Part shown: positions 1 through 64,000 of the stretch, piece by piece
Layout of the letters: each line of letters starts with the position of its first letter
Position numbering within the stretch: position 1 is the stretch's first letter
Assembly (NCBI GenBank): GCA_035549195.1
Contig: DASZRK010000075.1
Coordinates: 1-64,000, forward strand
Reading direction: 5' to 3'
Source of the DNA: a bacterium
GTDB lineage: Bacteria; Oederibacteriota; Muellerivitia; Muellerivitales; Muellerivitaceae
DNA length: 64,000 nt
Position numbers and translations under genes: made by a program
The notes under the pieces: model-generated
The model's database searches: none
Seen by the model: the letters and a program-made list of their open reading frames with translations, nothing else
What the model was told of the DNA's origin: nothing

Positions 1-140
1 AGATGGTGATGCCCGGGGATAACATCACGATGGAGATCGAGTTGATCGTGCCGGTGGCGATGGAGAAGGAACTGCGTTTCGCCATCCGTGAGGGCGGCCA
101 CACCGTGGGCGCCGGCGTCGTCACCCAGATCATCGAGTAA
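1..140 (+). CDS. tuf: Elongation factor Tu, C-terminal fragment (5' end outside window)
   Basis: The frame beginning at base 3 encodes 45 residues ending in [22 protein letters not shown] and a TAA, which is the canonical end of domain 3 of EF-Tu, the GTPase that delivers aminoacyl-tRNA to the ribosome. Only the last ninth of the roughly 400-residue protein is present because the window starts inside the gene. It lies 19 bp before rpsJ, the common fus-tuf-rpsJ order, so it is probably cotranscribed with the S10 operon. Confidence 0.95.
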
Positions 141-159
141 AGAAAGGGACGGTCCTAAA

Positions 160-477
160 ATGGCCACGGCCACGAGTCAAAAGATCCGGATCAAATTGAA
201 GGCCTACGACCACCGTTTGTTGGATCGGTCGACGGTCGAGATCATCGAAACGGTCCGCCGGACCGGCGCGGTGGTATTGGGGCCCGTGCCCCTTCCGACC
301 GAGATCAACCGTTACACCGTCCTGCGCAGTCCCCATGTGGACAAGAAGTCGCGTGAGCAATTCGAGATCCGGACGCACAAGCGCCTGGTGGACATCGTCA
401 ATCCGAACCAAAGGACCATCGATTCACTGATGAAACTGGACCTGCCGGCCGGCGTTGACGTCGAGATCAAACTGTAA
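160..477 (+). CDS. rpsJ: 30S ribosomal protein S10
   Basis: A 105-residue protein with the S10 signature [16 protein letters not shown] near the N terminus and [20 protein letters not shown] in the middle. S10 is in the 30S head and also pairs with NusB in antitermination. The ATG at 160 was chosen because the longer open frame (from 88) runs back through the tuf stop region, while homologues begin just before the [12 protein letters not shown] block. First gene of the S10 operon proper; 11 bp separate it from rplC. Confidence 0.96.
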
Positions 478-488
478 GGGTGGATGAG

Positions 489-1127
489 ATGAGCGAGACC
501 GTGAAGACATTGATCGGCAAGAAGATCGGCCAGACCACCCTTTTTGAGGAAAGCGGCAAGGCCACCCACGTGACCGTGCTGGAGGTGGGTCCTTGTGTGG
601 TCATCCAAAAGAAGACCCAGGACAAAGAGGGGTATAACGCCCTTCAATTGGGGTTCGCTGAGAAGAAAGAAAAACACACGACGAAGTCGCTCCAAGGCCA
701 CTTCAAAAAGTCCGGGGCCACTCCGAAACGGGTGCTCAAGGAAGTGATCGTGACCGACGCAGCGCCCTTCCAGGTCGGCCAGACTTTGACGGTCGAGAAC
801 CTGAAGGAGACGGTCTGGGTGGATGTGACGGGCGTGACCAAAGGGAAGGGTTTTCAGGGTGTGGTTCGTCGCCACGGGTTCCGCGGTGGTCGTAATTCCC
901 ACGGCAGCATGTTCCATCGTGCGCCGGGTGGTATCGGCGCCTCTTCCGATCCTTCCCGTGTCTATCCCGGGAGCCGGATGCCGGGCCATATGGGGACCAC
1001 ACAGAACACGGTCTTGAACTTACGGGTCGTGAAGGTGGACTCGGACAACAATCTACTTTTCGTCAAGGGCGCGGTGCCCGGGGCCAACGGCGGGATCATT
1101 ACGGTCCGCCCAAGCGTAAAAAAATAA
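489..1127 (+). CDS. rplC: 50S ribosomal protein L3
   Basis: A 212-residue L3, one of the first proteins to bind 23S rRNA, lining the peptidyl-transferase region. The conserved loop [22 protein letters not shown] and the following [26 protein letters not shown] are present. An in-frame GTG at 480 is possible, but ATG 489 is preceded at good spacing by a purine-rich AAGGGTGG and matches homologue N termini ([10 protein letters not shown] close to the start). Followed after 12 bp by rplD. Confidence 0.95.
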
Positions 1128-1139
1128 AGGTGATCAGGC

Positions 1140-1796
1140 ATGCCTAAAGCGAATCTTTACAATCCAGCGGGTCAATCCACCGGGCAGGTGGACCTTCCCG
1201 AGTCCCTTTTCGGGCTCAAGGTCCGTCCCCATCATTTGTGGAGGGGTGTAACCACCCACTTGGCCAACCAACGTTTGGGAACGGTCAAGACCAAGGCCAA
1301 GGGCGAGGTTTCCGGGGGCGGCAAGAAGCCCTTCAAACAGAAAGGGACCGGGAACGCCCGCCAAGGGTCCATCCGGGCCGTTCAATTCGTGGGTGGCGGC
1401 ATCGCCCATGGGCCGAAGCCCCGTGATTATTCCAAGGCGCTCCCTAAGAAGATGCGCCGCCAAGCCTTGGCCGAATCCCTTTCCGACAAGGCCCAACAAG
1501 GCAACCTTTTGGTCATTGAGAGCTTGAAGTTCGATGGTCCCAAGACCAAGCAGGCGGCCCTGATGCTCAAAGGCTTGGGTGTCACCGGCAAGAAATGCCT
1601 GGTGGTCACCGACCAATCCAACGAGAACACGTCCAAGAGCTTCCGTAATCTCCGCGGGGCGACCCTTTTGTCCCGAGAGAACCTGAACACCTATGAGGTG
1701 GTCAGCCACGAGGTGGTCGTTTTGACCCAGGGCACCCTGAAGAAGCTCACCGAGTCCCTTACGACCGCCGCGTCGGGCAAGGAGAAGGTGTCATGA
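1140..1796 (+). CDS. rplD: 50S ribosomal protein L4
   Basis: A 218-residue L4/L1e family protein. The basic loop that reaches the exit tunnel is recognisable (GGGKKPFKQKGTGNARQGS). In enterobacteria L4 also represses the S10 operon; no equivalent leader can be judged here because the operon start is upstream of the window. The last four bases overlap the rplW start (ATGA), implying translational coupling. Confidence 0.95.
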   Translation: MPKANLYNPAGQSTGQVDLPESLFGLKVRPHHLWRGVTTHLANQRLGTVKTKAKGEVSGGGKKPFKQKGTGNARQGSIRAVQFVGGGIAHGPKPRDYSKALPKKMRRQALAESLSDKAQQGNLLVIESLKFDGPKTKQAALMLKGLGVTGKKCLVVTDQSNENTSKSFRNLRGATLLSRENLNTYEVVSHEVVVLTQGTLKKLTESLTTAASGKEKVS

Positions 1797-2089
1797 AGAA
1801 GATCCAAGAGGTCATCATCCGCCCCTTGATCACGGAGCGCAGCACCCAGTTGCGCGAAAAGGGAAAGTATTCCTTCCAGGTCCATCCGAACGCGACCAAG
1901 CAGGAGATCCGTAATGCGGTCGAATCGATCTTCAAGAAAGATAAGGTCGAGGTCTTGAAGGTGAACACGACCAAAGTTCCGGCCAAGCTCCGCCGTTTCG
2001 GCCGCTCCCAGTCCAAGGCCTATCGCTGGAAGAAGGCGATCGTCACCCTCAAGCCCGGCCAAAAGCTGGAACTCATGGAAGGGGCATAA
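1793..2089 (+). CDS. rplW: 50S ribosomal protein L23
   Basis: A 98-residue L23 with the typical N-terminal VIIRPLITERSTQLREKGKY and a basic central segment. L23 sits at the tunnel exit and is the docking point for trigger factor and SRP. The ATG overlaps the rplD stop; rplB follows after only 3 bp. Confidence 0.95.
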   Translation: MKKIQEVIIRPLITERSTQLREKGKYSFQVHPNATKQEIRNAVESIFKKDKVEVLKVNTTKVPAKLRRFGRSQSKAYRWKKAIVTLKPGQKLELMEGA

Positions 2090-2092
2090 CCC

Positions 2093-2917
2093 ATGGCCAT
2101 CAAAGCCTACAAACCAACCTCCGCTGGCCGCCGCGGCATGACGGCCATCGTGGACAAGGACCTGACAAAAAAGGCCCCGGAAAAGTCCCTGATGGAACCC
2201 CTCAAGTCCACGGGCGGGCGCAATATGTATGGTCGTATCACTTCGCGCCACCGCGGCGCCGGGCATAAGCGCCAATACCGTGTCATCGATTTTGGCCGGG
2301 GGAAGGACGGCATGACCGCCAAGGTCGTCTCCCTCGAATACGATCCGAACCGCACCTCTCGCATTGCTCTCATCCAGTTCCTGGACGGAGAAAAGAAGTA
2401 CATCCTGGCTCCTGAGGGCTTAAAAGTGGGCGACCAGGTCATCTCCGGGCAGGGCGCCGATGTGAAACCCGGCCACGCCATGAAATTGAAGGATGTCCCC
2501 CTCGGTACCATGTTGCACAACATCGAGCTTCGTCCCGGCAAAGGCGGGCAGTTGGTCCGGTCCGCCGGGTCCGTCGCCCAGTTGATGGCCCGGGAAGGGG
2601 ACTATGCGACCATCAAGCTGCCCTCGGGTGAGATGCGGAAGGTCCATGTGGAATGCATGGCCTCCGTTGGACAGGTCGGGAACCTGGATCACATCAACGT
2701 CAGCATCGGCAAGGCCGGCCGCATGCGTTGGATGGGGGAAAGGCCCCAATCCCGCGGTGTGGTGACCCGTCCAGGCGACGGCCATCCGATGGGCGGTGGC
2801 GAAGGGAAAACCTCCGGTGGCCGCCATCCGACCACGCCTTGGGGCAAGCCGACCAAGGGTTACAAGACCCGTAAGAACAAGTTCACCGAGAAATACATCG
2901 TCACACGCCGTAAATAA
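2093..2917 (+). CDS. rplB: 50S ribosomal protein L2
   Basis: A 274-residue L2 of normal length. Visible signatures are [17 protein letters not shown] in the N-terminal half and the C-terminal [19 protein letters not shown], which contains the conserved histidine region near the peptidyl-transferase centre. Essential for subunit association. Continuous with rplW and rpsS in one operon. Confidence 0.97.
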
Positions 2918-2931
2918 CCAAAGAGGTCGCC

Positions 2932-3219
2932 ATGAGCCGATCGATGAAAAAAGGTCCCTACCTGGACCAAAAGCTGATGAAGTTGATCCAGAAGATGAAC
3001 CGCGCCAGTGACAAGAAGGTCATCAAGACCTATGTCCGTCGCTGCACGGTCCATCCGGAGATGGTGGGGCATACCTTCGCCATCCATAACGGGAAGAAAT
3101 TCATCCCCGTCTTCATCACGGAGAACATGGTCGGTCACAAGCTGGGCGAGTTCGCCCCCACCCGCACTTTCAAGGCCCACGGGGCCGTGAAGACGGAAAA
3201 AGCCTCGGCCCTGAAATAG
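2932..3219 (+). CDS. rpsS: 30S ribosomal protein S19
   Basis: A 95-residue S19 starting [19 protein letters not shown], with the conserved [32 protein letters not shown] block. It sits in the 30S head, contacts S13 and helps place the A-site tRNA. Spaced 14 bp from rplB and 19 bp from rplV. Confidence 0.97.
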
Positions 3220-3238
3220 GCGAAAAAAGGAAACGGAC

Positions 3239-3589
3239 ATGCAAGCACAAGCGATCTCCCGATTTACCAGCGTGACGCCCCGCAAGGCCCGTCAGGTCGT
3301 GGAGTTGATCAAGAAGAAGAACGTTGGGGAGGCCTTGAACATCCTTGCCTTCACCAAGAAGCGGGCGGCCGGTGTCCTGGCGAAGGTGGTCAAGGCGGCG
3401 GTCTCCAATGCCGGTCAGAACGGCCGGGTCGACGTGGACAAATGGGTCATCAAATCCATCCAGGTGGATGGTGGCCCTATGAAGCGCAATACGCGCCGTT
3501 TCATCCCCCGGGCCATGGGCCGGGCCAGCTTGATCCATAAGCGGACCAGCCACATCCGGGTGATCGTGACGGACGAGACAAAGAACTAG
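3239..3589 (+). CDS. rplV: 50S ribosomal protein L22
   Basis: A 116-residue L22 with the conserved SPRKAR-like motif (here TPRKARQVVELIK) and the C-terminal PRAMGRASLIHKRTSHIRV hairpin that lines the exit tunnel at the macrolide site. Standard position between rpsS and rpsC. Confidence 0.96.
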   Translation: MQAQAISRFTSVTPRKARQVVELIKKKNVGEALNILAFTKKRAAGVLAKVVKAAVSNAGQNGRVDVDKWVIKSIQVDGGPMKRNTRRFIPRAMGRASLIHKRTSHIRVIVTDETKN

Positions 3590-3609
3590 CCAGGGCTAGG
3601 GAGGGACTT

Positions 3610-4338
3610 TTGGGACAAAAAATCAATCCGACGGGTTTACGCGTCGGCATCATCCGGGACTGGGATTCCTTGTGGTTCAACGCGAAGCATAAGATTTATA
3701 CCCAGACCCTGCTCGAGGATATCGAGATCCGCAAGTTCGTGAAACTGCGCTTAAAACACGCCGGTATCGCCCGGGTGGTCCTGAAGCGCAAAGGGGAAGT
3801 GGTCGAGGTCGACATTTTCGCTTCCCGTCCCGGTATTGTCATCGGCAAGAAGGGGTCCGAGGTCGACAAGCTGAAGGAAGAGCTCCAACGCTTCTCGAAA
3901 AAAGAGGTGCGGATCAATATCAACGAGGAGAAGCATCCCGAGACCAATGCCCAATTGATCTCCGAGGGTGTGTGTGGACAGTTGGAAAAACGGGTCGCTT
4001 TCCGCCGCGCGATGAAAAAGGCCATCCAAGCCGCCCTGGACGGCGGGGCCAAGGGGATCAAGATCATGTGCTCCGGCCGTTTGGCCGGCTCCGAGATCGC
4101 CCGAACCGAATGGTACCGTGAAGGCCGGGTGCCCCTGCATACCCTCCGGGCCGATATCGACTTCGGTTTCTCCGAAGCGAGCACCACCTATGGCAAGATC
4201 GGCGTGAAGTGCTGGGTGTTCAAGAAAGAGATCTTCGGATCGAAGGATAAACAAGAAGAAGTGGTCCCGGCCAAGGCCAAGCCCCAGGCCCGGGAAAGAC
4301 GCGGTCCCGAGAGCCGGCCCGCGCCGACCAAGGCTTGA
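3610..4338 (+). CDS. rpsC: 30S ribosomal protein S3
   Basis: A 242-residue S3 starting from TTG (reads GQKINPTGLRVGIIRDWDS), with the KH-type RNA-binding core (GIVIGKKGSEVDKLKEEL) and the C-terminal domain (GAKGIKIMCSGRLAGSEIAR). It forms part of the mRNA entry channel. About 30 residues at the C terminus (from KQEEVVPAKAKP) form a charged, Pro/Arg-rich tail after the conserved fold. The unusual TTG is supported by the invariant GQK that follows it. Confidence 0.95.
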   Translation: MGQKINPTGLRVGIIRDWDSLWFNAKHKIYTQTLLEDIEIRKFVKLRLKHAGIARVVLKRKGEVVEVDIFASRPGIVIGKKGSEVDKLKEELQRFSKKEVRININEEKHPETNAQLISEGVCGQLEKRVAFRRAMKKAIQAALDGGAKGIKIMCSGRLAGSEIARTEWYREGRVPLHTLRADIDFGFSEASTTYGKIGVKCWVFKKEIFGSKDKQEEVVPAKAKPQARERRGPESRPAPTKA

Positions 4339-4351
4339 TTAAGGAAAGACC

Positions 4352-4777
4352 ATGTTAATGCCCAAACGTGTGAAATACCGCAAGACGATGAAAGGCCGGA
4401 TGCGAGGCCAGACGAAGAACGGCGCCGAGATGGCTTTCGGCGAGTTCGGCTTGAAATCGATGGATGCTTCTTATGTCACCGATCGCCAGATCGAAGCCGC
4501 CCGTGTGGCCATCAACCGCCACATGAAGCGTGTCGGTAAACTTTGGGTCCGGATATTCCCGGACAAGCCGATCACCCGTAAGCCTGCCGAAGTCCGTATG
4601 GGCGGTGGGAAAGGCGCTCCGGATCATTGGGCCGCGGTCGTCAAGCCGGGTCGTATCCTTTTTGAGCTGAGCGGTTGCCCTGAGAAAGTGGCCCAAGAGG
4701 CTTTTGAATTGGCGGCCCATAAATTGCCGGTGAAGACGCGTTATATTTCCCGCTCCCAGTCCGGAGGTGTGGCATGA
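4352..4777 (+). CDS. rplP: 50S ribosomal protein L16
   Basis: A 141-residue L16/L10e beginning [19 protein letters not shown], with the conserved basic loop and [22 protein letters not shown]. It binds near the A-site tRNA elbow. AAGGAAAG lies upstream of the chosen ATG. Overlaps rpmC by four bases. Confidence 0.96.
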
Positions 4778-4977
4778 AATCGAAAGAGATCAGGGACCTC
4801 AACTTGGATCAGATCAAGAGCCAATTGATCTCCAAGGAAGAGGAACTTTTCAATTTGAAGATCCAGCTGGCCACGAAACAGCTGGAGAACCCGATGAAGA
4901 TCCGGGAGGCCCGCCGCCATGTGGCGCGGCTCAAGACGATCCTTCGTGAAAAAGAAAAAGACAGCAAGGCTTCGTGA
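4774..4977 (+). CDS. rpmC: 50S ribosomal protein L29
   Basis: A 67-residue L29, two antiparallel helices near the tunnel exit. The family pattern is visible: [40 protein letters not shown] followed by [10 protein letters not shown]. Start codon overlaps the rplP stop (ATGA). Confidence 0.95.
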
Positions 4978-4987
4978 GGAGATATCC

Positions 4988-5275
4988 ATGACGTCGCAAG
5001 AACAACGGCCAAAAGCCAGGATGAAGACGGCGGTAGTGCTGAGCCGCAAGATGGACAAGACCGCGGTGGTCTCCATTGAGCGTCTCGTGAAACATCCGCT
5101 CTACCAAAAATTGGTGCGTCGCAGCAGCCGCTTCAAGGTCCACGACCCCAAGAATGAGACCAAGAAGGGCGATGTGGTCTTGGTGGCCGAGACCCGTCCC
5201 ATCAGTGCGGACAAGCATTGGCGTTTAGTGAAGATCCTTAAGAAGGCCGTCCAGGTCGAGGAGGCCAAGGTATGA
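4988..5275 (+). CDS. rpsQ: 30S ribosomal protein S17
   Basis: A 95-residue OB-fold S17 that binds the 5' domain of 16S rRNA. Conserved blocks: [26 protein letters not shown] and [25 protein letters not shown] 4988 is preceded by GAGGAGATAT; the longer frame upstream is read-through of rpmC sequence. The last bases overlap the rplN start. Confidence 0.95.
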
Positions 5276-5640
5276 TCATGCCTCAGACGGTCTTGAACGT
5301 CGCCGACAACAGTGGCGCCACCAAGATCATGTGCATCCACGTGTTGGGCGGGACCCGCCGTCGTTACGCCGCTATCGGCGATATCATCGTGGCCGCCGTC
5401 AAGGAAGCCATCCCGGGAGCGGGTGTCAAAAAGAGCGAGGTCGTTCGGGCCGTCATCGTCCGCCAACGCCGTGTGTTCTCGCGGCCGGATGGGTCCAACA
5501 TCCGTTTCGACGAGAATGCGGCCGTGATCATCAATGACCAAATGAACCCCCGGGGAACGCGCATCTTCGGGCCCGTGACCCGCGAACTGCGCGAGAAGAA
5601 TTTCATGAAGATCATTTCCCTGGCCCCGGAGGTCCTGTAA
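5272..5640 (+). CDS. rplN: 50S ribosomal protein L14
   Basis: A 122-residue L14, exactly the usual length, with [18 protein letters not shown] at the start and the [14 protein letters not shown] segment. It forms an intersubunit bridge and is the binding site of RsfS. ATG 5272 overlaps the rpsQ stop. Confidence 0.97.
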
Positions 5641-5643
5641 ACC

Positions 5644-5964
5644 ATGCATGTTCATCGTGAGGATACGGTCCTGATCCTGACCGGGAAGGACCGTGGAAAG
5701 AAGGGAAGGGTCATCCGGCTCTTCACCAAGACGGAGAAGGCCTTGGTCGAGAAGATCAATATGGTCAAACGCCATACCCGGCCCACCCAGCAGATGCCCC
5801 AAGGGGGAATACTCGAGAAAGAAGCCCCGGTGGCCATCTCGAACCTTCAGGTCGTTTGTGGAAAGTGCCAAAAACCGACCCGTGTCGCGCACAAGGTCCT
5901 CGCCAACGGCCAGAAGGTCCGCGCCTGCAAGAAGTGCGGCGAAATCATGGATAAGGAAAAGTAA
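5644..5964 (+). CDS. rplX: 50S ribosomal protein L24 with zinc-ribbon C terminus
   Basis: A 106-residue L24 assembly initiator: the KOW segment is [18 protein letters not shown]. The C-terminal third contains CGKC and CKKC pairs ([13 protein letters not shown] then CKKCGEIMD), a zinc-ribbon form known in many bacteria but absent from the E. coli protein. rplE begins 2 bp after the stop. Confidence 0.96.
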
Positions 5965-5965
5965 G

Positions 5966-6520
5966 ATGCCGACCACTACCATCCTGAAGGATCGCTATAA
6001 GAGCGAGATCGTTCCGGCCCTCATGAAGAAATTCGAGATCAAGAACGTCATGCAGGTGCCCAAGGTCGAGAAGATCGTCATCAACGTCTGCGTTGGCAAG
6101 GCGGCTTCCGAGAACAACATCAAGTTGTTGGACATGGCGGTCGATGAGCTGGCTTTGATCAGCGGTCAAAAGCCGGCCGTGACCCGTTCCAAGAAGGCCA
6201 TCTCCAATTTCAAGCTCCGGGCCAACCAGCCCTTGGGCGCCAAAGTGACGTTGCGAGGGGACCGGATGTACCAATTCATGGAACGCCTTTTCATGGTCTC
6301 CTTTCCCCGGATCCGCGATTTCCGCGGGGTTCCGACCCGTTCTTTTGATGGGCGCGGGAATTACACCCTGGGGTTGAAAGAGCAGATCATTTTTCCGGAG
6401 ATCAATTTCGACAGTGTCCAGTCCATCCACGGCATGGACATCACTTTCGCGACCAATTCGAAGAACGATGAGCAGGCCAAGGAGCTTTTGAAGCTTCTGG
6501 GCATGCCCTTTAGGAACTAG
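5966..6520 (+). CDS. rplE: 50S ribosomal protein L5
   Basis: A 184-residue L5 that binds 5S rRNA and contacts P-site tRNA. Conserved regions: [35 protein letters not shown] and [10 protein letters not shown]. The true start is ATG 5966; the open frame extends much further upstream only because it reads rplX sequence out of frame. Confidence 0.96.
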
Positions 6521-6528
6521 GAGAGCCC

Positions 6529-6714
6529 ATGGCGAAAAAATGCCTCATCAACAAGCAGAAAGAAAAGCCCAAGTTCAAGGTCCGGGCCTATAACCGCTGC
6601 AATCTCTGCGGGAGGCCCCGAGCTTTCCTGAGACGTTTTGGGATGTGCCGTATCTGCTTCCGTAAATTGGCCGGTGAGGGAAAGATCCCCGGCGTCGTTA
6701 AAGCCAGCTGGTAA
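6529..6714 (+). CDS. rpsZ: 30S ribosomal protein S14, zinc-binding type Z
   Basis: A 61-residue short S14 with the four-cysteine zinc knuckle ([20 protein letters not shown]). This is the Zn-dependent form, as opposed to the roughly 100-residue zinc-free form. Preceded by GGAGAGCCC. Located between rplE and rpsH as usual. Confidence 0.97.
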
Positions 6715-6733
6715 GGTTAAGGAGCCAAAATCC

Positions 6734-7135
6734 ATGTCAATGACGGATCCCATCGCCGATATGCTGACCCGTGTTCGCAATGCGAACCAGACCTACAAGG
6801 AAAAGGTGGACGTTCCTTTTTCCAAGTTGAAGCTGGAGATCGCCCGCATCCTTTCCGAGGAAGGGTTCATCAAGAATTACAAGGTCGTCGAGGAAAAGGC
6901 CAAGCCCTCGGTGATCCGTATCTCCATGAAATACGGGGAGAAAAAGGAAAAGGTCATCACCAACATCTCCCGGGTCAGCCGTTCAGGACGCCGTGTCTAT
7001 TCAGGCAAGGCCCATATCCCCAAGGTCATCGGCGGGTTGGGGATCGCTATTCTTTCAACCTCGAAGGGGATCTTGACCGACCAGCAGGCCCGTCAACAGG
7101 GCGTGGGCGGTGAAGTCCTTTGTTACGTTCATTAA
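6734..7135 (+). CDS. rpsH: 30S ribosomal protein S8
   Basis: A 133-residue S8, a primary 16S binder and in E. coli the spc operon repressor. It begins [17 protein letters not shown] and ends with the conserved [25 protein letters not shown]. The ATG at 6734 matches the homologue start; a frame extending back to 6638 is the shadow of rpsZ. Confidence 0.96.
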
Positions 7136-7163
7136 AAGCTAAAGCGAAGATAGGGGAATTTTC

Positions 7164-7733
7164 ATGGCACGAATCGCCAAAAAGCCGATAACACTGCCCA
7201 ATGGGGCGAAGATCAAGGTCGATGGGGCCCATGTTACGGTCGAGGGACCCAAGGGCTCCTTGAGCATGGACTTAATGCCGGGAGTGAAGGTCGACCTGCA
7301 AGATAAGAACCTGACGGTCTCGACGGTCGAGGCCTCGAAAAGCGATGCGAAAGCCCTGAACGCCAGCCATGGTTTGATCCATGCCCTCATCAAGAACATG
7401 CTCTTGGGCGTCACCACCGGGTTCGAGAAGAAGTTGGAGATCCAAGGTGTCGGTTACCGCGCCCAGATCGAAAAGGGGAAGCTCAGTATGTCCTTGGGGT
7501 TCAGCCATCCGGTGGTCATGGAACTTCCGAAGGGGATCACGGTGGACATCGAAAAACAAACCCTCCTGACGGTCAAGGGGACCGACAAGTACCTGGTGGG
7601 TGAGATCGCTTCCAAGATCCGCCGGGTCAAGCCCCCGGAGGTCTACAAGGGGACCGGGATCCGTTATTTGGGCGAATATGTACGCAAGAAGGTCGGGAAG
7701 ACCGGCGCGACCGGTAAAGCCGGCGGTAAATAA
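7164..7733 (+). CDS. rplF: 50S ribosomal protein L6
   Basis: A 189-residue L6 made of two repeated alpha/beta folds. Landmarks: ARIAKKPITLPNGAKI at the start and PEVYKGTGIRYLGEYVRKKVGK near the end. It sits near the sarcin-ricin loop. The last ~10 residues form a Gly/Lys tail. Spaced 28 bp from rpsH and 21 bp from rplR. Confidence 0.96.
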   Translation: MARIAKKPITLPNGAKIKVDGAHVTVEGPKGSLSMDLMPGVKVDLQDKNLTVSTVEASKSDAKALNASHGLIHALIKNMLLGVTTGFEKKLEIQGVGYRAQIEKGKLSMSLGFSHPVVMELPKGITVDIEKQTLLTVKGTDKYLVGEIASKIRRVKPPEVYKGTGIRYLGEYVRKKVGKTGATGKAGGK

Positions 7734-7754
7734 GATAAATTCGAGGAGTTCGTC

Positions 7755-8120
7755 ATGGCTTTGGAACAGCAGAACATCAAAAGGCTCCGTCGGCATACCC
7801 GGATCCGTAAGAAGGTCCAAGGGACCACGGAGAGGCCGCGTTTGGTCGTTCACCGTGGCGCCAAGAACATCTCGGCCCAATTGATCGACGATACCAAGGG
7901 AGTGACCTTGGTATCGGCGGCAAGCTTCGACCAGAACCTCCGCAGCAAGGTGAAATACGGAGGGAACATGGAGGCCGCCAAGGCCGTGGGCGAACAGATC
8001 GCCAAATTGGCGAAGGAAAAGTCGGTCACCAAAGTTGTTTTTGACAGGGGAGGCTTTCCCTTCCACGGCCGGGTCAAGGCCTTGGCGGAAGCGGCCCGTC
8101 AAAACGGACTCCAATATTAA
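7755..8120 (+). CDS. rplR: 50S ribosomal protein L18
   Basis: A 121-residue L18, a 5S rRNA binder, with [20 protein letters not shown] and the C-terminal [24 protein letters not shown] typical of the family. GAGGAGTTCGTC precedes the ATG. Confidence 0.96.
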
Positions 8121-8134
8121 GGATAAGGAAGACC

Positions 8135-8647
8135 ATGGCCCGAATTGACGCATCTAAACTCGATTTGAAGGAAAAGGTCGTTCAGATCAACCGTGTGGCC
8201 AAGGTGGTCAAAGGTGGTCGGCGCTTCAGCTTCGCCGTCCTGGTGGTGATCGGGGACGGGCATGGACACGTGGGGGTCGGCACGGGGAAGGCGAGCGAAG
8301 TCCCGGATGGCATCCGCAAGGCCGTGGACGACGCGAAAAAGAACCTGATCGTGGTGCCCTTGAAGGAAAACACCCTTTTCCATGAAGTGGTGGGCGTTTT
8401 CAAGGCCTCGCGCGTGATGCTCCGTCCGGCGGCGCCCGGGACCGGGATCAAGGCCGGTGGCGGCGTGCGTGCGGTTTGCGAATTGGCTGGGATCCACGAC
8501 ATCCTCACCAAGTCCATCCGATCGGACAATACCTTTAACGTGGTCCAAGCGACTTTGCAGGGATTGCGGTCGGTCCGTTCTCCTGAAGTGGTCGCGGCCT
8601 TGCGCGGCAAGACCTTGGAAGCCTTGTCGGGAGCGCAAAAATCATGA
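8135..8647 (+). CDS. rpsE: 30S ribosomal protein S5
   Basis: A 170-residue S5, which affects fidelity and mRNA unwinding. The N-terminal double-stranded RNA-binding-like motif is present ([18 protein letters not shown]) and so is [20 protein letters not shown]. The final four bases overlap the rpmD start. Confidence 0.96.
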
Positions 8648-8820
8648 GTGAACTCAAGATCCAGTTGGTCAAAAGCTTGAATGGACGCCTGCCGAAGCAT
8701 GTCAAGATCGCCGAGGCCTTGGGCTTGAAGAAGATCCGTCAAACGGTGGTCAAACCTGATACTCCGGTCATCCGGGGAATGGTCCAAAAGATCGACTATC
8801 TTGTCGAAATCAAAAAATAA
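8644..8820 (+). CDS. rpmD: 50S ribosomal protein L30
   Basis: A short 58-codon gene read directly from the sequence: it begins [20 protein letters not shown], continues with [20 protein letters not shown] and ends [14 protein letters not shown]. This is a textbook L30, in its normal place between rpsE and rplO. The start overlaps the rpsE stop (ATGA). Confidence 0.95.
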
Positions 8821-8829
8821 GGGTCTGAA

Positions 8830-9267
8830 ATGAAAATCTCTGAATTAAAACCTGCCCGCGGCTCGGTCAAACGCCGCAAGATCGTCGGAAAGGGGCCCGG
8901 TTCGGGTCATGGAAAGACCGCGACCCGCGGCAACAAAGGCCAGAATTCGCGCACCGGCGGTGGTGTTCGCTTGGGGTTCGAGGGCGGCCAAACCCCGATC
9001 TATCGTCGGCTCCCGATCCGGGGTTTCAAGAGCCTCGATAAAAAGGTTTTCGATGTCGTCAATCTGGATCAGCTTTCAACTTTCCCCAAGGGCACCACGG
9101 TGACGCCGGCCGAGATGAAGGGTAAGGGGTTCATTGGCAACCTCCAGGCCGTTAAGGTCCTGGGTGGGGGAGAGATCAAGGTTGCTTTGACGGTGAAGGC
9201 CCAGGCCTTCAGCGCTTCGGCCATTGAAAAGATCAAAGCCGCGGGCGGAACAACGGAGGTCTTGTAA
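8830..9267 (+). CDS. rplO: 50S ribosomal protein L15
   Basis: A 145-residue L15 with the Gly/Lys/Arg-rich N-terminal tail ([19 protein letters not shown]) that threads into 23S rRNA and the conserved [17 protein letters not shown]. Its 3' end carries GGAGGT, a good ribosome-binding site for secY immediately downstream. Confidence 0.96.
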
Positions 9268-10605
9268 TTGTTTTCTGCCTTCCTCAACATCTTCCGCGTC
9301 CCCGAACTTAAGAACCGCGTCCTTTTCGTCCTTGGAATCCTTTTGGTCTACCGGATCGGGACCCATATTCCCGTTCCTGGTGTGAATATACAGGCCTTGG
9401 AAAGCGCGTTCCGGAGCCAGAATAACGGCATCCTGGGGTTCCTGAACCTCTTTTCCGGGAACGCTTTCAAGCAGGCTTCCATCTTTGCCCTGGGTGTCAT
9501 GCCCTATATCAGTATGTCCATCATCCTTCAGCTTTTGACGGCGGTCATTCCGACACTGGAAAAGCTCTCGAAAGAGGGTGAACTGGGACGCCGCAAGATC
9601 ACCCAATACACCCGCATCGGAACCGTGGTCCTTTGCCTGATCCAGGGAACGGGAACAACTTATCTCTTCCGGAATTTCGGAGATAACGTGGTCCCCAATT
9701 GGGGCCTTGGATTCCAGATCATGGCGGTCCTAGCCTTGACCACGGGCACTGTTTTCATCATGTGGTTGGGTGAACAGATCACGGAATACGGTGTGGGCAA
9801 CGGGATGTCCATCATCATCTTCGCGGGGATCGTGGCCGCCCTTCCAGGGCAATTGGACGCCACTTATCGCATGGTCCAAGCCCAGACCATTTCCCTCTTG
9901 GCCGTTCTTTTCTTCGGTCTTTTCACGGTCTTGACCATCGGTTTTATCGTGATCCTCCAACAGGGGGCCCGTAAGATCCCGGTCCAATACGCCACCCGTG
10001 TTGTCGGTCGGCAAGTTTTCAAGGGACAATCGACCCAGCTTCCATTGAAGGTCGATTATTCGGGCGTCATCGCCGTGATCTTTTCTTCGTCCATTCTGGT
10101 GTTCCCGTCCACTATCGCCAAATACGTCCAGAACATTCCCTGGGTTTCCGCCGATCAGGGCTGGCTCTACAACACGATGGAATTCGTCGTCCGTAATTTC
10201 TCGCCGGGTGCTTTTGTCTACTATGTCCTTTATTCGGCTTTCATCGTCTTTTTTTGCTACTTCTACACGGCCATCGCCTTCAATCCGACCGACCTATCCG
10301 AGAACATGAAGAAGTACGGTGGTTTCATCCCGGGGATCCGCCCGGGACAGCCTACGGCCGAGTTCATCGACCGGACCCTGACCCGGATCACCATCTGGGG
10401 AGCTTTGGCGGTCTGTGCCATCGCGGTGATACCCGATGTCCTTACCCGTAACCTCCATATCCCCATACAATTCGGAGGGACCTCCCTCCTGATCATCGTG
10501 GGGGTCGCTTTGGACACCATGAAACAGATCGAATCCCACCTCCTGATGAGGCACTACGACGGCTTCATGAAGAAGGGCCGATTGAAGGGACGGAGCGCGT
10601 TCTAA
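9268..10605 (+). CDS. secY: Preprotein translocase subunit SecY
   Basis: The 445-residue central pore of the SecYEG translocon, integral to the inner membrane with about ten hydrophobic spans. Conserved features include the amphipathic N terminus, the plug region after PGVNIQALE, and the long cytosolic loop with NPTDLSENMKKYGGFIPGIRPG. The start is TTG directly after the rplO stop, with GGAGGT located inside the end of rplO. The stop overlaps the adk start by one base (TAATG). Confidence 0.96.
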   Translation: MFSAFLNIFRVPELKNRVLFVLGILLVYRIGTHIPVPGVNIQALESAFRSQNNGILGFLNLFSGNAFKQASIFALGVMPYISMSIILQLLTAVIPTLEKLSKEGELGRRKITQYTRIGTVVLCLIQGTGTTYLFRNFGDNVVPNWGLGFQIMAVLALTTGTVFIMWLGEQITEYGVGNGMSIIIFAGIVAALPGQLDATYRMVQAQTISLLAVLFFGLFTVLTIGFIVILQQGARKIPVQYATRVVGRQVFKGQSTQLPLKVDYSGVIAVIFSSSILVFPSTIAKYVQNIPWVSADQGWLYNTMEFVVRNFSPGAFVYYVLYSAFIVFFCYFYTAIAFNPTDLSENMKKYGGFIPGIRPGQPTAEFIDRTLTRITIWGALAVCAIAVIPDVLTRNLHIPIQFGGTSLLIIVGVALDTMKQIESHLLMRHYDGFMKKGRLKGRSAF

Positions 10606-11264
10606 TGAGAATCATTCTTTTAGGGGAACCGGGAGCCGGCAAGGGGACCTATTCGGCCGAATTGGTCAAGCGTTACGGCATTCCACAGATGTCCACTGGC
10701 GATATGTTGAGGGCGGCTGCCAAGGCCGGATCGGCTTTGGGGCTGCAAGCCCAGGAATTCATGAAGAAGGGTGCGCTGGTCCCCGATTCTTTGGTCATCA
10801 AATTGATCGAAGAGCGGATCCAGCAACCCGACGCCCAGAAAGGTTTCATACTGGACGGGTTCCCGCGGACCGTGCCCCAAGCCGAGAGCCTGGATGAGAT
10901 GCTCAAGTCCTTGAACATCTCCTTGACCTGTGTGGTCAAGATTGTGGTCAGTCGTGATCTGCTCCTCTCCCGTTTGACGGGACGCCGGGTCTGTCCGAAT
11001 TGCGGGGCGACCTACAATATCGGGACCAATATGCGGCCTCAAAAAGACGGTATTTGCGACAAGTGCGGGAAAGAACTGATCCAAAGGGCGGATGACCGCC
11101 CGGAAACGATCGAGAATCGCCTTTCCATCTATCAACGCGATACCGAACCCTTGATCGATTTTTACGATAAAAAAGGCCTCTTGAAACGGGTCGATTGTGA
11201 AGGACCCTATGAGGAGGTCATGGGCCGGATCTACGGCACTTTGGAAAAAGCGGCCAAGGTTTGA
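10605..11264 (+). CDS. adk: Adenylate kinase with zinc-type LID
   Basis: A 219-residue long-form adenylate kinase (ATP + AMP to 2 ADP). The P-loop GEPGAGKGT is at residues 7-15, the AMP-binding region contains STGDMLRAA, and DGFPRT is at about 84-89. The LID holds four cysteines at about 130, 133, 151 and 154 (CPNC and CDKC), a structural zinc site found in Gram-positive and many other lineages but not in E. coli. Coupled to secY upstream and to map downstream. Confidence 0.96.
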   Translation: MRIILLGEPGAGKGTYSAELVKRYGIPQMSTGDMLRAAAKAGSALGLQAQEFMKKGALVPDSLVIKLIEERIQQPDAQKGFILDGFPRTVPQAESLDEMLKSLNISLTCVVKIVVSRDLLLSRLTGRRVCPNCGATYNIGTNMRPQKDGICDKCGKELIQRADDRPETIENRLSIYQRDTEPLIDFYDKKGLLKRVDCEGPYEEVMGRIYGTLEKAAKV

Positions 11265-12004
11265 TCACCCTCAAGTCTGAATCCGAGCTGAAGTTGATGC
11301 GCGTCAGCGGGAAAGTCGTGGCCGATGCTTTGGTGGAGCTGGGTAAACGGGTCAAACCGGGCGTGACCACCCGGGAACTCGACCAGTTCGCCTTTGACTT
11401 TTTCAAGAGGCATGACTGTGTGCCGGCTTTCCTGGGTTACCACGGTTATCCGGCGACCATCTGTGCTTCGATCAACTCGGAAGTGGTCCATGGGATCCCC
11501 GGGGATCGGGTGTTGCAGGAAGGCGACATTGTCGGTGTGGATATCGGGGCTTTTTACAAAGGTTATTGTGGGGATTCGGCCAGGACCTTTCCGGTCGGCA
11601 AGGTCGATCCGGAAGTGACCCGGCTTTTGCAGGTGACCTGGGAGTCGTTAGAACGGGGTATCCGCCAATGCCAGGTGGGGAACCGCATCTCGGATATTGG
11701 GGCTGCGATCCAGGATTATGTCGAAAAGCAAGGTTTCTCGGTCGTAAAGGACTATGTGGGACACGGGATCGGCCAAGCTATGCACGAGGAGCCCCAGGTG
11801 CCTAATTATGGCAAACCCCACCAGGGGCCGCGTTTGGTCGAGGGGATGTGTCTAGCCCTAGAACCCATGGTGAACATGGGAGGGGAGGCGGTCAAGGTCC
11901 TGGGGGATGGCTGGACAGTCGTGACAAAAGATGGTAAATTCTCGGCCCATTTTGAGGACACGGTCGCCGTCCGATCCCAAGGGCCAGAAATATTGACCCG
12001 CTGA
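11261..12004 (+). CDS. map: Methionine aminopeptidase, type I
   Basis: A 247-residue MetAP that removes the initiator methionine from nascent proteins. Metal ligands are recognisable: the two Asp residues in [18 protein letters not shown], His in [12 protein letters not shown], then Glu in LALEPMV and in the C-terminal HFEDT. Translation starts at a TTG that overlaps the adk stop (TTGA), consistent with coupling. Confidence 0.95.
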
Positions 12005-12032
12005 CACCCGGCTGAAGGGTTTGGGGAGGACT

Positions 12033-12251
12033 ATGGCAAAGGAAGAGGCGATTTCGGTCGAGGGAACGGTGATTGAGGCCCTTCCCAACGCCAGCTTTAG
12101 AGTGGAACTGGAGAACAAGCACGTCGTTCTGGCCCATGTTTCCGGAAAGATGCGGATGAATTTCATCCGGATCCTACCGGGGGACCGGGTCACGGTGGAA
12201 TTGTCACCCTACGATCTTAGTCGAGGCCGGATCACGTACCGGTTCAAATAA
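12033..12251 (+). CDS. infA: Translation initiation factor IF-1
   Basis: A 72-residue OB-fold IF-1 that blocks the A site during initiation: begins [20 protein letters not shown] and contains [26 protein letters not shown] strong GGGGAGGA lies just upstream of ATG 12033. Sits in the usual map-infA-rpmJ order. Confidence 0.96.
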
Positions 12252-12270
12252 TCGAAGAGGAAGGTTTCAA

Positions 12271-12384
12271 ATGAAGGTCCGGTCATCCGTAAAACCCATA
12301 TGCGATAAGTGCAAGGTCATCCGCCGCAAGCGAGTGATCCGCGTTATCTGCACAAACCCAAAACACAAACAACGGCAAGGATAG
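12271..12384 (+). CDS. rpmJ: 50S ribosomal protein L36, zinc-binding form
   Basis: A 37-residue gene read directly: starts [20 protein letters not shown], then [17 protein letters not shown]. The C-x2-C-x12-C-x4-H zinc-binding pattern is complete, so this is the C+ form of L36. GAAGAGGAAGG precedes the start; rpsM follows after 10 bp. Confidence 0.96.
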
Positions 12385-12394
12385 AGAGGAATCT

Positions 12395-12775
12395 ATGGCT
12401 CGCATTTCCGGTATCGACCTCCCCAAGGAAAAAAGAGTGGAAGTGGCTTTGACCTATCTTTTCGGGGTGGGCCCAGCCCTTTCCAAGAAGATCCTCTCGA
12501 AGGCCGGCGTGAATCCTGACATCCGGGTGAAGAACCTCAAGGACGATGAGATCGGGCGGATTCAGAACGCCATCAATCAGGAAAATATCAAGGTCGAAGG
12601 CGATCTTCGTCGCGAGATCTCCATGAACATAAAGCGATTGATCGACATCGGAACTTTCCGGGGCAGCCGCCATCGCAAGGGCCTTCCGGTCCGGGGTCAA
12701 AGGACGAAGACCAACGCCCGGACCCGTAAAGGACCCCGTAAGACGGTGGGTAGCGGACGTAAAAAAGAAGAATGA
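12395..12775 (+). CDS. rpsM: 30S ribosomal protein S13
   Basis: A 126-residue S13 with [20 protein letters not shown] at the N terminus and the basic tail [19 protein letters not shown] that contacts P-site tRNA. Preceded by AGAGAGGAATCT. First ribosomal gene of the alpha-operon portion. Confidence 0.96.
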
Positions 12776-12808
12776 TCCAGAGGGTCGTAATTTTCTAAGG
12801 AGATGAGC

Positions 12809-13240
12809 GTGACGGAAAAAGCGGAAAGCAAAGCCGAAGTCAAGGACGATAAGAGCGCCCCGCAAACTGCGGCGGTCAAAAAAGGAAAGAAGGCCCCCCG
12901 GAACGGCGTGGTCCATATCCAGTGTACCTTCAATAATACTTTGGTGACCATTTCAGACCCCAAAGGGAACGTCGTGGCTTGGTCCTCGGCAGGATCCATG
13001 AATTTTAAAGGGAGCCGGAAGTCCACTCCTTTTGCCGCTCAAGTGGCTGCGGAGACCGCAGGAAAGAAAGCGGTCGATGCTGGCATGAAGGCGGTCGAGA
13101 TCTATGTGAAGGGCCCGGGTTCGGGCCGGGAAGCGGCCATTCGGGCTATCCAGACCAGCGGGCTCCAAATTTCCATGATCAAAGATGTCACCCCTATCCC
13201 CCACAATGGCTGCCGGCCGCCTAAGCGCCGTCGCGTTTAA
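12809..13240 (+). CDS. rpsK: 30S ribosomal protein S11
   Basis: A 143-residue S11 from the platform of the 30S subunit, with [22 protein letters not shown] and the C-terminal [17 protein letters not shown]. Two starts are possible: ATG 12803 touches the AAGGAG Shine-Dalgarno at 12797-12802 with no spacing, while GTG 12809 has an ideal 6-nt gap, so I prefer GTG. The first ~28 residues are a Lys/Glu/Ala-rich extension before the conserved core. Confidence 0.92.
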
Positions 13241-13251
13241 AGGAGAATCGA

Positions 13252-13872
13252 ATGAACGCCCAATCCGTTTGCCGGATCTGCCGACGAGAAGGCATGAAAC
13301 TCTATCTGAAAGGGACCCGTTGCGAGACCGAGAAATGCGCTTTCGAGCGCCGCGGTTACGCGCCGGGACAGCACGGCCAAAAGCGCCGGAAGGACACCGA
13401 GTACGGACTTCAGTTGCGCGAAAAACAAAAGGTCAAGCGCATCTACGGGGTCCTGGAACGCCAATTCCGCCGTTACTTCGCCATCGCCTCGGCCAAAAAG
13501 GGCGTCACGGGTGAGACCCTCCTGCAATTGTTGGAACAGCGATTGGATAATACCGTTTACCGGATGGGTTTCGCCGAATCCCGCCGCCAGGCCCGGCAAG
13601 TCGTGCGTCATGGAATGGTCTTGGTCAACGGCAAGAAGGTCGACATTCCTTCTTATACCCTGAAGGCCGGGGACAAGATCTCCGTCGCCGAGAAATTCAA
13701 AGAGAACGTCGGCGTCAAGCGTTCCTTGGAGACCCTCCAAAAGCGGGGCGTCCCCGAGTGGCTGGAAGTCGATACCGCCGCTTTGGCGGGGACCTTCTTA
13801 AAGGTCCCGAACAAGAACGAGATCGCCCTGCCGGTCCAAGAACAGCTCATCGTCGAACTTTACTCGAAGTAA
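13252..13872 (+). CDS. rpsD: 30S ribosomal protein S4, zinc-binding form
   Basis: A 206-residue S4, the nucleating 16S binder and in some bacteria the alpha-operon repressor. The N terminus carries four cysteines (CRIC, then C and C in CETEKC), the zinc-binding C+ arrangement, and the S4 RNA-binding domain reads [25 protein letters not shown] preceded by AAGGAGAATCGA. Confidence 0.96.
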
Positions 13873-13920
13873 ACCTGAACCAGGCAACGGAAAACGGCAG
13901 AAAAATTCCCGGGAGGAATC

Positions 13921-14934
13921 ATGCAAATCGGAAATGTTCAGATCCCTAAATTCTTGGATTACGAGAAGGAGTCACTAACCCCGCTCTATGGCAAGTTCAT
14001 CGCTGAGCCTTTCGAGCGCGGGTATGGCCAATCCGTGGGGAATTCGATCCGCCGGATCCTTCTTTCCTCTATCACGGGTGCGGCGGTCACTTCCGTCAAG
14101 TTCGAAGGGGTCACTCACGAATTTTCTTCCATTCCCGGTGTGGTCGAGGATACGACCGAGATCATCCTCAACCTCAAGGAATTGAAGATCAAACTGCATA
14201 ATTCAGGCCCCAAGACCCTGCGTCTTTCCGTGAAGGGTGAACGCAATGTGGTGGCCGCCGATATCCAGGCCGATGCGGATGTCGAGATCTTGAACCCTCA
14301 ATTGCACTTGGCCACCCTCACCGAGGATGACGCGGCTTTGGACATTGAGATCGAAGTGGGAGAGGGTCGCGGCTATGCCCCGGCGGAGCGCAACAAACGG
14401 GAAGGCCAGCCCATCGGTGTCATCCCCATCGATTCGGTCTTCACCCCGGTCCTTCAAGTCAAGTATTCGGTGGAATCGGCCCGCATCGGCCAGATGACCG
14501 ACTATGACAAGCTCATCATGGAGATCTGGACCGACGGCCGCATCAGTCCCGAGGATGCCCTGGGCTATGCCGCCAAGATCCTCCGCGATTCCCTCCAGAT
14601 CTTCATCAACTTCGAGGAAGAACCGATCCAACAGGATGATTCGGTCAGCGAGGAAGAGGAACGTTTGCGGGAATTGCTGAACGAGAGCGTCGAGGAATTG
14701 GAATTGTCGGTCCGTTCCGCGAACTGCCTGAAGACCGCCAACATCAAGACCATTGGGGATCTGGTCCGTAAGACCGAATCCGACATGTTGAAGTACAAGA
14801 ATTTCGGCCGGAAGTCCTTGAACGAGATCAAGGAGATCCTAGGCGGTATGGGGCTTTCCTTCGGGATGGATGCCGATTCCATCTTGACCAAAGGGAAGGG
14901 CCTCGCGGTCGCCCGCATCGAAACCACGGTTTAA
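13921..14934 (+). CDS. rpoA: RNA polymerase alpha subunit
   Basis: A 337-residue alpha subunit. The N-terminal dimerisation/assembly domain contains PFERGYGQSVGNSIRRILLSS. The C-terminal domain, after an acidic linker (VSEEEERLRELL), has the ELELSVRSANCLKTANIKTI helix and the KSLNEIKEILGGMGLSFGM end that binds UP elements and activators. GGGAGGAATC precedes the ATG. Lies between rpsD and rplQ. Confidence 0.97.
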   Translation: MQIGNVQIPKFLDYEKESLTPLYGKFIAEPFERGYGQSVGNSIRRILLSSITGAAVTSVKFEGVTHEFSSIPGVVEDTTEIILNLKELKIKLHNSGPKTLRLSVKGERNVVAADIQADADVEILNPQLHLATLTEDDAALDIEIEVGEGRGYAPAERNKREGQPIGVIPIDSVFTPVLQVKYSVESARIGQMTDYDKLIMEIWTDGRISPEDALGYAAKILRDSLQIFINFEEEPIQQDDSVSEEEERLRELLNESVEELELSVRSANCLKTANIKTIGDLVRKTESDMLKYKNFGRKSLNEIKEILGGMGLSFGMDADSILTKGKGLAVARIETTV

Positions 14935-14952
14935 ATCCCAGAGGAGTTTTTC

Positions 14953-15432
14953 ATGAGACATCAAGCCCATCACGGCCGCCTCGGCGTCCAACCAGCCCAT
15001 CGCCGGGCCATGATCCGCAACATGGTCACGTCCCTGTTGAAGCATGAACGGATCAAGACCACCAAGGCGCGGGCCAAGGAAGTCCGCCGCTATGCGGAGA
15101 AGATGATCACGACCGCTAAGAAGGAGACCCTTGCTTCCAAGCGCAACGTGCTGGGGTTCGTCCGTGAACGAGAAGTAGTGAACAAGCTTTATAAGACCCT
15201 GATCTACCGCTATGCCCAACGCAAGGGCGGATACACCCGGATCCTGAAGCTGGGTTATCGGATGGGAGACGGTGCCGAGATGGTCTTCCTGGAATTGGTG
15301 GACCGTCCGATGGAAGAGAAGACCGCTGAGAATCCGGCCGAGAAGAAGGAAGGGAAGGCGGAGGACCAGAATCCTGAAGCAGCCCCGCAAGGAAAGAAGA
15401 AAAAAGCGAAGGAAGCTTCGTCGGTATCCTAA
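14953..15432 (+). CDS. rplQ: 50S ribosomal protein L17 with charged C-terminal extension
   Basis: A 159-residue L17: the conserved part (MRHQAHHGRLGVQPAHRRAM through ILKLGYRMGDGAEMVFLELV) occupies about the first 118 residues. It is followed by a roughly 40-residue Lys/Glu-rich tail (EKKEGKAEDQNPEAAPQGKK) that most L17 proteins lack. Last ribosomal gene of this run. Confidence 0.95.
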   Translation: MRHQAHHGRLGVQPAHRRAMIRNMVTSLLKHERIKTTKARAKEVRRYAEKMITTAKKETLASKRNVLGFVREREVVNKLYKTLIYRYAQRKGGYTRILKLGYRMGDGAEMVFLELVDRPMEEKTAENPAEKKEGKAEDQNPEAAPQGKKKKAKEASSVS

Positions 15433-15494
15433 AAGAGGGGAAGCGGGAGGCGAGCCGGAGTAGTCCTCCCATGCACCCGGAATGGGCGTGCTCC

Positions 15495-16016
15495 ATGAAA
15501 CTTTCGGCTCGGTCTTTCATCCTTACGCTCCTATCCTTTCTTTTTGTCCTTTCCGCCCAAGTGAACGCTCAAAACGCCGACACCGGCTTGGCCGGAAGCC
15601 TGGAAACCAACCATCAGAATTATTTCTACAAGGACCCGAACAAAGCCTTCATGTTGGCTTTTTTTCCGGGGCTCCTGATCCATGGGTATGGTCATTTTTA
15701 CGCGGATGACCACCTGATGGGGAACGTGCTTTTGACCGGTGAGATCGTGTCGGTGGTTTCATTCGGCCTGGGGGCTTTGATCCGGTCCGATACGGCGACC
15801 TTCTCAGGTGGATTATTGGGCGATTCCAAGAACGCCGATAACATCGGGACCAACCTCATGTGGGGAGGGGTCATCGCTTTCACGGGTCTTTGGATCGTGG
15901 ATATGGCCCATGCGCCCACGGCAGCCAAGGACTTCAACGATGAGCATGGGTTGAAGCCGGTCGCTTACTTGGACTTTCAGCAAAAACCGATGGTGGCCTT
16001 GGCTTACCGATTCTAG
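15495..16016 (+). CDS. Hypothetical exported/membrane protein
   Basis: A 173-residue protein of unknown function. ATG 15495 was preferred over 15471 because it starts a classic signal peptide: MKLSARSFILTLLSFLFVLS then AQVNAQ. The mature part has Gly-rich hydrophobic stretches (FMLAFFPGLLIHGYGHFY, about residues 48-65, and a second near GVIAFTGLWIVDMAHAP), a pattern like small P13/DUF5683-type envelope proteins; that resemblance is only an impression. It is 62 bp downstream of rplQ and ends just before a strong terminator, so it may be the tail of the ribosomal operon. Confidence 0.6.
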   Translation: MKLSARSFILTLLSFLFVLSAQVNAQNADTGLAGSLETNHQNYFYKDPNKAFMLAFFPGLLIHGYGHFYADDHLMGNVLLTGEIVSVVSFGLGALIRSDTATFSGGLLGDSKNADNIGTNLMWGGVIAFTGLWIVDMAHAPTAAKDFNDEHGLKPVAYLDFQQKPMVALAYRF

Positions 16017-16044
16017 GTCTGGGCTGTGCGGGATCTGAGGACAT

Positions 16045-16080
16045 AAAAAAAGGGCGGGCCTTTTGGCCCGCCCTTTTTTT
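16045..16080. terminator. Bidirectional intrinsic terminator
   Basis: A near-perfect hairpin with stem AAGGGCGGGCC / GGCCCGCCCTT and a TTTT loop, flanked by an A-run on the left and a T-run on the right. It can therefore end transcription from both sides. It separates the + strand ribosomal block and its exported-protein gene from the converging minus-strand gene at 16090-16551. Confidence 0.9.
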
Positions 16081-16089
16081 TAAGATGGA

Positions 16090-16551
16090 TCAGGCCTTCA
16101 TCTCAGGTGAATTATCCTTCATTTCCTCGGATTTGAAGATCTGGTTCGAATTCTTGTGGGACCCTTTGGTGAGCTTGTAACCCGCAGCTTCCAGAGCCTG
16201 CTTCCAACTGCCGAATTCCCGCCGGGCGGCGGAGTAAAGGGCCAAACGATCCCGGTAAGTGCTCAGTAGCTTTTGGGATTCAGCCTTGCGGACCTCCTCC
16301 AAAACCTGCTCCTTGGACCACTTGGTCAACTTGTTGCGACGGCGCGTTTTCCCGGCTTCCAGGATCTGCTCGTAGTCGATCCCGGCGGCATTTACGGCGT
16401 TGGCCCAACTGGAGAAATAACGGCGGGAACAAGCAGCGGTGAACAAGGGAATGTAGTTCTTCGAGATGTTGCTTGCGGAAATGTCCACATTCTGTTTTTT
16501 CAGATCCTGGATCGTTTCAACGATCTTTTCTTTCGACCATTTTTGCTTCAT
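16090..16551 (-). CDS. Protein with two homing-endonuclease-associated (HNH) repeats
   Basis: A 153-residue protein containing two copies of a W-S/K-K-E...S-W-x-x-A-(L/V)-x-A-A-G unit: residues about 5-58 (KWSKEKIVETIQDL ... FSSWANAVNAAGI) and about 78-125 (KWSKEQVLEEVRKA ... FGSWKQALEAAGY). This matches what I know of the homing-endonuclease-associated repeat (HNH_repeat), a small helical DNA-binding unit. No HNH or other nuclease motif is visible. The start at 16551 rather than 16575 is fixed by AGGAGG with 5-nt spacing. The C-terminal 25 residues are polar. Function unknown; a DNA-binding regulator is the simplest inference. Confidence 0.75.
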   Translation of the reverse strand: MKQKWSKEKIVETIQDLKKQNVDISASNISKNYIPLFTAACSRRYFSSWANAVNAAGIDYEQILEAGKTRRRNKLTKWSKEQVLEEVRKAESQKLLSTYRDRLALYSAARREFGSWKQALEAAGYKLTKGSHKNSNQIFKSEEMKDNSPEMKA

Positions 16552-16782
16552 GAAAGCCTCCTGAATACTCGACAAAAAGAATTGCTAAAGGGTTTAGGCC
16601 TAAGACCTAAGCAATGTTATGATATATTATGTTATATTATGACGCAACAAGCTTAATGGATTTTTAACAGAAATAATCACGACAACTGCAGATTATCGAG
16701 AAAAAGATCGTGAAAATCGTTTATTTACGCGCCTCCTTCATTACTCTCGCCATTAAGACGATCTAGTGCTAAAAACCAGTTC
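16552..16782. other. AT-rich divergent intergenic region
   Basis: About 230 bp without a gene, clearly richer in A+T than its surroundings, including an alternating stretch around 16618-16641 (ATGATATATTATG then TTATATTATG). Several TATAAT-like hexamers occur on both strands, so promoters for the divergent genes 16090-16551 (-) and 16783-17469 (+) are likely here, but none has a convincing -35 partner. No small ORF with a ribosome-binding site was seen. Confidence 0.45.
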
Positions 16783-16793
16783 ATGAACTGGTT
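16774..16793. repeat. 20-bp perfect palindrome centred on a start codon
   Basis: AACCAGTTCATGAACTGGTT reads identically on both strands. The ATG at 16783-16785, start of the downstream membrane protein, lies at its centre. It could be a dimeric-repressor operator or an RNA hairpin hiding the start codon. Confidence 0.6.
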
Positions 16794-17469
16794 CCCCCTC
16801 ATTTTTAGTTCGTTTTTTTACCTGCTTATTTCGACCCTTTTGGTCTTTTTATTTTCCTTTTTTGTCCCTTCCCTTGGTCATTTGGAGGATCTGGGCATCG
16901 GGTCAGAAGTGGTCCATCTGGACCTATTGGCTCCTTGGGGAATGGTCTTGTCCGCCGTATCGATCTCTCTTTTGGTGCGAGCAAGCCAAGGGATCGGGAT
17001 CCAGGGAAAAGGTGTGTTGAACAATTTTCAGCCCCTGCTTTATTTCACCGGTATGTGGGTCGAGCGGACCTGTTACATCGTTCGGGATCATGGGACCTCG
17101 GCCATCCTGGCACCCCTCTTCTTATCGGCCCTTTGGATACCGCTTTTCCTTTGGGTGGCGAGCGCTTATTCCGGGGAGGCCCTTGCCCATGAGGAATGGG
17201 AAGGGGAAAAGCGACCTGGCTGGGGGATCCTGTTCTTTTGGACGGCCGTTTTTTTCTCCTTCGCGGTCCAACTGACCCTCGGTGGCTATGGGGCCTGGGG
17301 AGCCGTTCAAGGCCTGGCTTTCCTGGGAATGAGCTATTTGGAGTTCAGAAAGCTGCGGGAGTCCGGCTTATTGGAAGGAGCTGTAGGCACTGGTTTTCGC
17401 TGGATCTACTTGACCACGCTCGTTCTTTTCGTAGGGTTCTATGTCGCGAATCATTTGGGGGTCTTGTGA
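16783..17469 (+). CDS. Hypothetical multi-pass membrane protein, first gene of GT-C operon
   Basis: A 228-residue protein with about six hydrophobic segments; the first follows the start immediately (FPLIFSSFFYLLISTLLVFL) and the last is the C-terminal WIYLTTLVLFVGFYVANHLG. I do not recognise a family. No Shine-Dalgarno is visible before the ATG, which sits inside a perfect 20-bp palindrome, so initiation may be regulated or leaderless. The stop overlaps the GTG start of the next gene by four bases (GTGA), tying it to the glycosyltransferase genes downstream. Confidence 0.65.
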   Translation: MNWFPLIFSSFFYLLISTLLVFLFSFFVPSLGHLEDLGIGSEVVHLDLLAPWGMVLSAVSISLLVRASQGIGIQGKGVLNNFQPLLYFTGMWVERTCYIVRDHGTSAILAPLFLSALWIPLFLWVASAYSGEALAHEEWEGEKRPGWGILFFWTAVFFSFAVQLTLGGYGAWGAVQGLAFLGMSYLEFRKLRESGLLEGAVGTGFRWIYLTTLVLFVGFYVANHLGVL

Positions 17470-19520
17470 GATCGAAAGCGGCCTTTTGGGTCTTCGTGAC
17501 CCTTCTGATCGCCGCCAATACGGCGTTGGCCTATGGTGGCTTCCCGCCAGTAGTGACTGGGTGGGTCTTCGTAGCCGGCTTTTTGGTTCCGACCACCGCC
17601 CTCTTCCTCAAGGATCTTTCAGGTGCTCTTTCATTTCGAAGAGTGGAAAAGAAACCGGCGCCAAGCACGGCGCTTTTGGCATTGGTGTCCTTGATCCTAC
17701 TGGGTGCTGTCCCCAGGTTCTGGCGTTTGACGGAAGATTTCCTTTGGCCTACGGGCGATGAAGGGCTTCATGGTTTCCTGGCCATGGGCCTGGCCCGGCA
17801 TTGGACGGGTCAGTTCTTTTATACCGTGGGGGAGCATCCGCCTCTGTTGATCTGGTCCCTGGCCCTGATGTTCAAGGCGGGATGGAATGGTTTGACCGCT
17901 CTTTGGTGCCTTCCCGCTTTTTTTTCGCTGATCCTCATTCCGGTCGGTTATGGGGCGGCCCGCCGTTGGTTCGACCGGAAATGGTCCTTGGTCTTTGTGT
18001 TCCTGTTGGCGATCAGTTATTGGCCCCTTTCGCTGGGGCGATATTGCCACCAAGGACTTTTCGTTCCGTTCTGGGAACTTGTCGCTCTTTGGGGAATTGG
18101 AGAACTGGCGGAAGGACCCAGGGTCCGATGGCATGGGTGGGATATATTCCTCTTGGGCCTCTGGATCGGGCTGGGAACCTTGACCTTCACCGCCTGGTGG
18201 GCGGTCCTTTTCGGGGCAACTTGCCTTTGGTTGGCCCTTTTCAACGGACGTGGACGGATGGCGCACGTCGCCTATTATTCCGGCCTCCTGCTCGGGATCT
18301 TGCCGTTCCTCATCGCGGCGTTCCGGGAAGGCTATGGACACCATCTTTTGGATTCTTCTCCCCTCAACCCGGGATTTGGACCATCCCACCTTTGGATCAC
18401 GCGACTTTCCTATATCACAAGTCTTTTTTGGGGTTCGCTTCAGGCAGGTACTTCCTATGGCCCGCTTTGGGGTGGAATGCTGAATCCCATCCTGTCCACG
18501 GCTTTTTGGGTCGGTTTAGCGGCTTTGATCCAGGACCGAGCCTCCGGGAAGTCGAAGATCACCTTGTTTTTCCTTTTTATTTGCCTTTTGCCCGGTCTCC
18601 TGGCGGGGGACTATGTTGAGTTGAACCGGATCATCCAGGTCATGCCTTGGGTCCTATGGACCTGTGTTGTGGGCCTACGAGCCGTTCTTTCCCGACTCAA
18701 GGCCGATAAAACGGCGACTGTGGGTTTGTGCCTGATCCTGGCCGTTTCGACCGCCCTGGATGGCTGGCATTACCTGAAGCCGGTCCTTTCCGGCGAAAGG
18801 GCGAGGATCGAAAAGGCCTCCTTTGCCGATGGGAATGAAGGATTCCTCGCCTATCGGACCCTTCAAGGCGTTGCCAAATCCCAAGGCCCGGGGATCGTCC
18901 TGACGGATTTCATGCCCCTGAAGTTCGGCCATTCCCTTTCCGTGGCGGTCCATTCCTTTAATGCGGCCGAGAACGACCGTTTGGACCCCCAAGCCTGCTC
19001 TTGGGCCGCCTTGGTCACGGAGGTCCAATTGGTCCCTTTCTTACGGAGCCGTTTTCCAAAGGCCCGTTGGTTTTGGTTCCATTCCGTCCCGCCCGCATTG
19101 GAAGGCGGAATGGCTTTAGGCCTCATTCCGATCGGGGAAAGGGACCGAAAATGGATCTCAGACCTGATCGCGGTCCATCATTCGTTCCATCGGTTGAACC
19201 TGGAGGCTGAACGAAGCTTCAATGGGCCCCAGTATTTCAAGACGGCCTTGGAGGACACCTGGGATCTTTATCCCCGGATCAAAGGGGATCGTTACCTGGA
19301 AACGGTCTTTTGGGAATGGGTCTCCCAGTTCAACTTGGGATCGGATCCATCGATCTCGGACCGAGTTTTAGTGAAGGCTTTGGAGCGTGGATATCCAACA
19401 GCGGACTTGTTGGAAAAGCTGTCCCGATACAAGGCCCAAGAAGGAAAAACCAAAGAAGTCGAAGAGTTCCATGCCCGGGCCCTGGAGGCCTTGCGAGAAG
19501 TTCAGGAGATATTCCCTTGA
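17466..19520 (+). CDS. GT-C fold membrane glycosyltransferase-like protein with TPR-like tail (paralogue 1)
   Basis: A 684-residue membrane protein, ten or more hydrophobic spans followed by a soluble C-terminal part. The first outer loop has WPTGDEGLHGF (Asp-Glu at about 98-99) then FYTVGEHPPLLIW, the acidic pair and HPP motif typical of family 39/83-type (ArnT/PMT-like) transferases that use polyprenyl-phosphate sugars. The last ~60 residues (ALERGYPTADLLEKLSRYKA onward) look like a degenerate TPR. Start GTG 17466 overlaps the preceding stop; a frame open further upstream is read-through. The substrate is unknown. It is about the same length and layout as the next gene. Confidence 0.72.
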   Translation: MRSKAAFWVFVTLLIAANTALAYGGFPPVVTGWVFVAGFLVPTTALFLKDLSGALSFRRVEKKPAPSTALLALVSLILLGAVPRFWRLTEDFLWPTGDEGLHGFLAMGLARHWTGQFFYTVGEHPPLLIWSLALMFKAGWNGLTALWCLPAFFSLILIPVGYGAARRWFDRKWSLVFVFLLAISYWPLSLGRYCHQGLFVPFWELVALWGIGELAEGPRVRWHGWDIFLLGLWIGLGTLTFTAWWAVLFGATCLWLALFNGRGRMAHVAYYSGLLLGILPFLIAAFREGYGHHLLDSSPLNPGFGPSHLWITRLSYITSLFWGSLQAGTSYGPLWGGMLNPILSTAFWVGLAALIQDRASGKSKITLFFLFICLLPGLLAGDYVELNRIIQVMPWVLWTCVVGLRAVLSRLKADKTATVGLCLILAVSTALDGWHYLKPVLSGERARIEKASFADGNEGFLAYRTLQGVAKSQGPGIVLTDFMPLKFGHSLSVAVHSFNAAENDRLDPQACSWAALVTEVQLVPFLRSRFPKARWFWFHSVPPALEGGMALGLIPIGERDRKWISDLIAVHHSFHRLNLEAERSFNGPQYFKTALEDTWDLYPRIKGDRYLETVFWEWVSQFNLGSDPSISDRVLVKALERGYPTADLLEKLSRYKAQEGKTKEVEEFHARALEALREVQEIFP

Positions 19521-21610
19521 CCGCCGTTCCTAACCGCAGGATCCCACGAATCACAAAGACATTTCTCCGTTCCACCTTATGGACCCTTTTGTTCATCGAC
19601 CTCTGCTACCTTTCCTATGGTTGCGATCTTTCCAAGATGGGCGCTTATGCCTTGGGATCGCACGGCTTGTTCATGTTCGCGACCCTTTACGGGCTTTCGA
19701 AAGGGATAACTTCCAAGCGTTCGGCCCGGGAAGGTTCCGTATCGGGGCCGTCCCCAATGACCGTGCTCTTATTTTTGGGCGTCGTGGGTTACCGGATATT
19801 GGTCCCGTGGTGGGGCCATCCTTGGCCGACCGGGGATGAGGCGCTCCAAGGTTTCTTGGGAATCCATCTGGCGGAACATTGGGAGTGGCGTTATTTCTAC
19901 ACGGTTGGGCAACATCCTCCTTTGTCGATCTGGATCTATACGGCCTTCCTTGGAAAATTCATACCTGTCCGTCTATTCTTGGCCGCCAGTGCGGCCTTGG
20001 TTTCCGTTGCGACCTTCCTGGTCTGGACCTTCGTAATCCGGCGCCTTTTGCCGAAACAAGGGGCAGGATGGTTCGGGTTTCTAATGGCTTTTGGATTCTG
20101 GCCCGTATACGCAGGGGAGTTCTATCTCCAGATGGTCCCTTTTTTCGAAGGAGTGGTCCTTTGGATGGCCGTTCTTTGTTTGACGGCACAGGGGATGAAG
20201 CGAAAAAGGTGGGCCGCTTTGGGCTGGGGGACGGCGACCGGCCTGGGGTTCTTCACTTATGCCTCTTGGGTCGGTGTGGCGATCGCTTCCATCCTGTTTT
20301 TTCTTTGGGCATACAAAAAAAATAAGGATTTTAGGTCCGCGCTCCTTTATTTCATTTCACTGGCCATTACCATAGGTCCTTTCTTGTATTTCGCGGTCCG
20401 GGAGGGGTTCGGCGCACATTGGATAGAGATCGCACTGACCAGTCCCAATTTCTCGATACAGCAGAAATTATCCAATGTTGTTTCTTATTGGACTGCCCTC
20501 TGGTTCGGGGCCTTGGTCAAGAATGCTTCGAACGCTCCGGCTTGGGGAGGGTTCCTGAACCCGATCCTGGGGCTCGCCTTTTTCCGGGGAATATTGGGGG
20601 TATTCAAGGGCAAGGATGTTCGGGAAAGGGTCCTTTTGGTCCTGTTCGTTTGGTGTTTGGCCCCGGGGATGGCCACTTCCGATTATCCAGGTCTTTATCG
20701 CATCGTTCAGGCCATGCCCTGGGCCCTGATCATTGTGGTTCTTGGACTTGTTGCCTTTTACCGGGAATGGACCAAGCTTCGATGGGGGCCTCTGGTTTTT
20801 TCCCTTTTTTTGGTCTTGTCGATGGGGTTGGATGCCTTCCACTTGGCCAGGGCCAATAATTTTGACAGTGGTCTCCGACGCGGGCCCTCGAGCCCGGACC
20901 AGAGGGTGAACCAGGAAGCCTTCCTTGCCCTTCAAAGAAAAAGCGTGGAAGAAGGACCCGGCTTGATCTTCTCCGATTTCCTTTTGCTTTCCCGCAACCA
21001 TAGCCTGACCGTGGAAACCTATCCCTTCAATGCCGCCCTCAACCCCAAGCTCGATCCCCCCCAGGCCCATTGGGCGGCCTTGATCGTCAACCGTCACCTG
21101 GAGGATGCCCTTTCAAAACGGCTCCCACAGGTCCAATGGCTTCCTCTTCCCAGTGGTCAGGTCGAGGAGGACGGAGGTCTTGTCTTGGGCTTGGTCCCTT
21201 TGGGTCCGAAGGAGCCTGCCTTTCTCGGGAAATGGCTCCAGGCCCATCGATTCTTCCACGAACGTCAATTCGAGGCTGAATGCATCCTCAATGATCCTGA
21301 AATTTATCAAAAAGCCGCCCACGCTTTGGAGCGGGGGTACCCTTTGATGGCGGGAGATCCGTTCCTGGAGTCCCTCTATGGGGAGTGGGTCGCTCAATAT
21401 CATTTCAAGGAAGGCCTGGGACCCAATCTGCAGGCCCTTCACCGGGCGATCCGGAAAGGCTACCCCACGGCGAATCTTTATTGGAAATACGGGAATTTCC
21501 TCTACCTGGTCGGCCAAAAGGCGAAAGCCCAGGAAGCTTATTCTATGGCGGTCCGAAGCCGCCCCAATTACACTGACGCCCAGTTGATCCTGGATCAGAT
21601 CCGGAAATAA
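19517..21610 (+). CDS. GT-C fold membrane glycosyltransferase-like protein with TPR-like tail (paralogue 2)
   Basis: A 697-residue paralogue of the upstream gene: it repeats WPTGDEALQGF (Asp-Glu at about 107-108), FYTVGQHPPLSIW, a shared GFLNPILGLAFFRG-like segment and the C-terminal AIRKGYPTANLYWKYGNFLY TPR-like unit. Translation appears to start at TTG 19517, overlapping the previous stop (TTGA), with GGAGA upstream. The tandem arrangement suggests duplication followed by divergence, perhaps for two acceptors or two sugars in one surface-glycan pathway (inference). Confidence 0.72.
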   Translation: MTAVPNRRIPRITKTFLRSTLWTLLFIDLCYLSYGCDLSKMGAYALGSHGLFMFATLYGLSKGITSKRSAREGSVSGPSPMTVLLFLGVVGYRILVPWWGHPWPTGDEALQGFLGIHLAEHWEWRYFYTVGQHPPLSIWIYTAFLGKFIPVRLFLAASAALVSVATFLVWTFVIRRLLPKQGAGWFGFLMAFGFWPVYAGEFYLQMVPFFEGVVLWMAVLCLTAQGMKRKRWAALGWGTATGLGFFTYASWVGVAIASILFFLWAYKKNKDFRSALLYFISLAITIGPFLYFAVREGFGAHWIEIALTSPNFSIQQKLSNVVSYWTALWFGALVKNASNAPAWGGFLNPILGLAFFRGILGVFKGKDVRERVLLVLFVWCLAPGMATSDYPGLYRIVQAMPWALIIVVLGLVAFYREWTKLRWGPLVFSLFLVLSMGLDAFHLARANNFDSGLRRGPSSPDQRVNQEAFLALQRKSVEEGPGLIFSDFLLLSRNHSLTVETYPFNAALNPKLDPPQAHWAALIVNRHLEDALSKRLPQVQWLPLPSGQVEEDGGLVLGLVPLGPKEPAFLGKWLQAHRFFHERQFEAECILNDPEIYQKAAHALERGYPLMAGDPFLESLYGEWVAQYHFKEGLGPNLQALHRAIRKGYPTANLYWKYGNFLYLVGQKAKAQEAYSMAVRSRPNYTDAQLILDQIRK

Positions 21611-21637
21611 CCCTTCGGTCTTGAGGGCCGTTCCCAA

Positions 21638-22342
21638 ATGCCGATCTCCATCATCGTGGTCATTCTACTTGCTTGGGCCATTTCCAGGGCTTGGGCTTAT
21701 TACATCGAACAATCCTCCGACATCCCCCATATCCGTCTACTGGAACCCTGGTATTGGTTCCTGCTCTTGAACATATTCCTGACCCCTATCAGCAGCAATT
21801 TCGACCCCGAATTGGTGGGGGTGGGTCTTTTCATCCAAGTTGTACTGTCCATCTGGTTCGCTGTTTCCATCGGATGGATCATCGGGTCCTGTCCGCACAA
21901 AGCGGCCTATCACCGGCAAAGTCCCTTCCATAAAGGGCTCCGAATCCTTTGCTGTTATCGTTGTGGAACGCCCCTTCCACCCGGGGAGGAATCGATACTG
22001 GTCGAGAACAGGGATTGGAAGGTCCTTTTGTTCCAGATCCCGCCCAGCTTGTTGGAATATGTGACCTTTTGGGTGGCCCAATCCCTGATGGTCTTGATCG
22101 GTCTTTTCCTGGTCTTTCGCGTCCTGCACCATCCGGACGCGCAACACAAAGCGGTGCTGGCATCCATCGTGTTGATCGTATTCGTTCCTCCCGCGCTTTT
22201 TTTCTGGGGCAGATTCAGGAATTATTTGAAGGAGAACCAAGGCATGATCTGGTGGGCGGACCTCAAAAGGACCCTGTTGGCCTGGGGTGCGGTCTTGGTC
22301 TTTCTGTGGTTACTGTTCCATTTTTGGCTTTTCGCCAATTGA
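21638..22342 (+). CDS. Hypothetical membrane protein with Cys/His cluster
   Basis: A 234-residue protein with about five hydrophobic segments. Between the second and third lies a soluble loop with a possible metal site: C85, H87, H92, H98 and C105-C106-x2-C109 (LCCYRCGTPLPPGEE). I do not recognise a family. It starts 27 bp after paralogue 2 and is probably the last gene of that operon, because the ilv promoter follows 15 bp after its stop. Confidence 0.6.
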   Translation: MPISIIVVILLAWAISRAWAYYIEQSSDIPHIRLLEPWYWFLLLNIFLTPISSNFDPELVGVGLFIQVVLSIWFAVSIGWIIGSCPHKAAYHRQSPFHKGLRILCCYRCGTPLPPGEESILVENRDWKVLLFQIPPSLLEYVTFWVAQSLMVLIGLFLVFRVLHHPDAQHKAVLASIVLIVFVPPALFFWGRFRNYLKENQGMIWWADLKRTLLAWGAVLVFLWLLFHFWLFAN

Positions 22343-22357
22343 TCCGCCTTCCGCTCC

Positions 22358-22386
22358 TTGACATTCAGAAGTCGGGTCGGTATAGT
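22358..22386 (+). promoter_or_regulatory. Near-consensus sigma-70 promoter of the ilv leader
   Basis: TTGACA at 22358-22363 and TATAGT at 22381-22386 are separated by exactly 17 bp. Initiation about 7 nt downstream would give a short 5' leader before the 26-codon peptide at 22417. Confidence 0.85.
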
Positions 22387-22416
22387 CCGACCAGCAGTAA
22401 TTTCGAGGAGTTTTTC

Positions 22417-22497
22417 ATGGCCTTCGGCATCGCGACAACCTTGGTCCTTTTGTTGGTATTGGTACCGGTTTTGCGTCCGGAGGCGGTGCGCTCCTAA
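22417..22497 (+). CDS. Putative branched-chain attenuator leader peptide upstream of ilvB
   Basis: A 26-codon ORF, MAFGIATTLVLLLVLVPVLR then PEAVRS, with a good ribosome-binding site (CGAGGAG, 6-8 nt from ATG). Twelve residues are Leu, Val or Ile, and codons 9-19 contain ten of them in eleven. It follows a near-consensus promoter and precedes an intrinsic terminator and ilvB. In enterobacteria, leader peptides rich in the regulated amino acids make the ribosome stall when those aminoacyl-tRNAs are scarce and prevent termination. The same logic is inferred here. The peptide itself probably has no other role, though a tiny hydrophobic membrane peptide cannot be excluded. Confidence 0.75.
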   Translation: MAFGIATTLVLLLVLVPVLRPEAVRS

Positions 22498-22500
22498 CGA

Positions 22501-22553
22501 CGGCTACCAAGCCGCGGGGTCCCGCCCAAGGGACCGCCGCGGCTTTTTTTTTT
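22501..22553 (+). terminator. Attenuator: small competing hairpin plus intrinsic terminator before ilvB
   Basis: The terminator pairs GCCGCGGGGTCCC (22511-22523) with GGGACCGCCGCGGC (22530-22543), one bulged G, loop about 6 nt, followed by ten T. Just upstream CGGCT-ACCA-AGCCG (22501-22514) can form a hairpin that shares bases 22511-22514 with the terminator stem, so the two are mutually exclusive. It begins 4 nt after the leader-peptide stop. Confidence 0.8.
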
Positions 22554-22655
22554 AGCCAAAGCCCTCCCTTCGGCTCCCGCTCTTGATCCCGTCCGGTTTT
22601 AGGGTCTTTTCGGCGTAAAACCCGTAAATTCGGGTGCGATTTCGGCCCTGAATGA

Positions 22656-22684
22656 TGAACAAACCCAGGAAATTATTGTAAAAT
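22656..22684 (+). promoter_or_regulatory. Possible second promoter directly upstream of ilvB
   Basis: TGAACA (22656-22661) and TAAAAT (22679-22684) are 17 bp apart. This would start transcription downstream of the attenuator and give a basal, unattenuated ilvB message. Motif matches are partial. Apart from this, 22554-22733 shows only the AAGGAG ribosome-binding site before ilvB. Confidence 0.35.
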
Positions 22685-22733
22685 CGAGCCCTTTCACGCT
22701 TGCCGGGGTTGGGGCATTTTTAAGGAGAAAACG

Positions 22734-24497
22734 ATGGCGAAACAAAAGACGAAGCTCAAAAAAGGCGCCGAAATGGTGGTGGATGTCCTCTTAAGCGAGG
22801 GCGTGGACATCTGCTGGGGCGTCACGGGCGGGGCGATCCTGCCGGTCTATGACGCCATCTACCTGAACCGGGATAAGATCCGCCTCATCGATACCCGTCA
22901 CGAGCAAGGCGCGGTCCATATGGCCGAGGGCTACGCCAAGTCGACCGGCAAGGTCGGTGTCTGTGTGGTCACCTCCGGCCCCGGCGCCACCAACATCGTC
23001 ACTGGTCTCGCCGACGCCTATATGGACTCGGTCCCCCTGGTCGCCATCACGGGCCAGGTCCCGACCTCCCTCATCGGCACCGACGGGTTCCAGGAAGCCG
23101 ACGTGGTCGGCATCACCCGCTCCTGCACCAAGCACAACTACCTGGTGAAGAACATCCAGGAATTGCCCCAGATCATGCGGGACGCCTTCTTCATCGCCCG
23201 CTCGGGCCGTCCCGGGCCGGTTCTGGTCGACATCCCCAAGGACATCGCCGCCGCCTCGGCGGAGGTGGAGATCCCGTTGAAGCCTTCCATCCCTCTCTCC
23301 AAGTTCGTGCCCGAACCGGACATGAACGAATTGGATAAGATCGCCGAGCTCTTGAAGGCCGCCAAGCGTCCTCTCATTTACGCCGGGGGCGGCGTCATCA
23401 ACGCCGGGGCTTCGGAGGACCTCTACAAGTTCGCCCGCAAGACGAACGTGCCTGTCACCCTGACCCTGATGGGCCTGGGGGCCTATCCGGCCACCGACCG
23501 GCAATTCATCGACATGCTGGGCATGCACGGGTCCTACCGGGCCAACATGGCCCTGACCCATTGCGATTTCCTGCTGGCCATCGGTAGCCGTTTCGACGAC
23601 CGGGTGACGGGGAAGCTCAGCGAGTTCTCCCCGCATTCGAAAAAGGCCCATATCGACGTGGACCCCACCTCCATCGGGAAGAACGTGAAGGTGGACGCCC
23701 ATGTTCTGGGCGACATGCGTTCCATCCTCAAGGAACTGACCAAACGGGCCGGGACCAAGGACTATGACGAGTGGTATGACCAACTGGATTCCTGGAACAC
23801 CAAGCATCCGCTCGCGTACAAACAGGACCCCAAAGGGGTCGTGCTGCCCCAATTCGCCATCGACGAGATCTACCGCATCACCAAGGGCGACGCCTATGTG
23901 GCCACCGAGGTCGGACAGCACCAGATGTGGGCCGCCCAGTATTACAAGTTCAATAAACCCCGTCGTTGGCTGACCTCGGGGGGCTTGGGCACCATGGGGT
24001 TCGGGTTCCCGGCCGCCATTGGGGCCGCCTTCGCCCACCCCAACGCGACGGTCGTCGACATCGCGGGGGACGGCAGCTTCCAGATGACCCTGCAGGAACT
24101 GGCCATCGTGAAGCAGTACAACCTCAATGTGAAGACCATCATCATCAACAACAAGTTCATGGGCATGGTCAAGCAATGGCAGGACCTGTTCTTCGACAAG
24201 CGCTACGCGGCCACCTCGATCCCCGCCCAGCCGGACTTCGTGAAGCTGGCGGACGCCTACGGCATCGCGGGCTACCGGGCGGAGAACCCGAAGGACACGA
24301 CCAAGGTCCTGGAAGAGGCCCTGACCAAGAAGGGGCCCTGCCTGGTCGACCTGGTGGTCGACGCCGAGGAGCACGTCTATCCCATGGTCCCCGCCGGAGG
24401 GGCCGTGAAGGACATCGTGCTCTCCAAGGAACACCAGAAACAGAAGGCCCTGGAAGCGGCCAAGGCCCCCAAAAAAGCCACCCAAGTCCATCTTTAA
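22734..24497 (+). CDS. ilvB: Acetolactate synthase, large (catalytic) subunit
   Basis: A 587-residue ThDP enzyme that condenses two pyruvates (or pyruvate and 2-ketobutyrate), the first committed step to Val, Leu and Ile. N-terminal Pyr domain with the catalytic-Glu motif RHEQGAVHMAEGYAK, central FAD/domain III, and C-terminal PP domain with the ThDP-metal motif GDGSFQMTLQELAIVKQYNL ending in N. AAGGAGAAAACG precedes the ATG. First structural gene of ilvB-ilvN-ilvC and, by context, under the attenuator upstream. Confidence 0.97.
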   Translation: MAKQKTKLKKGAEMVVDVLLSEGVDICWGVTGGAILPVYDAIYLNRDKIRLIDTRHEQGAVHMAEGYAKSTGKVGVCVVTSGPGATNIVTGLADAYMDSVPLVAITGQVPTSLIGTDGFQEADVVGITRSCTKHNYLVKNIQELPQIMRDAFFIARSGRPGPVLVDIPKDIAAASAEVEIPLKPSIPLSKFVPEPDMNELDKIAELLKAAKRPLIYAGGGVINAGASEDLYKFARKTNVPVTLTLMGLGAYPATDRQFIDMLGMHGSYRANMALTHCDFLLAIGSRFDDRVTGKLSEFSPHSKKAHIDVDPTSIGKNVKVDAHVLGDMRSILKELTKRAGTKDYDEWYDQLDSWNTKHPLAYKQDPKGVVLPQFAIDEIYRITKGDAYVATEVGQHQMWAAQYYKFNKPRRWLTSGGLGTMGFGFPAAIGAAFAHPNATVVDIAGDGSFQMTLQELAIVKQYNLNVKTIIINNKFMGMVKQWQDLFFDKRYAATSIPAQPDFVKLADAYGIAGYRAENPKDTTKVLEEALTKKGPCLVDLVVDAEEHVYPMVPAGGAVKDIVLSKEHQKQKALEAAKAPKKATQVHL

Positions 24498-24519
24498 GAT
24501 CAGGGAAAGGAACAACACC

Positions 24520-25062
24520 ATGCGTCACACCATTTCCGTCCTCGTGAACAACCACGCGGGGGTCCTGTCCCGCGTCTCGAACCTTTTCTCGGCCCGGGGC
24601 TACAACATCGACAGTCTGGTGGTCGGGATCACCGATGACCCGAAGGTCTCCCGCATGACCATCGTGGTCAAGGGGGATGAGAGGATCATCGACCAGGTGG
24701 AAAAGCAGCTCAACAAGCTCATCGACGTCATCAAGGTCATCGACCTGACCAACGATGATTTCATCGGGCGGGACCTGGCCCTCATCAAGGTCAAGGCCGA
24801 GGCCCATAACCGAAGCCAGGTCATGGAGATCGCCCAGTGCTTCGACGGAAAGATCGTGGACGTGGGGGCGAAGAGCTTCATCATCGAAGTGACGGGCAAG
24901 GAGAGCAAGATCAACGCCATGGTCGAGCTCCTGAAGAATTACGGCATCCTGGAGATGGTGCGCACCGGCGAGGTGGCCATTTCCCGGGGCAAGAAGGTGC
25001 TGGAGGAAGAGGAAGCCAAGGTGAAGGTGAAGGCCGGCAAGGCCGGACAGTCGAACCTTTGA
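24520..25062 (+). CDS. ilvN: Acetolactate synthase, small (regulatory) subunit
   Basis: A 180-residue ACT-domain subunit that stimulates IlvB and confers feedback inhibition, typically by valine. The N-terminal ACT domain is clear (HTISVLVNNHAGVLSRVSNL then FSARGYNIDSLVVG), followed by the C-terminal domain with VDVGAKSFIIEVTG. The last ~25 residues are Lys/Glu-rich. Lies 22 bp after ilvB. Confidence 0.96.
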   Translation: MRHTISVLVNNHAGVLSRVSNLFSARGYNIDSLVVGITDDPKVSRMTIVVKGDERIIDQVEKQLNKLIDVIKVIDLTNDDFIGRDLALIKVKAEAHNRSQVMEIAQCFDGKIVDVGAKSFIIEVTGKESKINAMVELLKNYGILEMVRTGEVAISRGKKVLEEEEAKVKVKAGKAGQSNL

Positions 25063-25065
25063 CCT

Positions 25066-25102
25066 CAATTTTTGATTCTTAATCCTGAATTCTTAATTCA
25101 GG
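25066..25102. repeat. AT-rich intergenic repeat, copy A (ilvN-ilvC)
   Basis: CAATTTTTGATTCTTA (25066-25081) recurs exactly at 43906-43921. It is followed by a hairpin CCTGAATT-CTT-AATTCAGG (25084-25102). Copies B and C lie before ubiE and queF. Confidence 0.55.
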
Positions 25103-25125
25103 ACCTAAAAACCAAGGAGAAGGAA

Positions 25126-26118
25126 ATGCCTAAGATCCACTACGAGCAAGACGCCGATATCAACGCCCTCAAGGGGAAGACCCTGGCGGTGCTGGGTTAC
25201 GGCAACCAAGGCCGCAACCAGGCCCTGAACCTCAAGGATTCGGGGATCAAGGTCATCATCGGGGCCCGCAGCGAGAAGACCAAGGCCCAGGCCAAGGCCG
25301 ACGGGTTCGAGGCCTATGACTCCAAGGAAGCGGCGGCCAAGGCCGACATCATCCAGATCCTCATCCAGGACGACCTGCAGGGCGCCCTTTACCGCAACGA
25401 CGTGTTGCCGTCCTTGAAGGCCGGCAAGGCCCTCATGTTCTCCCACGGGTTCAACATCCATTTCGGCCAGATCGTGCCGCCCGCGGACGTGGACGTGTTC
25501 ATGATCGCCCCCAAGGGTCCGGGCCACCTGGTGCGCACCACCTATGTGGACGGCAAGGGCGTCCCGGCGCTCGTCGCCATCCACCAGAACGCCACCGGCA
25601 ACGCCATGAAGCTGGCGCTCGCCTACGCCAAGGCCATCGGCGCCACCCGCGCCGGTGTGTTGGAGACCACCTTCAAGGAAGAGACCGAGACCGACCTCTT
25701 CGGCGAGCAAGTGGTGCTCTGCGGCGGCCTTTCGGAGCTCATCCGCGCCGGGTTCGACACCCTGGTCTCCGCGGGCTACCAGCCCGAAGTGGCCTATTTC
25801 GAGTGCCTGCATGAGGTGAAACTGATCGTGGACCTGATCTACGAAAAGGGCATCACCGGCATGCGGGACGCCATTTCCACCACCGCCAAGTACGGGGACA
25901 TCAGCCGGGGACGCCGCATCATCACCGAGAACACCCGTGGCGAGATGCGACGCATCCTCTCCGAGATCCAGACGGGCATGTTCGCCCGCGAGTTCGTGCT
26001 GGAGAACCAGGCCAACCGGCCGGTCTATAACTCGGTGCTGAAGCTCGATTCCGAGCACTTGATCGAGAAGGTCGGGGTGCAGGTGCGCAGCATGTTCAGC
26101 TGGATGAAGAAAAAGTAA
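25126..26118 (+). CDS. ilvC: Ketol-acid reductoisomerase (NADP+), class I
   Basis: A 330-residue enzyme that isomerises and reduces acetolactate/acetohydroxybutyrate in Val/Ile synthesis. Rossmann motif GYGNQG at residues 24-29; the knotted C-terminal domain has the Mg-binding acidic residues in [17 protein letters not shown] and the [14 protein letters not shown] segment. ATG 25126 was preferred (AAGGAGAAGGAA upstream) over a longer frame that would translate the AT-rich repeat. Confidence 0.97.
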
Positions 26119-26126
26119 AAGTTCAA

Positions 26127-26225
26127 ACCACAGAGGGCACGGAGGGCACAGAGAAGGATCGAAAAAGAGAAAAAAGGCCTTTTAAAGGGTCCGGGTTTCT
26201 CTGCGATCTCTGTGTCCTCTGTGGT
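26127..26225. repeat. 99-bp imperfect inverted repeat between ilvC and psd
   Basis: The two ends are inverted copies: ACCACAGAGGGCACGGAGGG on the left matches the reverse complement of the right end, ACCACAGAGGACACAGAGAT. Over 29 bp the arms agree at 24 positions by my count. The centre is purine-rich and then pyrimidine-rich. The right arm ends 15 bp before the psd start. Similar CCACAGAGG-type intergenic palindromes are known from several bacterial genomes; it is probably a non-coding mobile or processed repeat. Confidence 0.75.
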
Positions 26226-26240
26226 CAGAGGGGTGCTGCC

Positions 26241-26921
26241 GTGAGACTGCCGTTCATGCCGGAAACCTGGAGCATGTTCCTGCCCGTGTTCATCACGGGT
26301 TGGGTCCTGCTGCTGGCCGGCTCCCACTGGGGCTACTGGTTCCTGGCCCTTTTCGGGGTGGCGGTCCTGGTCGTCTCCTTCCTCATCCTGAACTTCTTCC
26401 GGGATTTTGAGCGGGCCCCTGGGCGGGCGCTCAAGCCCCGCCAGGTGATCAGCCCGGCCGACGGGAAGGTCGTGGTCATCCGGACCGTCACCGAGAAGTT
26501 CCACCTCAAGAAACCCAGCGTCCAGGTCGCCATCTTCATGAACCCGCTGAACAACCACGTCCAGCGGGCGCCCTTCGACGGCAAGGTGGTGAAGAAGGTC
26601 TATCACAAGGGCGAGTTCATGGCCGCCTATGAGGACAAGGCCGACCTGGTCAATGAGCAGGCCCACCTGGTGGTGGACCTGATATCGCCCGGGCCCCGCC
26701 CGAAAAAAATGGGCCGCATGGTGCTCAAGCAGATCGCCGGGCTGGTCTGCCACCGCATCCGTACCACCCCCGGTCAGGGCGACCGCATCGAGCGGGGCAA
26801 ACGCATCGGGCGCATCCTGCTGGGCTCGCGGGTGGATGTTTTCATGCCCAAGACCTTCAAACCCGCCGTGAAGGTGGGCGACCAGGTCCTGGCCGGTGTG
26901 ACCGTCCTCGGGGAGCTTTGA
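26241..26921 (+). CDS. psd: Phosphatidylserine decarboxylase proenzyme, short form
   Basis: A 226-residue Psd that makes phosphatidylethanolamine in the inner membrane. Two N-terminal hydrophobic helices (about 13-52) precede the catalytic part with VISPADGKVV and FMNPLNNHVQRAPFDG. The self-cleavage site is GRILLGSRVDVFMP; cleavage between G195 and S196 would create the pyruvoyl group. Starts with GTG. It sits 2 bp before pssA, so the two PE-synthesis steps are in one operon. Confidence 0.94.
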   Translation: MRLPFMPETWSMFLPVFITGWVLLLAGSHWGYWFLALFGVAVLVVSFLILNFFRDFERAPGRALKPRQVISPADGKVVVIRTVTEKFHLKKPSVQVAIFMNPLNNHVQRAPFDGKVVKKVYHKGEFMAAYEDKADLVNEQAHLVVDLISPGPRPKKMGRMVLKQIAGLVCHRIRTTPGQGDRIERGKRIGRILLGSRVDVFMPKTFKPAVKVGDQVLAGVTVLGEL

Positions 26922-26922
26922 C

Positions 26923-27795
26923 ATGGCCCCTTCCCGCACGAAGAACCATCCGGCCCCGGAGGCTAAAACGTCCTCCTCGCGCTTCCGCAAGACCATCTAC
27001 CTCCTGCCGAACCTTTTCACGGCTGGCAACATGGTGTTGGGCATCCTTTCCATCGCCTATGCCATCAACGACGCACTGACCCTGTCGGTTGCGGCCGAGA
27101 CCAAGGTCGTTCCTTTCGTCTGGCCCGCGCGCTTCATCGTGATCGCGGCCTTCATGGATTTCTTCGACGGCTTCGTGGCCCGGGCCACGGGTACCACCAG
27201 CCGCTTCGGCATGGAATTCGACAGCCTCTCCGACCTAGTGAGCTTCGGCATGGCGCCGGCCATCCTGATCTACCTCTCGGTCCTCCGCTACCAGAACGGC
27301 CTGGGGCTCTCCATCACGGTGTTCTACGTGGTCTGCGCCGCCGTCCGCCTGGCCCGGTTCAACGTCCAGGCCCAGGTGGAGGAGAAGAGCCACTTCATGG
27401 GCCTCCCGAGCCCCGCCGCCGCCGGGATCCTGGCCAGCTACGTTCTTTTCTCCCGCTGGGGCGGTTGGTATGGGAAGGGCATCTTCATGAACAAGGTCAT
27501 GGGCTGGTACGAGGAGAACCTGAACCTCATCGAGTTCTGGGGCATCCCCATCCTGACCGTCATGATCGGGCTGGTGATGATCTCCACCCTCAGCTACCCG
27601 AGCCTCAAGAAATTCAAGCTCGAGACCGTCAAGCCCCTCACCCTGGTGGTGATCGTGCTGGTCATCTTCTCGCTCCTGAAGGCGGCGGAACCCACGGCTT
27701 TCGCCGTCCTGACCCTCTATTTCTTCTGGGGGCTCCTGTCCTCCCTGACCAAGAAGGGGGTTGACCGATTGCGTCGCTCCCGCTCGGCCGCTTAG
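26923..27795 (+). CDS. pssA: CDP-diacylglycerol-serine O-phosphatidyltransferase
   Basis: A 290-residue integral membrane CDP-alcohol phosphatidyltransferase making phosphatidylserine. The family motif D-G-x2-A-R-x8-G-x3-D-x3-D is complete at about residues 82-104 (DGFVARATGTTSRFG then MEFDSLSD). Several hydrophobic spans follow, with basic termini. Translated directly after psd; its product is the Psd substrate. Confidence 0.94.
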   Translation: MAPSRTKNHPAPEAKTSSSRFRKTIYLLPNLFTAGNMVLGILSIAYAINDALTLSVAAETKVVPFVWPARFIVIAAFMDFFDGFVARATGTTSRFGMEFDSLSDLVSFGMAPAILIYLSVLRYQNGLGLSITVFYVVCAAVRLARFNVQAQVEEKSHFMGLPSPAAAGILASYVLFSRWGGWYGKGIFMNKVMGWYEENLNLIEFWGIPILTVMIGLVMISTLSYPSLKKFKLETVKPLTLVVIVLVIFSLLKAAEPTAFAVLTLYFFWGLLSSLTKKGVDRLRRSRSAA

Positions 27796-27849
27796 ACCCC
27801 CTTTTCACCCATTTACGGACCCATGGACCCAACCCTAAGGAGACACATC

Positions 27850-29433
27850 ATGAAGAACCAAAGAACATCCAATCCCCAGGACCGCGTTTACATCTTCGAT
27901 ACCACCCTGCGTGACGGCGAGCAGGCCCCCGGGGCCAGCCTGAACACCGAGGAAAAACTGAAGGTCGCCGCCCAACTGGAGAAACTGGGCGTGGACATCA
28001 TCGAAGCCGGTTTCCCCGCGGCCTCGCCGGGCGATTTCGACGCGGTCCAGAAGATCGCCAAACTCGTGAAGCGGACCTCGGTGGCCGGGCTCTGCCGGGC
28101 CATGCGTAAGGACATCGACACCTGCGCCAAGGCCCTGAAACCGGCCAAGAAACCCCGTATCCACGTCTTCATCTCCTCCTCCGACATCCACCTGCAATAC
28201 ATCTTCCGCAAGACCAAGGAAGAGGCGGTCGAGGCGGCGGTGGACGCGGTGAAATATGCCCGCAAGTTCTCCGATGACGTGGAATTCTCGGCCCAGGACG
28301 CCTCCCGGTCCGACGTGGACTATCTCTGCCGCATGACGGAAGCCGTCATCAAGGCCGGGGCCACGACGGTGAACCTGCCGGACACCGTGGGATACGCCGT
28401 GCCCGACGAATACGGACGCATGATCGCCTCCATCCGCCAAAGGGTGCCCAACATCGGCAAGACCATCCTGTCGGTCCATTGCCACAACGACCTGGGCCTG
28501 GCGGTGGCCAACTCGGTGGCCGCCATCCAGAACGGGGCCCGGCAGGTGGAATGCACCATCAACGGCATTGGGGAGAGGGCGGGGAACGCCAGCCTGGAGG
28601 AGATCGTCATGATCCTCAAGACCCGTTCCGACAAGTACCCCTTCTTCACCGGGGTGAACACCCGGGAGATCTACAAGACCAGCCGCCTGGTCTCCACCCT
28701 CACCGGGTTCCCCATCCAGCCCAACAAGGCCATCGTGGGCAACAACGCCTTCGCCCATGAGAGCGGCATCCACCAGGACGGCATGCTCAAGTACCGCCAG
28801 ACCTACGAGATCATGACGCCCCAGGAGATCGGGGTGCCGGAGAGCCGTTTGGTCATGGGCAAGCACTCGGGCCGACACGCCTTCAAGAAGCGCCTGGAGG
28901 ACCTGGGCTATGGGGTGAAGCCGGAGGAATTGGACAATCTCTTCGCCAAGTTCAAGGACCTGGCCGACAAGAAAAAGAGCGTCTATGACGAGGATATCGA
29001 GGCCCTGATCGAGGAAAAGATCGCGGCTTCCAGCGATACCTACCAGTTGACCTACCTGCATACCTCCGCCGGGACCACGACGCTCCCGACGGCCACCTTG
29101 AAGCTCAAGAAGGGCGACCAGGAGACCCAGGAAGCGGCGACCGGCGACGGGCCGGTGGACGCGGTCTTCAATGCCATCGACCGGGCGACCGGGTTCAAGG
29201 GCAAGTTGGAGAACTACACCTTGAAGGCCCTCACCCAGGGGCGGGATGCCCAGGGCGAGGTGACGGTCACCGTCACCACCAACGGGGACGAGGCCCATGG
29301 ACGGGGCGTCTCCACCGACGTCATCGAGGCTTCGGCCAAGGCCTATTTGAACGGGGTCAACAAGCTCTTGTTGAAGCACGTCAAAAAGAGCGCCAAGGCC
29401 GCTTTTGAGGCGATGAAGGGTTTGAAGCTTTAG
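27850..29433 (+). CDS. leuA: 2-isopropylmalate synthase
   Basis: A 527-residue LeuA committing 2-ketoisovalerate to leucine. The TIM barrel begins with [17 protein letters not shown] (metal-binding Asp and Arg), and [18 protein letters not shown] supplies the two metal-binding His. The C-terminal domain (after about residue 400) is the leucine-feedback regulatory fold, so the enzyme is probably inhibited by leucine. ATG 27850 is supported by CTAAGGAGACACATC; a frame from 27823 adds nine residues without family support. Confidence 0.95.
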
Positions 29434-29445
29434 TCGGTTTTTCGC

Positions 29446-29471
29446 GCCGGCCGGGGAAAGCCCCGGCCGGC
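29446..29471. terminator. GC-rich hairpin between leuA and leuB
   Basis: A perfect 11-bp stem GCCGGCCGGGG / CCCCGGCCGGC with AAAG loop, followed by ATTCTTTT. The T-run is short, so it may be a partial terminator or an RNA-stability element that uncouples leuA from leuB. Confidence 0.55.
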
Positions 29472-29493
29472 ATTCTTTTCCCAAGAGGTTCCC

Positions 29494-30564
29494 ATGAATT
29501 TTCACATCGTCGTATTGGCCGGGGATGGTATCGGTCCCGAGATCTGCGAGGAATCCAAGAAGGTCCTCGACCGCATCGGGGAGATCTTCGGACATCAATT
29601 CGAATACGAGGCTCAGGACGCGGGCGGGATCGCCATCGACAAGTTCGACACCCCCCTGCCGGACCATACCCTGAAGGCCTGCTTGAACGCCCAGGCTGTC
29701 CTCAAAGCCCCCATGGGCGGGCCCAAGTGGGACAAGATGGAGAACAAGAAGCGCCCCGAGGCGGGCATTTTGGGCCTGCGCAAAGGGTTGGACCTTTACG
29801 CGAACCTCCGGCCGGTCAAGCTCTTCAACGCGCTGAAGGACGCGTCCACCCTGAAGCCCGAGGTCATCGACGGGGTGGACATGCTGATCGTCCGGGAACT
29901 CATCTCGGGCATCTATTTCGGCGAACCCCGGGGCATCCACGGGGAAGGGAAGGACCGCTATGGGGTCAACACCGAGATCTACCGCGCCCCTGAGGTCGAG
30001 CGCATCGTGGGGCTGGCCTGCGACCTGGCCCGCCTGAGGCGCAAGAAGGTGACCAGCGTGGACAAGTTCAACGTGCTGGAATCCTCCCGGCTCTGGCACG
30101 ACGTGGCCGAGGAGGTTTCCCATCGATACCAGGACATCACCTTCGAGCACCAGATCGTGGACAACGCCGCCATGCAACTCATCCTCAAACCCAAGTCCTT
30201 TGACGTGATGGTGACCACCAATATGTTCGGGGACATCCTCTCCGACGAGGCCTCCATGTTGACCGGGTCTCTGGGGATGCTGCCGTCCGCTTCCATCGGC
30301 GGCCAGGTGGCCCTTTATGAACCCTCCCATGGATCGGCCCCGGATATCGCGGGGACGGGCAAGGCCAATCCGCTGGCCATGATCCTCTCCACCGCCATGA
30401 TGCTCCAATACAGCTTCAAGCTCTTGAAGGAAGCCGAAGCGGTGGAAAAAGCGGTGGAACGGGTGCTGGATTCGGGTCTTCGGACCGCCGATTTGGCCCA
30501 GAAGGGCGGGAAGGTGATAACCTGCCGGGAGATGGGAGAAGCCGTCATCCGGGAGCTGAAGTGA
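29494..30564 (+). CDS. leuB: 3-isopropylmalate dehydrogenase
   Basis: A 356-residue NAD-dependent beta-decarboxylating dehydrogenase. LAGDGIGPEICEE marks the N terminus, ISGIYFGEPRGIHGEGKDRYGVNTEIY contains the substrate-binding region, and NMFGDILSDEASMLTGSLGMLPSAS the metal-binding Asp residues. GSAPDIAGTGKANP forms the adenine-binding loop. AAGAGGTTCCC precedes ATG. leuC/leuD are not in the window. Confidence 0.95.
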   Translation: MNFHIVVLAGDGIGPEICEESKKVLDRIGEIFGHQFEYEAQDAGGIAIDKFDTPLPDHTLKACLNAQAVLKAPMGGPKWDKMENKKRPEAGILGLRKGLDLYANLRPVKLFNALKDASTLKPEVIDGVDMLIVRELISGIYFGEPRGIHGEGKDRYGVNTEIYRAPEVERIVGLACDLARLRRKKVTSVDKFNVLESSRLWHDVAEEVSHRYQDITFEHQIVDNAAMQLILKPKSFDVMVTTNMFGDILSDEASMLTGSLGMLPSASIGGQVALYEPSHGSAPDIAGTGKANPLAMILSTAMMLQYSFKLLKEAEAVEKAVERVLDSGLRTADLAQKGGKVITCREMGEAVIRELK

Positions 30565-30568
30565 ACCA

Positions 30569-31228
30569 ATGAAAAAGATCCAAGGGTTCGGGGTCCTGGC
30601 CCTACTGACCGGACTGGGGATGTTGCTCCAGGCCCAGACCGCGCCCGCCGGGTCCGCCCTGGCTGGGAGCCCGGCTTCCCGCCATGCAATGGGCGTCTCC
30701 ACACCGGGGAGCTTGGTTCCCACCGGGACACCGACCTCGACCCCGAGCGTTACTCCCACCCCTACCATCACCTCGACCCCGACGAACAGCCCGACGGGGA
30801 CCCGCAGCCCTGTGCCGACCGCCACGGTTTCCTCGACCGCCACCCACACCCCTTCCACCACGCCGACCTCGAGCCCCACCTTGTCGCCCACCCCCAGTCC
30901 CACCTGGACCTCGACCCCGGGGGTTTTCCAGTTCTCGGTCTCCCCGAAACCTGACGGCCAAGGGCAGATCCATTTCCAATGGGGGACCACGGTCCCTGCG
31001 GACGAGGTTTATCTAAGGGTCTTCACGAGTGGACTTCGGCTGGTTTGGGAAGATACCTTCAACAAGAAGGAGAAACCCGAGTTCCTCACCATAGACCCAC
31101 ATGACGTCACCTGGAACGGACGGGACGACGTGGGCCGCCCCATGCCTCCCGGCTATTACATTTGTTTCATTTCGGTGACGGCAGGAAAAAAGACCTATGA
31201 ATCCAGCTCCAAGACGGAAATCCCCTGA
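30569..31228 (+). CDS. Secreted protein with Thr/Pro-rich linker and FlgD-like Ig C terminus
   Basis: A 219-residue protein. An N-terminal signal-like segment (KIQGFGVLALLTGLGMLLQA) is followed by ~75 residues of Thr/Pro/Ser repeats (TPTSTPSVTPTPTITSTPTN, about 50-115). A beta-rich C-terminal domain ends DVTWNGRDDVGRPMPPGYYI, the W-(N/D)-G-x-(D/N)-x2-G-x2-(V/M)-P-x-G-x-Y pattern of FlgD Ig-like modules. It is likely an envelope or surface protein. It starts 4 bp after leuB without an obvious functional link. Confidence 0.65.
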   Translation: MKKIQGFGVLALLTGLGMLLQAQTAPAGSALAGSPASRHAMGVSTPGSLVPTGTPTSTPSVTPTPTITSTPTNSPTGTRSPVPTATVSSTATHTPSTTPTSSPTLSPTPSPTWTSTPGVFQFSVSPKPDGQGQIHFQWGTTVPADEVYLRVFTSGLRLVWEDTFNKKEKPEFLTIDPHDVTWNGRDDVGRPMPPGYYICFISVTAGKKTYESSSKTEIP

Positions 31229-31268
31229 TCATTGATGGACCAGGAGGTCTTCTTCCCTGGTCGCGCGA

Positions 31269-31296
31269 TTGAAACTGACTTCAAATGTGTTATTCT
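31269..31296 (+). promoter_or_regulatory. Likely promoter of asd
   Basis: TTGAAA (31269-31274) and TATTCT (31291-31296) with 16-bp spacing, about 45 bp before the asd start. A short hairpin GACCAGG/CCTGGTC (31238-31262) lies just upstream and may close the preceding transcript, but it has no T-run. Confidence 0.45.
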
Positions 31297-31340
31297 TTCC
31301 CTTCCCTTGAGCCGTTTTTAGCCAGTTTTAAGGACGAAAA

Positions 31341-32420
<1,080 letters not shown>

Positions 32421-32547
32421 AGGCAATTTAGAATTTTGAATGGCGGATATTTCCCTAACGGGAAACGAAGTTCCTGGAAAGAAGCCCGTTCAAGGTCTTT
32501 TCGGCGTCTCAATGGTTGCGCGGTGAAAATACATTAAGGAGAAACGA

Positions 32548-33060
32548 ATGCAAGAACGTAAAGGCGTGCAGACCTTCAAGGGCGGTCCTTTGACCCTCCT
32601 GGGACCCGAGATCAAAGTGGGCGATACGGCCCCCAACTTCAAGGTGCTGACGAACAAGTTGGAGGAAGTGACCCTGGACAACTACAAGGGAAAGACCCTC
32701 ATCCTTTCCGTGGCTCCCTCCCTGGACACCTCGGTCTGTTCGTTGCAGACCCAGCGGTTCAACAAGGAGACGGCCAACCTCCCGGCCTCGGTGGAAGTGC
32801 TGACCATCACCGCCGACCTGCCCTTCGCCCAGGCCCGTTTTTGCGGGGCCGAGAACATCAAGATCCAGACCCTCTCCGACCACCGGGATATGAGCTTTGC
32901 GGATGCCTATGGCACCCATATCAAGGAGCTCCGCCTGGAGGCCCGTTCCATCTTCGTGGTGGGCAAGGACGGCAAGGTCAAGTACGTGGAATATGTCCCG
33001 GAGATGACGAGCCACCCGGATTACGACAAGGCTTTGGCGGCGGCGAAGGCCAACGCTTAA
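32548..33060 (+). CDS. tpx: Thiol peroxidase (atypical 2-Cys peroxiredoxin)
   Basis: A 170-residue Tpx reducing lipid and hydrogen peroxides with thioredoxin. Peroxidatic Cys at about 64 in SLDTSVCSLQTQRFN and resolving Cys at about 99 in QARFCGAENIK, the exact spacing of the family. TAAGGAGAAACG lies before the ATG. The 127 bp upstream contain a short AATTTAGAATTTTGAAT segment resembling the AT-rich repeats but no clear promoter. Confidence 0.95.
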   Translation: MQERKGVQTFKGGPLTLLGPEIKVGDTAPNFKVLTNKLEEVTLDNYKGKTLILSVAPSLDTSVCSLQTQRFNKETANLPASVEVLTITADLPFAQARFCGAENIKIQTLSDHRDMSFADAYGTHIKELRLEARSIFVVGKDGKVKYVEYVPEMTSHPDYDKALAAAKANA

Positions 33061-33072
33061 GAAGAGCAAAAA

Positions 33073-33103
33073 GGTCCGGGGCGGGTAATCCCCGCCCCGG
33101 ACC
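33073..33103. terminator. Strong GC hairpin after tpx
   Basis: A perfect 13-bp stem GGTCCGGGGCGGG / CCCGCCCCGGACC with a 5-nt loop, followed by GAACGCTTTTG. The downstream T-run is weak, but the position 13 bp after the tpx stop fits a terminator. Confidence 0.7.
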
Positions 33104-33135
33104 GAACGCTTTTGTCCAAGGAACAAGCCCAACCT

Positions 33136-35541
33136 ATGCGGATCCCTTTCCTCCTCTTGATCCTGGTCTATGAAGTCTATCTGCTGACCCATTGCGCGAC
33201 CTTCAACATCAACGATTCGGGCGAGACCATCATGGTCTGCGACCTTTTGACCATCTCCCATTCGCCCGGCTATCCCCTCCACACCCTTTGGGGCCGGGTC
33301 TGTTGCCTGCTCCCGATCGGCAAACCCATGTTCCGGGTCACCTTCTGCTCGCTCATCACCGCCAGTTTCTCGGTCCTGATGGTCTATTACACCCTGCGGA
33401 TGATCCTCAAGCAGTACCTGGCGCCCGAGGCCTCGGGCCCCAATGCGGCCGTGGCCTCCGTCGAGCCCGTGGGACCGGGCGAGGGAACGGCCCCGGGGCG
33501 GCCCAGCGCTTGGCTGTGGGAGATCCCCGCGTTCTTTGGTTCGCTCATCTTCGCTTTTTCCTACCAGCATTGGTTCCAGGCGGGCGGGGCCAAGGGCGGC
33601 ATCTACACCCTGAACACCTGGCTGACCATCACCCTGGTCTACCTTTTTTACAAGATGCGCGAGAGGGGCTGGTTCATCAAAAGCTTCCTGCTCGCGGGTT
33701 TCTTTTACGGCCTGGGCCTCGCCCACCACTGGCCCAACATGTTGGTCATGGCGCCCTCCTTCCTCTGGATGTTCCTGGCCGGCCAGAACAGGGTCTCCAT
33801 GGGCAGGATGGTCCATAACCTGGTGACGCTCAAGCCCTTCGACCTGCTGGACAACCTGGTGAACATCGTCTCCGCTTTCGGCCTGGTGAATTGGATCAAG
33901 GCTTTCCTGGCCCTTTTGCTTTCCCTTTCGGTCTATCTCTACCTTCCCATCCGGGCGACCCAGAACCCGCTCGTCAATTGGTGGAATCCCCAGACCCTGG
34001 GACGATTGGTGGGCACCGTGTTGCGGGAGGGCTACAAGGGCGTCGGGGATCAGCGGGGATGGGGGACCATCAAGCGGGACCTTATCCGGTTCTGGCTGCA
34101 TGCCCATCACCAATATGGGGAGGTCTTTACCTATTTGGTCTTCGCCCTGGCCATCTGGGGGATCATCTGGTTGTTCAGGTGGAGCTGGAAGCAATGGGCC
34201 GTGGCCGTCTCCTTCGTGTTCCTTTTCCCCTTCAGTTTCCTGTTCTTCCTTTGGGAGGACTGGGCCCAGGTGGGGGAATCCATCCTCTTTTCCAAACAGA
34301 CCAATTGGGTGAGCGGGCTTGGCCTTTTCCTGCTGGGAATGGGCGTTTGGACGGGGATCATCCTCTTCAACAACCCGCTGGAAGGCTACCAATGGACCAT
34401 CGATAACTTCTTCTCGCCCGTCTTCATGATCATCTCCATGTTCGCGGCCTTCGGGGTGGCGGGGCTTTGCCAATGGGCGGCCAAGGAGTGGGAGGGACGC
34501 ATGATCCCTCTCTATATATCCGCTTTCGTCCTTTCCTTCGCCCTGATGCCCCTCCTGTTGGACTACAACGCCACCATGAAGATCGAGAACGGGCAGGCCA
34601 TTTACCAGGGGAACGACCAAAGCCGCTATGTCAGCTCCTACGACGAGGGCATGAACATGCTCAAGACCGTCAACAACGACGGGGTCATCATCTGCAATGG
34701 GGACATCGATATCCTGCCCCTTTGGTACCTCCAGTTCGTGGAAGGGAAACGGCCTTCGGTGGTCTCCTTCACCATGCAATTGATCCCCTATGACTGGTAC
34801 CGGAACCCCCTCTTTGAACGTTGGCCTTTCCTCTATGTGCCCCTGCGCCGGGACCAATATGGCCGCGAGGACATCCGGCCCGAGACCGTGGTCCAGGACA
34901 TGATCGACCGGCACGCCAAGGACCGCTCTTTCTATTTCACCAATATCTTCACGGCTCCCTGGATGCGGGAGAAGAATCCCCAATGCCTGCCCGAGGGGTT
35001 CCTCTGGCGCATGGCCGCCACCAAGAACCTCAACTATCCCTTCACCTCGGACCGGCTGAACCTGCTTTGGGACACTTATCGCCTGCGGAACATGGATGCG
35101 CCGGACCGGGGCTACTGGGACGAATACACCGACGTCATGAAGGATTCCTACGGGATCGGGTTCGATTTCACCGGCTATTTCGCCTACATGAACGGGATGC
35201 CTGACCTGGCCCTCTGGAGCTTCAACAACGCCCTTCAATACCGCCAACCCCAGACCTTGATGCGCATTTACATGATGATCGGCGACACCTATATGCAATT
35301 GGCCAACTATTCGGCCGCCATTACCAATTACCAGGAATCCCTGAGGCGGGAGCCCCGGAACCCCTACGCCTTGGCCCGGTTGGGCGACGCCTTCCGCATG
35401 ATGGGAGACTTCCCCAACGCCGATTCGGCCTATCACCAGTCCCTCAACCTGAACCCGCAGCAAAAGGAGGCCCTGGACGGCCTCCATGCCCTCACCCAGG
35501 CCCAAACCCAAAGGGAATTGCCGGGCCTCAAGAAGCGCTGA
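33136..35541 (+). CDS. DUF2723 (TMEM260-like) membrane protein with C-terminal TPRs
   Basis: About 801 residues from ATG 33136; TTG 33112 would add eight residues and neither start has an ideal ribosome-binding site. The N terminus has the DUF2723 signature: an Asp-Ser-Gly-Glu motif (FNINDSGETIMVCDLLTISH) followed by SPGYPLHTLWGRVCCLLP, then 10 or more hydrophobic spans. Residues about 715-800 form two TPR units (ALWSFNNALQYRQPQTLMRI, ARLGDAFRMMGDFPNADSAY). The eukaryotic relative TMEM260 is an O-mannosyltransferase, so a lipid-linked sugar transferase role is plausible but unproven. truA follows 4 bp later. Confidence 0.78.
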   Translation: MRIPFLLLILVYEVYLLTHCATFNINDSGETIMVCDLLTISHSPGYPLHTLWGRVCCLLPIGKPMFRVTFCSLITASFSVLMVYYTLRMILKQYLAPEASGPNAAVASVEPVGPGEGTAPGRPSAWLWEIPAFFGSLIFAFSYQHWFQAGGAKGGIYTLNTWLTITLVYLFYKMRERGWFIKSFLLAGFFYGLGLAHHWPNMLVMAPSFLWMFLAGQNRVSMGRMVHNLVTLKPFDLLDNLVNIVSAFGLVNWIKAFLALLLSLSVYLYLPIRATQNPLVNWWNPQTLGRLVGTVLREGYKGVGDQRGWGTIKRDLIRFWLHAHHQYGEVFTYLVFALAIWGIIWLFRWSWKQWAVAVSFVFLFPFSFLFFLWEDWAQVGESILFSKQTNWVSGLGLFLLGMGVWTGIILFNNPLEGYQWTIDNFFSPVFMIISMFAAFGVAGLCQWAAKEWEGRMIPLYISAFVLSFALMPLLLDYNATMKIENGQAIYQGNDQSRYVSSYDEGMNMLKTVNNDGVIICNGDIDILPLWYLQFVEGKRPSVVSFTMQLIPYDWYRNPLFERWPFLYVPLRRDQYGREDIRPETVVQDMIDRHAKDRSFYFTNIFTAPWMREKNPQCLPEGFLWRMAATKNLNYPFTSDRLNLLWDTYRLRNMDAPDRGYWDEYTDVMKDSYGIGFDFTGYFAYMNGMPDLALWSFNNALQYRQPQTLMRIYMMIGDTYMQLANYSAAITNYQESLRREPRNPYALARLGDAFRMMGDFPNADSAYHQSLNLNPQQKEALDGLHALTQAQTQRELPGLKKR

Positions 35542-35545
35542 CCTG

Positions 35546-36337
35546 ATGCCTTTCCGGAACATCCGCCTGACGGTCGAATACGACGGCACCCAATTTTCCG
35601 GCTGGCAGAAACAGCCCCAGGCCCCCACCTTGCAGGGAACCCTGGAAGAGCGTTTGAAGCTCATCTGCGGGCACCCGGTGGACCTCCTGGTGGCGGGACG
35701 CACCGACGCCGGGGTCCACGCCCTGGGCCAGACCGCCAATTTCCACACCGATTCCAGCCTGCCGGTGGAACGGATCCGGACCGTGTTGAACCAACTCCTT
35801 CCCCACGACCTCAAGATCGTGAAGGCCCAGGTGGTCCCGGCCCAGTTCCATTCCACCTACCATGCCCTGGCCAAGCTCTACCGTTATGTCATCCGCAACG
35901 ACAAGGAATACACGGTCTTCGACCGGAATACCTACCATCACCTGCGCATCCCCTTGGACCTTCCGGCCATGCGTCAAGCCGCCAAGCATTTCCTGGGGAC
36001 CCACGACTTCACCGCTTTCCGGGGAGCCCTGGGCAAGCGGGCCGATCCCAAACGGACCCTGCACAAGATCGACATCAAGAAGAAGGGGAAGGATGTGTGG
36101 ATCGAATACACGGGCGAGTCCTTCCTGCATCAGATGGTCCGCATCCTCAGCGGGACCCTGGTCTATGTGGGTCATGGCAAGATCAAACCGGAGGATATCC
36201 CGGGGATCCTCAAATCCAAGGACCGCAAGAAGGCGGGGCCGACCCTTCCCCCCAACGGGCTCTTTATGGTGAAGGTCTTTTATCCCAAAGCCTTCCCGCC
36301 GATCCACCGGCGCGGACCCAAAACGGAGGAAGAATGA
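35546..36337 (+). CDS. truA: tRNA pseudouridine(38-40) synthase
   Basis: A 263-residue TruA modifying the anticodon arm. Begins FRNIRLTVEYDGTQFSGWQ; the catalytic Asp is D54 in VAGRTDAGVHALGQTANF; later FLHQMVRILSGTLV is conserved. The frame extending upstream overlaps the previous gene out of frame, so ATG 35546 is used. The stop overlaps the next start (ATGA). Confidence 0.95.
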   Translation: MPFRNIRLTVEYDGTQFSGWQKQPQAPTLQGTLEERLKLICGHPVDLLVAGRTDAGVHALGQTANFHTDSSLPVERIRTVLNQLLPHDLKIVKAQVVPAQFHSTYHALAKLYRYVIRNDKEYTVFDRNTYHHLRIPLDLPAMRQAAKHFLGTHDFTAFRGALGKRADPKRTLHKIDIKKKGKDVWIEYTGESFLHQMVRILSGTLVYVGHGKIKPEDIPGILKSKDRKKAGPTLPPNGLFMVKVFYPKAFPPIHRRGPKTEEE

Positions 36338-36921
36338 AGCTCGGTATCCCCTTTTACTACCTGGGCGCGTTGGGCCTGGTCCTGACCTTCGGGCTTTTCG
36401 TCCAGGGGCCCCTGGCCGAGGCCCTGCGCCGGGACCCTTCCTCGAGCTTTGGGTTGGTCATCCTTTTCGGTTTCGCGGGGTTGGCGGGTCTCCTGCTGTT
36501 GTTCCTGGGGAAGGGGACTGGGACCCGGACGGCCTTTTATTTCGCCCATGGGACGGCCCTGATCTCCATCCTTTGGCTCATCCTTTGGTGCTTCGTTTGG
36601 TTGGCCCGAATGATGGCGCTCGGTGATGACGCGGAGATGTTCATCAAGCACAGCGCCTACCTGCATCTCTTCGGCGTGAGTTTCGCCATGGCGGGTTATG
36701 CCACCGGCTGGATGTCGCCCGCCGGTCGGGTCCGCAACAGCCGCTTTTTGATGACGGTCGGTTGGGCCGTCAGCTATATGGCCTGGTTCAACCTTTATCT
36801 CCAGCCCAAGTTGGCCTTCCTCTGGGGTCCGGCGGCGGGCGGTCTTTTGGTCGTTTTAGGGGCCTTTCTTTTTGCCCGTGTCACCGGGCCCAAGGTTGAG
36901 ACGACCTCCCCGCTGACGTAG
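36334..36921 (+). CDS. Hypothetical membrane protein coupled to truA
   Basis: A 195-residue protein with about six hydrophobic segments, starting MKLGIPFYYLGALGLVLTFG and ending in a short polar tail. No recognised family. The ATG overlaps the truA stop, so it is translated from the same mRNA. The correct frame start is 36334; an open frame from 36097 is out-of-frame truA sequence. Confidence 0.6.
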   Translation: MKLGIPFYYLGALGLVLTFGLFVQGPLAEALRRDPSSSFGLVILFGFAGLAGLLLLFLGKGTGTRTAFYFAHGTALISILWLILWCFVWLARMMALGDDAEMFIKHSAYLHLFGVSFAMAGYATGWMSPAGRVRNSRFLMTVGWAVSYMAWFNLYLQPKLAFLWGPAAGGLLVVLGAFLFARVTGPKVETTSPLT

Positions 36922-36995
36922 AATAACCGCCTTCCTGGACCTAAGACCGACCCGGATGGCCGGGTCCCTAGACAGCCCCCAAAGAACGGACCATC

Positions 36996-38447
36996 GTGGC
37001 TTATTCCTCATTGACCGAATTCGTCGAGTTCCTCGATAAAAAAGGCGAACTGCTCCGCATCCCGGACGAGGTGGATCCGGTCCTGGAGATCACCGCCATC
37101 ACCGACAAGGTTTCCAAGTCCTATAACGGGGGCAAAGCCCTTCTTTTCGAGAAGCCCAAGGGAAGCCCCTATCCCCTGCTCATCAACGCCTTCGGCTCCC
37201 GCCAGCGCATGAGCTGGGCTTTGGGGGTCGAGGACCTGGAAGAACATGCCGTCGCCATCAAGGAACTTCTGGAACTGAAGCCGCCCAAGGGAATCGTCGA
37301 GAAACTGAAATTCCTCCCCAAACTGGGGGAGATCGCTAAGTTCCCGCCCACCGAGGTTTCCAAGGGGGCCTGCCAGGAAGTGGTCGAGGACCAGCCGGAC
37401 CTCACCCAACTGCCGGTCCTCAAGTGCTGGCCCCAGGACGGGGGCCGGTTCATTACCTTCCCCCTGGTCTATACCCAGGACCCGGAAACGGGCCTTCGCA
37501 ACATCGGCATGTACCGCATGCAGGTGCACGACGCCCGGTCCACGGGCATGCACTGGCAGGTCCACCACGGTGGAGCGGGCCATTACCGTAAGGCCGAGAA
37601 GATGGGCAAACGCCTGGAAGTGGCGGTCGCCTTGGGAGGCGATCCGGCCCTGACCTATGCGGCGACCGCTCCTTTGCCCGAGGGCATCGACGAGCTTCTT
37701 TTCGCCGGGTTCCTGCGCAAGAAGCCCGTGGAACTGGTCAAGTGCAGGACCGTCGACCTGATGGTCCACGCCGACGCCGACTTCGTCCTGGAAGGCTATG
37801 TGGAACCGGGCGAGCGCAAGACCGAAGGTCCCTTCGGGGACCATACGGGCTATTACAGCCTGGCCGACCCATACCCGGTCTTCCACGTGACCTGTATCAC
37901 CCGCCGCAAGAAGCCCATCTACCCGACCACCATCGTGGGGAAGCCTCCCATGGAGGACGGCTGGCTGGGCAAGGCCACCGAGCGGCTTTTCCTGCCCCTG
38001 ATGCAGAAGGTCCTGCCGGAAGTGGTCGATTACGACCTGCCCATCGACGGCATCTTCCACAATTTCGCCATCGTCTCCATCGACAAGCAGTATCCCCAGC
38101 ACGCCCGCAAGGTCATGTACGCCCTCTGGGGACTGGGCCAGATGATGCTCAACAAGGTGGTCGTCATCGTCGATCAGGACACGGACGTGCATGACTACGG
38201 CCAGGTCCTCTGGCGGGTGGGGAACTGCATGGACCCCAAGCGCGACGTGGTCATCACCGAGGGGCCCCTGGACGTGCTGGACCATGCCTCGCCCATGTGG
38301 GCCTGGGGCGGCAAGATGGGGATCGATGCCACGAAGAAATGGAAGGAAGAAGGGTTCGAACGGGAATGGCCGGAGGAGCTGGCCATGACGCCGGAAGTGG
38401 AGCAAAAAGTACTGCCGTTGTTGAAGAAATACGGATTGATCAAATAA
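36996..38447 (+). CDS. ubiD: UbiD-family decarboxylase, probably 1,4-dihydroxy-6-naphthoate carboxy-lyase (MqnL)
   Basis: A 483-residue prenylated-FMN-dependent decarboxylase. Conserved Arg region NIGMYRMQVHDARSTGMHW and the acidic catalytic segment EGPFGDHTGYYSLADPYPVF are present. Neighbours are UbiX (the flavin prenyltransferase it needs), UbiA, UbiE and mqnE/A/C, so the substrate is most likely the 6-carboxylated naphthoquinol of the futalosine pathway rather than a ubiquinone intermediate (inference). Starts at GTG 36996. Confidence 0.9.
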   Translation: MAYSSLTEFVEFLDKKGELLRIPDEVDPVLEITAITDKVSKSYNGGKALLFEKPKGSPYPLLINAFGSRQRMSWALGVEDLEEHAVAIKELLELKPPKGIVEKLKFLPKLGEIAKFPPTEVSKGACQEVVEDQPDLTQLPVLKCWPQDGGRFITFPLVYTQDPETGLRNIGMYRMQVHDARSTGMHWQVHHGGAGHYRKAEKMGKRLEVAVALGGDPALTYAATAPLPEGIDELLFAGFLRKKPVELVKCRTVDLMVHADADFVLEGYVEPGERKTEGPFGDHTGYYSLADPYPVFHVTCITRRKKPIYPTTIVGKPPMEDGWLGKATERLFLPLMQKVLPEVVDYDLPIDGIFHNFAIVSIDKQYPQHARKVMYALWGLGQMMLNKVVVIVDQDTDVHDYGQVLWRVGNCMDPKRDVVITEGPLDVLDHASPMWAWGGKMGIDATKKWKEEGFEREWPEELAMTPEVEQKVLPLLKKYGLIK

Positions 38448-38458
38448 GAAGTTCAATG

Positions 38459-38519
38459 CTTAGTTTTTGAATTTTAAATCCTCAGTTAAAAACTAAGAAT
38501 TAAACATCAAGAATTGGGG
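38459..38519. repeat. AT-rich intergenic repeat, copy B (ubiD-ubiE)
   Basis: CTTAGTTTTTGAATTTTAAA, a nested inverted pair TTAGTTTTT (38460-38468) / AAAAACTAA (38488-38496), and the right end AAGAATTGGGG shared with copy C at 43977-43987. The right end supplies the only G-rich patch before the ubiE start. Confidence 0.55.
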
Positions 38520-38525
38520 TTAAAA

Positions 38526-39215
38526 GTGAGCCAAAAAATACAGACCATGTTCTCCGATATCGCGCCGACCTATGACCAAGCCAACCACGCCCTGTCCTTC
38601 AACAAGGACATCCTTTGGCGAAAGGAGTCGATCGAACAAATGGGCAAGGACGGGTTCGAGCCGAAGATGGTCCTGGACCTTTGTGCCGGGACGGGGGACT
38701 TCGCCATGGCCCTCCGGGCGAAATACCCGGCCGCCAAGCTCTTCCTGGCCGATTTCGCCAAGCCCATGCTGAAACTGGCCAAGACCAAGATGACCTCCCA
38801 GAGCGGGGTCGAGTTCTTCGAGGCGGACGCCCTGAAATTGCCCTTCCAGGACATGGCGTTCGACACGGTCCTCTGCGGGTTCGGGGTGCGGAACCTGGAT
38901 TCGCTCGATAAGGGTCTTTCCGAGATCGCCCGGGTCCTGAAGCCGGGGGGAAAGGCCGTCATCCTGGAGTTTTTCCGGCCGTCCGGGCTCTTTTCCCAAT
39001 TGGCCCATGCCTTCTATATCAAGTTCCTGGTGCCCATGCGGGGCGGGGCCATCTCACGGAACAAAGAAGCCTATGAATACCTGCAGCAGACCTCGAGCAG
39101 TTTTTCGTCCATCCGGGATTTCCGCGATCTGATGGAAAAAAAGGGTTTCAAGGACATCACGATCGAAACCAAGACCATGGGTGTCGCGGTGAGTTTGGTG
39201 GGGGTGCGTAAATAA
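38526..39215 (+). CDS. ubiE: UbiE/MenG-type quinone methyltransferase
   Basis: A 229-residue SAM-dependent C-methyltransferase for the last step of menaquinone synthesis (MqnG/MenG role here). Motif I VLDLCAGTGDFAMAL, a motif II-like FDTVLCGFGVRNL and the UbiE signature ISRNKEAYEYLQQTSSSF. GTG 38526 was chosen; TTG 38514 is in frame but lies inside the AT-rich repeat. ubiX begins 2 bp after the stop. Confidence 0.92.
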   Translation: MSQKIQTMFSDIAPTYDQANHALSFNKDILWRKESIEQMGKDGFEPKMVLDLCAGTGDFAMALRAKYPAAKLFLADFAKPMLKLAKTKMTSQSGVEFFEADALKLPFQDMAFDTVLCGFGVRNLDSLDKGLSEIARVLKPGGKAVILEFFRPSGLFSQLAHAFYIKFLVPMRGGAISRNKEAYEYLQQTSSSFSSIRDFRDLMEKKGFKDITIETKTMGVAVSLVGVRK

Positions 39216-39216
39216 G

Positions 39217-39789
39217 ATGAAGAAGCTATTGGTCGCGGTCTCGGGCGCCTCGGGCACCCTCTATGCACGGCGGTTCTTCCAACACCTTCCTTATGATGAT
39301 TGGGAAGTGCACGCCGTCGTGTCCGGTTCGGCCCGGATCGTGGCCTCCCACGAGGGGGGGCTCAACCTGCCCCCGCACGTGCGGGAATGGGACGAGAAGG
39401 ACCTGACGGCGCCTTCCGCCAGCGGCTCCAACAAATTCGAGGCCATGGTGGTCATCCCTTGCTCGACCACGACCCTGGGGAAGCTCGCCCACGGCATCGC
39501 GGACAACCTCATCACCCGCTCGGGGGAAGTGTTCCTCAAGGAGCGCCGCAAGCTCATCCTGGTGCCCCGGGAGACCCCCCTTTCCTTGATCCAGATCAAG
39601 AACATGGAACTGTTGACCCTGGCCGGGGCGCATCTCATCCCGGCCGTTCCGAGCTTTTATGGGAACCCCAAGAGCATCGAGGACTTGGTGGACACGGTCA
39701 TCGCCCGGGTCTATGACCATGCGGGGATCGATGCCGAAGTTTCCAGGCGGTGGCGGGCGGAAGAATCCCAACAAAAGATCCAAGATTGA
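39217..39789 (+). CDS. ubiX: Flavin prenyltransferase UbiX (MqnM)
   Basis: A 190-residue enzyme that makes prenylated FMN for UbiD-type decarboxylases. VAVSGASGTLYARRF at the N terminus binds FMN, and the signature IPCSTTTLGKLAHGIADNLI then RRKLILVPRETPLSLIQIKN is complete. Sits 2 bp after ubiE and 4 bp before ubiA. Confidence 0.95.
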   Translation: MKKLLVAVSGASGTLYARRFFQHLPYDDWEVHAVVSGSARIVASHEGGLNLPPHVREWDEKDLTAPSASGSNKFEAMVVIPCSTTTLGKLAHGIADNLITRSGEVFLKERRKLILVPRETPLSLIQIKNMELLTLAGAHLIPAVPSFYGNPKSIEDLVDTVIARVYDHAGIDAEVSRRWRAEESQQKIQD

Positions 39790-39793
39790 GCCC

Positions 39794-40663
39794 ATGCTGA
39801 AAAGCTTCAAGGTCTTTTCGAACCTGGTGGTCCTGCCCCATTCCGTTTTCGCCTTGCCTTTCGCCCTGGCCAGCCTCCTGACCGCCACCCATGGGAAACC
39901 GCCCCTGCGCGTCCTCCTGCTCGTCATCGTCTGCATGGTCCTGGCCCGCACCGCCGCCATGGCCTATAACCGCCTGGTCGATGCGGACATCGACGCCAAG
40001 AACCCCCGCACCCAAAACCGGGACATCCCGGCAGGGCGCATAAGGCCCTGGCAGGTCAGGGTCATCGTCCTTATCTGCTTCTTCGCCTTCATCGGCACCT
40101 GTTATTTCATCAACCCGCTTTGCTTCAAGCTTTCCCCCCTGGCCATGGGCATCGTGTTCTTCTATTCGCACACCAAGCGGTTCACCTGGACCTCCCATTT
40201 GTTCCTGGGACTGGCCCTGGGGGTCGCGCCCGTCGGGGCCTGGATCGCCGCCACCGGGGCCTTCGCGCCCGAGCCCTTTTGGTTGATGATGGCGGTCATT
40301 TTCTTCCTGGCGGGGTTCGATATCCTCTACGCGACCCAGGACGAGGCATTCGACAAAAAAGCGGGATTGCAGTCCTGGGTGGTGCGGTGGGGGATCGGGC
40401 CCAGCCTGTTAGCCTCTCGATTCTTCCATTTCGGTATGTTAGGATTTCTCGCTGGTTTCGGGGCCCAGGCCGCATTTCCGAGGCCCTATTACATGGGGAT
40501 CGGCCTGATCGGGGCCCTTCTGCTCTACCAGCACCTGAAGGCCTACAAGCTGGAAAAGGCCGGGGGACGCTCCCACTTCACCCTTTCCCCTTCCATGATG
40601 AAGATGAACGGCTGGGTCTCGGTGCTCTATTTCGCCGTCGTCGCCGTGACCATCTGGGCCTGA
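39794..40663 (+). CDS. ubiA: UbiA-family polyprenyltransferase (MqnP-type)
   Basis: A 289-residue membrane prenyltransferase with about eight spans. Both Asp-rich Mg motifs are present: NRLVDADIDAKNPRTQNRDI and DILYATQDEAFDKKAGLQSW. In the futalosine pathway MqnP attaches the isoprenoid chain to 1,4-dihydroxy-6-naphthoate; the context supports this over 4-hydroxybenzoate prenylation. ATG 39794 is used; upstream open frame is ubiX out of frame. Confidence 0.92.
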   Translation: MLKSFKVFSNLVVLPHSVFALPFALASLLTATHGKPPLRVLLLVIVCMVLARTAAMAYNRLVDADIDAKNPRTQNRDIPAGRIRPWQVRVIVLICFFAFIGTCYFINPLCFKLSPLAMGIVFFYSHTKRFTWTSHLFLGLALGVAPVGAWIAATGAFAPEPFWLMMAVIFFLAGFDILYATQDEAFDKKAGLQSWVVRWGIGPSLLASRFFHFGMLGFLAGFGAQAAFPRPYYMGIGLIGALLLYQHLKAYKLEKAGGRSHFTLSPSMMKMNGWVSVLYFAVVAVTIWA

Positions 40664-40686
40664 CCTAGATCCAAGGGGTTCCCGTC

Positions 40687-41811
40687 TTGCTTTTGAAACG
40701 ACTGCTGGAAAAGTCCTCCCTAAAAGACATCTACGAGAAGGTCGAGAAGGGCGTCCGCATCACCGACGAGGAAGCCCTCCGGCTTTACCATACCAACGAG
40801 CTCCACGTCCTGGGCGCCATGGCCAACCTGGTGCGGGAACGCAAGAACGGCAACGACACCTACTACAACATCAACCGCCACATCGATTACACCAACGTCT
40901 GTGCCACCACCTGCAAATTCTGCGCTTTCTCCCGCTTCGAAGGGGAGGAGGGCGCCTTCGAGTTCACCCACCAGCAGATCGCCCAGAAGGCCAAGGAAGC
41001 CTACGAACGGGAGGGCATCACCGAGCTTCATATCGTCGGCGGGCTCCATCCCCAATACGATCTGGCCTGGTACGAGGAGATGCTACGCCTGCTCAAGAAG
41101 ACCGTGCCGACCGTCCACCTGAAATGCTTCACGGGGGTGGAGATCGATTTCTTCGCCACCAAGTTCAATATGTCCTACCAGGACGTCCTGGGGAGGCTCA
41201 AGGCCGCGGGGCTGGATTCCATGCCCGGCGGCGGCGCCGAGATCTTCCATCCCGAGGTGCGGGAGCGGATCTGCCCGGGCAAGGCCACGGCCGACCAATG
41301 GATCGAAGTGCACCGGACCGCCCACCAACTGGGCCTTCGCACCAATGCCACCATGCTTTACGGCCATGTGGAGAAATACGAACACCGGGTGGACCACATG
41401 CGCCGTCTGCGTGAATTACAGGACCAGACCGGCGGTTTCCAGACCTTCATTCCCTTGGCCTTCCATCCGGACCATACCGCCATGGACCACTTCGCCCGTC
41501 CTTCGGGCATCGAGGACCTGAAGACCCTGGCCATCGGCCGCATCTACCTGGACAATTTCCCTCATATCAAGGCCTATTGGATCATGTTGGGCGTCCGCCT
41601 GGCCCAGTTGTCCCTCTCGTACGGGGTGGACGACATCGATGGGACGGTCATCGAGGAGAAGATCTACCATATGGCCGGGGCCGAGACCCCCGAGATCATG
41701 ACGGTCTCGGACCTGCGCCGTTTGATCCAGGAAGCCGGCCGCACACCGGTGGAGCGGGACACGCTTTATAGGGAACTGAAGCGGATCCAAGAACCTGCTT
41801 TGGCGAAATAG
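40687..41811 (+). CDS. mqnE: Aminodeoxyfutalosine synthase (radical SAM)
   Basis: A 374-residue radical-SAM enzyme joining 3-(1-carboxyvinyloxy)benzoate to SAM. The cluster motif C72-x3-C76-x2-C79 reads CATTCKFCAFSR; GGLHPQYDLAWY and DSMPGGGAEIF are typical of MqnE/MqnC/CofH relatives. Chosen as MqnE because the adjacent relative at 42822 fits MqnC better. Starts at TTG 40687 with AAGGGG upstream. Confidence 0.92.
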   Translation: MLLKRLLEKSSLKDIYEKVEKGVRITDEEALRLYHTNELHVLGAMANLVRERKNGNDTYYNINRHIDYTNVCATTCKFCAFSRFEGEEGAFEFTHQQIAQKAKEAYEREGITELHIVGGLHPQYDLAWYEEMLRLLKKTVPTVHLKCFTGVEIDFFATKFNMSYQDVLGRLKAAGLDSMPGGGAEIFHPEVRERICPGKATADQWIEVHRTAHQLGLRTNATMLYGHVEKYEHRVDHMRRLRELQDQTGGFQTFIPLAFHPDHTAMDHFARPSGIEDLKTLAIGRIYLDNFPHIKAYWIMLGVRLAQLSLSYGVDDIDGTVIEEKIYHMAGAETPEIMTVSDLRRLIQEAGRTPVERDTLYRELKRIQEPALAK

Positions 41812-41852
41812 GTTGGGTCGAGCCGTATCAAAAAAACGAAAAGGAACCGATC

Positions 41853-42773
41853 ATGAGCGAAACTCCGGCCAATAATCCAGCCGCCACTCCAGCCCCGGCC
41901 CCAAAACCGGCGGCTCCGGCCCCCGCGGCCGCGCCGGCCACACCGGCGGCTGCTCCGGCGGCCGTTGCCACGCCGCCCGCCCCGGCTCCGGCGGTCCCGG
42001 TCAAGTTCATTGCCCGGCCCATGAACATCGGGGTGGCCCCTTTCTTGAATTCCCAACCCCTCATCTGGGATATGAAGAACCATCACAAGCTCTTCGATGT
42101 GGCCCCGGCCGACATGGTCAAGTTGCTCAAGGAAGGCCGCTTGGACGTCGCCCTGGCCCCCATTGTGGTCAAGTTCCTGAACCCCGAGCTCCAAGTGGTC
42201 CCCGTGGCCGCCATCGGCAGCAAGGGGCCGGTCAAGAGCGTTCGACTCTTGGGGAACGGGCCTTGGAGGATCGTTCAAAGGATCTTCGCCGATAAGCGCT
42301 CCCAGACCTCCGTTCTGCTGGCCAAGTTGATCCTGAAGAAGTGGTATGGCGCCAAGGATGTCGAAGTGAAGGCCGTGGATATGAGCGAATTCCGGGTCAC
42401 CAGCGGCAAGCCTTGGGAAGCGGTCCTCCAGTTCGGGGATATCGCCCTGGAGAGCGCCCCGACGGGCATGAACGTCATGGACCTGGGGGCCGAATGGACG
42501 CTCCGCACGGGCAAACCCTTCGTTTACGCCGTGTGGATGGCCCGTGACGTCCAGGTGGCCCGTGAGATCGAAATGGACCTTCTTGCCTCCAAGAACGAGG
42601 GGGTGAAGCACTTCGGGGAGATCGCGGAGAACTACCACGGCATCTGGGTCTTCCACCGGCCGCAGGCCAAGGAATACCTCGAGAAGAACATCGACTATGC
42701 CTATACCCCTAAGGAAGTCCAGGGCCAACTGGAGTTCCAGAAGCTCCTCAAAGAAGAAGGGTTCATCATTTAA
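41853..42773 (+). CDS. mqnA: Chorismate dehydratase MqnA with Ala/Pro-rich N-terminal extension
   Basis: A 306-residue protein. Residues about 51-306 are the MqnA/MqnD periplasmic-binding-like fold: MNIGVAPFLNSQPLIWDM, GRLDVALAPIVV, then RSQTSVLLAKLILKKWYG. FLNSQPL fits MqnA (chorismate to 3-enolpyruvylbenzoate) better than MqnD. The first ~50 residues are almost only Ala and Pro (TPAPAPKPAAPAPAAAPATP), unusual for this cytosolic enzyme of about 260-290 residues. AAAAGGAACCGATC precedes the ATG, so the extension appears genuine. Confidence 0.88.
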   Translation: MSETPANNPAATPAPAPKPAAPAPAAAPATPAAAPAAVATPPAPAPAVPVKFIARPMNIGVAPFLNSQPLIWDMKNHHKLFDVAPADMVKLLKEGRLDVALAPIVVKFLNPELQVVPVAAIGSKGPVKSVRLLGNGPWRIVQRIFADKRSQTSVLLAKLILKKWYGAKDVEVKAVDMSEFRVTSGKPWEAVLQFGDIALESAPTGMNVMDLGAEWTLRTGKPFVYAVWMARDVQVAREIEMDLLASKNEGVKHFGEIAENYHGIWVFHRPQAKEYLEKNIDYAYTPKEVQGQLEFQKLLKEEGFII

Positions 42774-42806
42774 CGACAGCGATCAGCTGTCAGCGGTCAG
42801 TCGTTA
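42771..42806. repeat. 36-bp inverted repeat overlapping the mqnA stop
   Basis: TAACGAC at the left end and GTCGTTA at the right enclose GATCAGCTGTCAGCGGTCA-type sequence. The first three bases are the mqnA stop codon. AGCTGTCAGCGGTCAG-like palindromes are a commonly seen intergenic repeat type; it could also stabilise or end the mqnA message. Confidence 0.5.
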
Positions 42807-42821
42807 GCGAGGGAAAAGAAA

Positions 42822-43898
42822 ATGCCAACAGCAAGCGTCGGGACACTTCAAGAGCGTATTTTGGACGGCCACGTCGTCAACCGCGAGGAGGCCCTGGAGC
42901 TCTATCAGAACTCGTCCCTGAGCGAGATGGGCGCCATCGCCGATATCCTGAAGGTCCGCACCAAGGGCGACCGGATCGCCACCTACCTCATCGACCGCAA
43001 CATCAACTACACCAACGTTTGCGTGACCTATTGCAAGTTCTGCGCGTTTTACCGGGAGCCGGGCGACACGAAGGAAGGTTACGTCAACGAGGCCGAGAAG
43101 ATCATCCACAAGATCACCGAGGCCAAGCAGCACGGCTGCACCCAGATCCTGCTCCAGGGAGGGCATCACCCCGACCTGACGCTCGATTGGTACCTCTCCA
43201 CGCTTTCCCGGGTCAAGCAGGCCCATCCGGACATCACCCTGCACTCCTTCTCGCCCCCCGAATTGGTCCATTTCTCGGGCCTCTTCGGCATGCCGGTGAA
43301 GGAGATCCTCAAGAAATTCAAGGAAGCCGGCATGGATTCCATGCCCGGAGGCGGCGCCGAGATCCTGGTGGACCGGGTCCGCAAGGAGATCGCCCCCTTG
43401 AAGGCCAGTACCGAGGAGTGGCTGGGCGTCATGCGCGACGTTCATTCCTTGGGCATGCGCTCCACCGCCACCATGATGTTCGGCCACGTGGAGACCGTCG
43501 CCGAACGCATCGAGCACATCTTCCGGATCCGGGAGGTCCAGGAGGAAACGGGCGGCTTCCTGGGGTTCATCCCCTGGCTCTACCAGCCGGGCAACGAGAG
43601 CCTGGGCCTCAAGAGCGCCAGCGGGCAGGAGTACCTGAAAACCCTGGCCTTGGCCCGGATCATCCTCAACCACACGCTCCCGAACCTCCAGGCTTCCTGG
43701 GTCACCCCGGGAAAGAAGATCGGGCAGTTGGGCCTCAAATATGGCGCCAACGACCTGGGGAGCATCATGCTGGAGGAGAACGTGGTGGCCTCCACCGGCC
43801 TGCGCTACCTCATGAGCCTGGACGAGATGAAGCGCCTCATCACGGAGATGGGCTACGAGCCCCACCAGCGCGATACCTTCTACCAGTTAGTGAACTGA
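42822..43898 (+). CDS. mqnC: Dehypoxanthine futalosine cyclase (radical SAM)
   Basis: A 358-residue radical-SAM enzyme that cyclises dehypoxanthine futalosine. Cluster motif C67-x3-C71-x2-C74 in NVCVTYCKFCAFYR; QILLQGGHHPDLTLDWY and MDSMPGGGAEIL are conserved, and YQPGNESLG fits MqnC. A second radical-SAM paralogue of mqnE in the same cluster. GAGGGAAAAGAAA precedes the ATG. Confidence 0.93.
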   Translation: MPTASVGTLQERILDGHVVNREEALELYQNSSLSEMGAIADILKVRTKGDRIATYLIDRNINYTNVCVTYCKFCAFYREPGDTKEGYVNEAEKIIHKITEAKQHGCTQILLQGGHHPDLTLDWYLSTLSRVKQAHPDITLHSFSPPELVHFSGLFGMPVKEILKKFKEAGMDSMPGGGAEILVDRVRKEIAPLKASTEEWLGVMRDVHSLGMRSTATMMFGHVETVAERIEHIFRIREVQEETGGFLGFIPWLYQPGNESLGLKSASGQEYLKTLALARIILNHTLPNLQASWVTPGKKIGQLGLKYGANDLGSIMLEENVVASTGLRYLMSLDEMKRLITEMGYEPHQRDTFYQLVN

Positions 43899-43905
43899 TC
43901 AACGG

Positions 43906-43988
43906 CAATTTTTGATTCTTAGTTTTGAATTTTGAATTGCACGCCGGGTTCAATCGAGAATTAAGCATAAAAAATTAAGAATTGGGGG
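43906..43988. repeat. AT-rich intergenic repeat, copy C (mqnC-queF)
   Basis: Left part CAATTTTTGATTCTTA is identical to copy A; CTTAGTTTTGAATTTT resembles copy B. The right part AAAAAATTAAGAATTGGGGG ends like copy B. The two halves are roughly inverted (TTGATTCTTA vs TTAAGAATTG). Confidence 0.6.
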
Positions 43989-43992
43989 CGGG

Positions 43993-44385
43993 ATGAAAGC
44001 CTACAATGAAACTCACGCTAAATCCGGCTTGGATCTGCGGCTGCCATCGATCGAAACGTTCCCCAACCACTTTCCGGCCTACACCATCCGCATCGAGATC
44101 CCCGAATACACCGCGGTCTGCCCCAAGACGGGCCTGCCCGACTTCGGGACCATCATCCTCGAGTACGAACCAGTGAAGCATGTGCTGGAGCTCAAGTCCC
44201 TCAAAAGCTACATCCTGGCCTATCGCAACGTGGGGATCTTCTACGAGAACGCGGTCAACCGAATGCTCCGGGATTTTACGGCCGCCGCCCGCCCCAAGTG
44301 GTGCAAGGTGACCGGCCAGTTCGCCACCCGGGGGGGCATGCACTCCACCATCACGGCGGTCCACGGCAAACCCATTCCCCGCTAA
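43993..44385 (+). CDS. queF: NADPH-dependent preQ0 reductase QueF
   Basis: A 130-residue single-domain (type I) QueF reducing 7-cyano-7-deazaguanine to preQ1 for queuosine tRNA modification. Catalytic Cys C43 and Asp D50 lie in YTAVCPKTGLPDFG, and the NADPH/substrate region is VLELKSLKSYILAYRN. The T-fold length is typical. No other queuosine genes are in the window, so its position after mqnC may be incidental. Confidence 0.94.
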   Translation: MKAYNETHAKSGLDLRLPSIETFPNHFPAYTIRIEIPEYTAVCPKTGLPDFGTIILEYEPVKHVLELKSLKSYILAYRNVGIFYENAVNRMLRDFTAAARPKWCKVTGQFATRGGMHSTITAVHGKPIPR

Positions 44386-44535
44386 AACCCCGTTTTTTCC
44401 CGTTTTATTGGAAGAAAAGCTCCTGGGTCCGTCCAAAGATCGAACGGCTGAAAAACCCTCCCTAAAGCCAGGCAAGCCCTCGGGGGAGGGGGTAAGATGA
44501 GTGACACGGTGATGCGCCGACCTTAAGGATGTGGC
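44386..44535. other. Intergenic region with a GC hairpin
   Basis: 150 bp with a T-rich start (possible end of the queF transcript) and a 7-bp stem CCCTCCC (44456-44462) / GGGAGGG (44484-44490) enclosing 21 nt. No known riboswitch consensus could be matched by eye. The final AAGGATGTGGC is the ribosome-binding site of the next gene. Confidence 0.35.
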
Positions 44536-44955
44536 ATGAAACGTTTTCAGACCCTTCTCCTTCTTTTGCTCCTGGCCCTCCAACCCGGGATGGCCCTGGC
44601 CAAAGGGAAGGTTTCCCAAGTCGAGAAGGATTACATGAAGGGCCTCGAGTTCTACCTCGCGGGCCATTACGAAAAGGCCCTGACCCGGTTCCACTGGGCC
44701 ATCGACGGGAAATGGGATTTCTGGCAGTCCTACCAAATGTTGGGTTATTGTCATTTCGAATTGCGCGAGAAGGAAGCGGCCCTTCGAGCCTTCCAGGAGA
44801 GCCTCCGTCTGAACCCCCAAAACCCGGCCTTGGTCAAGATCGTCCAGGACCTCAAGAGCGGGGCGTTGGATATCCCGGTCCGTCCGGTCCTGGCCGAAGA
44901 GCACCCGCGAGGTCCTGTGGCCGAGATCCCCACCTACTATTCCTTCAATAAATAA
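44536..44955 (+). CDS. Exported TPR protein
   Basis: A 139-residue protein with signal peptide KRFQTLLLLLLLALQPGMAL then AKG, followed by two TPR units (about 32-65, YMKGLEFYLAGHYEKALTRF; about 66-98, SYQMLGYCHFELREKEAALR). The C-terminal tail is Pro-rich (DIPVRPVLAEEHPRGPVAEI). Probably a periplasmic scaffold; no enzymatic motif. Function unknown. Confidence 0.65.
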   Translation: MKRFQTLLLLLLLALQPGMALAKGKVSQVEKDYMKGLEFYLAGHYEKALTRFHWAIDGKWDFWQSYQMLGYCHFELREKEAALRAFQESLRLNPQNPALVKIVQDLKSGALDIPVRPVLAEEHPRGPVAEIPTYYSFNK

Positions 44956-45004
44956 GCCCCCGGGCCTTCCTGGAAATTAACCGGGCCGCTATTTCGATTT
45001 CCGT

Positions 45005-45010
45005 TATAAT
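45005..45010 (+). promoter_or_regulatory. TATAAT box before speE-like gene
   Basis: A perfect -10 hexamer 38 bp before ATG 45049, without a recognisable -35 element at 16-18 bp. It favours ATG 45049 over TTG 45019 as the start, because the TTG would lie about 8 bp after the box. Confidence 0.4.
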
Positions 45011-45048
45011 CCCCCCCGTTGCCAGCCTTCCCCAGGAGCCGCACCCCC

Positions 45049-45948
45049 ATGCCCGTCAAGACCGAGTGGACCACCAATACCTTCGGCCACGTCTATAAAG
45101 GCCGTTCCCTTTACAAGGGCAAGACCCCTTTCCAGTCCATGGAGATCTTCAAGGACGAGACCTTCGGCACCATGCTCTTCCTGGACGGAAAGATCCAGAT
45201 CAGCCACGGCGACGAGAACCGCTACCACCAATACCTGGTCTCCGCGCCGCTCCTGGCCCACCCTTCCCCGAAGTCCATCTGCGTCATCGGCGGGGGGGAT
45301 TGTTTTGCGTTGGAGGAGGCGGTGAAGTTCAAGGGCTTGGAACGCATCCTGATGTTGGAGATCGACAAGGGCGTGGTCGATTTCTGCCGGAAGAAATACC
45401 CCGTCATCGAAAGGGTGCTCCGGGACCGCCGGGTGGAGATCATCTACAAGGACGCTCGCAAGTGGCTCGAGGACAACCCCGGGTCCTTCGACGTGCTTAT
45501 CATCGACCTGACCGAACCCCATGGCCCTTCCAAGATGCTCTACACCCGGGAGTTCTACCAACTCTGTCGCAAACGCCTGAGCAAGAAGGGGATCATCTCC
45601 ATCCACACGGACAACTACTATCTTTTTCCCGAATCCTTCGCGACCATCTACAAAACCTTTCATTCGGTCTTCCCGAACATCCTCACCGCCCGGGTGGACA
45701 TGCCCTGCTTCGGCATGGGATGGACCTACCGCATGGCCTCCGCCTCGCCCATCTCGCTCAAGACCTTGGAGGGCCATGTGGCCAAGATGCGCAAAAAAGG
45801 CGTGTCCTTCGACTATTTCACGCCTTCCACCTACCGGGTGGAGCCCACGAACGAGGAATTGAAGGTCTTGAGGAAAAGGGGCAGGATCTCCACCGACCGG
45901 AAGCCCTACGATAAATTCGAGAAGATGGAGAAGTACGTCACCCGCTGA
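45049..45948 (+). CDS. speE: Spermidine synthase-like aminopropyltransferase
   Basis: A 299-residue Rossmann protein of the polyamine aminopropyltransferase family. Visible: ISHGDENRYHQYLVSAPLLA (DE..YH loop), SICVIGGGDCFALEEAVKF (nucleotide motif, normally GGGDGG), MLEIDKGVVDFCRKKYP, and LIIDLTEPHGPSKMLYTREF (normally D-S/T-T-D-P-x-G-P). Core acidic residues are present but the GGGDGG and TDP motifs deviate, so the acceptor or product could differ from spermidine. No speD (SAM decarboxylase) is nearby. ATG 45049 was chosen (AGGAG upstream). Confidence 0.75.
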   Translation: MPVKTEWTTNTFGHVYKGRSLYKGKTPFQSMEIFKDETFGTMLFLDGKIQISHGDENRYHQYLVSAPLLAHPSPKSICVIGGGDCFALEEAVKFKGLERILMLEIDKGVVDFCRKKYPVIERVLRDRRVEIIYKDARKWLEDNPGSFDVLIIDLTEPHGPSKMLYTREFYQLCRKRLSKKGIISIHTDNYYLFPESFATIYKTFHSVFPNILTARVDMPCFGMGWTYRMASASPISLKTLEGHVAKMRKKGVSFDYFTPSTYRVEPTNEELKVLRKRGRISTDRKPYDKFEKMEKYVTR

Positions 45949-45956
45949 GGCGGGTG
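45939..45956. terminator. Small convergent hairpin at end of speE-like gene
   Basis: CACCCGC-TGAG-GCGGGTG forms a perfect 7-bp stem whose loop contains the TGA stop of the + strand gene. It lies directly before the stop of the converging minus-strand gene and may serve both directions, though no adjacent T-run exists (TTTTTT appears ~11 bp later). Confidence 0.4.
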
Positions 45957-47252
45957 TTAAGCCTTGGTTTTTTCCAGGTAATCCGAGATCTCCCCGGCCA
46001 TCCCCTCCACATCCAACCGGTCGTAGCAGCGGACCTTTTGGCAGGTCTTCGCCATCTTGTTCACGCAGGTGATGTTGCGGCAGGGGCTTTCCGACACGAA
46101 GGTGCGGGAGGGCGCATCCTGATTGGCGGGAGGGAAAAGCGGGTCGGTCGAATCGTAACCCGACATGTGGGCCGGGGTCGCTCCGAAGACCGAGACGACG
46201 AAGGTCCGGTTCCGGAACTCGGAGTTCCCGCTCTTGGAGCGTTTACGGGCCGCGGCGATGTGCAGGGGGCCCGTGTCGCCCGTCACGAAGACGTCCGCCT
46301 TGTCGATCAAGGCTGTATAGGCGTCAATGGGGAGGCTGGTAGGGACCAGGACGACCCGCCGGCGCTCCTGCGGGTCCAGGCCCTCCAGGATCCTTTGTTC
46401 GATGTTCTTGTGGGTAAAAGCCGTTCCCAAAAGCACCTCTACATCCATTCGAAGCACCCTTTTCAACAGTTCCACCTGGTAATGCTCGGGGATGAGCGTA
46501 TAGGGGGAAGCCGTGTCCGGGTTCAGGAAAAAGAGGGGTTTCCCGGGCCGGATGCCCGAGGCCTGGAGCCATTGCTCGGCGGTCCGAAGGGCCCCATCGG
46601 AAAGGAACACGTCCACCCCCCGGAAGGCCCGGGACGCGAAGGTGTTCCGGCTCGAACGAAGGAGCTTGTCCGGGAAGGAATAGCTTTGATGAAGGAAGTG
46701 GTTGATCCCGGTCCGGTCCAGGCCGTTGCGGATCAGGCGCGGGGCCACGGTCATGAAATTCAAAATGGCCTGGCCGGGAGGAAAGAGGCTGTCGTCCTCG
46801 AAAAAGGGGGAACAGTTGAAACAAAGGTCATAACGGTTCTCCGCCACCAGTTCCTTGACCGATTCGATGTCGGCGGGCTCGGGGAAGACGACCCCCGTGA
46901 AGAGGGGATAAAGGTTGGAAATGACCGGGTTGCCCTCGATCAAACAAGCGACGGATTTTTTGATGACAAAGTCGATCCGGGCGTCGGGGAAGTGGGCCCG
47001 GAAGGCATAGACCGCCCCCTGCAACATGACTGCGTCGCCGATATGGATGTCGGGAATGACCAGGATCCTCTCGAATTTCTTGACCTTGCGGATCCGCTCC
47101 AGGTTTTGGCGGGCGACCAGGTCCACCAAGAAGGGATTCCCCAACAAGTGGGGAATGGTGTGGTCGAAGAACCAGGCCCCACCCCGGGGGAAATAGGTGG
47201 TGAGCTGGCTGGTCAGGTGGAAAAGGGTCTTCTGGAGTTTGTTGTCGAGCAT
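45957..47252 (-). CDS. Glycosyltransferase family 9 (heptosyltransferase-like)
   Basis: A 431-residue protein from ATG 47252 (the frame is open 40 residues further, but that part overlaps the region upstream of the divergent gene). N-terminal half: FERILVIPDIHIGDAVMLQG, the GT9 opening motif. C-terminal half: FFLNPDTASPYTLIPEHY, then DVFVTGDTGPLHIAAARKRS and the cysteine-containing CRNITCVNKMAKTC. Family members add heptose or related sugars to lipopolysaccharide core in the cytosol using ADP-activated donors. This supports a Gram-negative envelope. Divergent from the amidohydrolase by 118 bp. Confidence 0.82.
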   Translation of the reverse strand: MLDNKLQKTLFHLTSQLTTYFPRGGAWFFDHTIPHLLGNPFLVDLVARQNLERIRKVKKFERILVIPDIHIGDAVMLQGAVYAFRAHFPDARIDFVIKKSVACLIEGNPVISNLYPLFTGVVFPEPADIESVKELVAENRYDLCFNCSPFFEDDSLFPPGQAILNFMTVAPRLIRNGLDRTGINHFLHQSYSFPDKLLRSSRNTFASRAFRGVDVFLSDGALRTAEQWLQASGIRPGKPLFFLNPDTASPYTLIPEHYQVELLKRVLRMDVEVLLGTAFTHKNIEQRILEGLDPQERRRVVLVPTSLPIDAYTALIDKADVFVTGDTGPLHIAAARKRSKSGNSEFRNRTFVVSVFGATPAHMSGYDSTDPLFPPANQDAPSRTFVSESPCRNITCVNKMAKTCQKVRCYDRLDVEGMAGEISDYLEKTKA

Positions 47253-47370
47253 GGGCGCCGTTACTTTAAGGAAGGGCCGGGGCGGGGTCAATATGAGGGC
47301 CTCCCTTTCGGCCGTCTTTTGTGACGCCCTTGCGTTCTTCCGCGGGGACTTCCACGGTAAACTAGCCGCC

Positions 47371-48627
47371 ATGGCCCAACGGTTGATCCTCTATTCACGC
47401 CTCCTGCTGACCATGGACCGGGAACATCCCATCGAGGATGGTTTTGTCCTGCTCCAAGGTCCCCGCATCCTCCAAGTGGGGAGGCGCCGGGACCTGGACC
47501 CGGTGCCGTCGGCCCGCGTGCTGGACCTGGGGGACACGGTCCTTCTTCCGGGGCTCATCAACGCCCATTGTCACCTGGACTTCACCCACTTATGGCGCAA
47601 GGTCCCTTATCGCGGGAGCTTCATCGATTGGCTGCGGCGCATGGGGGCGGCCACCCGGGCCTCCACGCCCGGCCAGTTCCGCCAGGGCATCCGGGCCGGC
47701 ATCCAGCAGAGCCTGGCCTACGGCACCACGACCCTTTGCGATGTCTCGACCACCCTGGAAAGTTGGCCGCTCCTGCGTTCCTCGGGCCTTCGTTCGATCC
47801 TGTTCGTCGAGCTCCTCGACCTCCTTCAGGCCTCCCCCAAGGACTATTGGAAGCAGGTCCAGGAGCGGGTCCTGGGGTTGTTGAAACGGGAACCGCCCAC
47901 ACCCACCTTTCGATGGGGCTTGAGCCCGCACACGCCCTTCACCGTTTCCCGGGAGCTTTACCGCCTGGCGGGGCGCTACCTGGAACAGCATCCGCGCGTG
48001 CCCACCACCATCCATGTGGCCGAGAGCCGGGAAGAGGCCCGGCTCTTCAAGGACGGCCGGGGGCCCTTGGGGAGCAGTTTGGCAAGGCTCAATCCCCATT
48101 GGGTGCTGCCCCGCAACACCACCCCCGTCCAATATCTCAAGCACGCGGGTTGGCTTCCCAAACTGGACCTGGGGGTCCACTTGAACGCGGTGAAGGGAAC
48201 CGACATCCGGGTCCTGGCCAAGAACCGGGTTGCGGTGGCCCATTGCCCCGGAAGCCACGAATTCTTCGGCCATCCGGCCTTTCCTTATGAAAAAATGAAA
48301 CGGGCGGGGGTTCGGATCTGCCTGGGGACGGACAGCCTGGCCAGCAACGGGTCCCTTTCCCTGTTCCGGGAAATGCGGATCTTCCGGCAGGCGCATCCGC
48401 ACGTTCCCGCCCGCGAGGTCCTGTCCCTGGCCACCAGCCGGGCCGCCGAGGCCTTGGGTGCGGGGCGTGAATTAGGGCGCATCCGGCCGGGTCACCTGGC
48501 GGACTTGATCGGGATCCCCCTTCCCAGGTCATCGGCCGGGAGGGACCCTTTTGAGAGGGCGGTCCAATACCGCGGACAGGTCTCCTTTGCCATGGTCCAT
48601 GGGGAGCTTCGGTTCCGGGTCCCCTAG
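47371..48627 (+). CDS. mqnX: Amidohydrolase, candidate aminodeoxyfutalosine deaminase (MqnX-type)
   Basis: A 418-residue TIM-barrel deaminase of the TRZ/ATZ/MTA-SAH deaminase group. Metal ligands: H66 and H68 in NAHCHLDFTH, His at about 215 in IHVAESREEA, His in VAVAHCPGSHEFF, and Asp at about 321 in LGTDSLASNGSLSLFREMR. The LGTDSLASN segment is typical of aminodeoxyfutalosine deaminases, and the menaquinone cluster lacks that step otherwise, so this role is the best inference; guanine- or MTA-type deaminase remains possible. Start ATG 47371; upstream open frame has no support. Confidence 0.72.
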   Translation: MAQRLILYSRLLLTMDREHPIEDGFVLLQGPRILQVGRRRDLDPVPSARVLDLGDTVLLPGLINAHCHLDFTHLWRKVPYRGSFIDWLRRMGAATRASTPGQFRQGIRAGIQQSLAYGTTTLCDVSTTLESWPLLRSSGLRSILFVELLDLLQASPKDYWKQVQERVLGLLKREPPTPTFRWGLSPHTPFTVSRELYRLAGRYLEQHPRVPTTIHVAESREEARLFKDGRGPLGSSLARLNPHWVLPRNTTPVQYLKHAGWLPKLDLGVHLNAVKGTDIRVLAKNRVAVAHCPGSHEFFGHPAFPYEKMKRAGVRICLGTDSLASNGSLSLFREMRIFRQAHPHVPAREVLSLATSRAAEALGAGRELGRIRPGHLADLIGIPLPRSSAGRDPFERAVQYRGQVSFAMVHGELRFRVP

Positions 48628-48680
48628 ATTTGGTATGGGTGCTTTTGGGCCCTTTTGGCCCGAAAACGGCCCCATCGTTC

Positions 48681-48708
48681 TTGACACACCTTCCAAAACC
48701 CATATAAT
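48681..48708 (+). promoter_or_regulatory. Consensus sigma-70 promoter of rplM-rpsI
   Basis: Perfect TTGACA (48681-48686) and perfect TATAAT (48703-48708) with 16-bp spacing, about 57 bp before rplM. The strongest promoter sequence seen in the window, as expected for ribosomal protein genes. Confidence 0.88.
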
Positions 48709-48764
48709 TCAGGCCCTTGTCCCCAAAGGCCAAGTAGTTTCCATCAGATCGGAGCAGGATTTTT

Positions 48765-49223
48765 ATGCAAAAGACTTATCTCGCCTCGAAAAAGGACATC
48801 AACCGTAACTGGTGGATCGTCGACGCCAAGGACCAGGTCCTGGGCCGCCTGACGTCCCAAGTGGCCGCCCTCCTGAGAGGCAAGCACAAGAGGACCTTCA
48901 CGCCCCATTTGGAGAACGGGGATCACGTGATCATCGTCAACGCCGGAAAGATCCATTTGACGGGGAAGAAGTGGGACACCAAGGCCCACCACCGCACCTC
49001 GGGCCGTCCGGGTGGATTGTCGACCGAAGAATACAAGAACCTTCGCACCACCAAGCCCGAACGGATCCTGGAATACGCCATCAAGGGAATGCTCCCCAAG
49101 TCGAAGCTGGGGGACCGCATGTTCGGCCGGGTGAACATCTATGCCGGCGAGACCCATCCCCACGTCGCCCAGAAGCCCCAACCATTGACCCTGGCCCATA
49201 ACGCCACCAAAAGAGGAGAGTAA
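48765..49223 (+). CDS. rplM: 50S ribosomal protein L13
   Basis: A 152-residue L13: [38 protein letters not shown] and the conserved [20 protein letters not shown]. An early-assembly protein on the 50S back. Separate from the main ribosomal block and paired with rpsI, the usual rplM-rpsI unit. Confidence 0.96.
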
Positions 49224-49225
49224 CC

Positions 49226-49621
49226 GTGCCCGCTACGAAAGAACAATTCGCCGCCACCGGCCGCCGCAAGACCTCGGTCGCCCGTGTCATCCTCCGGCCC
49301 GGCAAGGGCCTTTTCGTCATCAATGGGAAGCCCCTTGAAAAATTCTTCCCCGAGGTCAAGCACGCCGTGGTCCGTTCGCCGCTCGAGACGGTCTCGGCCC
49401 TCAATAAGTACGACGTGTTCGCCAACCTGACCGGGGGCGGCATCACGGGACAGGCGGAGGCCTTGCGCCACGCCATCTCCCGCGCGCTCCTCAAGGTCGA
49501 TTCCGAGATGCGCAAGCCCCTCAAGGTGGCCGGGTTCCTGACCCGCGACCCCCGTATGGTCGAGCGCAAGAAGTACGGCCGCAAGAAGGCGCGCCGCCGC
49601 TTCCAGTTCTCGAAGCGTTAA
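49226..49621 (+). CDS. rpsI: 30S ribosomal protein S9
   Basis: A 131-residue S9 with [20 protein letters not shown] and the invariant C-terminal tail [14 protein letters not shown], whose last Lys-Arg touch P-site tRNA. GTG start at 49226 with AGAGGAG upstream, 2 bp after rplM. Confidence 0.96.
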
Positions 49622-49668
49622 GGTCCCTTGGGTCCGCTGGTCCGGGCCCGGTAGGATCGTTGTTCCGG

Positions 49669-49703
49669 ATCCCGCGTGCCTTTTGGGTGCGCGGGATTTT
49701 TTG
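49669..49703 (+). terminator. Intrinsic terminator after rpsI
   Basis: Stem ATCCCGCG (49669-49676) / CGCGGGAT (49690-49697) with a 13-nt loop that can extend the stem by GC pairs, followed by TTTTTTG. It ends the rplM-rpsI transcript just before the Nudix gene. Confidence 0.85.
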
Positions 49704-49717
49704 TTTGGGAGGATCCC

Positions 49718-50155
49718 TTGCCCCATAAGCCCCAGACGACCCCCAAGCTCGCGGTCAACGCCTTCGTCTTCGACGGGCGCAAGCGGGTCCTCCTGGCCAA
49801 GCGCACGGACAACGGGCTCTGGTGCGTTCCGGGGGGGCATGTGGACCTGGGGGAGACCCTGGCCCAGGCCTGCGTCCGTGAATTGCGCGAAGAGACGGGC
49901 CTGGAAGCCCAGGTCCTGCGTCTGATCGGTGTCTATTCGGATACGGCGGGGTCCCTCCATATCGCCCAGGGGCCCGAGTGGCATACGGTGCGGGTCAGTT
50001 TCCTTTGCAAGGTGACGGGCGGGGAACTCACCCCCAGCGAGGAAACCAGCGAGCTGGGTTTCTTCGACCTAGCCGCCCTTCCCCCGCTCATCACCGACCA
50101 TGCCCAGCGCATCCGCGACGCGGCCAAGGGAAATCCGGAAGCCTTTATCCTTTAA
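49718..50155 (+). CDS. Nudix hydrolase
   Basis: A 145-residue protein with a complete Nudix box, GGHVDLGETLAQACVRELRE then ETGLEA, at about residues 44-69. Cleaves a nucleoside diphosphate linked to another group; the substrate cannot be told from sequence, though the small size and WHTVRVSFLCKV resemble MutT/ADP-ribose-type housekeeping enzymes. Start TTG 49718 is set by GGGAGG at ideal spacing; the longer frame runs through the rpsI terminator. Confidence 0.85.
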   Translation: MPHKPQTTPKLAVNAFVFDGRKRVLLAKRTDNGLWCVPGGHVDLGETLAQACVRELREETGLEAQVLRLIGVYSDTAGSLHIAQGPEWHTVRVSFLCKVTGGELTPSEETSELGFFDLAALPPLITDHAQRIRDAAKGNPEAFIL

Positions 50156-50176
50156 AAAAACTCGAGCGAGGACCAG

Positions 50177-50920
50177 ATGCCACAACGCAAAAAGACGGCC
50201 CGCCGGACCCCTTCCGTGGAAAGGCGGCACAGCCCCCGGCCCAAGACCAACGGCTCCACCAACCCTTTCATCGCCAACGAGTTCAAGGAGCAGGATACCT
50301 GGCGGATGTTCAAGATCATGTCCGAGTTCGTGGAGGGTTTCGAGGCCCTGCGGGACATCCGCCCGGCAGTGGCCATTTTCGGGTCCGCCCGTACCCAACA
50401 GAGCGCCAAGGACTACCGCCTGGCCCGGGAGATCGGCTTCCGTCTTTCCAAGAAGGGCTTCTCGGTGATCACGGGGGGCGGGCCCGGGGTCATGGAGGGA
50501 GCCAACCGGGGCGCCCATGAGGCCGGGGGACGGTCGGTGGGCTGCAACATCGAACTGCCCTTCGAGCAAAAGCCCAACCCCTACATCAATCTGCCGGTGG
50601 ACTTCCATTACTTCTTCATCCGCAAGGTGATGTTCCTGCGCTATACCTCGGCGGTCATCGTGATGCCGGGCGGGTTCGGAACCATGGACGAGCTTTTCGA
50701 GGTGGTGACCCTGGTGCAGACCCGGAAGATCGACCCCATGCCCATCATCCTGGTGGACCGGAAATACTGGAAAGGGGTCCTGGATTGGATCCGGGACTCG
50801 GTCTATGGCGACCGGCGCTATATCGACGAAAAGGACCAGGACCTGTTGCAACTGGCCGACCGGCCCGACGAGGTGGTCTCGATCATCACCCGCCATTACC
50901 GCTACAAAAAGCTCCTCTAG
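50177..50920 (+). CDS. LOG-family protein (TIGR00730-type, cytokinin riboside phosphoribohydrolase-like)
   Basis: A 247-residue lysine-decarboxylase-like fold protein. The signature PGGFGTMDELFEVVTLVQT is intact, as is VITGGGPGVMEGANRGAHEA. Such proteins hydrolyse nucleoside 5'-monophosphates to base and ribose 5-phosphate. A ~30-residue basic N-terminal leader (RKKTARRTPSVERRHSPRPK) precedes the fold. Follows the Nudix gene by 21 bp, both possibly in nucleotide clean-up. Confidence 0.85.
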   Translation: MPQRKKTARRTPSVERRHSPRPKTNGSTNPFIANEFKEQDTWRMFKIMSEFVEGFEALRDIRPAVAIFGSARTQQSAKDYRLAREIGFRLSKKGFSVITGGGPGVMEGANRGAHEAGGRSVGCNIELPFEQKPNPYINLPVDFHYFFIRKVMFLRYTSAVIVMPGGFGTMDELFEVVTLVQTRKIDPMPIILVDRKYWKGVLDWIRDSVYGDRRYIDEKDQDLLQLADRPDEVVSIITRHYRYKKLL

Positions 50921-50922
50921 CC

Positions 50923-53022
50923 ATGCGCGCGACGGCGGCCTTTCTCCTCTGGTCGTTGGCGTCGATGGGGATGGCCGCGCCCGTTTTCCTCGATCTTTCC
51001 AAGGCCGCTAATTTCGGCCCGAACCAGAGCCTCTATGGGAACACCCATGGGGTCGAGGATCCGAGGGAAAAAGAGGGCTTCGCCAATATCCCACAGGGCC
51101 CCCAGACCTTTCGGGGCATCCCCTTCCAACTCCTGGATTGGACCCAGAACCAGGGCCGTTCCTATATCGCTCTTAAGGGCCGCCCCAAGAAAGACCTGCC
51201 GGAGGCGGTCGCCATCCCTGCGGGAGGGGCCACCGCGGATTCCCTTTACTTCCTCCACACCTGCCGTTGGGGCGGGACCGATACCCGCACCACCATCGCC
51301 GAATATGAGGTGATCTATGCCGATGGCCAGGTGGCCCTGATCCCCCTACATGTGGGTGCCGAGACCACCAACTTCACGGGAGCGGATGACACACCCGAAA
51401 GTTCCCTGGCTTGGTGGCACAAATACAAGAACACCGACATGGGCCTGAGCCTTTATCACTGGAAGAATCCCCGACCCAACGCTCCCATCGAGACCTTGGT
51501 CTTCCATTCCCTGGGCCGGATGCCCGTGCCCATCCTTTTCGCCGTGACCCTATCGGACAAGGAATGGCCGATCTCCCCGGTCTCCCCCAAGCCGGAAAAG
51601 ACCTTCCAGACGGATACGAAGGATTGGAATCCTTACACGCCGCCAACGAGCCCGGTCATGGGGACCGCGCTGGACATGTCCTCCTTGCTGGAAGCCCCAG
51701 CGGGCAAGCATGGGAAGCTGAAGGCCGACGGGGACCGTTTGGCCTTCGAGGACGGGACCCTGGCACGCTTCTGGGGAACGAAATTGTCGCCTTCCTGGAC
51801 GACCCGGGACCCGAAGGAGCTGATGGCCTGGGTGGATCGTCTTGCCGCCCTGGGATGCAACTTGGCGGTCCTGGAGGGTCCCTCGCTGCAGTGGCAGGCG
51901 GTCCCCGCGAACCTGCGGCCTTTTTTGGATCAACTCAAAGCCAAGGGGATCTATACGGTCTTCCTGGGCGAGGAAAAACTCCTGCCGGCCGGTGTCCTGG
52001 ACGATGGGGCCGTCCTACCCAAGACGATCCTGAACTGGGTTTCGGCGGATTGGAACGGGGTGCGGGAAACCGGCCCTGGTCCGGTCACCTTCGAGGATTC
52101 GCCCATGGTCCTGGCCCCTGAAAAGAGCCTCCTGGTCCAGGCCCTCGCCCAGCGCACTTGGGGAACGCCTTTCGGCCTGCTTTGGAGCGGCGGCTGGCCG
52201 AACGAATATCTCTCCGAAATGCCCCTGGTGGTGGCGACCAACGCGTTCTTTCAGGGCCTGCCGGCCGTGGCCGGGATGGAATTCTCCCCCGCCGACGGGG
52301 CCCAAGGGCTCCAATGGGGGGATGGCCTGGACGACAAGCCCTTCCTGACATCCCAATGGCCCGTCGCCTCATTGGCTTATTTGCGGGGGGACCTCAAAGA
52401 GGGACGGATGCAGGTGGCGGGGAAGGAAACCGACCCCTTGCGCCTTCTTGTGCACCCTTCCGGCCTCCAGCCGGAAGATGGGAAGTTCAAGAACGACCCC
52501 TCGGGGGTCCTCAAGGGAAAGGTCCAGGATAAAACCCGTTCCCTGGTCACCGATACGGAACAGATCCATTGGCAGGGCAACGTGGGCCTTTACGAGGTCT
52601 CCAGCACCCGGCTTCAGGTCGTGGCGGGATTCTTGGCCCACCGGAAACTCAAAAGCCCGGTCTGGCAGGTGGAATCGGAGAACCGTTACGCGGTTTTTTC
52701 CCTCATCTCGCTCAATAAGACCAACCTTTGGGCCTCGACCCACATGCTCCTCACCGCCGCCACCCGGATGGAGAACAGCGGCCAGGTCTATAACGCGCTC
52801 AAGACCAAGCTGATGGAGAAAGGCCGGGCGCCCATCCTGTTGGAACCTGCCCGGGCCAAGATCACCCTTTTCCGTTATCAGAAGGACCCGGCTTTGAAAG
52901 TGCGCGCCCTCGGGTGGGATGGACAACCGTTGAACATCCATGTCCCGGTTAAATGGGCCAAAACCAATTTGACCATCCAATGGCCTTCGACCGCGTATTT
53001 TGTCGAGGTCTTCAAACCATAG
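50923..53022 (+). CDS. Large secreted protein, glycoside-hydrolase-like
   Basis: A 699-residue protein with signal peptide MRATAAFLLWSLASMGMAAP. Residues about 20-230 look like a beta-sandwich (RWGGTDTRTTIAEYEVIYAD). From about 275 on, RLAFEDGTLARFWGTKLSPS then ELMAWVDRLAALGCNLAVLE resembles the start of clan-A TIM-barrel glycosidases (G-x-P-A-R-F-W-G-T-N and L-A-x-L-G-C-N). The catalytic acid/nucleophile regions usual for GH5-like enzymes are not obvious, and the barrel seems abridged. Function not assigned. Starts 2 bp after the LOG gene. Confidence 0.6.
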   Translation: MRATAAFLLWSLASMGMAAPVFLDLSKAANFGPNQSLYGNTHGVEDPREKEGFANIPQGPQTFRGIPFQLLDWTQNQGRSYIALKGRPKKDLPEAVAIPAGGATADSLYFLHTCRWGGTDTRTTIAEYEVIYADGQVALIPLHVGAETTNFTGADDTPESSLAWWHKYKNTDMGLSLYHWKNPRPNAPIETLVFHSLGRMPVPILFAVTLSDKEWPISPVSPKPEKTFQTDTKDWNPYTPPTSPVMGTALDMSSLLEAPAGKHGKLKADGDRLAFEDGTLARFWGTKLSPSWTTRDPKELMAWVDRLAALGCNLAVLEGPSLQWQAVPANLRPFLDQLKAKGIYTVFLGEEKLLPAGVLDDGAVLPKTILNWVSADWNGVRETGPGPVTFEDSPMVLAPEKSLLVQALAQRTWGTPFGLLWSGGWPNEYLSEMPLVVATNAFFQGLPAVAGMEFSPADGAQGLQWGDGLDDKPFLTSQWPVASLAYLRGDLKEGRMQVAGKETDPLRLLVHPSGLQPEDGKFKNDPSGVLKGKVQDKTRSLVTDTEQIHWQGNVGLYEVSSTRLQVVAGFLAHRKLKSPVWQVESENRYAVFSLISLNKTNLWASTHMLLTAATRMENSGQVYNALKTKLMEKGRAPILLEPARAKITLFRYQKDPALKVRALGWDGQPLNIHVPVKWAKTNLTIQWPSTAYFVEVFKP

Positions 53023-53137
53023 CCTTAATAACAGGAATCCTTCCGGAAAAATTTGCCAATTAAAATCGTTTTACCTCTACACCAATTTTTGGGCTATATT
53101 TATTTTACCGTTTTACCCAAGTGGGATGAGGTTTTAC

Positions 53138-53497
53138 ATGAGCGCCAAGCATGACAGTGGGTCCGAAAGACGGAAGTACAAGCGGGCCCATTTTGATACC
53201 CCGGTGACGGTCCATCCGGTGGTGGAATCCAAGTCCGGCAACGTCTTCGAGGTGCAGGACAAGCCCCTCACGGTCAATTCGGTGGACTTGAGCGAAGGCG
53301 GCATCCGCCTGGGCGGTCAGTCCCTTTCCTCCAAGTCCAACATCTACAAGCTCAATTTCCAGGTCCAGAAGAACCGCATGGTGGATGTCTACTCCAAACT
53401 GGCCTGGGCCGCCGAAGGCATGGTGGGCCTCCAGTTCATCGTGGCCGACGAGGAAATGCGGAAGATGATCCGCGGTTACGTCGACAAAAGCCTGTAG
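53138..53497 (+). CDS. PilZ-domain protein
   Basis: A 119-residue single-domain PilZ protein. The c-di-GMP contacts are present: the RxxxR-type basic box in ERRKYKRAHF (R11-R16) and D50-x-S52-x2-G55 in VDLSEGGIRLGG. A cytosolic c-di-GMP receptor without an output domain, acting through an unknown partner. ATG 53138 was chosen over 53126 because GATGAGG gives good spacing. The AT-rich 115 bp upstream contain a TATATT box but no matching -35. Confidence 0.82.
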   Translation: MSAKHDSGSERRKYKRAHFDTPVTVHPVVESKSGNVFEVQDKPLTVNSVDLSEGGIRLGGQSLSSKSNIYKLNFQVQKNRMVDVYSKLAWAAEGMVGLQFIVADEEMRKMIRGYVDKSL

Positions 53498-53528
53498 AAT
53501 TCCCCGACCAAATCCTGCAGAATCCCCG

Positions 53529-53558
53529 AATCCTACCCTTCCCGGGCGGGATTTTTTG
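53529..53558 (+). terminator. Probable terminator after the PilZ gene
   Basis: Imperfect stem AATCC..CCC / GGG..GGGATT (53529-53552) followed by TTTTTTG. Position 32 bp after the stop fits an intrinsic terminator. Confidence 0.55.
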
Positions 53559-53599
53559 TTTTCCCATCCCCGTGGCCCCCGGGCCCCGATCGAAGGCCC

Positions 53600-55804
53600 A
53601 TGAAGAAGCTCATCCAAGACCTCAATGAGGAACAGCGGCAGGCGGTCGTCCATACCGCCGGGCCGGCGCTCATCCTGGCGGGGGCGGGGTCGGGCAAGAC
53701 CCGGGTCATCACCTACCGGGTGCTGCGGCTCATGGAGGAACTCCACGTTTCCCCCTTCCGCATCCTGGCGGTCACCTTCACCAACAAGGCCGCCCAGGAG
53801 ATGCGGGACCGCATCAACAACTTGGCAGGACCCCTCAAGGCCCGCGAACTCTTCATCGGCACTTTCCACCGCCTCTGCCTGACCATCCTCAAGCTCCACG
53901 CGGATAAACTGGGCTATCAGCCCGGATTCACCATTTATGACGATTCCGACCAAAAAGCGGTGATCAAGGAATGCCTCTGGGACCTGAAATGGGACGAAAA
54001 GCAGGTGCATCCCTACGCGGTCCATTCCCACATCAGCGCCGCCAAGAACGAGCTGAAAAACCCCAAGGAGTACGAGGAACTGGTGGCCGGGGTCTTCCAG
54101 GAACGGGTGGCCCAGATCTACCCCCGCTACCAGCAGAAGCTGCGCGAGAACAACGCCATGGATTTCGATGACCTGCTCTTCAACGGGGTTCTTCTCATGA
54201 AGCAATACCCGGACATCCTGGAAAGTTACCGCAAGCGGTTCGAGTACATCCAGGTGGACGAGTACCAGGACATCAATATGGCCCAATACCAGCTCATCGC
54301 GGCCATCGCCCACCCTCTGAACAACCTCTACGTGGTGGGCGACCCGGACCAGTCCATCTACGGCTGGCGGGGGGCGGACATCCGAAACATCCTGCGCTTC
54401 GAACAGGATTTTCCGGGCGCCAAGGTCTTCAAGCTCCAGCAGAACTACCGCTCCACCAAGTCCATCATCCAGGCGGCCCAATCGGTCATCCGCAACAATT
54501 CCCAACGCAAGGAGAAGGAGCTTTTCTCGCTCCGGGAGATGGGGGAGACCCCCACCTATTACCAGGCGGAGGACGACAAGGACGAGGCCGAATTCGTGGT
54601 GAAGACCCTCTACGAGCGGCTGGCCCAGCCGGGCCGGTCCTTCCGCCACGTGGCCATCCTTTACCGCACCAACGCCCAGTCCCGGGTGCTGGAGGACGCC
54701 TGCCGCCGGCATAACATCCCCTACATCATCGTGGGGGGGTTGAAGTTCTACGACCGCAAGGAAGTGAAGGACCTGGTGGCCTACCTGCATGTGCTGGTGA
54801 ACCCGAAGGACTCGGTGTCGCTGCGTCGCATGATCAACGTGCCCATCCGGGGCATCGGGAGCGGCACGGTCGCCAAGCTGGAGGAATCGGCCAAGGCCCA
54901 GGACCTCACCCTTTTGGAGGCCGTGCGGCAGGGGGCGGTGAAGGGGGAATTCCCCAAGAAGACCACCAACGCCCTGGCCGCCTTCGCGGGGATGATGGAC
55001 GGTTTGATGGCCGAAAAGGACGGGTTGAAGCCTTCGGAGTTCGTGAAAAAGGTCCTGGAGCGCTCGGGCTATCTGACCGAGCTGGCCAGCGAGGACACCC
55101 TGGAAGCCAAGATGCGGGCGGAGAACCTGAAGGAATTGGTGAACTCGGTCGTCGATTACGAGCAGGGGCAGGAGAACCCCACCCTGGAAGGCTATCTGGA
55201 CCAGGTCTCCCTCTTCGCCGACGCGGACAAGCTGGAGGACAAGAAGAATTGCGTGACCCTCATGACCATGCACAACGCCAAGGGGTTGGAATACCCCATC
55301 GTCTTCATCACGGGCATGGAAGAAGGCCTTTTTCCGCATAACAATTCGATGGAGGCCGACGAAGAAGTGCAGGAGGAAAGGCGGCTCTGCTACGTCGGAA
55401 TGACGCGGGCCATGGATGTCCTTTATATGACGGGTGCGGCCTGCCGCTATGTCTATGGAAGTCCCCAATGGCGGGCCCCTTCCCGGTTCCTTTCCGAGAT
55501 CCCCAAGGAAATGATCCAGGTGACGGGCAAGGCGGCGAGGATCGTGGCCACCGAAGGCGGACTTTACGAGGTCAAGGACGCCAAATCCAAAGACTTCGAC
55601 GAATTGAAGGACCCGGAATGGGACGACGATCCGGTCATGGCGCCTTACAGCTTGGGCGATACGGTCCGGCATAGCAAGTTCGGCAAGGGCATGGTGCTGG
55701 CGCTCAATGGGTCCGGAGAGAACCTGAAGGTGACGGTCTCCTTCCCGAACCATGGGAAGAAGCAGCTCTTGGCCAAGATCGCCAAATTGGAGAAGGTGGA
55801 ATGA
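53600..55804 (+). CDS. pcrA: ATP-dependent DNA helicase, UvrD/PcrA family
   Basis: A 734-residue SF1A 3'-5' helicase for repair and replication-fork maintenance. Walker A GAGSGKT at 28-34, motif Ia TFTNKAAQEMRDRI, motif II YIQVDEYQDINMAQYQLI, motif III VVGDPDQSIYGWRGADIRNI, motif IV QNYRST, motif V LMTMHNAKGLEYPIVFITGM, motif VI LCYVGMTRAMDVLYMTGA. The C-terminal ~60 residues include YSLGDTVRHSKFGKGMVLAL, the Tudor-like end that binds RNA polymerase in PcrA/UvrD. Overlaps the next gene by four bases. Confidence 0.94.
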   Translation: MKKLIQDLNEEQRQAVVHTAGPALILAGAGSGKTRVITYRVLRLMEELHVSPFRILAVTFTNKAAQEMRDRINNLAGPLKARELFIGTFHRLCLTILKLHADKLGYQPGFTIYDDSDQKAVIKECLWDLKWDEKQVHPYAVHSHISAAKNELKNPKEYEELVAGVFQERVAQIYPRYQQKLRENNAMDFDDLLFNGVLLMKQYPDILESYRKRFEYIQVDEYQDINMAQYQLIAAIAHPLNNLYVVGDPDQSIYGWRGADIRNILRFEQDFPGAKVFKLQQNYRSTKSIIQAAQSVIRNNSQRKEKELFSLREMGETPTYYQAEDDKDEAEFVVKTLYERLAQPGRSFRHVAILYRTNAQSRVLEDACRRHNIPYIIVGGLKFYDRKEVKDLVAYLHVLVNPKDSVSLRRMINVPIRGIGSGTVAKLEESAKAQDLTLLEAVRQGAVKGEFPKKTTNALAAFAGMMDGLMAEKDGLKPSEFVKKVLERSGYLTELASEDTLEAKMRAENLKELVNSVVDYEQGQENPTLEGYLDQVSLFADADKLEDKKNCVTLMTMHNAKGLEYPIVFITGMEEGLFPHNNSMEADEEVQEERRLCYVGMTRAMDVLYMTGAACRYVYGSPQWRAPSRFLSEIPKEMIQVTGKAARIVATEGGLYEVKDAKSKDFDELKDPEWDDDPVMAPYSLGDTVRHSKFGKGMVLALNGSGENLKVTVSFPNHGKKQLLAKIAKLEKVE

Positions 55805-56517
55805 CGGGGGACACGCAGGAAAAGACCATCATCCTTCCCGTCGCCGACGGCACCGACATGGCCGCCTTCGTGGCCGGGCCCGAAGAGCCCGCCCGGCGCG
55901 GCATCCTGGTCTTCCAGGAGATCTTCGGGGTGAACCGCCATATCAAGAACATCTGCCGGCGCTTGGCCCAGGAAGGCTATCTGGCCATCGCTCCGGAGAT
56001 ATTCCATCGCACGGCTCCGGCCGGTTGGGAAGGGAACTATGACGACTACCCGGCCTCCAAACCCCATATGGAAGCTTTGATCCCCGAGAACATCAACGCG
56101 GACGTGAGGGCGGCCTATGAATGGCTGAAGGGCGAAGGGGGGATCGGAGAGCGCCCCATCGCGGCGGTGGGGTTCTGCTTCGGGGGCATGGTGGCCTTCG
56201 GGACCAACACCGTCCTTCCCTTGAAATGCGCGGTCTCGTTCTATGGAAGCCGCATCCTGTCCCAGTTCATCCCGGTCGCCAAGGACCAGAAGGCGCCCCT
56301 GTTGCTTTTATGGGGCGGCAAGGACAGATCCACCCCGCCGGATAAGGTAAAGGAACTGACCGACGCCCTTCGGGCGGCGGGGAAGGATTTCGTCTCGGCC
56401 GAGTTCTCCGAGGCGGGCCACGGTTTCAACTGCGACGAGCGTTCGGCCTTCCATTCGGCCTCCGCCGCCTCCGCCTGGGCCCTGACCCTGGGCTTCCTCC
56501 AACATCACCTCTTATAG
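55801..56517 (+). CDS. Dienelactone hydrolase family protein
   Basis: A 238-residue alpha/beta hydrolase with the DLH triad: Cys126 in AAVGFCFGGMVAF, Asp175 in LWGGKDRSTPP and His207 in SEAGHGFNCDERS. The EIFGVNRHIKNICRRLAQEG region is conserved. Cytosolic ester/lactone hydrolase, true substrate unknown. Start overlaps the helicase stop (ATGA); its 3' end overlaps that of the converging MFS gene by 13 bp. Confidence 0.88.
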   Translation: MTGDTQEKTIILPVADGTDMAAFVAGPEEPARRGILVFQEIFGVNRHIKNICRRLAQEGYLAIAPEIFHRTAPAGWEGNYDDYPASKPHMEALIPENINADVRAAYEWLKGEGGIGERPIAAVGFCFGGMVAFGTNTVLPLKCAVSFYGSRILSQFIPVAKDQKAPLLLLWGGKDRSTPPDKVKELTDALRAAGKDFVSAEFSEAGHGFNCDERSAFHSASAASAWALTLGFLQHHLL

Positions 56518-57779
56518 TCTGTCCTGAAGCGCCTGAAGACCAGCCAGCTCAAAAGAAGGCTTATGGCCCCTCCGGCCTGGAGCGCGTGGTTGGCCCCCAC
56601 ATGATCCGCCAATAACCCGATGAGGAAACTGCCGAAGGGGGCCCCGCCCCCGAATCCCAGGGCCCAGAGGCCCATGACCCGGCCCCTGAGTTCATTGGGG
56701 GTCTCGGATTGGATCAGGCTGTTACTGGTGGAGAAGAAAAGGATCACCCCATAGCCGCAGAAGAAGAGGAAGAAGGCCGCGCCGAGAGGATGGTGTTGCA
56801 GGCCGAAGAGCAGGATCGCTGTCCCGAACAAAAGGATCCCCCAAAAGACCTGCCGGTCCTTGAAGGGCCGGTCGCCCAGGGCGGCCACCGTCAGGGCCGC
56901 CGCGCAGGCCCCCAGGCCGTTGATGGCCGCCAGCCAGCCGTAGCCTTCCGCGTTCATCCCCAACTGGGCCTTGGCCACGGCGGGCAACTGGGAAATGTAG
57001 GGCCAGGCGCAGGTGCTCATGACCAGCAAAAGGGAAAGGGTCCGGAAGACCGAGGGGTTGCGGCGGACGTAACGGATCCCCTCCAGCAAATGATCCCACC
57101 CCTTTTGGCGGAATTTCACGGGTGGGAGGGTGATGCGGATGTTGTGGATGGCGTAGAGGACGGCCAGATAGCTTAGGCCGTCCAAGAGGAAGCACCAGGC
57201 CGCTCCCAGCCGCGCGATGAGGACCCCGGCCACCGCCGGCCCCAGGATGCGGGTGGCGTTCACCATGGCGCTGTTCAAGGCGATGGCGTTGGTGAGGTCC
57301 TTGGCCCCGACCAGTTCGACGATCATGGCCTGCCTCGAGGGGACCTCGAAGGCCGTGGCCAGGCCCCAGAAGAGCGAGAAGACCAGCAGGTAGGAAACCG
57401 AGGCCTGTCCCTGGAAAAGGAAATAGGAAAGCAGGAGGGACGAGAGCATCGCGACCCAACTGGTGGCGGTGAACATGCGCAGCTTGGGGATCCGGTCCGC
57501 CAGGGAACCCGCCCAGACCGAGAAGAGCACCATAGGCAGGGCATTGAGAGTGGCGACCAGGCCCAAGATGAATTCGGAGCCGCTCATCTGGTAGGCGATC
57601 CAGCCCAGCGCCGCCATCCGGACCCAGGTGCCGATCATGGAAATGAACTGGCCCATGTAGAAATAACGGTAATTGGGGACTTTAAGGGAGGCGAAGATAC
57701 GCCGCCATCCGGCGGCGGGCGGCATGGCCTCCTCAGGCGAGGGGGCCGTGGGGAATTTTGGGAGGGTGGGTTTGTTCAT
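56505..57779 (-). CDS. Major facilitator superfamily transporter (EntS/MFS_3-like)
   Basis: A 424-residue permease with about 12 hydrophobic spans. After a polar N terminus, RYFYMGQFISMIGTWVRMAA and the MFS loop GSLADRIPKLRMFTATSWVA are typical of the MFS_3 exporters related to EntS. NELRGRVMGLWALGFGGGAP lies in the second half. Likely proton-driven efflux; substrate unknown. ATG 57779 is preferred over 57821. Confidence 0.82.
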   Translation of the reverse strand: MNKPTLPKFPTAPSPEEAMPPAAGWRRIFASLKVPNYRYFYMGQFISMIGTWVRMAALGWIAYQMSGSEFILGLVATLNALPMVLFSVWAGSLADRIPKLRMFTATSWVAMLSSLLLSYFLFQGQASVSYLLVFSLFWGLATAFEVPSRQAMIVELVGAKDLTNAIALNSAMVNATRILGPAVAGVLIARLGAAWCFLLDGLSYLAVLYAIHNIRITLPPVKFRQKGWDHLLEGIRYVRRNPSVFRTLSLLLVMSTCAWPYISQLPAVAKAQLGMNAEGYGWLAAINGLGACAAALTVAALGDRPFKDRQVFWGILLFGTAILLFGLQHHPLGAAFFLFFCGYGVILFFSTSNSLIQSETPNELRGRVMGLWALGFGGGAPFGSFLIGLLADHVGANHALQAGGAISLLLSWLVFRRFRTDYKR

Positions 57780-57836
57780 GGCTCTTCGCCAAGGATAGTC
57801 CGGCCCCGTCGGCCGAAGCAATGACCCTGGCCGGAC

Positions 57837-58955
57837 CTAGCGGTCCAGGAGCTCCAGTTGGGCGGTGCCGTCCAGGGACATCCGGGCCCGGATGCCGTCC
57901 CGGTCCACGAAGGCTTCCAGGATCCGGAAGGATTCCATGTCGGTCTTCAGGCTCGCGTGCTGTCCGACCGGACGGTTCAGGACCACGTTCATCCTTTGGC
58001 GCAGTTGTTCCAGCTTCCCTTCCACCGGGATGCGGGCTTTTTTCCGCAAGGCGTCGCGGATGTCCGATTTCAGGATCCAATTGGCCACCTGCATCAGCAG
58101 GTCCCCGGTCTTCACGTCGAAATCCAGGTCCTTCAAATAAAAGATCTCGTTATGGGGGTTGAAGGTGGGATGCCCCCGGAAATAGATGGTCATTTGGGAG
58201 GGTTCCCCATCGAAATTGATGAGCGGGTAATACTCGATGAGGGTCTGGGCGATGACCTCGCCCTGGGACCCGTAGAGCTTCACGCCTTTCACCTTGAGGC
58301 GGTAACTGCCGGTCCCCTTGATGCGGTAATTCACCAATCCGTTCTTGGGGTCCGCCAGGATGCGGTTGGCTTCCTTAAAGCTGACGGTCGTATCGCCGAC
58401 CGCGTGGAAACCTTCCGGGCCGAACTTGTAAAGACCGAAGGGCGGGAGCTTCCGGAGGGTGACCTGGGGTTCGGGCCCGAAGACCACCTGGGGATGGGCG
58501 GTCATTTCCAGCACCAGGTTCCAAAGGAAGGGGTTCTTGGGATCGGCTTGGGCGACCCCGCTGCTCAAGGCTTCGGGACGGATCAGCAGCCAGATGTTCT
58601 TCTCGAGGAAGATGGGTTCCTGCATGGCGTCCCAGAGCTTGGGGAGTTTCTCCAGGTCGGTCGCCCCGCGCAGGGCGGAAAGTTTCCATCCCAGGTCCTT
58701 GACCTTGGTCTGCAGGAGCCTGTTCACCCGATGGACCTCCTGGTCCAGCCATTGGGGGATGTCCTTGGGCAGGTCGGTGACCTTGGGGAAGGCGAGTTTC
58801 ACGGGCATGCGGATGACCGTGGGCGGGGCCGGGGCGAAGGAACGCTGCGGGGAATCGGAAGCGGGAATGGCGAGCGAAGGTTTCGAGGTCGCGCATCCGC
58901 AAAGCAGGCCACCCAAGAGAAGGACGAAGCCGGAAAAAAGGGCGCGCGCTTTCAT
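57837..58955 (-). CDS. DUF4403-like lipoprotein
   Basis: A 372-residue putative lipoprotein. Signal MKARALFSGFVLLLGGLLCG ends at a lipobox-like L-C-G-C (Cys21). The body is beta-rich and regular: FPKVTDLPKDIPQWLDQEVH near the N terminus and FYLKDLDFDVKTGDLLMQVA then NWILKSDIRDALRKKARIPV near the end, matching the pattern of DUF4403 (a lipid-binding, SMP/TULIP-like fold suspected). Start 58955 rather than 59363, because the extension crosses the gatC gene. Shares a bidirectional upstream region with gatC. Confidence 0.68.
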   Translation of the reverse strand: MKARALFSGFVLLLGGLLCGCATSKPSLAIPASDSPQRSFAPAPPTVIRMPVKLAFPKVTDLPKDIPQWLDQEVHRVNRLLQTKVKDLGWKLSALRGATDLEKLPKLWDAMQEPIFLEKNIWLLIRPEALSSGVAQADPKNPFLWNLVLEMTAHPQVVFGPEPQVTLRKLPPFGLYKFGPEGFHAVGDTTVSFKEANRILADPKNGLVNYRIKGTGSYRLKVKGVKLYGSQGEVIAQTLIEYYPLINFDGEPSQMTIYFRGHPTFNPHNEIFYLKDLDFDVKTGDLLMQVANWILKSDIRDALRKKARIPVEGKLEQLRQRMNVVLNRPVGQHASLKTDMESFRILEAFVDRDGIRARMSLDGTAQLELLDR

Positions 58956-59054
58956 GGGCTTACTATAGAACGCCGAAGGCCCCCAAAAGGCCGAAAAGAT
59001 TGTCCTTTGGGGCTTCTTCTGGCAAGATAACGGCCCCCAGCCAAGGAGAAAGAC

Positions 59055-59339
59055 TTGTCCCTTTCCGAAAAAGACGTCCAATACGTGGCCAAACTGGCCC
59101 GCCTCCAGGTGACCGACGAAGAGGTCGGCCGCTACACCCAGCAGTTGGCGAACATCCTGGAATACGTCGAACAATTGGGCAAGCTCGATACCTCCAACGT
59201 GGAACCCTTGACCCATCCCTTGGACGTGAAGAATGTCTTCCGCCCCGATGAGATCCGCCCCAGCCTGACCCAAGCCGAGGTCCTGTCCAACGCGCCGGAA
59301 CCCCAGAGCGGGCATTTCAAAGTGCCCAAAATTATGTGA
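59055..59339 (+). CDS. gatC: Asp/Glu-tRNA(Asn/Gln) amidotransferase subunit C
   Basis: A 94-residue GatC, the belt subunit holding GatA and GatB. SEKDVQYVAKLARLQVTDEE then LANILEYVEQLGKLDTSNVE and the C-terminal RPDEIRPSLTQAEVLSNAPE are family hallmarks. TTG start at 59055 with AAGGAG 7 nt upstream. First of gatC-gatA-gatB. Confidence 0.94.
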   Translation: MSLSEKDVQYVAKLARLQVTDEEVGRYTQQLANILEYVEQLGKLDTSNVEPLTHPLDVKNVFRPDEIRPSLTQAEVLSNAPEPQSGHFKVPKIM

Positions 59340-59357
59340 ATCCAATAATGGAATTTT

Positions 59358-59398
59358 GGGCACCCTGAGCGACCGAAGCGAGTCGAACGGGTCACCCG
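59358..59398. repeat. REP-like hairpin between gatC and gatA
   Basis: Nested pairs GGG..ACCC..CGAC..GTCG..GGGT..CCC built on CCCTGAGCGACCGAAGCGAG then TCGAACGGGT. The CCCTGAGCG...GTCGAA(C/G)GG pattern resembles intergenic palindromes seen in several bacterial genomes. It ends 6 bp before the gatA start. Confidence 0.55.
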
Positions 59399-59404
59399 GG
59401 ATAA

Positions 59405-60886
59405 ATGAGAAAAATGAAAAACGAACTGCTCCATAAAACCATCCACGAGATCTCGGCGGACCTAAAGGCCAAGAAGGTCTCCTCGGTCGAGTTGACCCGG
59501 GCCGCCCTGGACCACCTGGAAGCGGTCGAACCCAAGGTGCAGGCCTTCATCACCGTCACCCGGGACGGGGCCCTGAAACAGGCCGCCGAGGCCGACAAGC
59601 GCCTGGCCTCGGGGACCGATATCACCCTGCTCACCGGCGTTCCCCTAGGCATCAAGGACCTGCTTTGCACCCAGGGTGTCCGCACCACCTGCGCTTCCCG
59701 CATGTTGGAGAACTTCATCCCTCCCTATAACGCCACGGTGGTCGAGCGGCTTTACCGGGCTGGGGCCGTTTCGGTGGGGAAGACCAACATGGACGAATTC
59801 GCCATGGGATCTTCGACCGAGACCTCCTATTACAAGAAGACCAAGAACCCCTGGGACCTGCGTTGTGTGCCGGGCGGCTCTTCGGGCGGCTCCGCCGCCT
59901 GTGTTTCCGCCGACCAGGCTTTCGGCTCCCTGGGTTCCGATACTGGGGGCTCCATCCGCCAGCCCGCCGCCCTTTGCGGCATCGTGGGGCTCAAACCCAC
60001 CTATGGCCGCGTTTCCCGCTACGGGCTCATTGCCTTTGCTTCTTCCCTGGACCAGATCGGTCCCTTCGCCAAGGATGTGGAGGATTGCGGCATCCTCTTG
60101 AAGGCTATCGCGGGCCATGACCCGATGGATTCCACCTCCGCCGACGTTCCTGTTCCCGACTATGGGGCCGAGATGAAGAAGTCCATCAAAGGATTGAAGG
60201 TCGGGATCCCCAAGGAATTCTTCCCGGAAGGGCTCAATCCTGAGGTTTCCAGCGCGGTCAAGGCGGCCATCGATCAGTTGAAGCAACTGGGCGCCGAGAT
60301 CGTGGAAGTCTCCCTGCCCGCGTCCCCCTACGGCCTGGCGGCTTACTATGTGTTGGCTCCCTCGGAAGCCTCGTCCAACCTGGCCCGCTATGACGGGGTC
60401 CGTTACGGGTTCCGCGAGCCGGGCGAGAACATCGTGGAGATGTTCTCCAAGACCCGCGCGGCGGGCTTCGGCCCCGAAGTGAAGCGCCGCATCATGCTGG
60501 GCACTTACGCCCTTTCTTCCGGCTACTACGACGCTTATTACCTGAAAGCGCTGAAGGTCCGCCGCCTCATCAAGCAGGACTACGACAAGGCCTTCGAGAA
60601 GGTGGATGTCATCGCCACCCCGACCGCCCCCAACCCGGCCTTCCGCTTCGGGGAAAAGACGGGTGACCCATTGACCATGTATCTCGAGGATGTGTTCACC
60701 GTTTCCATCAATATCACCGGGCTTCCGGGCCTATCGGTGCCCTGCGGCCTTTCCAAGGCGGGCCTGCCCATCGGCCTCCAGCTCATCGGCAAGGCTTTTG
60801 ACGAATCCACCCTCTTGAAGACCGCCTATGCCTATGAACAGTCCACTGACTGGCATAAGAGGAAACCGACGCTTAAAGAGAGTTAA
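59405..60886 (+). CDS. gatA: Asp/Glu-tRNA(Asn/Gln) amidotransferase subunit A
   Basis: A 493-residue amidase that releases ammonia from glutamine. The Ser-cisSer-Lys triad is at about K84 ([10 protein letters not shown]), S159 ([15 protein letters not shown]) and S183 ([15 protein letters not shown]). With GatB/C it amidates Glu-tRNA(Gln) and/or Asp-tRNA(Asn); the organism may therefore lack GlnRS or AsnRS. ATG 59405 or 59414 both possible; no strong ribosome-binding site precedes either. Confidence 0.96.
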
Positions 60887-60894
60887 CCAGGCGC

Positions 60895-60968
60895 GCCGAT
60901 GCAAAGTCGCATCGGCACATTGAAAATAAAGTTACTAGCGCGCTTTCGAATAAATGAGTTCGAAAGCG
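60895..60968. repeat. Two-hairpin intergenic element between gatA and gatB
   Basis: Hairpin 1: GCCGATGC (60895-60902) / GCATCGGC (60909-60916), 6-nt loop. Hairpin 2: CGCTTTCGAA (60941-60950) / TTCGAAAGCG (60959-60968), 8-nt loop, perfect over 10 bp. The 24-nt linker is AT-rich. The composition differs from the neighbouring genes. It may be a mobile palindromic repeat or an RNA element. Confidence 0.6.
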
Positions 60969-60990
60969 AAGGAAAAATGGAGAATTTCCA

Positions 60991-62442
60991 ATGGAATGGG
61001 AACCGGTCATCGGCCTTGAGGTCCATGTCGAACTGAAGACCAATACCAAGCTCTTCTGCGGTTGCCCGACCGTTTTCGGGAACGATTCCAATACCCAGGT
61101 CTGTCCCATCTGCCTGGGGCTCCCCGGGACCCTTCCCGTCATGAACGCCAAGGCCGTGGAATTCGCGGTCAAGATCGGCCATGCCCTCAACTGCACCATT
61201 TCCAAATACTCCAAGATGGACCGTAAGAACTACTATTACCCGGACCTGGCCAAGGCCTACCAGATCTCCCAATACGACAAGCCGTTGAATTACGACGGCC
61301 ATTTGGAGATCACGACCAAAGAGGGGACCAAGCGCATCGGCATCACCCGGGCCCATTTGGAAGAGGACGCGGGCAAGCTCGTCCACCAGGGCGGCAAAGC
61401 AGGGCGGCTGGATTCTTCCGATTATTCCCTGGCCGACTACAACCGGGCCGGCATCCCCCTGGTCGAGATCGTGTCCGAGCCCGATATCCGCAGCGCCGAG
61501 GAAGCCTATGCCTACCTGACGGAGCTCAAAAGCATCCTCCTCTATACGGGAGTGTCGGACTGCAACATGGAGGAAGGGTCCCTCCGCTGCGACGCCAACG
61601 TGTCCGTGCGGCCCAAGGGGCAGGAGAAATTCGGCACCAAGGCCGAGATCAAGAACATGAACAGTTTCCGCTTCGCCAAGCAGGCCATGGAATACGAGAT
61701 CAAGCGCCAGATCGCCCTGCTCGAAAAGGGCGAGCGGGTGGTGCAGGAATCCCGCCTCTGGGACGTGACCGAGAACAAGACCAAGCCCATGCGCTCCAAG
61801 GAAGAGGCCCATGATTACCGCTATTTCCCCGAGCCCGACCTGGTGCCCATCGTCCTGAACGAGGATTATGTCCAGAAGATCAAGCAAGCCCTGCCCGAAC
61901 TGCCGGGCGCCAAGCGGGAACGCCTCTGTAAGGCCTATGGCCTGACCCCCTACGATGCCGGGGTATTGACCTCGGAACAGGAACTGGCCGACTGGTTCGA
62001 GGCCGGCGCCAAGCTCTCCAAGAGCCCCAAGGGTTTCGCCAATTGGATGATGGGGGACATGGCCGCCAAGATGAAGGAGCAGGAAAAGGGCCTGAAGGAC
62101 CTCAAGTTCGACCAGAAGAAGCTGGCCGAGCTGGTGGACCTGGTCGAGGGCGGCACGATCAACAGCAAACAGGCCAAGGAAGTCTTCGCCGAGATGTTCG
62201 ACCTGGGTGTTTCGCCCGCCGAGGTGGTGAAGAGCCGGGGCATGGCCCAGGTCTCGGACCCCAAAGCCATCGAAGCGGCGGTGGATAAGGTCCTCTCCGA
62301 GAACCCCAGCGTGGTGGCCGACTACAAGGGCGGCAAGCAGGGCGTCATCGGCTTCCTGGTGGGCAAGGTCATGCAGGCCAGCCAAGGCAAAGCGAACCCT
62401 AAGTTGGTAAATGATGTTTTGAAAAATAAATTAGGTAATTAA
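60991..62442 (+). CDS. gatB: Asp/Glu-tRNA(Asn/Gln) amidotransferase subunit B
   Basis: A 483-residue GatB, the tRNA-binding kinase subunit. Begins WEPVIGLEVHVELKTNTKLF; CPICLGLPGTLPVMN supplies cysteines of the zinc site, and DYNRAGIPLVEIVSEPDIRS and GSLRCDANVSVR are conserved. The C-terminal YqeY-like tail domain is complete (GFLVGKVMQASQGKANPKLV). The last ~15 codons become strongly AT-rich, marking the edge of the segment that follows. Confidence 0.96.
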   Translation: MEWEPVIGLEVHVELKTNTKLFCGCPTVFGNDSNTQVCPICLGLPGTLPVMNAKAVEFAVKIGHALNCTISKYSKMDRKNYYYPDLAKAYQISQYDKPLNYDGHLEITTKEGTKRIGITRAHLEEDAGKLVHQGGKAGRLDSSDYSLADYNRAGIPLVEIVSEPDIRSAEEAYAYLTELKSILLYTGVSDCNMEEGSLRCDANVSVRPKGQEKFGTKAEIKNMNSFRFAKQAMEYEIKRQIALLEKGERVVQESRLWDVTENKTKPMRSKEEAHDYRYFPEPDLVPIVLNEDYVQKIKQALPELPGAKRERLCKAYGLTPYDAGVLTSEQELADWFEAGAKLSKSPKGFANWMMGDMAAKMKEQEKGLKDLKFDQKKLAELVDLVEGGTINSKQAKEVFAEMFDLGVSPAEVVKSRGMAQVSDPKAIEAAVDKVLSENPSVVADYKGGKQGVIGFLVGKVMQASQGKANPKLVNDVLKNKLGN

Positions 62443-62462
62443 AATTTTTTGAGGATATTTTT

Positions 62463-62906
62463 TTGGGACTTATTAAGCAAAACCGACCTTTTGGAATAAC
62501 TTTTCTTTCGGTTTCTTCTTTGGCGGCTGGGCTTTATGGTATTTCTTTACTTTTCAATAATTTATCTACAATTTACCAGGCCTTCTCTCCTGGGGCAGTA
62601 GGGATGATGAAAGCCGTTGGGGGACTTTCTGCTACCTTTACTTGCTGTCTCTTCTTAATTGCTACAGCTTATGGATTATGGAAGATGGTTAAATGGGGAT
62701 GGATTTACGCCATAATAATTTATGGTCTTATAGTTATTGCAAGAGTTACCGGAACAATTTTTGTAATTTATCAACAGCATCATTTTCGTGTCTCGATGAG
62801 GTGGGTAATCGGAAACGTTTTTTTTATATTTGCATTGGTGTATTTGCTTCAACCGAAAGTAAAAAAGTTGTTTGAATCGAAAGTTGTGGAAAAATTTGGT
62901 GACTAG
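62463..62906 (+). CDS. AT-rich hypothetical membrane protein (likely acquired)
   Basis: A 147-residue protein with about four hydrophobic helices (GITFLSVSSLAAGLYGISLL; ATFTCCLFLIATAYGLW; WIYAIIIYGLIVIARVTGTI; WVIGNVFFIFALVYLL) and a basic end. No family recognised. Two 60-base rows counted by hand give 20/60 and 19/60 G+C, against roughly 50-60% in neighbouring genes, and codons end mostly in A/T. Starts at TTG with GAGGATA upstream. The composition suggests horizontal transfer. Confidence 0.62.
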   Translation: MGLIKQNRPFGITFLSVSSLAAGLYGISLLFNNLSTIYQAFSPGAVGMMKAVGGLSATFTCCLFLIATAYGLWKMVKWGWIYAIIIYGLIVIARVTGTIFVIYQQHHFRVSMRWVIGNVFFIFALVYLLQPKVKKLFESKVVEKFGD

Positions 62907-62919
62907 AGTGGATTGGTAA

Positions 62920-63510
62920 TTGAGCCCTGTTTCCTACGGCCCTTCCGATATCAACAATCCCCGCGGCACCCCCTTTGGGGGGCCTGTTCCCGAAAGCTAT
63001 TGGCTGACCAAAGCGCTCATCTTCGACTTCGAATGGGTCATGGCCGAGGCCCAGAACCTGGGTTACGACAAGAAAGATTATGAAGACCCCACCCCCCTGA
63101 CCGCCTTGAAGGATTGCCTGAGGACCCTCCGCAGTTACGAGGTCCGACTCTCCCTGACCACCAACCGCAAGACCCAGGAGATCATGCCCGAACTCCACCG
63201 CTTGAACCTGGCGGAGGATTTTGACAACATCCGCTGTGCTGAGGACGTGAAGAACCTGAAGCCCTCCCCGGAACTGCACCAGCTCACGATGGACATGCTG
63301 GGGGTCAAGCCCTGGCGGGTGGTGGCTTTTGAAAGCAAGACGGTGGGGGTCGAGGCGGCGAAAGCGGCGGGTATTTTCTGCGTGGGGCATCCGCCCATGG
63401 CGGACCAGGTGGATATGACCTTGGATTCCTTCACGGGCCTTCCCCTCATCCGGCTCTTGGAACTGATCGACAACAATAAACGGGTCAAGATGGGGTTGGT
63501 CCAGCCCTAG
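62920..63510 (+). CDS. HAD-like protein with altered catalytic motifs
   Basis: A 196-residue protein with a haloacid-dehalogenase layout: motif I ALIFDFEWVMAEA (D36-x-E38 instead of DxD), motif II-like LSLTTNRKT, motif III Lys114 in LKPSPELHQ, and the motif IV region VVAFESKTVGVEAAKAAG, where the usual E-D-S reads E-S-K. Both the second Asp of motif I and the motif IV Asp are replaced, so phosphatase activity is doubtful. TTG start at 62920. Its TAG stop shares the palindrome CTAG with the stop of the converging gene. Confidence 0.65.
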   Translation: MSPVSYGPSDINNPRGTPFGGPVPESYWLTKALIFDFEWVMAEAQNLGYDKKDYEDPTPLTALKDCLRTLRSYEVRLSLTTNRKTQEIMPELHRLNLAEDFDNIRCAEDVKNLKPSPELHQLTMDMLGVKPWRVVAFESKTVGVEAAKAAGIFCVGHPPMADQVDMTLDSFTGLPLIRLLELIDNNKRVKMGLVQP

Positions 63511-64000
63511 TCTTGGTGGGCCTTCAGGGTGGCCTTCACGAAATCCATGATGGGCTTCTTATATTGGTAGGCCACGCTGGGGAAGCTGTTGTGATCGATC
63601 CCCTTGATCTCCAGCCATTGCTTGGGGGGCGCAGCTTCCTCAAAGACCTGTCTTCCCAGGCTTTCCGGGATGATGGTGTCCTTTTCCGCGTGGGTCTCCA
63701 GGAGCGGGCAAGTCCTTGCCTGCACGTATTTCTCCGTCTCGAACTTGTCCTTCACCATGAAATCGGCCACCAGGAGCCAGGGTTTCCTTTGGCGGCTCAC
63801 GGAAAGCACCGAGGGGAAAGCCCCTTCCAGGATGAGCCCGGCGGGTTGGACCTTGGTGGCCAATTGGGCGGCCACCGAGGAGCCGAGGGAATGGCCCCAG
63901 ATGAAGATGCGATCCTCGGGGATGTCCTTGGTCTTGAGCCAGATATAGGCCGCGAGGGCGTCGCCGTCGAGCGCGGCCTCGCTCAAGGGGGCCTTCTGGC
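63507..64000 (-). CDS. Alpha/beta hydrolase, N terminus beyond the window
   Basis: At least 160 residues of an alpha/beta hydrolase: nucleophile Ser in FIWGHSLGSSVAAQLATK, Asp in THAEKDTIIPESLG and His in KGIDHNSFPSVAY. The frame is open to the window edge and the preceding codons (Q-K-A-P before LSEAALDGDALAAYIW) continue the fold, so the TTG at 63986 is not the start. Resembles the bem46/serine aminopeptidase-like group with unknown substrate. Confidence 0.78.
   Translation of the reverse strand, partial: QKAPLSEAALDGDALAAYIWLKTKDIPEDRIFIWGHSLGSSVAAQLATKVQPAGLILEGAFPSVLSVSRQRKPWLLVADFMVKDKFETEKYVQARTCPLLETHAEKDTIIPESLGRQVFEEAAPPKQWLEIKGIDHNSFPSVAYQYKKPIMDFVKATLKAHQD

Follow-up and report, generated by a model that had tools for sequence, protein, structure and literature searches.

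A predicted Leu/Val leader-peptide attenuator upstream of ilvB in candidate division FCPU426

The ilvB gene of a bacterium whose relatives fall in candidate division FCPU426 is very probably controlled by a cis-acting leader-peptide transcription attenuator of the trp/ivbL type. This element would sense charged tRNA-Val and tRNA-Leu and would control ilvB and probably ilvN, ilvC, leuA and leuB. An earlier note on this DNA had read the region as a transcription attenuator, and that reading is strengthened by conservation across nine genomes and by a predicted antiterminator. The evidence comprises sequence elements, the degree to which they are conserved and the alternative pairings that folding predicts; from these we infer the transcription start, stalling of the ribosome, termination and a response to Leu and Val. 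Coordinates refer to the window, the whole stretch of 64,000 nucleotides that was analyzed, and all features of the element and its operon lie on the plus strand.

The leader, its flanking signals and their conservation

A putative promoter (P1, 22358–22386) directly precedes the leader. It is composed of TTGACA (22358–22363), a spacer of 17 nt and TATAGT (22381–22386), matching the consensus at 11 of 12 positions, and each of the nine genomes compared has a promoter of the TTGACA/TAt type ahead of the leader. Transcription is predicted to begin near 22393. The Shine–Dalgarno sequence GAGGAG (22405–22410), six bases 5' of the ATG at 22417, is complementary to CTCC near the end of the leader. 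The ORF itself (22417–22497) has 26 codons, encoding MAFGIATTLVLLLVLVPVLRPEAVRS, with orthologues in all eight relatives. Codons 9–19 (22441–22473; L V L L L V L V P V L) specify Leu or Val at 10 of 11 positions, with the genome-rare GTA among them. Across all six frames, the 64-kb window has a single run in which 10 or more of 11 codons are Leu/Val; 20 Markov-simulated windows have none. The promoter, the 26-codon leader with its strong ribosome-binding site, and the Leu/Val run are all correct as the earlier note had placed them. Judged by its letters, the element contains a short ORF that has a start codon and a ribosome-binding site and is rich in codons for the products of the operon. It is present in one copy per genome, always before ilvB, and was never seen elsewhere.

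Between the leader and ilvB, the first structural gene, lies an intrinsic terminator (22509–22553) with a 15-base 5' arm (22509–22523), a loop (22524–22529), a 3' arm (22530–22545) and ten T residues (22544–22553). Terminators occupy this position in 9/9 genomes, and the GC-rich stem (22509–22545) followed by ten T that had been described ahead of ilvB is borne out. A simple terminator scan left 22509–22545 unflagged; the structure is visible in the fold of the 168-nt leader (-78.3 kcal/mol, z = -4.8 versus shuffles). The short transcript is predicted to end near 22553.

The nine genomes are eight of family f1 (the window's own, G002 and G007 included) and G008, from a sister family. In each, promoter, leader, hairpin region, terminator and ilvB follow in the same order. 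A covariance model built from the 79 columns of the core scored 62–102 bits in all nine and gave no match in 280 other genomes, other families of the same phylum included. The gene upstream of the element differs in four of the nine (G004, G005, G007 and G008), so the element appears to travel with ilvB. Relatives lacking both the Leu/Val run and the hairpin had been named beforehand as grounds for doubt; all nine genomes keep the run, the hairpin region and the terminator. Comparison with relatives had also been proposed as a check for compensatory changes in stems. Leader residues and segments are indeed conserved, but compensation is weak, with one change on both sides of a pair.

Conservation at the end of the leader extends to its codons. 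RPEAVRS is specified by CGT CCG GAG GCG GTK CGC TCC, and six of these seven codons are identical across the eight family genomes; in the seventh (GTK, Val) only the wobble base varies, and this base falls in the loop of a predicted protector hairpin described below. For comparison, 42 of 173 codons for conserved residues of ilvB are invariant over seven genomes, in columns limited by partial ilvB sequences. The identity of the RPE-A-RS codons within the family suggests constraint at the level of RNA. In the Leu/Val run, GTA makes up 25 of 35 Val codons over the nine genomes, compared with about 3% in eleven genes of the window, and CTG is avoided; because the nine genomes share kinship, these counts are not independent. 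Within the family, two GTA positions and one TTG position of the run never vary. The use of rare codons at control positions is in keeping with a sensor of starvation.

Could the ORF instead encode a functional small hydrophobic membrane protein, equipped with its own promoter and terminator and standing before ilvB by a coincidence of conserved gene order? The peptide is hydrophobic, with both ends conserved in the family (MAFGIA..., ...RPEAVRS), and it shows a sub-threshold resemblance to CcmD of Pfam (E 0.14). Yet its C-terminal codons are conserved at the nucleotide level, beyond what the peptide would show, and its middle exchanges L, V, A, G, P and Q while retaining rare GTA codons. Moreover, the coding end is predicted to pair with the terminator arm in nine genomes, and the single copy is always at ilvB. 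We consider a membrane protein very unlikely and an attenuator the better reading.

The leader was also tried as a member of a known RNA or peptide family, and this was rejected. Rfam covariance models (Leu_leader, Thr_leader, T-box and others) gave no match in the window at gathering score and chance-level matches only at E<=5 in 22350–22740, and the leader stayed below the cut-offs of the Pfam and NCBIfam leader-peptide profiles. PEAVRS as a cross-phylum motif was likewise rejected: among at least 120 stretches with the exact pattern, the loci examined that had a Leu/Val-rich short ORF ending nearby were the known relatives only. Scans for short ORFs and terminators, about 1.5 kb each side, turned up no convincing repeated leader at the his, trp/chorismate and homoserine dehydrogenase genes of the family.

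Alternative pairings and ribosome position

The earlier note had seen no long antiterminator and took a small hairpin, CGGCT-ACCA-AGCCG, to be the only candidate. This hairpin is located at 22501–22514 and overlaps the 5' arm of the terminator, but a longer antiterminator was found that encloses it. Three segments are involved. Segment 1, the protector GGAG (22479–22482), starts six bases past the last Leu codon and pairs with CTCC at 22491–22494. Segment 2, GCTCC (22490–22494), lies in the last two codons of the leader (Arg-Ser); like segment 1, it is invariant in the nine genomes. Segment 3, GGGGT (22516–22520), is part of the terminator stem and reads GGGGC, GGAGT or GGAGC in relatives. In the pairing model, segments 2 and 3 form the 5' and 3' sides of the antiterminator, which has five outer and five inner pairs and is predicted in 9/9 genomes. 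The 2:3 pairing survives the change to GGAGT in G006 and to GGAGC in G008. The inner hairpin is found in the eight f1 genomes; in G005 its stem is CGGCA/TGCCG, with the closing pair changed on both sides, and G008 has only a weaker, different hairpin at this place.

When the RNA made before the 3' arm of the terminator was folded, the antiterminator was the common fold in nearly all genomes, with a near variant as the minimum-energy fold in G007 and G002. In the minimum-energy fold of the window's whole leader, the Shine–Dalgarno sequence GAGGAG takes up segment 2. In most single genomes the antiterminator was not better than in shuffled sequence, and covariation of the segment pair in alignment A3 (nine sequences) was not above that of column shuffles (one both-sides change; 114/500). 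Since neither test was significant, support comes from conservation and position across genomes: 94% of cells in A3 are paired, as against 33–58% when the partner is shifted by one to three columns.

Ribosome position was modeled by placing the A site at each codon in turn and removing the RNA that the ribosome would cover (13 bases 3' of the start of the A site); pair probabilities were then computed up to just beyond segment 3. Without a ribosome, the probability of the 2:3 pairing did not exceed 0.04 in any of the eight family genomes and was 0.53 in G008. When the A site occupied either of the run's final two positions, it was 0.80–0.99 in the family and about 0.5–0.7 in G008. A ribosome beyond the second codon after the run, including one at the stop codon, covered segment 2 in the model. 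For the window's leader, the protector hairpin was favored with the A site at codons 16–17, so its Leu/Val codons would not all be equally effective. Folding with a ribosome on the control codons had been proposed as a check; by this model the antiterminator opens at the last Val/Leu codons, though not at codons 16–17 of the window's leader. Folding thus predicts an antiterminator that excludes the terminator, is freed by stalling at control codons and is blocked by a ribosome at the stop codon.

The proposed mechanism would run as follows. Transcription would begin near 22393, and the leader would be translated at once. With sufficient Leu and Val, the ribosome would reach the stop codon and cover GCTCC together with the beginning of the inner hairpin, allowing the terminator to form. 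When Leu or Val is short, the ribosome would stall at the last Val/Leu codons and cover GGAG. GCTCC could then pair with GGGGT around the inner CGGCT hairpin, sequestering the 5' arm of the terminator and permitting read-through into ilvB. Without translation, the Shine–Dalgarno region or GGAG would capture GCTCC, making the terminator the default in most genomes.

The model bears as well on a different signal, in which the leader senses general translation, or RPEAVRS arrests the ribosome in response to a small molecule or the nascent chain, with no role for Leu/Val-tRNA charging. The peptide sequence RPEAVRS is itself invariant, and in the model a ribosome stalled on Arg20 or Pro21 would likewise expose segment 2. 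But the RNA segments already account for invariance at the codon level, and the operon makes Leu and Val. G008, moreover, has RNPEAVRSN: the preceding context is altered while the run stays Leu/Val. We give this explanation hardly any credence next to attenuation by tRNA charging.

The ilvB operon and a possible second promoter

The regulated gene, ilvB (22734–24497), encodes the large subunit of acetolactate synthase (TIGR00118). Downstream on the same strand are ilvN, ilvC, psd, pssA, leuA and leuB (24520–30564). With ilvB, ilvN, ilvC, leuA and leuB identified, this is a biosynthetic operon for the amino acids that the leader is proposed to sense. Genes of phosphatidylserine decarboxylase and pssA type stand within the ilv-leu row at 26241–27795, a position that would put phospholipid synthesis under the same attenuator as the ilv-leu genes. 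Between leuA and leuB (29446–29471) there is a perfect 11-pair GC hairpin, GCCGGCCGGGG-AAAG-CCCCGGCCGGC, with a T-rich tail; by its sequence, it may attenuate leuB.

The region between the terminator and ilvB contains a further conserved feature. Seven of the eight family genomes carry here a 20-base block, TTGTAAAATCTGGGTCTTTC, with close matches at this place only. The window keeps just TTGTAAAAT of this block (22676–22695), a possible second promoter with a weak promoter match (9/12 at 22656–22684). In the family, the conserved block with TGTAAAAT lies 40–60 bases 5' of ilvB, and its TAAAAT box is conserved. The block probably serves as a second promoter or as the site of a regulator. In the former case some ilvB expression would bypass the attenuator, and the TAAAAT box may in this way make control by the attenuator partial.

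These same features could be taken further: the terminator would end an upstream transcript, ilvB would be served by its own promoter (the TTGTAAAAT box near 22676–22684), and the leader would have no regulatory role. The TGTAAAAT block and the 9/12 match are what such a scheme would draw on. It must contend with the strongest promoter, P1, which lies between the upstream gene and the leader, immediately ahead of the latter. G007 has its longest upstream ORF on the opposite strand, so no upstream transcript there needs an end. The scheme also leaves the Leu/Val run, the rare codons and the invariant segments unexplained, and we judge it highly improbable. An attenuator, perhaps with a second promoter behind it, remains the preferred reading.

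Known attenuators and other leaders in the phylum

In Escherichia coli, ivbL-ilvBN has a Leu/Val-rich leader before ilvB, overlapping protector, antiterminator and terminator segments, and an intrinsic terminator. The element described here shares with it, and with the trp, leu and ilvGMEDA attenuators, the leader type, the overlapping segments and the intrinsic terminator. It differs from ivbL-ilvBN in its short antiterminator with a nested hairpin, its conserved PEAVRS end and its phylum, and no sequence relation between the two appears in Pfam, NCBIfam or Rfam.

Similar systems are known from other lineages. The ilvB-II motif, or ilvBNC attenuator, of Corynebacterium, in which the switch was tested by reporters and mutations, shares the gene position, an ORF rich in branched-chain amino acid (BCAA) codons and a terminator/antiterminator switch (PMC10272879, PMC11857589). 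Its lineage is unrelated, however, and its peptide and RNA were compared with ours by description. The ilvB-OMG motif (several phyla) and the Leptospira ilvB motif are further examples from outside Proteobacteria: their leader ORFs upstream of ilvB are rich in BCAA codons, and attenuation has been proposed for them from sequence only (PMC10272879). By description, ilvB-OMG leaders are also rich in threonine, in contrast to the nearly pure Leu/Val run seen here (PMC10272879). In Staphylococcus aureus, a leucine-rich attenuator before ilvD likewise places an ilv-leu operon under a peptide of BCAA codons (PMC5794164). There the proposed antiterminator pairs with the poly-U tail and leaves the terminator stem-loop intact, whereas here the 5' arm of the terminator is taken (PMC5794164).

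The earlier note had called leader-peptide attenuation best described in proteobacteria and actinobacteria, a statement out of date since 2010 (PMC2965389, PMC5794164, PMC9723704, PMC10272879). In that year, systems beyond these two groups were described as unshown until then by a paper that itself added Firmicutes (PMC2965389). Reports or predictions of such attenuation have since come from Firmicutes (PMC2965389, PMC5794164), and it has been suggested in Bacteroidetes (Flavobacterium; PMC9723704). The note's claim of novelty for this lineage holds up, in that we found no report of leader-peptide attenuation in FCPU426 in the open-access literature. What appears new is the candidate phylum and the particular version; the principle is that of trp/ivbL-type attenuation. 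With comparative support that is unusually good, the finding would bring an uncultured candidate phylum into the range of leader-peptide attenuation. In this compact set of nine genomes, with invariant codons in segments 1 and 2 and rare GTA control codons, the mechanism can be read from sequence.

In other families of the phylum, the operon starts with ilvD, in several cases with a short gene ahead, and has other BCAA-rich leaders. In some of these a hairpin spans the stop codon, and no intrinsic terminator is obvious. Class II (families f8, f11, f13 and f14) comprises conserved leaders of 37–40 codons upstream of ilvD, such as MAKNTGFNIKSNTAIVTSTPVLPVVLLLTVLLVVVLA, with a strong ribosome-binding site (L179:3497, L180:2806, L184:3132, L185:3577, L187:4049, L188:3867, L189:4069 and L190:3654; L183 on the minus strand, offset 1177). 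The stop-spanning hairpin is CTCGCC-TAA-GGCGAG in f11 and has a relative in f13; downstream lies another hairpin with a long loop, CGGCGCAG..AACCCGGGAATCC..GCGCCG.

Class III (f4 and f12; L173–L178) has a Val-rich leader (..LVVVVVG*), ending in VVG, VLG or similar, 120–300 bases before ilvD. Its ATG lies about six bases past the -10 box, so that the ORF is apparently leaderless. The stop-spanning hairpin is GTGGGC-TAA-CGCCCAC, or in f12 GTGGGT-TAA-CACCCAC, changed on both sides, and is followed by a C-rich, G-poor tract. These sequence features make class III a candidate Rho-dependent attenuator. All class II sources, and the two class III sources that were searched, lacked a match to any Rfam leader family above gathering score.

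In G013 (f7), a short leader, MNISASAKSILTVVLLTLEVHPL, precedes ilvD and is followed by a GC-rich hairpin and a T run (L172, minus strand, offset 1977–2150). The leader end, GCACCC, can pair with GGGTGC overlapping the terminator hairpin; this is probably, from its sequence, another classic attenuator.

It is possible, though we put it forward tentatively, that the phylum around FCPU426 uses several unrelated leader-peptide architectures for BCAA synthesis: one with an intrinsic terminator and, in other families, leaders that have a stop-spanning hairpin but no evident intrinsic terminator, joined in one group by an apparently leaderless ORF and a C-rich, G-poor tract that would suit Rho. If so, the leaderless class would count as a novel form of attenuation. 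The stop-spanning-hairpin leaders at ilvD may be more novel than the ilvB attenuator. Taken with the ilvB element, these leader types suggest that attenuators of the BCAA pathway arose or were replaced repeatedly in one lineage. Between leader and ilvD, several genomes (L180, L183, L184) also carry a gene of about 263 codons (M..W..YxxNSQNQYrWGxEl..), which by eye looks methyltransferase-like and is possibly a member of the BCAA operon.
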